Shown here piece after piece: positions 1 to 15,349 of a DNA stretch of 15,349 nucleotides. The notes beneath the pieces were generated by a model, which was not told where the DNA came from, searched no databases, and was given only the letters and a program-made list of their open reading frames with translations. Position numbers and translations under genes: made by a program. Each line of letters starts with the position of its first letter. The stretch's first letter is position 1. Origin of the DNA: Pyrrhoderma lamaoense (lineage: Eukaryota > Basidiomycota > Agaricomycetes > Hymenochaetales > Hymenochaetaceae); assembly GCA_002794735.1 (NCBI GenBank), contig NBAZ01000069.1:1-15349 (forward strand), given 5' to 3'.

Positions 1-1
1 C

Positions 2-368
2 CCCGACTATAAAACTGGGAAACATACACTATCAAAGTTAGTGAAAGTCGTTACAATGACCATGGGGATATTGGGTCTCACCGACAAGGGTCATGTCCTA
101 TCACTTAAATTACCATATATTATCAATGAAATACGGTGTAGTAGAATTGGGTTTGACTACGATACACTTCAATGGGAATATGTGAGTATTTTTGGCTATA
201 TCATATTATTACTTCAAAACACTGGCTAATGGATTTGTCCCCTGAAAGCGATGTGAATGTAGCAAGGAAGAGATTCTAAAGTGTTGGAAGCGGGATGCGC
301 AGATGGGAGTAGAACCACTAAAGTATATTAAACCTAAGTATCTACTACTTATACTGAGGTACATTTAG
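2..368 (+). CDS. 3' end of a plus-strand gene, possibly RCC1-like, with a likely short intron
   Basis: The frame starting at base 2 is open from the window edge, so the gene is 5' partial. It reads through a segment with the pattern LGLTDKGHVLSLKL and ends in LQWEY. This pattern resembles the RCC1-type blades of fungal F-box/RCC1 (SAF1-like) proteins, but that is a weak motif reading. A good fungal 5' splice site, GTGAGT, begins at 182 in phase 0, and a CTAAT branch-point-like motif lies at 225-229. Candidate acceptors end at 248 (67-nt intron, exon then open to a TAG at 366-368) or at 262 (81-nt intron, stop at 329-331). If the intron is retained, the frame stops at 229. I prefer the acceptor at 248 because the downstream exon reads more like protein, but transcript data would be needed to decide. 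The product's function is unknown. Confidence 0.35.
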
Positions 369-500
369 TGACTACATTATCTAATTGCCACTTGCTTATC
401 TAATATAACTTAAGATACTTCTACAATAACAGTCCCCCCCTCCTGTCCTGCCCGCGGCTTGGATTATCAATCGCTTTCCGTAGTTATTCCTGGGCTGAGT
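369..500. other. short intergenic stretch, no feature seen
   Basis: AT-rich sequence follows the putative plus-strand stop, then a C-run (434-440). It probably contains the 3' ends of the flanking ORFs. No polyadenylation hexamer is convincing. Confidence 0.3.
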
Positions 501-746
501 TTAAAATATTTTATATACATGAAGGAGAACCAGGAGGGAGATTATAACTACGGTCCCCACCATGAGCAAGCCGAACCCTATTTCGTTGAACCATAGGATA
601 TTGAGGGTACGAGCTACAAGGGATTGAGGGATGGGACCTTCGGTCAATGTTGGTGCCTCGTTCACTGTAGGTGGGTAGGTGGCCACCAAATCCTCGCGGA
701 GGTGGGATGGGGTTTGTGCGCTCCCTACTTCTATGTCCCTTTCCAC
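501..746 (-). CDS. small hypothetical ORF with a C-terminal membrane segment
   Basis: The ORF has 81 codons counted from a GTG at 746. The frame stays open further upstream, past 790, so 746 is not a supported start and the ORF is probably an exon or gene fragment. The N-terminal part is polar and Pro-rich. The last 30 or so residues are strongly hydrophobic (GFGLLMVGTVVIISLLVLL), giving one predicted transmembrane helix that ends a few residues before the stop. The segment ARTLNILWF recalls the LNxLWF stretch of basidiomycete DUF6535 membrane proteins, but the following residues do not continue the family pattern, so this is only a possibility. No neighbour suggests a role. Confidence 0.25.
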   Translation of the reverse strand: MERDIEVGSAQTPSHLREDLVATYPPTVNEAPTLTEGPIPQSLVARTLNILWFNEIGFGLLMVGTVVIISLLVLLHVYKIF

Positions 747-952
747 GTTGAGGGATAAACCCGGGGGAAGTGGGGTTCGTCGTGCGATCCGCCGGCTTGA
801 ACCATTGTGTTGCTCTCATTCCTGTATTGGGTGAGTGACAGCAATAGTTCGCTGTGAATGAGGTGCTCTCGTATTCCTGGGATCTCGGGTGGAGTGTAGA
901 AGAGGCTAGAGCGCTTCTGGTGTGTGAGAGCTAGGGTAGTTTAGTTAGAATT

Positions 953-981
953 TGTGTGTGTGTATGTGTGTGTGTGTGTGT
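953..981. repeat. (TG)n microsatellite
   Basis: This is an almost uninterrupted TG dinucleotide repeat, broken by a single TA step near 963-964. It lies in about 0.5 kb (747-1283) that otherwise holds no supported gene. Open frames over it are low-complexity His/Thr artefacts of the repeat. Confidence 0.9.
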
Positions 982-1283
982 ATCGGTTCCTACCCTTGTG
1001 CGGCGAGTGGGGTGACAGTGACAGTCACAGTTACCACAATCAAAGATGTTGAGGTCTGGTGACAAGCCTTGAATCGAGTGCGCTGACCAGTTTGGGCAGG
1101 TCGATCCTTTCGTCTCTGTACTTGTTGCTTGCAGCTGGCTTAGCTGCGGCAATTGGCTGAGAGGGATAAGGGACTTGTGTGTGGGGATTTTTTTTAGTGA
1201 GGACATGGTGGTGTAGTATAGAGAAAAAAACGGGGGGGGTTTTGCATGGGAATAAATATGTGAATTTAAAGGAATATATATGT

Positions 1284-2153
1284 TTATTGGCCATATTCAT
1301 TTGGATTAAGCGGATTTTGCAATAGCTTGGTAAGCTTATGGAATGTTTCCAATTTGGTTTGTTTAGTCATTATGTCAGCTATTTGTTCTTGTGTGGGAAT
1401 GTATTTGATTTGTAGCGATAGCTTTTGTTGTGATTGCTTGAAGTGAGCTAGTTTTATTGTCACCTTTTTCATGTAGACTCTGTTTTTTAGTGACCCTCTC
1501 ATGATTGTAGCTATGGCTGGCATGTTGTCTCCAAATAAGATTCTTTTGAAATTTGTTGTTGCCAGTATTTGTTCAAGTGTGATGTTTATCCCTAGCATTT
1601 CTTGATGCGTGAAATCCATTTGTGTGAGTTCTGATTCCATTTCTGATCTAGATACTTCCTGTATTTTCTTGGATGACCAGGATATTAGTCCAAACCAATA
1701 TATGCAGTAGCCTCCTACTGGTTGTCCGTCTACTTGATCTTGAGTCCCTGCTGCATCTGAGAAAGCTACCAGTCCTAAGTTTTTGTTTCCTCCGAGTGTG
1801 AGTGAGAAGCTCGTGGTTGCCGCAAGATATTGAAAGCATTGTATTAGACCTTCCATGTGTTCTTGTGCAGGGTTTTGCCAGTATCTTGCTAAGAAGCCAG
1901 TGGCAAATGCCATGTCTGGGCGAGTCCAGTCTGCTGCGTATCTTAATGCTCCTACCATTTCCATAAATTTTTGTTGTAACTCCTTGACTGGTTTGTCAGG
2001 TTGTTTTACTTCTCTCCATCGTTTGGATGGTGGCAGTGGTACTTGGCTGGTTCCTTTGACTTGGTATAGTTGTAATTTCGACTTTATGTAGCTTTGTTGG
2101 TCGAGGGTTATTGTTTTTCTTTTCCTGTCCCTAGTGATTTTTATTCCTAATTG
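1284..2153 (-). pseudogene. truncated Ty1/copia pol: end of RT plus RNase H
   Basis: The frame is open from 2153 down to a TAA at 1286-1284, about 289 codons. The first part reads LGIKITRDRKRKTITL, the motif just after the copia RT palm. It is followed by the VGALRYAADWTRPDMAF block that links RT to RNase H. Counted from the Met at 1964, the RNase H acidic residues are all present: D70 (FSDAAG), E108/E110 (SRSEMESEL), D146 (GDN) and D197 (IADIMTK). Everything upstream (gag, protease, integrase and the RT YVDD region) is missing. The frame meets a TAA at 2154-2156 exactly where the sequence changes to unrelated DNA starting TGTTACGG. No polypurine tract or LTR is recognisable beyond 1284. This is an old, 5'-truncated remnant of a retrotransposon whose RNase H normally removes template RNA during cDNA synthesis. 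Confidence 0.9.
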
Positions 2154-2916
2154 TTACGGTTTCCTTAAAACTAAGAGATCAGCGTGATCTACAACCCTTA
2201 GTAATAGAGGTTCGATAACCCAGATAAAGCAACTCTAATCCTTTCGCCAAAAGGGGTGGGCTAGCAGTGTGCTGAGTAGTTGATCAGACTAAATAGACAC
2301 CTAGTCCGGTTAAAGCTAACGAGCAGTTGGTGCTTCTTCAAGGTAGGGGGTCTCGAAGTCGTCGTGCCAAGTGCCGAGGACACTACAAGTAGATTGTGAC
2401 AAAGAGGTAATCACGCGAGGTGTCGACCAAGGTATTGATTCAACCTAAACGATGCCGATGCAATAACTCGTAGTACGATAACGTGGTCCTTCTTGGAGAG
2501 TATAGAAGTAGTCTCCTCACTGTACAGCGATAGAGAACAAGTAACGATGTTAGAGAAAGCTAGATGTTCTACCACAACACAGATACCCTTAAAGCAACAC
2601 CTTTGCCAGCTAACGACAATCTTGACTGAGCGCAGGTATTGTACTTCAAGTGTAGTTGTAACTTGTTACCGTTTTACGGCTATAAGTGAGTCTGAACAAT
2701 CTACTCTACGATGTCCAAAAGTCCTGCTTTATAGCCTTCATCAACACCCATTATGCCATGGGTATTCCTTTATCCTAACCATAACCTTAAGGGCACTTGC
2801 TCCACAAGTCCCTGAAGACCCTGTGTATCCCACACATGTCTGAACCCTTATCGTCCCTGCTCCGCAGTCCATACAATCGCATTACTCCCTGAGACCCTGA
2901 GACCCTTAGATCTGAT
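2154..2916. other. non-coding stretch beginning TGTTACGG; possible LTR fragment
   Basis: About 760 bp lie between the copia remnant and the next ORFs. The start (TGTTACGG at 2152) has the TGTTA form common for LTR ends and coincides with the break in the copia frame. However, no matching CA end, second copy or target duplication was found within the window. A plus-strand frame of 116 codons (2493-2843) has no recognisable motif and a Thr/Ser/Leu-rich composition, so I do not call it a gene. From about 2805 on, the sequence carries scattered CCCTGA motifs. Confidence 0.35.
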
Positions 2917-4022
2917 CTAGAGAGATTCCCAATCTCCTGTCCCTGAGTTAGGGTCCACTGCCCTGAACCCTAGATAACCCCAATTGTGGCTGAAACGTGT
3001 TGTACGTTCACTCCACAAAGACCCTGAATGGTCCGTGCCGACCCAGCAGGCCACACGTTGTTCAGCATTGAAGTATTGGTGATATCCCCACCGTATGTAT
3101 CCAGGCACATCGATTAACTTGAGATGATTGTAGACTTTCCTTGGTAGCTGACGGAGTAAGAGTATTCCCCATTCTGGGGGTCCCGTGGTACCACTTGATA
3201 GTGAACCACACTACTGCTGCACTGTTCATCGTGCTGGTGTCCTGTATGCTCCATGTTCGTTAAGACAACAATCTTGACTTGACCCCAGACCTTTTCTTTC
3301 CTTTTTATCTCCAAGATTGTAACGTAGTGAAAGGTCCAAACATCTTGTTCCCAATGAGGGAATTCTCGAGTAGAATCGTCTGTCCAGTACTTCTGTACTT
3401 GTACTGTAAACTCGGTAGCATCCACTCCCATCTCGAAGAGAGTTGTCCAAGTGATCCTATAGAGGTCCGATTGTAATGAATACGTCTTCTTGCAATTGAT
3501 ACACCCTACCCTGGTCTGGTACCAGGGGACTCGTTCCACCTGACTGTGTACTTGAGATTCGCTAGTTCGTTCTGCTCCATGCACTGCTATACGAACACCT
3601 ACGTCTCCTGTAGGATTTGGTAAGGCCCTAGTTTCCGACCTTTGCCGTGATTCTATCCAACCACGGACTTGATCCAGCAATGGCTCTGCTGGCTGCGCAT
3701 GTAGTCGTTCAAACACCGCAGGCCTTTCTTCATCTTGAGAGAGGACTTCCCTGTGTGACATAGCTGAGTTTGCTATTGTTCGTAATAGGCAGGATTTGCA
3801 GCTTCCTATATTCGGTTTGTGTTTGATCTCCAACCTAGCCGATGATCCGCGAATCTTCAAACCTCCAATCCCGTAACATGCACCCTCCCTAATGAGTGCC
3901 GGTTGTTCAAGACTGAATCCTAAAGATGCAGGTGAAGAGAGACAGAGGCACGACTCCTTGCGAGCAATGCAAGGGGAAATACCCTCCTTCCTAAGGGGCT
4001 TCGTTCTGTGTCGTCCTACCAT
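2917..4022 (-). pseudogene. hypothetical gene remnant read in two overlapping frames
   Basis: A 302-codon frame runs from an ATG at 4022 to a stop at 3114. A second frame, open from 3210, continues to a TAG at 2919-2917. The two are open together over 3114-3210. The later part of the first frame alternates hydrophobic and polar residues like a beta-rich domain (for example FTVQVQKYWTDD). The second frame reads like normal protein (YNHLKLIDVPGYIRWGYHQY) and is Trp/Tyr-rich. The simplest view is one coding region with an intron or a frameshift in the overlap, followed by decay. The N-terminal 100 residues look less protein-like, so the true start may be further in. I do not recognise a family. 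A chance-open repeat remains possible. Confidence 0.3.
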
Positions 4023-5216
4023 GTTGTTCGTTTCGGTTCTGCCACCTCAACAACGTGAGGGAGATTATGCTTGTGGAAACGCCTTCGTTTGTCTTTCAGA
4101 AACCCGTGTCTCGTCACACTGACCACACGAGTCCCTAAAGACACTCCTGCCAAACCTGGATGAGAATGATTCATTCCTTGTCTTCGTCGTCTGGTGCTGA
4201 CACATTGTCTATGATGTTCTGCACGCAGAAGGCTTCCTTCGACCCAAGACTACCTAGGTGGTAATGATAACAGAACCGACTGTGTCTCATATACCGTACC
4301 TAGGAATTCTCCACCAATACCTAATTCCTTTTAGGTCTTCCTTGAGTAGGTTATGACCGAGCGCCTACTGGTCTAACTTCGGAGGAGTCACCTCGTACCT
4401 TCCTACCCCGGGCACACTTAAAAGAGCAAACTCTTATAAGTGTGGACTCGAACCCATCTGGGTGAGCACGTCCATAAACGTTTAATTGGTTGTATCCGTT
4501 TAGACTGGTCAACCTTAACCAGTAGAGCATATCCTTCGAGATCTATTCGTAGGGGATCTGCGCATTGGATCCACGCCATACCCTCTGTCCTTTCGAGTCC
4601 TTATCAGTAGGAGACTCCACGCTGGTTCCACGTATATCCTGTTATTGCTTTTGCCAAGATGGAGGCCGTCTCTCTTCTTCTCGCAAAAGGAATTGCATAA
4701 ACTGCCTTTGAAGTCTATTTGCAGGGGACTTCACGCTACTGGCCTAGCATCTAACCCATAAGTTCATTCACCACACTTGATTTTCTCGGTTACTTGAATC
4801 TTCTGCCTTTGGGTCTATTCTTAGGGGACCACAATACTACTGGCGCAGCATATAACCCTTATGAGTGGTGATGATGTCGTCCAAAGTGTAAGAGGTAGAA
4901 TGTGTTCTGGTGCAAACAGATCACTAGTCATGGCATTACTAGATCCTTGCATTGTACCTTAACACCCTTCGGAGCCAGATAGACACTGTTGACACCATCG
5001 TTCTATGTTTAGTTGCCCCAGATACATCCTGGAGTTAACCAAGCACAGAGGTTAACCTTTTCAGGTTATTTTATGGTTTGGAATGAGGAACCCCTCGTAA
5101 TCCAGTGTGGTTATAATATAAGCCACGGCATGGTACAACAAGAAATCCTCTTCTAAGGCATTACAGCACAAAGACAGTATATCTCGATACTGCGACTGCT
5201 TGATTACATTGGGAGT
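4023..5216. other. 1.2 kb without a gene; holds degenerate repeats
   Basis: No ORF of useful length with protein-like content is visible on either strand. The middle holds a family of diverged repeat units (annotated separately at 4334-4860). The flanks show no recognisable RNA gene or transposon end. Confidence 0.5.
4334..4860. repeat. degenerate repeat family, five diverged units
   Basis: Units with the pattern GTCTATT..TAGGGGAC, then a CACGCTACTGG-like block, then AGCATATAACCC recur at about 4334-4377, 4534-4583, 4589-4640, 4702-4758 and 4803-4860. The last two are the clearest pair, about 80% alike by eye and about 101 bp apart, and both start CTGCCTTTG. The others are more diverged. This could be an old satellite-like array or duplicated LTR/UTR sequence; it has no visible coding potential. 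Confidence 0.5.
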
Positions 5217-5576
5217 TTCACCCACTGCGGAGAGTCAATCCGAACCAACTTTTTAAGACTCCAATGGAGGCTTGGTCAGACCTGTTAAATAACGAAACAC
5301 AACAAAAAGGATCGAAAGAAAGATGGGGCATATAAACATATGTCATGATATTAATCAGGAGTGGAAAAGCACCTGACGAATACATGACAAGATAATAAAT
5401 AAAAATTGAAGGTGAATAGGATACAAGATATACAATGGTACAGGAGCGAAGAGGAATCATGTTTTTGGTGATTTGTTAGTTTTATAATTTTGTATTAGTG
5501 GTTTTTGTTCTTTTGTGAAGAGTGGAGGTTATAAAATAAAAGAAGAAAATAAAAGAAACGAAATTAAAAGATAAAA
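5217..5576. other. AT-rich 3' flank of the F-box-like gene
   Basis: This segment follows the stop of the minus-strand gene at 5577. On the minus strand it is very T-rich just after that stop (5510-5576), as expected for a fungal 3' UTR. A hydrophobic minus-strand frame at 5218-5460 has no recognisable motif and is probably not a gene. Confidence 0.4.
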
Positions 5577-7453
5577 TTAAGTACTTGCCACGGAGGGCCG
5601 CAAATCCAAAAAACGAAAGTCATCCGGATGCCAACTCATTATGATCTTCATCTCCCAGCTCATTCGTTCTACTAGATGGTCCCAATCTCGATTTTCGCCT
5701 AGTTGTAACAACTGTCCCAAAGACATCTCGTGTAAGCCTGGGACGTCCGGTTCATCGTAGTGTATCTGTAAACGACATTCCCAGTAAGCTAGCTGCTCCT
5801 TGATATCTTTTACGAGTTGTTCATAATGGTGCATTGCAAAGACATGTCTTCGTGCCGGAGGGTTCCAGTAGTACGAGCTGAGAGAATCCTCGTTATGTCG
5901 TGACCCGTAAATGACTGGGTGCCATAGTAGCTTGCGATATCTTCCAAGATGCGGAGCCATTTGAGTCCAAGTTATGCCGAACCGTTCTTTCATAATCGCG
6001 GGTGGTTGGTATATGATATGGTCGAGGGGTAGAGTAGTTCTTTGAAGGTTATACTTGACGTTACGACCTGTTTGATACTGCCAAACCCAAGCAGTGATGA
6101 CCCATGTTGGTAAGTGTAATACATACCATCGTTGAAGCATGAGGGACATCAGAGACCATTCAGCATCAGAGCGCGGTTTGCTGGGTACATATGGTAAAGA
6201 TGGTAGATCTTCCTCTTTCATAACATACCGCGACTCGTGTCCGTTTGATACTGCCCAGTGTTCTTCAACTGCTGGTTCTTCTATAGCTAGATCTAGCAAT
6301 TCCTGGTAGTTCACTGGCATGTACACTTCCTTGGGTTCGTATACATCTGTTGGTGTGGCATAGACATTGGGCCATTCGTCCGAGTTGTAGAGTTCTTCCT
6401 CTTGCTCTTCCCATGCTGAATAGATCGTAGTATCGTTTGATGCTCAAAAGTAGATTTCTCCATCATTATAGAAGGAAGCGGGGAGGGTTTGAATGCATCT
6501 TTAACTCGGAGGCATGGCCAGGAGACTCCCAGCGTCGAACCATCTTTGGCCAGAGTATAGTGTCTAAAGTGGTTGTCTGCGAGTAAGAGAGGGTAGTCTG
6601 GCCTGCCAAGACGATTACGATCAATGGACCAAATGCCCGAGGACTTGGGGGAGTGGCGCCATGCGACAATGTCTGCTTGATGCTTCCAGTACTTGACTTC
6701 CTTGTCAATGTCATTAACTCGATCGTAGTCCAGATAGTAGAAGATAAGATCCAAGAGCTCTTGAGGGAACAACCCCGAGAGCGGCATCTGCTTGATCTTT
6801 CTTACCACCATTGGCCAAGTATCTTCGTGCTGAAAGCGGAACATAGGTAGATCACGGTGGTGCCAGATGTCACGAGGATGACGACTCCACTTCGGAGCGG
6901 GAACGTGGAAGTAGGGGTCTGTAAAGTAGAACTGACACCATCCGCACCAACAAGGGCCTTGGATGAAAGAGGGAAGATGGTAAAGGTGAGCATCGGATAA
7001 GATGGGGATGGCCGAGGTAAGAGGTAGCTCCTTCATAGCAAGCTGACACGTCCAGCAGTTACAAGCTGTGGGTATATTAGTTAACTTAGCACAATTATAT
7101 ACCCCAGTTGTCATCCATCGAGCAAGAGTCCGAGTGTCTTCATACGATAAGATATCCGTATTGAAAGGCTCGATCCTGTAAAACCCAAACTCTGCTACTA
7201 GATTAGCAAGAGGATTGTGGTTGGGTTTGATAATGGATACTGCGTTCGTTATACCTTCATTTGTCTGAGTTGGAGGAGGTTCATTCTCGTCGACTACGAT
7301 GTTGCTGGCATTAGAGCTTGTTTCTTCTTCTTCATCTCGATCCAAAGAGGAATCAGAGAGTCCGGATTGGAGAGCACTCTGGATGATCTCGACTGTTTGC
7401 TCGTCGATCGAAGAGGGCATAGAGATAGAAGATGAGGATGACCAGAAAGACAT
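5577..7453 (-). CDS. Trp-rich F-box-like protein gene, coding split across two frames
   Basis: Translation starts at the ATG at 7453. The first frame has a Ser/acidic N-terminus, then two cysteine clusters, CNCWTC (residues 131-136) and CWCGWC (168-173). An F-box-like segment follows at about 228-250 (LFPQELLDLIFYYLD). F-box segments normally bind Skp1 in SCF ubiquitin ligases; that role here is inference. The first frame turns unlike protein after about 6445 and stops at 6311. The -1 frame is open from about 6442 and continues naturally (SAWEEQEEEL...) to a TAA at 5579-5577, giving about 620 residues in all. Either an intron joins them (for example 6540-6416, acceptor ATTCAG, phase 1, 125 nt) or one base has been lost near 6443. 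The C-terminal half is rich in Trp, Tyr and His and resembles the partial protein at 14909-15349. A young retrotransposon now sits 0.3 kb upstream of the start. Confidence 0.55.
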
Positions 7454-7744
7454 TGTAGCGATGAATGAGTTGGTGAGAATGGGGTTCTAGAGGACCACTA
7501 GTTTCTGTCTTTATACCATTGACGTGACAGATAAGGGGTAATTGATTTCCCTACGGATACTGCTTATCTCTGTGAGACAAGTCCAGCATTCCCACACCAA
7601 TTAAGTTGTGAGAGATAGGGTTTATTAAGAAGTCTCGACCCTGGTGATGGGTGCTCTTCTTAATCTTGATATTCCCATGGGGAATAAGACCTTTTTACGA
7701 CATATCCAGGTCTATATGGTCAGATGAGCTTAATCATCCAACCT
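7454..7744. other. upstream (promoter) region of the F-box-like gene
   Basis: About 290 bp separate the start codon at 7453 from the retrotransposon. Before the insertion this joined directly to 14857 onward, so the original spacer between the two minus-strand genes was about 350 bp. No ORF is supported here. Confidence 0.5.
7509..7515 (-). promoter_or_regulatory. candidate TATA box of the F-box-like gene
   Basis: The minus strand reads TATAAAG here, about 56-62 nt before the ATG at 7453. A CACGTCA motif (CRE-like) lies just upstream at about 7520-7527. The spacing fits a short 5' UTR. Transcription was not tested. Confidence 0.35.
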
Positions 7745-7749
7745 ACACC
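7745..7749. repeat. target site duplication, left copy (ACACC)
   Basis: These five bases directly before the left LTR are repeated exactly directly after the right LTR at 14852-14856. Five-base duplications are usual for Ty3/gypsy integrases. Confidence 0.95.
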
Positions 7750-8272
7750 TGTCAGCAATGACTAGTTCTAGTACCAGTATTAGTCAGCAGAATGCTTAGT
7801 CAGCAGGGTCTGAAGACAAGGCACAACCAGCATACACTGATATAGACAGAGACAGAGGAGAGGAGGGACAAGAGGAGGGGAGGAACAGTGAAGAGGGAAC
7901 AAAAGGATGTATTAGAAGGTACTAGTCTAGGAGGGAAGACAAGATCAAGACTGGGGGATTAGCTACTGACAGGAGGGGGGTATTTATACATGTGGGAGGC
8001 AGTGTGGGAATAATGAAAAAACCCGTCAGGGTCTATGGCTAAACTATTAGGCTAACTAAGCTGTGCTAGGCTGTGTTAGATGAAACATAAGAAATAGGCT
8101 AAACTATGAGGCTAAGCTAGGCTGTGCTAGCTGAAACATAATAAACAGGCTAAATGAACAGGCTAAGCTAGGCTGTGCTAGCTGAAACATAAAATAGGCT
8201 AATTACAAAGGGGACTAAACCAAATGGGGAAAGATGACCATGGAGAATGATGGAAGATGGTAGAACATGGTG

Positions 8273-8315
8273 GAATATTCTAGAATGTTCTGGAAGGTCT
8301 CAGAATGTTCTAGAA
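8273..8315. promoter_or_regulatory. heat shock element array in the 3' LTR
   Basis: GAA and TTC alternate every 5 bp at 8273, 8278, 8283, 8288, 8293, 8303, 8308 and 8313, with one imperfect unit (TCT) at 8298. HSF trimers bind three or more such alternating nGAAn units. Further in-register GAA triplets lie at 8253 and 8263. It is identical to the copy in the 5' LTR. Confidence 0.75.
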
Positions 8316-8504
8316 CAGATGAGTAAGCAGTGGTGATAAGAGAGAGATAAGATAAGATGTGATGCTTAATAAGACAGCTGAGTCATATGCTGAGTCAGTG
8401 CTTAGTAAGCGACTTATGTAAGCATATTATGTAAGTGATTAAGTAAGCATGCTGACTAAGCTGATTAGGTAAGATGCTTAGGTAATAATGATTAGGTAAG
8501 CAGC

Positions 8505-8568
8505 TTATGTAAGATGATTAGATAATCCACTTATGTAAGATGATTAGATAATCCACTTATGTAAGATG
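8505..8568. repeat. 26-bp tandem repeat, 2 full copies plus a partial
   Basis: The unit begins TTATGTAAGATGATTAG and repeats at 8505-8530 and 8531-8556, with a partial copy at 8557-8568. The other LTR has four full copies of the same unit. Confidence 0.95.
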
Positions 8569-8647
8569 CTTATGTAAGTGCTTAGTCAGCTTATGTAAGC
8601 TGCTTAGTAAGCAAAAAAGCGAAAATAGACTTGGTTTCATAACATTA

Positions 8648-8658
8648 CCCCCTCTCTT
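8648..8658 (-). other. polypurine tract for plus-strand priming
   Basis: The sense strand reads AAGAGAGGGGG, then TAA, then the LTR start TGTTATG. A purine run just inside the 3' LTR is the standard second-strand primer of LTR retrotransposons. It lies 13 nt after the pol stop codon. Confidence 0.9.
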
Positions 8659-8671
8659 AGATTGATTGTCC

Positions 8672-11600
8672 TCAATCATGACTTTGACTTTGAAAAGAGG
8701 GTATGTATTTCATGTCTATAACTCTCAATCTTCTGGGAGCTCTGGGATTTTCTTTATAAAACTCTTCAATTAATTCTTTAGAGTTTTCCAAATGTTCTTC
8801 AGGCTCCCAAGTTCTGCTTTCAACACCATATCCTTTCCAGTGTACCAGGAATTTAAGCTTATTTCTGACAAACTTAGAGTCTACAATGGATTCCACTTCA
8901 TACTCTTGTTCTTTGCCAATAAGCACTGGAGGTGGGGGTGGGGCTTGTTGCTGGTTTTCAAAGGCTGGAGTTGTATAAGGAGACAGTAAGACTTCATTAA
9001 ATACTGGATGTATTCTTCTCCAAGTACTTGGAAGTTTTAGCTTGTAAGCACCTCTATTGACTTTTTCTATTACTTCAAATGGACCATATCTTTTACAGTC
9101 CAGTTTTTTCATAGGTCTTATAGAGGGTAAGTTGGTTGCTTCAAGCATTACTAAGTCTCCTTTCTTGTACTCAATAGATTCACCTTTATTTCTATCATAA
9201 AAGTGTTTCATAATTTCAGCAGCCTTCTTTAAACTGGATTCAACTTCTTCTCTGACTTTCTGCATATTTTTAGCAAATTGTCCAGCTGATTCATTGACAG
9301 GTTCTCTTCTGGGATTGGACCCTTTATATGGATGTAATCCATAATTTACAAAGAAGGGTGAATATCCAGTAGAGGATTGCACTTTGTCATTATAAGAGAA
9401 TTCAGCTATTGCTAACCACTCAGCCCAATCTGATTGTCTATGATTGATATAAGCTCTGAGATACTGCTCAATTTCTTGATTTATTCTCTCAGTCTGACCA
9501 TCAGTCTGGGGGTGATATGCAGTAGAAGGATTTCCAGTAATACCCAACAATCTATACAAGTCATGCATGAAGTTAGACTCAAATTGTGGACCTCTGTCAC
9601 TTATGATCTTTCTGGGAAGACCATGAAGTCTGAAGACTTGATCTCTGTAAATTCTTGCTAACCCCTCAGATGTGAGTTCCATATTAGTGGGGAGAGCATG
9701 AATTTGTTTACTAAATCTGTCCACAATTACACATATTGCATTAAAACCCTTAGACTCTGGTAATTCACCTATCAAGTCAATAGATATAATTTCCCAGGGT
9801 CTAGTTGGTATTTCATTAGGGTTTAATGGAGCATGCTTCTTGTTTCTATGAGCCTTAGTTCTCTGACATGTATCACAACCAGAAACATACAAGCGAATGT
9901 CATTTGTGATTCTTGGCCACCAAAAATTGCGAGTCACTAATTCCTGGGTTTTGTTTCTACCAGGATGACCAGCTACTGTCTCATCATGATGAACTTTGAT
10001 AATTTTAGCTCTCAAAGTTTTATCTTTTGGGACATAAATTTTGTTTTGCCAAGTAATCAAATGATCATTCTCTGCCCAGTCTTTTTCTTTGTTATCAAGT
10101 GCTCTTTTTACAGACTGATCAATTGCATGTGTACTTTCTTTAATGCTTTTAATCAGTTCTGTATCTAATGATTCAATACTTGTGGCTCTGAACCACTCAG
10201 GTTTTAACATGGTAACTCTCTTATTATCATTCTCCCCCCTGTCATGATCAACTCTTCTTGACAGAAGGTCAGCCTTTTTCATTTCTTTTCCAGGCTTGTG
10301 AATGATTGTAAGATCATATTTCCATAGAAGCAGCATCCATCTGGCCTGTCTTCTGTTTAAATCCTGAGGTTCTCTAAAGTACTGAATATTAGCATGATCT
10401 GTCCAGACTTCTACTGTATGTTTGGCTTTATACAAGTATGGTCTCCATTCTTTCAGAGCTTTAACAATGGCTAGCATTTCTTTGTCATAGATGGGATAAT
10501 TTCTTTCCTCTGGTGTCATAGATTCTGACATAAATGCTATGGGATGCCATTTGTTATCTTGCTTTTGAGACAATACTGCCCCAATTGCAAAGTTAGAAGC
10601 ATCTGTTTCAATTCTGAATGGATCATTGTCTGTGGGCACTGCTAAGACTGGAGTAGAAGTGATAGCTTGTTTGAGCTGTATCACTGCTTCTGCTTCTTCT
10701 TTTCCCCATTTCCATCCTGATTTTCCTTTTAACCTGTTAAGTGGTGTGGTAATGTGACTGTAACCCTTGACAAAGCGTCTATAAAATCCACAGAATCCCA
10801 AAAATGATTCTAACTGTTTAACATTCTTGGGTTCTGGCCATTCTTGTATAGCTTTTATCTTTTGGGTTTCCATTTCAATTTTACCACCACCCACTACATA
10901 TCCCAAGTAACCAATTTTGGGTTCAGCAAATGAACATTTAGAGTATCTCAGACATAAGTGATTGTCTTTTAACACTTGTAGTACTTGTCTGACAAGTCTA
11001 ATATGTTCAGATAAACATCTGGTGAATATTAAGATGTCATCTAAGTAGACTATTACTGAGCCCTCCTGTATCAAGTCTTTTAATATAGTGTTCATAAAAG
11101 CTTGAAAAGTAGCAGGAGAATTGGTTAATCCAAAGAACATAACAGTGGGTTCAAACAGTCCTCTATTAGTTTTAAAGGCTGCTTTCCACTCATCACCTTC
11201 TTTAATTCTAATGTTATTATATCCCCATCTAACATCTAACTTTGTGAAATAATTAGACATTTTGGTTTTATCAAGCAACTCCTGGATTAGAGGAATGGGG
11301 TATCTATTTTTAATAGTGCCCTCATTTAACTTTCTGTAATCCTGGATTGGTCTTAATGTACCATCTTTTTTCTTAATAAAGAAAAATGGAGATGCTTGAG
11401 GGGATTTAGAAGGTCTGATTCTACCACTTTTAAGATTTTCATCAAGAAACTGGTCCAGAGCTTCTTGTTCTTTGACTGTCAATGGGTAAATTTTACAGTC
11501 TTTTGGAACAAAGTCAGATTTGGTTTCAATAGCATGATCCCAAGGCCTTCTCTCTGGTAGTTTGTTGAATTCTTGCTCACTAAATACAGTGGGATACTCT

Positions 11601-12373
11601 TGACTAAAGTCAGGTATTACTATATTTTCTTTAACTAGTTGACAAGTCTTAAGTGGAGAATTTATGCTCTCTGAAGTGGATTGAGAAGAATTTGGCATAT
11701 TACACTCCTCTGGGCATCTATCAAAGTTTATAGTGGCTTTAACCCAATCTATGCTTGGATTATGTTTCTTTAACCACTCATGACCAATGAAGATGTCTGT
11801 GTCTCCCAGATTTGTGACAGCCAGATCTATTCTTTCTACATGATTGTGGATAGACAAGCGCATAGAAATATATTCTCTTATTGCACCAGCTTTATTGAGA
11901 GTGCCATCAGCATTGTATACAGGAATTGCTAGTGGTGTTTTCTTTGTAACAAGCTGATGTCTTTTTACTAAACTCTCATTAATGCATGAACCTGTGCATC
12001 CACTATCAATCAATCCTTGAGATTGTATTTGCAGGTTATTATCAAGAGTAGCTAAGAGTATGGGAACAGTAAGTTGTCTACCTTTTCCACCTCTAATAAA
12101 TTTTTTGGGTTCTTTCAGAGAAGCTATTGCAGAAGTCAACTCATCACCTGTCAGCTGATTTATTTGTCTGACTAAGCTTCTGGTGATTTCTTTGGTTCTT
12201 TTGGGGTGTACTATCTGCAACAGTCTATCTCTGGTTTCTTTAAAAGAGGGTACTTTCTTACAGAATTCTGTGGGTTTTGATTCATTACTGGTATTAAAAA
12301 CAACTTTATTTGTACTAGTATTTGAATCATTACTAATGCCTTCCTCTGCCACATTCAAAGTCAGGCTTCCACA
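8672..12373 (-). CDS. pol: pol polyprotein: protease, RT, RNase H, integrase, chromodomain
   Basis: The frame is intact for over 1,230 codons. Residues are counted from the TTG at 12358. The protease has DSG at 118-120. RT spans about 285-460 with LDV (374-376), FGLTNSP and the catalytic YLDD (438-441). RNase H has D586, E627 and D654. Integrase has the HHCC finger (H790 or H791, H798, C828, C831) and the DDE triad D861, D921, E957 with exactly 35 residues between the last two. A GPY/F module lies at about 1089-1110. The C-terminal chromodomain (about 1152-1201) keeps the aromatic cage residues Y1153, W1174 and Y1177, suggesting methylated-histone binding that guides integration. There is no ATG before the protease, and the frame is -1 relative to gag, opening at 12388. 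It is therefore probably made as Gag-Pol by frameshifting at 12379-12373, and the start given here follows that site. No catalytic residue is missing. Confidence 0.97.
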   Translation of the reverse strand, partial: CGSLTLNVAEEGISNDSNTSTNKVVFNTSNESKPTEFCKKVPSFKETRDRLLQIVHPKRTKEITRSLVRQINQLTGDELTSAIASLKEPKKFIRGGKGRQLTVPILLATLDNNLQIQSQGLIDSGCTGSCINESLVKRHQLVTKKTPLAIPVYNADGTLNKAGAIREYISMRLSIHNHVERIDLAVTNLGDTDIFIGHEWLKKHNPSIDWVKATINFDRCPEECNMPNSSQSTSESINSPLKTCQLVKENIVIPDFSQEYPTVFSEQEFNKLPERRPWDHAIETKSDFVPKDCKIYPLTVKEQEALDQFLDENLKSGRIRPSKSPQASPFFFIKKKDGTLRPIQDYRKLNEGTIKNRYPIPLIQELLDKTKMSNYFTKLDVRWGYNNIRIKEGDEWKAAFKTNRGLFEPTVMFFGLTNSPATFQAFMNTILKDLIQEGSVIVYLDDILIFTRCLSEHIRLVRQVLQVLKDNHLCLRYSKCSFAEPKIGYLGYVVGGGKIEMETQKIKAIQEWPEPKNVKQLESFLGFCGFYRRFVKGYSHITTPLNRLKGKSGWKWGKEEAEAVIQLKQAITSTPVLAVPTDNDPFRIETDASNFAIGAVLSQKQDNKWHPIAFMSESMTPEERNYPIYDKEMLAIVKALKEWRPYLYKAKHTVEVWTDHANIQYFREPQDLNRRQARWMLLLWKYDLTIIHKPGKEMKKADLLSRRVDHDRGENDNKRVTMLKPEWFRATSIESLDTELIKSIKESTHAIDQSVKRALDNKEKDWAENDHLITWQNKIYVPKDKTLRAKIIKVHHDETVAGHPGRNKTQELVTRNFWWPRITNDIRLYVSGCDTCQRTKAHRNKKHAPLNPNEIPTRPWEIISIDLIGELPESKGFNAICVIVDRFSKQIHALPTNMELTSEGLARIYRDQVFRLHGLPRKIISDRGPQFESNFMHDLYRLLGITGNPSTAYHPQTDGQTERINQEIEQYLRAYINHRQSDWAEWLAIAEFSYNDKVQSSTGYSPFFVNYGLHPYKGSNPRREPVNESAGQFAKNMQKVREEVESSLKKAAEIMKHFYDRNKGESIEYKKGDLVMLEATNLPSIRPMKKLDCKRYGPFEVIEKVNRGAYKLKLPSTWRRIHPVFNEVLLSPYTTPAFENQQQAPPPPPVLIGKEQEYEVESIVDSKFVRNKLKFLVHWKGYGVESRTWEPEEHLENSKELIEEFYKENPRAPRRLRVIDMKYIPSFQSQSHD

Positions 12374-13323
12374 AAATCCTGTTCTACTCTAGCTAACTCT
12401 GATTCTTTCAGGATATCAACTTCATCAGCCCAAGCTTGTCTCTCTTCAGGTTCCATGCACATCAAGATAGATCTAATCTGTGCTTTCTTCTGAGGACATT
12501 CTCTGGCTAAGTGGCCTTTAAGTCCACATAGATAGCATAAACCATTTCTCCTGGCCCTGTCAATAGAGACATCCATGGGCTGTCCTCTACCACCAAAAGT
12601 AACACCAGTGTTGTCTCTTTTCTCTGGTATTTGGCTGTGTTGTTTGGGGAGGACTGGAGGTTTTGTGTAAGAAGTTGGTTTAGCTACTATGCTACTGGCC
12701 AAATGAAGTTTTCTATCAATTTTAATTGCCATCCTTTTCCAAGTATGGTAATCTTCAGGCTCATCCACCATCTCTGTGATCTTCATGACTACTTTTGGGT
12801 TAACTTTTTCTCTAAGAATAGAGATAAGATATTCATCATGGTTCTCATGGTATTTAGCTGCTCTGATTAGCAAATCAAACTCTTGGAAGAACTCCTCTGC
12901 AGTTTTCTTTCCTTGAGTGATGTTGTTTAGCTTTTCTTGAGCATTAGCTTTCTCATGAGGATCATCAAAGATCTCTTTGAGCCTGGCTAGAAAAGTTTCC
13001 CACTCATCAGTGATAACCATGTCACATTCCTCCAAGTAGTTGTCTGCTCATAACCCAGCTAAGCCATCTGTCATGAATGAGAGAGTGAAGATGATTTTCT
13101 CCTCATCAGTGGTGAGTTTATCTCTGGCTGCTAACAAGTATAACCTCAAGGATTTCAGAAAAGGTTTGAAGTCTTTTCTTTGTCCTGAGAATGGGTTGGG
13201 TTTGGCTACATGGATCTGTCTATGCAGTCTTCTTTTTCCCTTCAATGAGTCACTGAGATGCACACTTGATAACTGGTCAACAAGTGCATCCAGCTGCTCA
13301 GAGGTACTTGAAATATCTGTCAT
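12361..13323 (-). CDS. gag: gag: capsid and CCHC nucleocapsid, interrupted by one TGA
   Basis: The ATG at 13323 opens a 320-codon frame ending in TGA at 12363-12361. The N-terminal part carries FSGQRKDFKPFLKSLRLYL, typical of the start of retrotransposon gag. The central part (EWETFLARLKEIF...KTAEEFFQEFD) matches the Retrotrans_gag core that assembles the particle. A zinc knuckle C-X2-C-X4-H-X4-C lies at about residues 263-276 and would bind element RNA. Codon 92 (13050-13048) is TGA; the frame continues unchanged after it, so only one base separates it from an open reading frame. The segment after the stop has no early ATG, only a TTG at 13035. Gag overlaps the open pol frame by 28 nt at its 3' end. 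Confidence 0.92.
12373..12379 (-). other. candidate -1 frameshift heptamer GGATTTT
   Basis: In the gag frame this reads G GAT TTT, the X XXY YYZ phase needed for a tandem -1 slip. It lies inside the 28-nt gag-pol overlap, 9 nt before the gag stop codon. GGAUUUU is, as I recall, the natural heptamer of red clover necrotic mosaic virus. No downstream pseudoknot was assessed. Confidence 0.55.
13048..13050 (-). other. in-frame TGA inside gag
   Basis: A TGA followed by GCA interrupts gag at codon 92. Flanking residues on both sides fit gag. TGG (Trp) is the likeliest ancestral codon, by inference, needing one G-to-A change. The context is not a CpA dinucleotide, so a RIP-type mutation is not indicated. 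Confidence 0.9.
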
Positions 13324-13905
13324 AGATGAAGTAACTATGGGGTGAACTGAGTGAAGGTACTACTAATCTAGATAAGGTAAAAAATAAAGGGAATAAGCAA
13401 ATATCTACTCTAGGCTATCTAGTGTCTAATTCTAAGAGAAGGCAAGTCAACCTTACTCTATTACACTCTACAAAACTACTTGTGGGGTTTTACTACTGCT
13501 TAAGGGAACACACTCTGCTTGTAACAACAACTCACTAGTGGTTTTGACTATTATCCACTGAGTAAAGGTGTTCAAACTAGTCTCCAGGCCAAGGCCCTTA
13601 AGTTGAGAATCTAGCCAAGGGATAGTGTGTTGTGTATCTAAGTAACTTAGTGCAGAAGTTATCCTCAAGTGAGAAATAACTCTGGACAAACAATCAAAAG
13701 AGTAATGTCCCAAACACTACTAGAAAAGGAAAAGGGACTGGCTTTACTCTTATAGGAATAGTGGTGAGAAAATGGTAGAAGGCTTTAATGGGTATGTCTG
13801 ATAGAAAGTGAACAAGGGTGGGGAAAGAGGTTGGTGGAAACACCACAGAGGTGGTGATAAGAGAGTAACACTAGGAAAGTAGTGATAGAGGGAGTCTTGA
13901 TCTAA
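13324..13905 (-). other. untranslated leader between PBS and gag
   Basis: About 580 nt separate the 5' LTR from the gag ATG. With R-U5 this gives a leader near 785 nt. It holds a minus-strand frame of 81 codons (13713-13468) with no recognisable motif, best read as an upstream ORF or chance. Packaging or dimerisation signals would be expected here but cannot be seen directly. Confidence 0.6.
13893..13903 (-). other. primer binding site for a self-primer
   Basis: Two nt after the 5' LTR, the sense strand reads AGATCAAGACT. This is the exact reverse complement of AGTCTTGATCT, the first 11 nt of the RNA predicted to start at 14108. No TGG-starting tRNA-type PBS is adjacent to the LTR. Tf1 of fission yeast uses the same arrangement, also with 11 nt. 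Confidence 0.75.
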
Positions 13906-14107
13906 TGTCAGCAATGACTAGTTCTAGTACCAGTATTAGTCAGCAGAATGCTTAGTCAGCAGGGTCTGAAGACAAGGCACAACCAGCATACACTGATATA
14001 GACAGAGACAGAGGAGAGGAGGGACAAGAGGAGGGGAGGAACAGTGAAGAGGGAACAAAAGGATGTATTAGAAGGTACTAGTCTAGGAGGGAAGACAAGA
14101 TCAAGAC

Positions 14108-14144
14108 TGGGGGATTAGCTACTGACAGGAGGGGGGTATTTATA
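14108..14144 (-). promoter_or_regulatory. core promoter of the retrotransposon: TATA box and initiator
   Basis: The minus strand reads TATAAATA at 14144-14137. About 30 nt downstream is CCAGTCT (14110-14104), a full match to the YYANWYY initiator with its A at 14108. TATA would lie at -36 to -29. A start at this A also gives exactly the 11 nt complementary to the PBS, which is independent support. The same elements occur at 7988-7981 and 7952 in the other LTR. Confidence 0.7.
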
Positions 14145-14192
14145 CATGTGGGAGGCAGTGTGGGAATAATGAAAAAACCCGTCAGGGTCTAT

Positions 14193-14352
14193 GGCTAAAC
14201 TATTAGGCTAACTAAGCTGTGCTAGGCTGTGTTAGATGAAACATAAGAAATAGGCTAAACTATGAGGCTAAGCTAGGCTGTGCTAGCTGAAACATAATAA
14301 ACAGGCTAAATGAACAGGCTAAGCTAGGCTGTGCTAGCTGAAACATAAAATA
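14193..14352. repeat. three imperfect tandem repeats of 49-60 bp in U3
   Basis: Each unit starts GGCTAA and contains a GCTGTGCTAG-like block and a GAAACATAA ending (14193-14252, 14253-14303, 14304-14352). The same array lies at 8037-8196 in the other LTR. They sit 50-210 bp upstream of the TATA box, so they may act as promoter elements. Confidence 0.85.
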
Positions 14353-14427
14353 GGCTAATTACAAAGGGACTAAACCAAATGGGGAAAGATGACCATGGAG
14401 AATGATGGAAGATGGTAGAACATGGTG

Positions 14428-14470
14428 GAATATTCTAGAATGTTCTGGAAGGTCTCAGAATGTTCTAGAA
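14428..14470. promoter_or_regulatory. heat shock element array in the 5' LTR
   Basis: GAA/TTC units alternate in perfect 5-bp register at 14428, 14433, 14438, 14443, 14448, 14458, 14463 and 14468, with one imperfect unit (TCT) at 14453. Five contiguous perfect units plus three more is far above the three needed for HSF binding. The array lies about 285-325 bp upstream of the TATA box within U3. Confidence 0.75.
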
Positions 14471-14659
14471 CAGATGAGTAAGCAGTGGTGATAAGAGAGA
14501 GATAAGATAAGATGTGATGCTTAATAAGACAGCTGAGTCATATGCTGAGTCAGTGCTTAGTAAGCGACTTATGTAAGCATATTATGTAAGTGATTAAGTA
14601 AGCATGCTGACTAAGCTGATTAGGTAAGATGCTTAGGTAATAATGATTAGGTAAGCAGC

Positions 14660-14775
14660 TTATGTAAGATGATTAGATAATCCACTTATGTAAGATGATT
14701 AGATAATCCACTTATGTAAGATGATTAGATAATCCACTTATGTAAGATGATTAGATAATCCACTTATGTAAGATG
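14660..14775. repeat. 26-bp tandem repeat, 4 full copies plus a partial
   Basis: Full copies lie at 14660-14685, 14686-14711, 14712-14737 and 14738-14763, with a partial to 14775. The copies are identical by eye. The sister LTR has two. Confidence 0.95.
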
Positions 14776-14851
14776 CTTATGTAAGTGCTTAGTCAGCTTA
14801 TGTAAGCTGCTTAGTAAGCAAAAAAGCGAAAATAGACTTGGTTTCATAACA

Positions 14852-14856
14852 ACACC
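14852..14856. repeat. target site duplication, right copy (ACACC)
   Basis: This is an exact copy of 7745-7749, directly abutting the LTR end ATAACA. Confidence 0.95.
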
Positions 14857-14908
14857 TTACTCAGCTGAAGGTGAGACAGTTTAACGACCTGTCTAGGTCT
14901 AAAGCCCA

Positions 14909-15349
14909 TCAAGATGAGCTTGCCGCTTCAGGTAGCGGGTCCGGTACTTCGTAATTCCGCATAACTTCCGTAATAACGTTGGAAGCGTGATCGAGCCTTT
15001 CACGGTCCCATACATATTGCATATACAGCATGTTCGCCTTCCTAAGAGGTTGAAGTCCTTCGATAATTTCTGGTGCGAGAATTTGAAGATGATCCCAGAC
15101 TCGTTGACCATTCCAATACCCTTGTCCAAACGCGACACAGTCTTTGAAGAGTTCATTATGCTTCTCGGCTAGTGGGAGTACATGTTCTTCTTTGTAGCGG
15201 TTGAACTGTTCTTGAGTCCAAAGACTGAGGTGCTCCACCTGCCACCATGATCCTGCTTGATAAGCAATTTCCCATGTGAGTAGTAACGATTCGCGCCAAA
15301 AGAATTGTGGGAGTGAGAATCGGATTTTTGTCCAGAAGACTTGAGCCGA
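14909..15349 (-). CDS. C-terminal part of a Trp-rich hypothetical protein, 5' partial
   Basis: The frame is open from the window edge to a stop at 14911-14909, giving 146 residues. An internal GTG at 15238 is not a likely start, because coding-like sequence (FFWRESLLLTWEIAYQAG) continues upstream. The protein is rich in Trp, Tyr, Glu and Leu, is largely helical by pattern, and ends in a short Ser-rich tail. It shares ordered anchors with the C-terminal half of the 5577-7453 protein: a TWxI block, a WxWQ-like block, WTQ followed by RY, then YWN 34-35 residues later. The two are therefore probably diverged relatives in tandem. No known domain is recognised. The retrotransposon inserted 52-57 bp beyond its stop codon, so its 3' UTR or terminator may be affected. 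Confidence 0.65.
   Translation of the reverse strand, partial: SAQVFWTKIRFSLPQFFWRESLLLTWEIAYQAGSWWQVEHLSLWTQEQFNRYKEEHVLPLAEKHNELFKDCVAFGQGYWNGQRVWDHLQILAPEIIEGLQPLRKANMLYMQYVWDRERLDHASNVITEVMRNYEVPDPLPEAASSS

What the first reader, a model, noticed from the sequence alone, without database searches (positions are those of the whole stretch)
13893..14144. Self-priming layout: the predicted first 11 nt of the RNA exactly match the PBS
Three independent signals agree on one base. A TATAAATA box lies at 14144-14137. A perfect YYANWYY initiator puts +1 at 14108. The 11 nt from that base (AGTCTTGATCT) are the exact reverse complement of the sense-strand sequence 2 nt inside the LTR (13903-13893). 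Pairing stops at 11 bp on both sides. Tf1 uses an 11-nt self-primer cut from its own mRNA 5' end, and the Tf1/sushi chromoviruses share this. No tRNA-type PBS is visible. This predicts tRNA-independent cDNA priming in this fungal element.
Basis: partly seen in the sequence, partly recalled or inferred. Interest (0 to 1): 0.8.

Follow-up and report, generated by a model that had tools for sequence, protein, structure and literature searches.

The report
Fungal retrotransposon primes its own copying
This fungal jumping gene very probably starts copying its RNA into DNA with a snippet cut from the front end of that same RNA, as the fission-yeast element Tf1 does, and related families in the same genome keep the same layout with different letters.

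Summary
The window carries a chromodomain Ty3/gypsy element on the minus strand (14851-7750, target-site duplication GGTGT). The 11 nt two bases inside its 5' LTR (13903-13893) are the exact reverse complement of the 11 nt from 14108, 36 nt downstream of a TATA box. Pairing stops at 11 bp. A random LTR of the same dinucleotide make-up holds that 11-mer with probability 0.00095.

The stronger evidence is comparative. Four other families in this genome place a different 11-mer in the same two positions, and it pairs 11 of 11. All 11 pairs show at least two Watson-Crick types across six primer/PBS versions. Of 32 junctions of a 5' LTR with the interior that I found, 26 pair perfectly, 4 pair 9-10 of 11 and 2 have lost the PBS. 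No tRNA fits among the 23 tRNA sequences read (13 anticodons), while a distant gypsy element here has a perfect 18-nt tRNA-Asn PBS.

Tf1-type self-priming is the best explanation. It is a known mechanism, already proposed for the basidiomycete element Tcn1. The RNA start was not mapped, and family F4, with its primer 64-65 nt from the TATA box, does not fit the simple +1 rule.

The parts
13906..14851 (-). 5' LTR, 946 nt, TGTTAT...CTGACA
   Evidence: 0 mismatches to the 3' LTR in the aligned part; one 52-nt and one 1-nt length difference
7750..8644 (-). 3' LTR, 895 nt
14852..14856 (-). target-site duplication GGTGT, copy beside the 5' LTR
7745..7749 (-). target-site duplication GGTGT, copy beside the 3' LTR
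14137..14144 (-). TATA box TATAAATA, starting 36 nt before the primer
14098..14108 (-). self-primer AGTCTTGATCT; predicted RNA nt +1 to +11
   Evidence: exact reverse complement of the PBS; start of RNA not mapped
7942..7952 (-). copy of the primer segment in the 3' LTR
13893..13903 (-). primer-binding site AGATCAAGACT, 2 nt inside the LTR
14094..14097 (-). TGTC directly after the primer, pairs with the LTR end GACA (13909-13906) across a TT bulge in the predicted fold
14074..14086 (-). 5' arm of the U5 stem (12 pairs with 13931-13918) inside the primer:PBS duplex in the predicted fold
   Evidence: MFE -60.2 against mean -41.3 for shuffles, z -5.1, 0 of 200 shuffles as stable
13918..13931 (-). 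3' arm of the U5 stem
12361..13323 (-). gag; start codon read by eye; in this copy cut short by an in-frame TGA at 13050-13048; CCHC zinc knuckle near the end
   Evidence: 7 of 7 other F1 copies read (L002-L008) are open there
8672..12388 (-). pol, -1 frame relative to gag: protease, RT, RNase H, integrase, chromodomain
8648..8658 (-). polypurine tract AAGAGAGGGGG, 3 nt before the 3' LTR
   Evidence: read directly

Best explanation
The window holds a recently inserted Ty3/gypsy chromovirus of a fungus, probably a basidiomycete, that primes its own reverse transcription. Steps inferred from the anatomy and from Tf1: (1) RNA starts at or near 14108, 36 nt after the start of the TATA box. (2) Its first 11 nt fold back onto the PBS two bases inside the LTR, held by TGTC/GACA and a U5 stem. 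(3) The element's RNase H cuts after nt 11. (4) The freed 3' end of the 11-mer is extended through U5 and R, and the usual strand transfers follow. (5) Plus-strand synthesis copies the attached 11-nt primer into the new PBS, which would keep the LTR segment and the PBS matched as they change. Shown here: anatomy, exact pairing, cross-family co-variation, predicted fold, and absence of a match to the tRNAs read. Inferred: start site, cleavage, priming and PBS rewriting.
For: Exact 11-nt match at fixed geometry. Five families in one genome with different 11-mers all pair 11 of 11; of 120 ways to deal the PBSs among the families the true one gives 55 of 55 pairs and the next best 49; pairs of different families give 2-8 of 11, mean 4.7. 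All 11 positions show two or more Watson-Crick types over six versions. 26 of 32 LTR/interior junctions found pair perfectly. TATA-to-primer distance is 34-36 nt in the 23 copies of F1, F2, F3 and F5 measured. Primer:PBS pairs have probability 0.75-1.0 in F1 and are favoured in 6 of 7 sequences folded; F1 fold z -5.1. A chromodomain and an SH3_Tf2-1 domain are present. Positive control: the distant gypsy element at C59 has an 18-nt perfect tRNA-Asn PBS, found by the same scan that found none beside the window's LTR.
Against: No transcript start, primer or cDNA was observed. F4 has its primer 64-65 nt from the TATA box (5 of 5 copies measured), and one of the two F4 sequences folded does not favour the duplex (probability 0.05-0.08). 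The initiator motif is not shared by F3 or F5. Two F3 copies (L076, L086) have a change on the primer side only, two F4 copies pair 9-10 of 11, and two copies (L071 and C2, L091/L106) have lost the PBS. The crossing third duplex of Tf1's 'pretzel' is not above shuffled flanks in F1 (fraction 0.197), F2 (0.27) or F5 (0.88). Only 23 tRNA sequences of 13 anticodons, from 30 of the 61 tRNA genes listed, were read, and some of the 23 differ only by an end base. The LTR ends of F2-F5 were not fixed by comparing two LTRs of one element.
Confidence: 0.93

Rival explanations
1. The primer is a host tRNA, its 3' end or an internal cut fragment, and the LTR match is coincidence or has another role.
For: Many LTR elements do this (general knowledge; for plants PMC6317226, passages), and one distant gypsy family in this genome has such a site (C59, tRNA-Asn, 18 of 18). 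Only 30 of the 61 tRNA genes listed were read.
Against: The PBS does not begin with TGG; best 3'-end match 6 of 11 mismatches, best internal 4 of 11. It would not explain five different PBSs that each match their own LTR.
Confidence: 0.03
2. The paired segments are real RNA structure but serve translation, packaging or dimerisation rather than priming.
For: The whole 5' end folds far better than shuffles (z -5.1), and co-variation argues for pairing, not for its purpose.
Against: The pairing segment sits where a PBS should sit (2 nt inside the LTR) and no tRNA-type site was found there; the layout equals that of Tf1, described as self-primed (PMC7175516, passages).
Confidence: 0.03
3. Chance match.
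For: One other interior 11-mer in 5,245 also has its reverse complement in the LTR.
Against: Probability about 0.001 for the one family, and the layout recurs with other letters in four more families.
Confidence: 0.005

Closest known systems
Tf1/Tf2 of Schizosaccharomyces pombe
   Same: [quoted passage not shown] chromodomain Ty3/gypsy element; tRNA not used (PMC7175516 and PMC10085805, passages read)
   Different: Here gag and pol are in different frames, whereas Tf1 is a single-ORF element (recalled); no sequence comparison with Tf1 was made; priming not tested
Tf1/sushi group of chromoviruses (incl. Tj1, Tosmo1-3, Tcry1)
   Same: PBS complementary to the LTR's RNA start, chromodomain, CA at the LTR end, predicted 'pretzel' folding (PMC10085805, PMC4600332, passages read)
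   Different: No named Tf1/sushi reference was put in my tree, so placement by phylogeny is open; the crossing duplex is not shown for F1
Tcn1 of Cryptococcus neoformans and the Tcn1 clade
   Same: Ty3/gypsy element of a basidiomycete for which self-priming was proposed (PMC7175516, passage); predicted for most plant Tcn1-clade elements (PMC6317226, passages)
   Different: Not compared at sequence level here; for the Selaginella member SM-Tcn1 another paper found neither tRNA priming nor self-priming (PMC2864245, passages)

Membership tests
Tf1/sushi-type self-primed chromovirus | PBS complementary to an 11-nt segment at the predicted RNA start in the LTR | tested here: met
   exact 11 of 11; the RNA 5' end itself is predicted only
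Tf1/sushi-type self-primed chromovirus | No tRNA-type PBS | tested here: met
   23 tRNA sequences (13 anticodons) from 30 of 61 genes listed; the rest not read
Tf1/sushi-type self-primed chromovirus | Chromodomain after the integrase | tested here: met
   PF00385 E 4.8e-15, residues 1153-1202 of pol
Tf1/sushi-type self-primed chromovirus | RT/IN phylogeny inside the group | tested here: inconclusive
   (RT only): F1-F5 group with Agaricomycete proteins and one unnamed protein (99/98); no named Tf1 or sushi reference in the tree; C59, C6, F5 and Berkeleyomyces are long branches
Tf1/sushi-type self-primed chromovirus | Three-duplex 'pretzel' fold | tested here: inconclusive
   primer:PBS duplex and nested U5 stem found; crossing duplex with the PBS 3' flank not above shuffles in F1 (0.197), F2 (0.27), F5 (0.88); marginal in F3 (0.06) and F4 (0.087 for C53, 0.013 for C19)
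Tf1/sushi-type self-primed chromovirus | RNase H cut between nt 11 and 12 yields the primer | not testable with these tools
   needs RNA/cDNA mapping
tRNA-primed Ty3/gypsy element | TGG... PBS matching a tRNA 3' end | tested here: not met
   such a site is present in the distant element C59 (L098), the control

The most novel reading that the evidence does not exclude
Each self-primed family in this genome carries its own private primer word: five different 11-mers that cross-pair on average 4.7 of 11. The word is kept matched because plus-strand synthesis copies the attached primer into the new PBS each cycle, so words can drift freely but only together and families stay insulated from each other's primers. 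In F4 the word lies 64-65 nt from the TATA box, behind an arm of an inverted repeat (14 nt in three copies), and may be cut from inside the RNA rather than from its first bases.
Probability: 0.25. Interest if true: 0.55.

Novelty: new member of a known kind. Interest (0 to 1): 0.36.

Why it matters
In the passages I read, self-priming is demonstrated for Tf1 and predicted from sequence for other elements. Here one genome offers five self-primed families with different primer words and a gypsy element with a tRNA-type site as internal control. It also gives natural variants (primer-only changes, lost PBS, an LTR/body chimera, a displaced primer in F4) for asking how primer and PBS stay matched.

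Tried and rejected
Chance and tRNA priming were tested and rejected. Tf1's crossing third duplex was sought in the PBS 3' flank and is not established for F1. The window's own family gives no co-variation because primer and PBS are identical in the 9 copies that keep the PBS. In F4, pair 1 is T-A in L070, A-T in L089, L090 and L094, and T opposite T in L095 and L104, so the apparent double change there may be drift at an end pair. A scan of viral contigs gave no relatives. The priming type of the C6 element stays unknown: no LTR pair was found between the two stretches compared. No self-primer junction was found in L080, L082, L083, L085, or near C14 (L092/L105). The 5' ends of only part of the 69 RT matches were read. 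Papers PMC1369541 and PMC109269 are not held.

Full report
What is there. On the minus strand the window carries a complete LTR retrotransposon: 5' LTR 14851-13906 (946 nt), 3' LTR 8644-7750 (895 nt), target-site duplication GGTGT on both sides, and a polypurine tract at 8658-8648. The LTRs have no mismatch where aligned; they differ by one 52-nt block and one base of length, so the insertion looks recent. Pol encodes protease, reverse transcriptase, RNase H, integrase, an SH3_Tf2-1 domain and a chromodomain; gag has a Retrotrans_gag domain and a zinc knuckle. It is a Ty3/gypsy chromovirus. Among the 120 proteins listed for its RT region, the named ones of highest identity (58-63%) are from Lyophyllum, Trametes, Sanghuangporus, Armillaria, Amanita and other fungi; these five genera are Agaricomycetes. 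Amphibian, grass and alga proteins also score high, at 41-49% identity. The host genome (30.65 Mb, 72 contigs) is unnamed. This copy's gag has an early stop; 7 of 7 other copies read do not have it.

The observation. The pairing is exactly 11 nt. Of 5,245 interior 11-mers, two have a reverse complement in the 5' LTR, one of them the PBS itself, and random LTRs of the same dinucleotide make-up contain the needed word at a rate of 0.00095.

The test by relatives. A DNA search found 33 places of the window's family (F1), 10 of them covering the whole 601-nt LTR-to-leader query. An RT search found 69 matches in the genome. I read the 5' ends of part of these. Four more families show the same layout with different words: F2 AGTTTCAACCT/AGGTTGAAACT; F3 AGCTTTGTTCT/AGAACAAAGCT; F4 (T or A)AAGTTAACCT/AGGTTAACTT(A or T); F5 ATTGAAATCAA/TTGATTTCAAT. 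In every junction that keeps a PBS it lies two bases after ...ACA. For F1 the LTR end is fixed by both LTRs and the target-site duplication. For F2, F3 and F5 it is supported by other LTR copies that run into unrelated DNA at that base (L082, L094, L028); for F4 it rests on the ...ACA ending alone. In F3 and F5 the pairing runs one or two bases beyond 11. Across the six versions every one of the 11 pairs has at least two Watson-Crick types; family PBSs match their own primer in 55 of 55 positions (one F4 version used), the next best of 120 dealings gives 49, and pairs of different families give 2 to 8 of 11.

Counts. I located 32 junctions of a 5' LTR with the interior: F1 10, F2 6, F3 8, F4 6, F5 2. 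Of these 26 pair 11 of 11 (9, 6, 6, 4, 1). Four pair 9-10 of 11: L076 and L086 in F3 with a change on the primer side only; L095 and L104 in F4. Two have lost the PBS: L071 (F1), whose LTR is followed directly by other letters, and the C2 copy (L091/L106), an F5 LTR joined to an F4 body. L021 repeats the junction of L006 and was dropped. Other rows in which an LTR end, or a weak look-alike, is followed by other DNA (L020, L028 twice, L082, L086 at 420, L094 at 470) were not counted; they look like 3' or solo LTRs or false matches.

The start. The primer begins 34-36 nt after the start of a TATA box in all 23 copies of F1, F2, F3 and F5 that were measured, which supports a start at 14108. In F4 the distance is 64-65 nt in the 5 copies where the TATA box was in the stretch read (the sixth, L104, begins too near), so in F4 either the start lies unusually far from the TATA box or the primer is not at the very end of the RNA. 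The initiator motif fits F1 and F2 but not F3 or F5 (read by eye), so it carries little weight.

The fold. Folded alone, the RNA from 14108 to 13823 forms the primer:PBS duplex, extends it past a TT bulge by TGTC/GACA, and closes U5 with a stem of 12 pairs; the energy is -60.2 against a mean of -41.3 for shuffles, z -5.1, 0 of 200 as stable. The duplex is favoured in 6 of 7 family sequences folded; the C53 copy of F4 prefers another fold. The third, crossing duplex of Tf1's structure is not above shuffled flanks in F1, F2 or F5 and is marginal in F3 and F4.

The tRNA alternative. 23 tRNA sequences of 13 anticodons were read from 30 of the 61 tRNA genes listed; some differ only by an end base. 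None fits the F1 PBS (best 4 of 11 mismatches inside, 6 of 11 at the 3' end). The same scan found a perfect 18-nt tRNA-Asn PBS in the distant gypsy element at C59 (28.5% RT identity over the tblastn alignment, 32% in the pieces), so the method sees tRNA sites where they exist. In the RT tree F1 to F5 sit with Agaricomycete proteins (99/98) apart from C59 and C6, but C59, C6 and F5 are long branches and the tree holds no named Tf1 or sushi row.

Reading. [quoted passage not shown] Self-priming is described as a common feature of the Tf1/sushi group (PMC10085805, passages), predicted for most plant elements of the Tcn1 clade (PMC6317226, passages) and proposed for Tcn1 of Cryptococcus, whose other elements Tcn2-5 were proposed to have potentially novel priming (PMC7175516). 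Against that, no priming site of either kind was found for the Selaginella Tcn1 element (PMC2864245, passages). The element here is therefore a new member of a known kind. I add an inference that is not shown: since the PBS of the daughter would be made by copying the attached primer, LTR word and PBS should stay matched automatically. That would explain why 26 of 32 junctions are perfect while the words differ between families, and why changes on the primer side alone appear in copies that may no longer move.

Noticed in passing
L071 (C10:1933-3433), junction at locus position 1013: An F1 copy in which the letters right after the LTR end are replaced by about 30 nt not seen in the other loci held and the PBS is gone; the change begins exactly at the LTR edge.
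   Followed up: partly
L091/L106 (C2:2641882-2644600): A chimera: an F5 LTR (96% to C44) joined at its last base to an F4 body (81% to C19) that starts about 20 nt past F4's PBS, so it has no PBS.
   Followed up: partly
L070, L089, L090, L094, L095: In F4 a direct repeat of about 20 nt (CTTGTAGAGTTCTCTCGCAG in L070 and L089) lies twice downstream of the primer, and its complement (14 nt exact in L089, L090 and L094; shorter matches in L070 and L095) lies upstream of it; the stretch between the two copies starts GTAAG and runs into CTAAC...TTGTAG, like an intron.
   Followed up: partly
window 12388-12361: Gag and pol overlap by 28 nt with pol in the -1 frame; by eye I saw no slippery heptamer and no in-frame ATG near the start of pol, so how pol is expressed is open.
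   Followed up: no
window 14643-14779 and 8488-8649: The two LTRs, otherwise identical where aligned, differ by 52 nt (two units of a 26-nt tandem repeat) and by one base of length.
   Followed up: partly
L098 (C59:4726-6226) at 163: A distant gypsy element with a perfect 18-nt tRNA-Asn PBS two bases after ...ACA.
   Followed up: partly
RT matches: Stop codons inside the related RT copies are mostly TGA, fewer TAG and TAA.
   Followed up: no
P0001: A protein 99% identical to the window's RT region, standing for 391 member sequences, comes from an ENA contig of 5,409 bases.
   Followed up: no
window 1284-1964, minus strand: An ORF that looks by eye (recalled motif) like the RNase H end of a Ty1/copia polyprotein; the Pfam scan gave no match at 0.001.
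   Followed up: no
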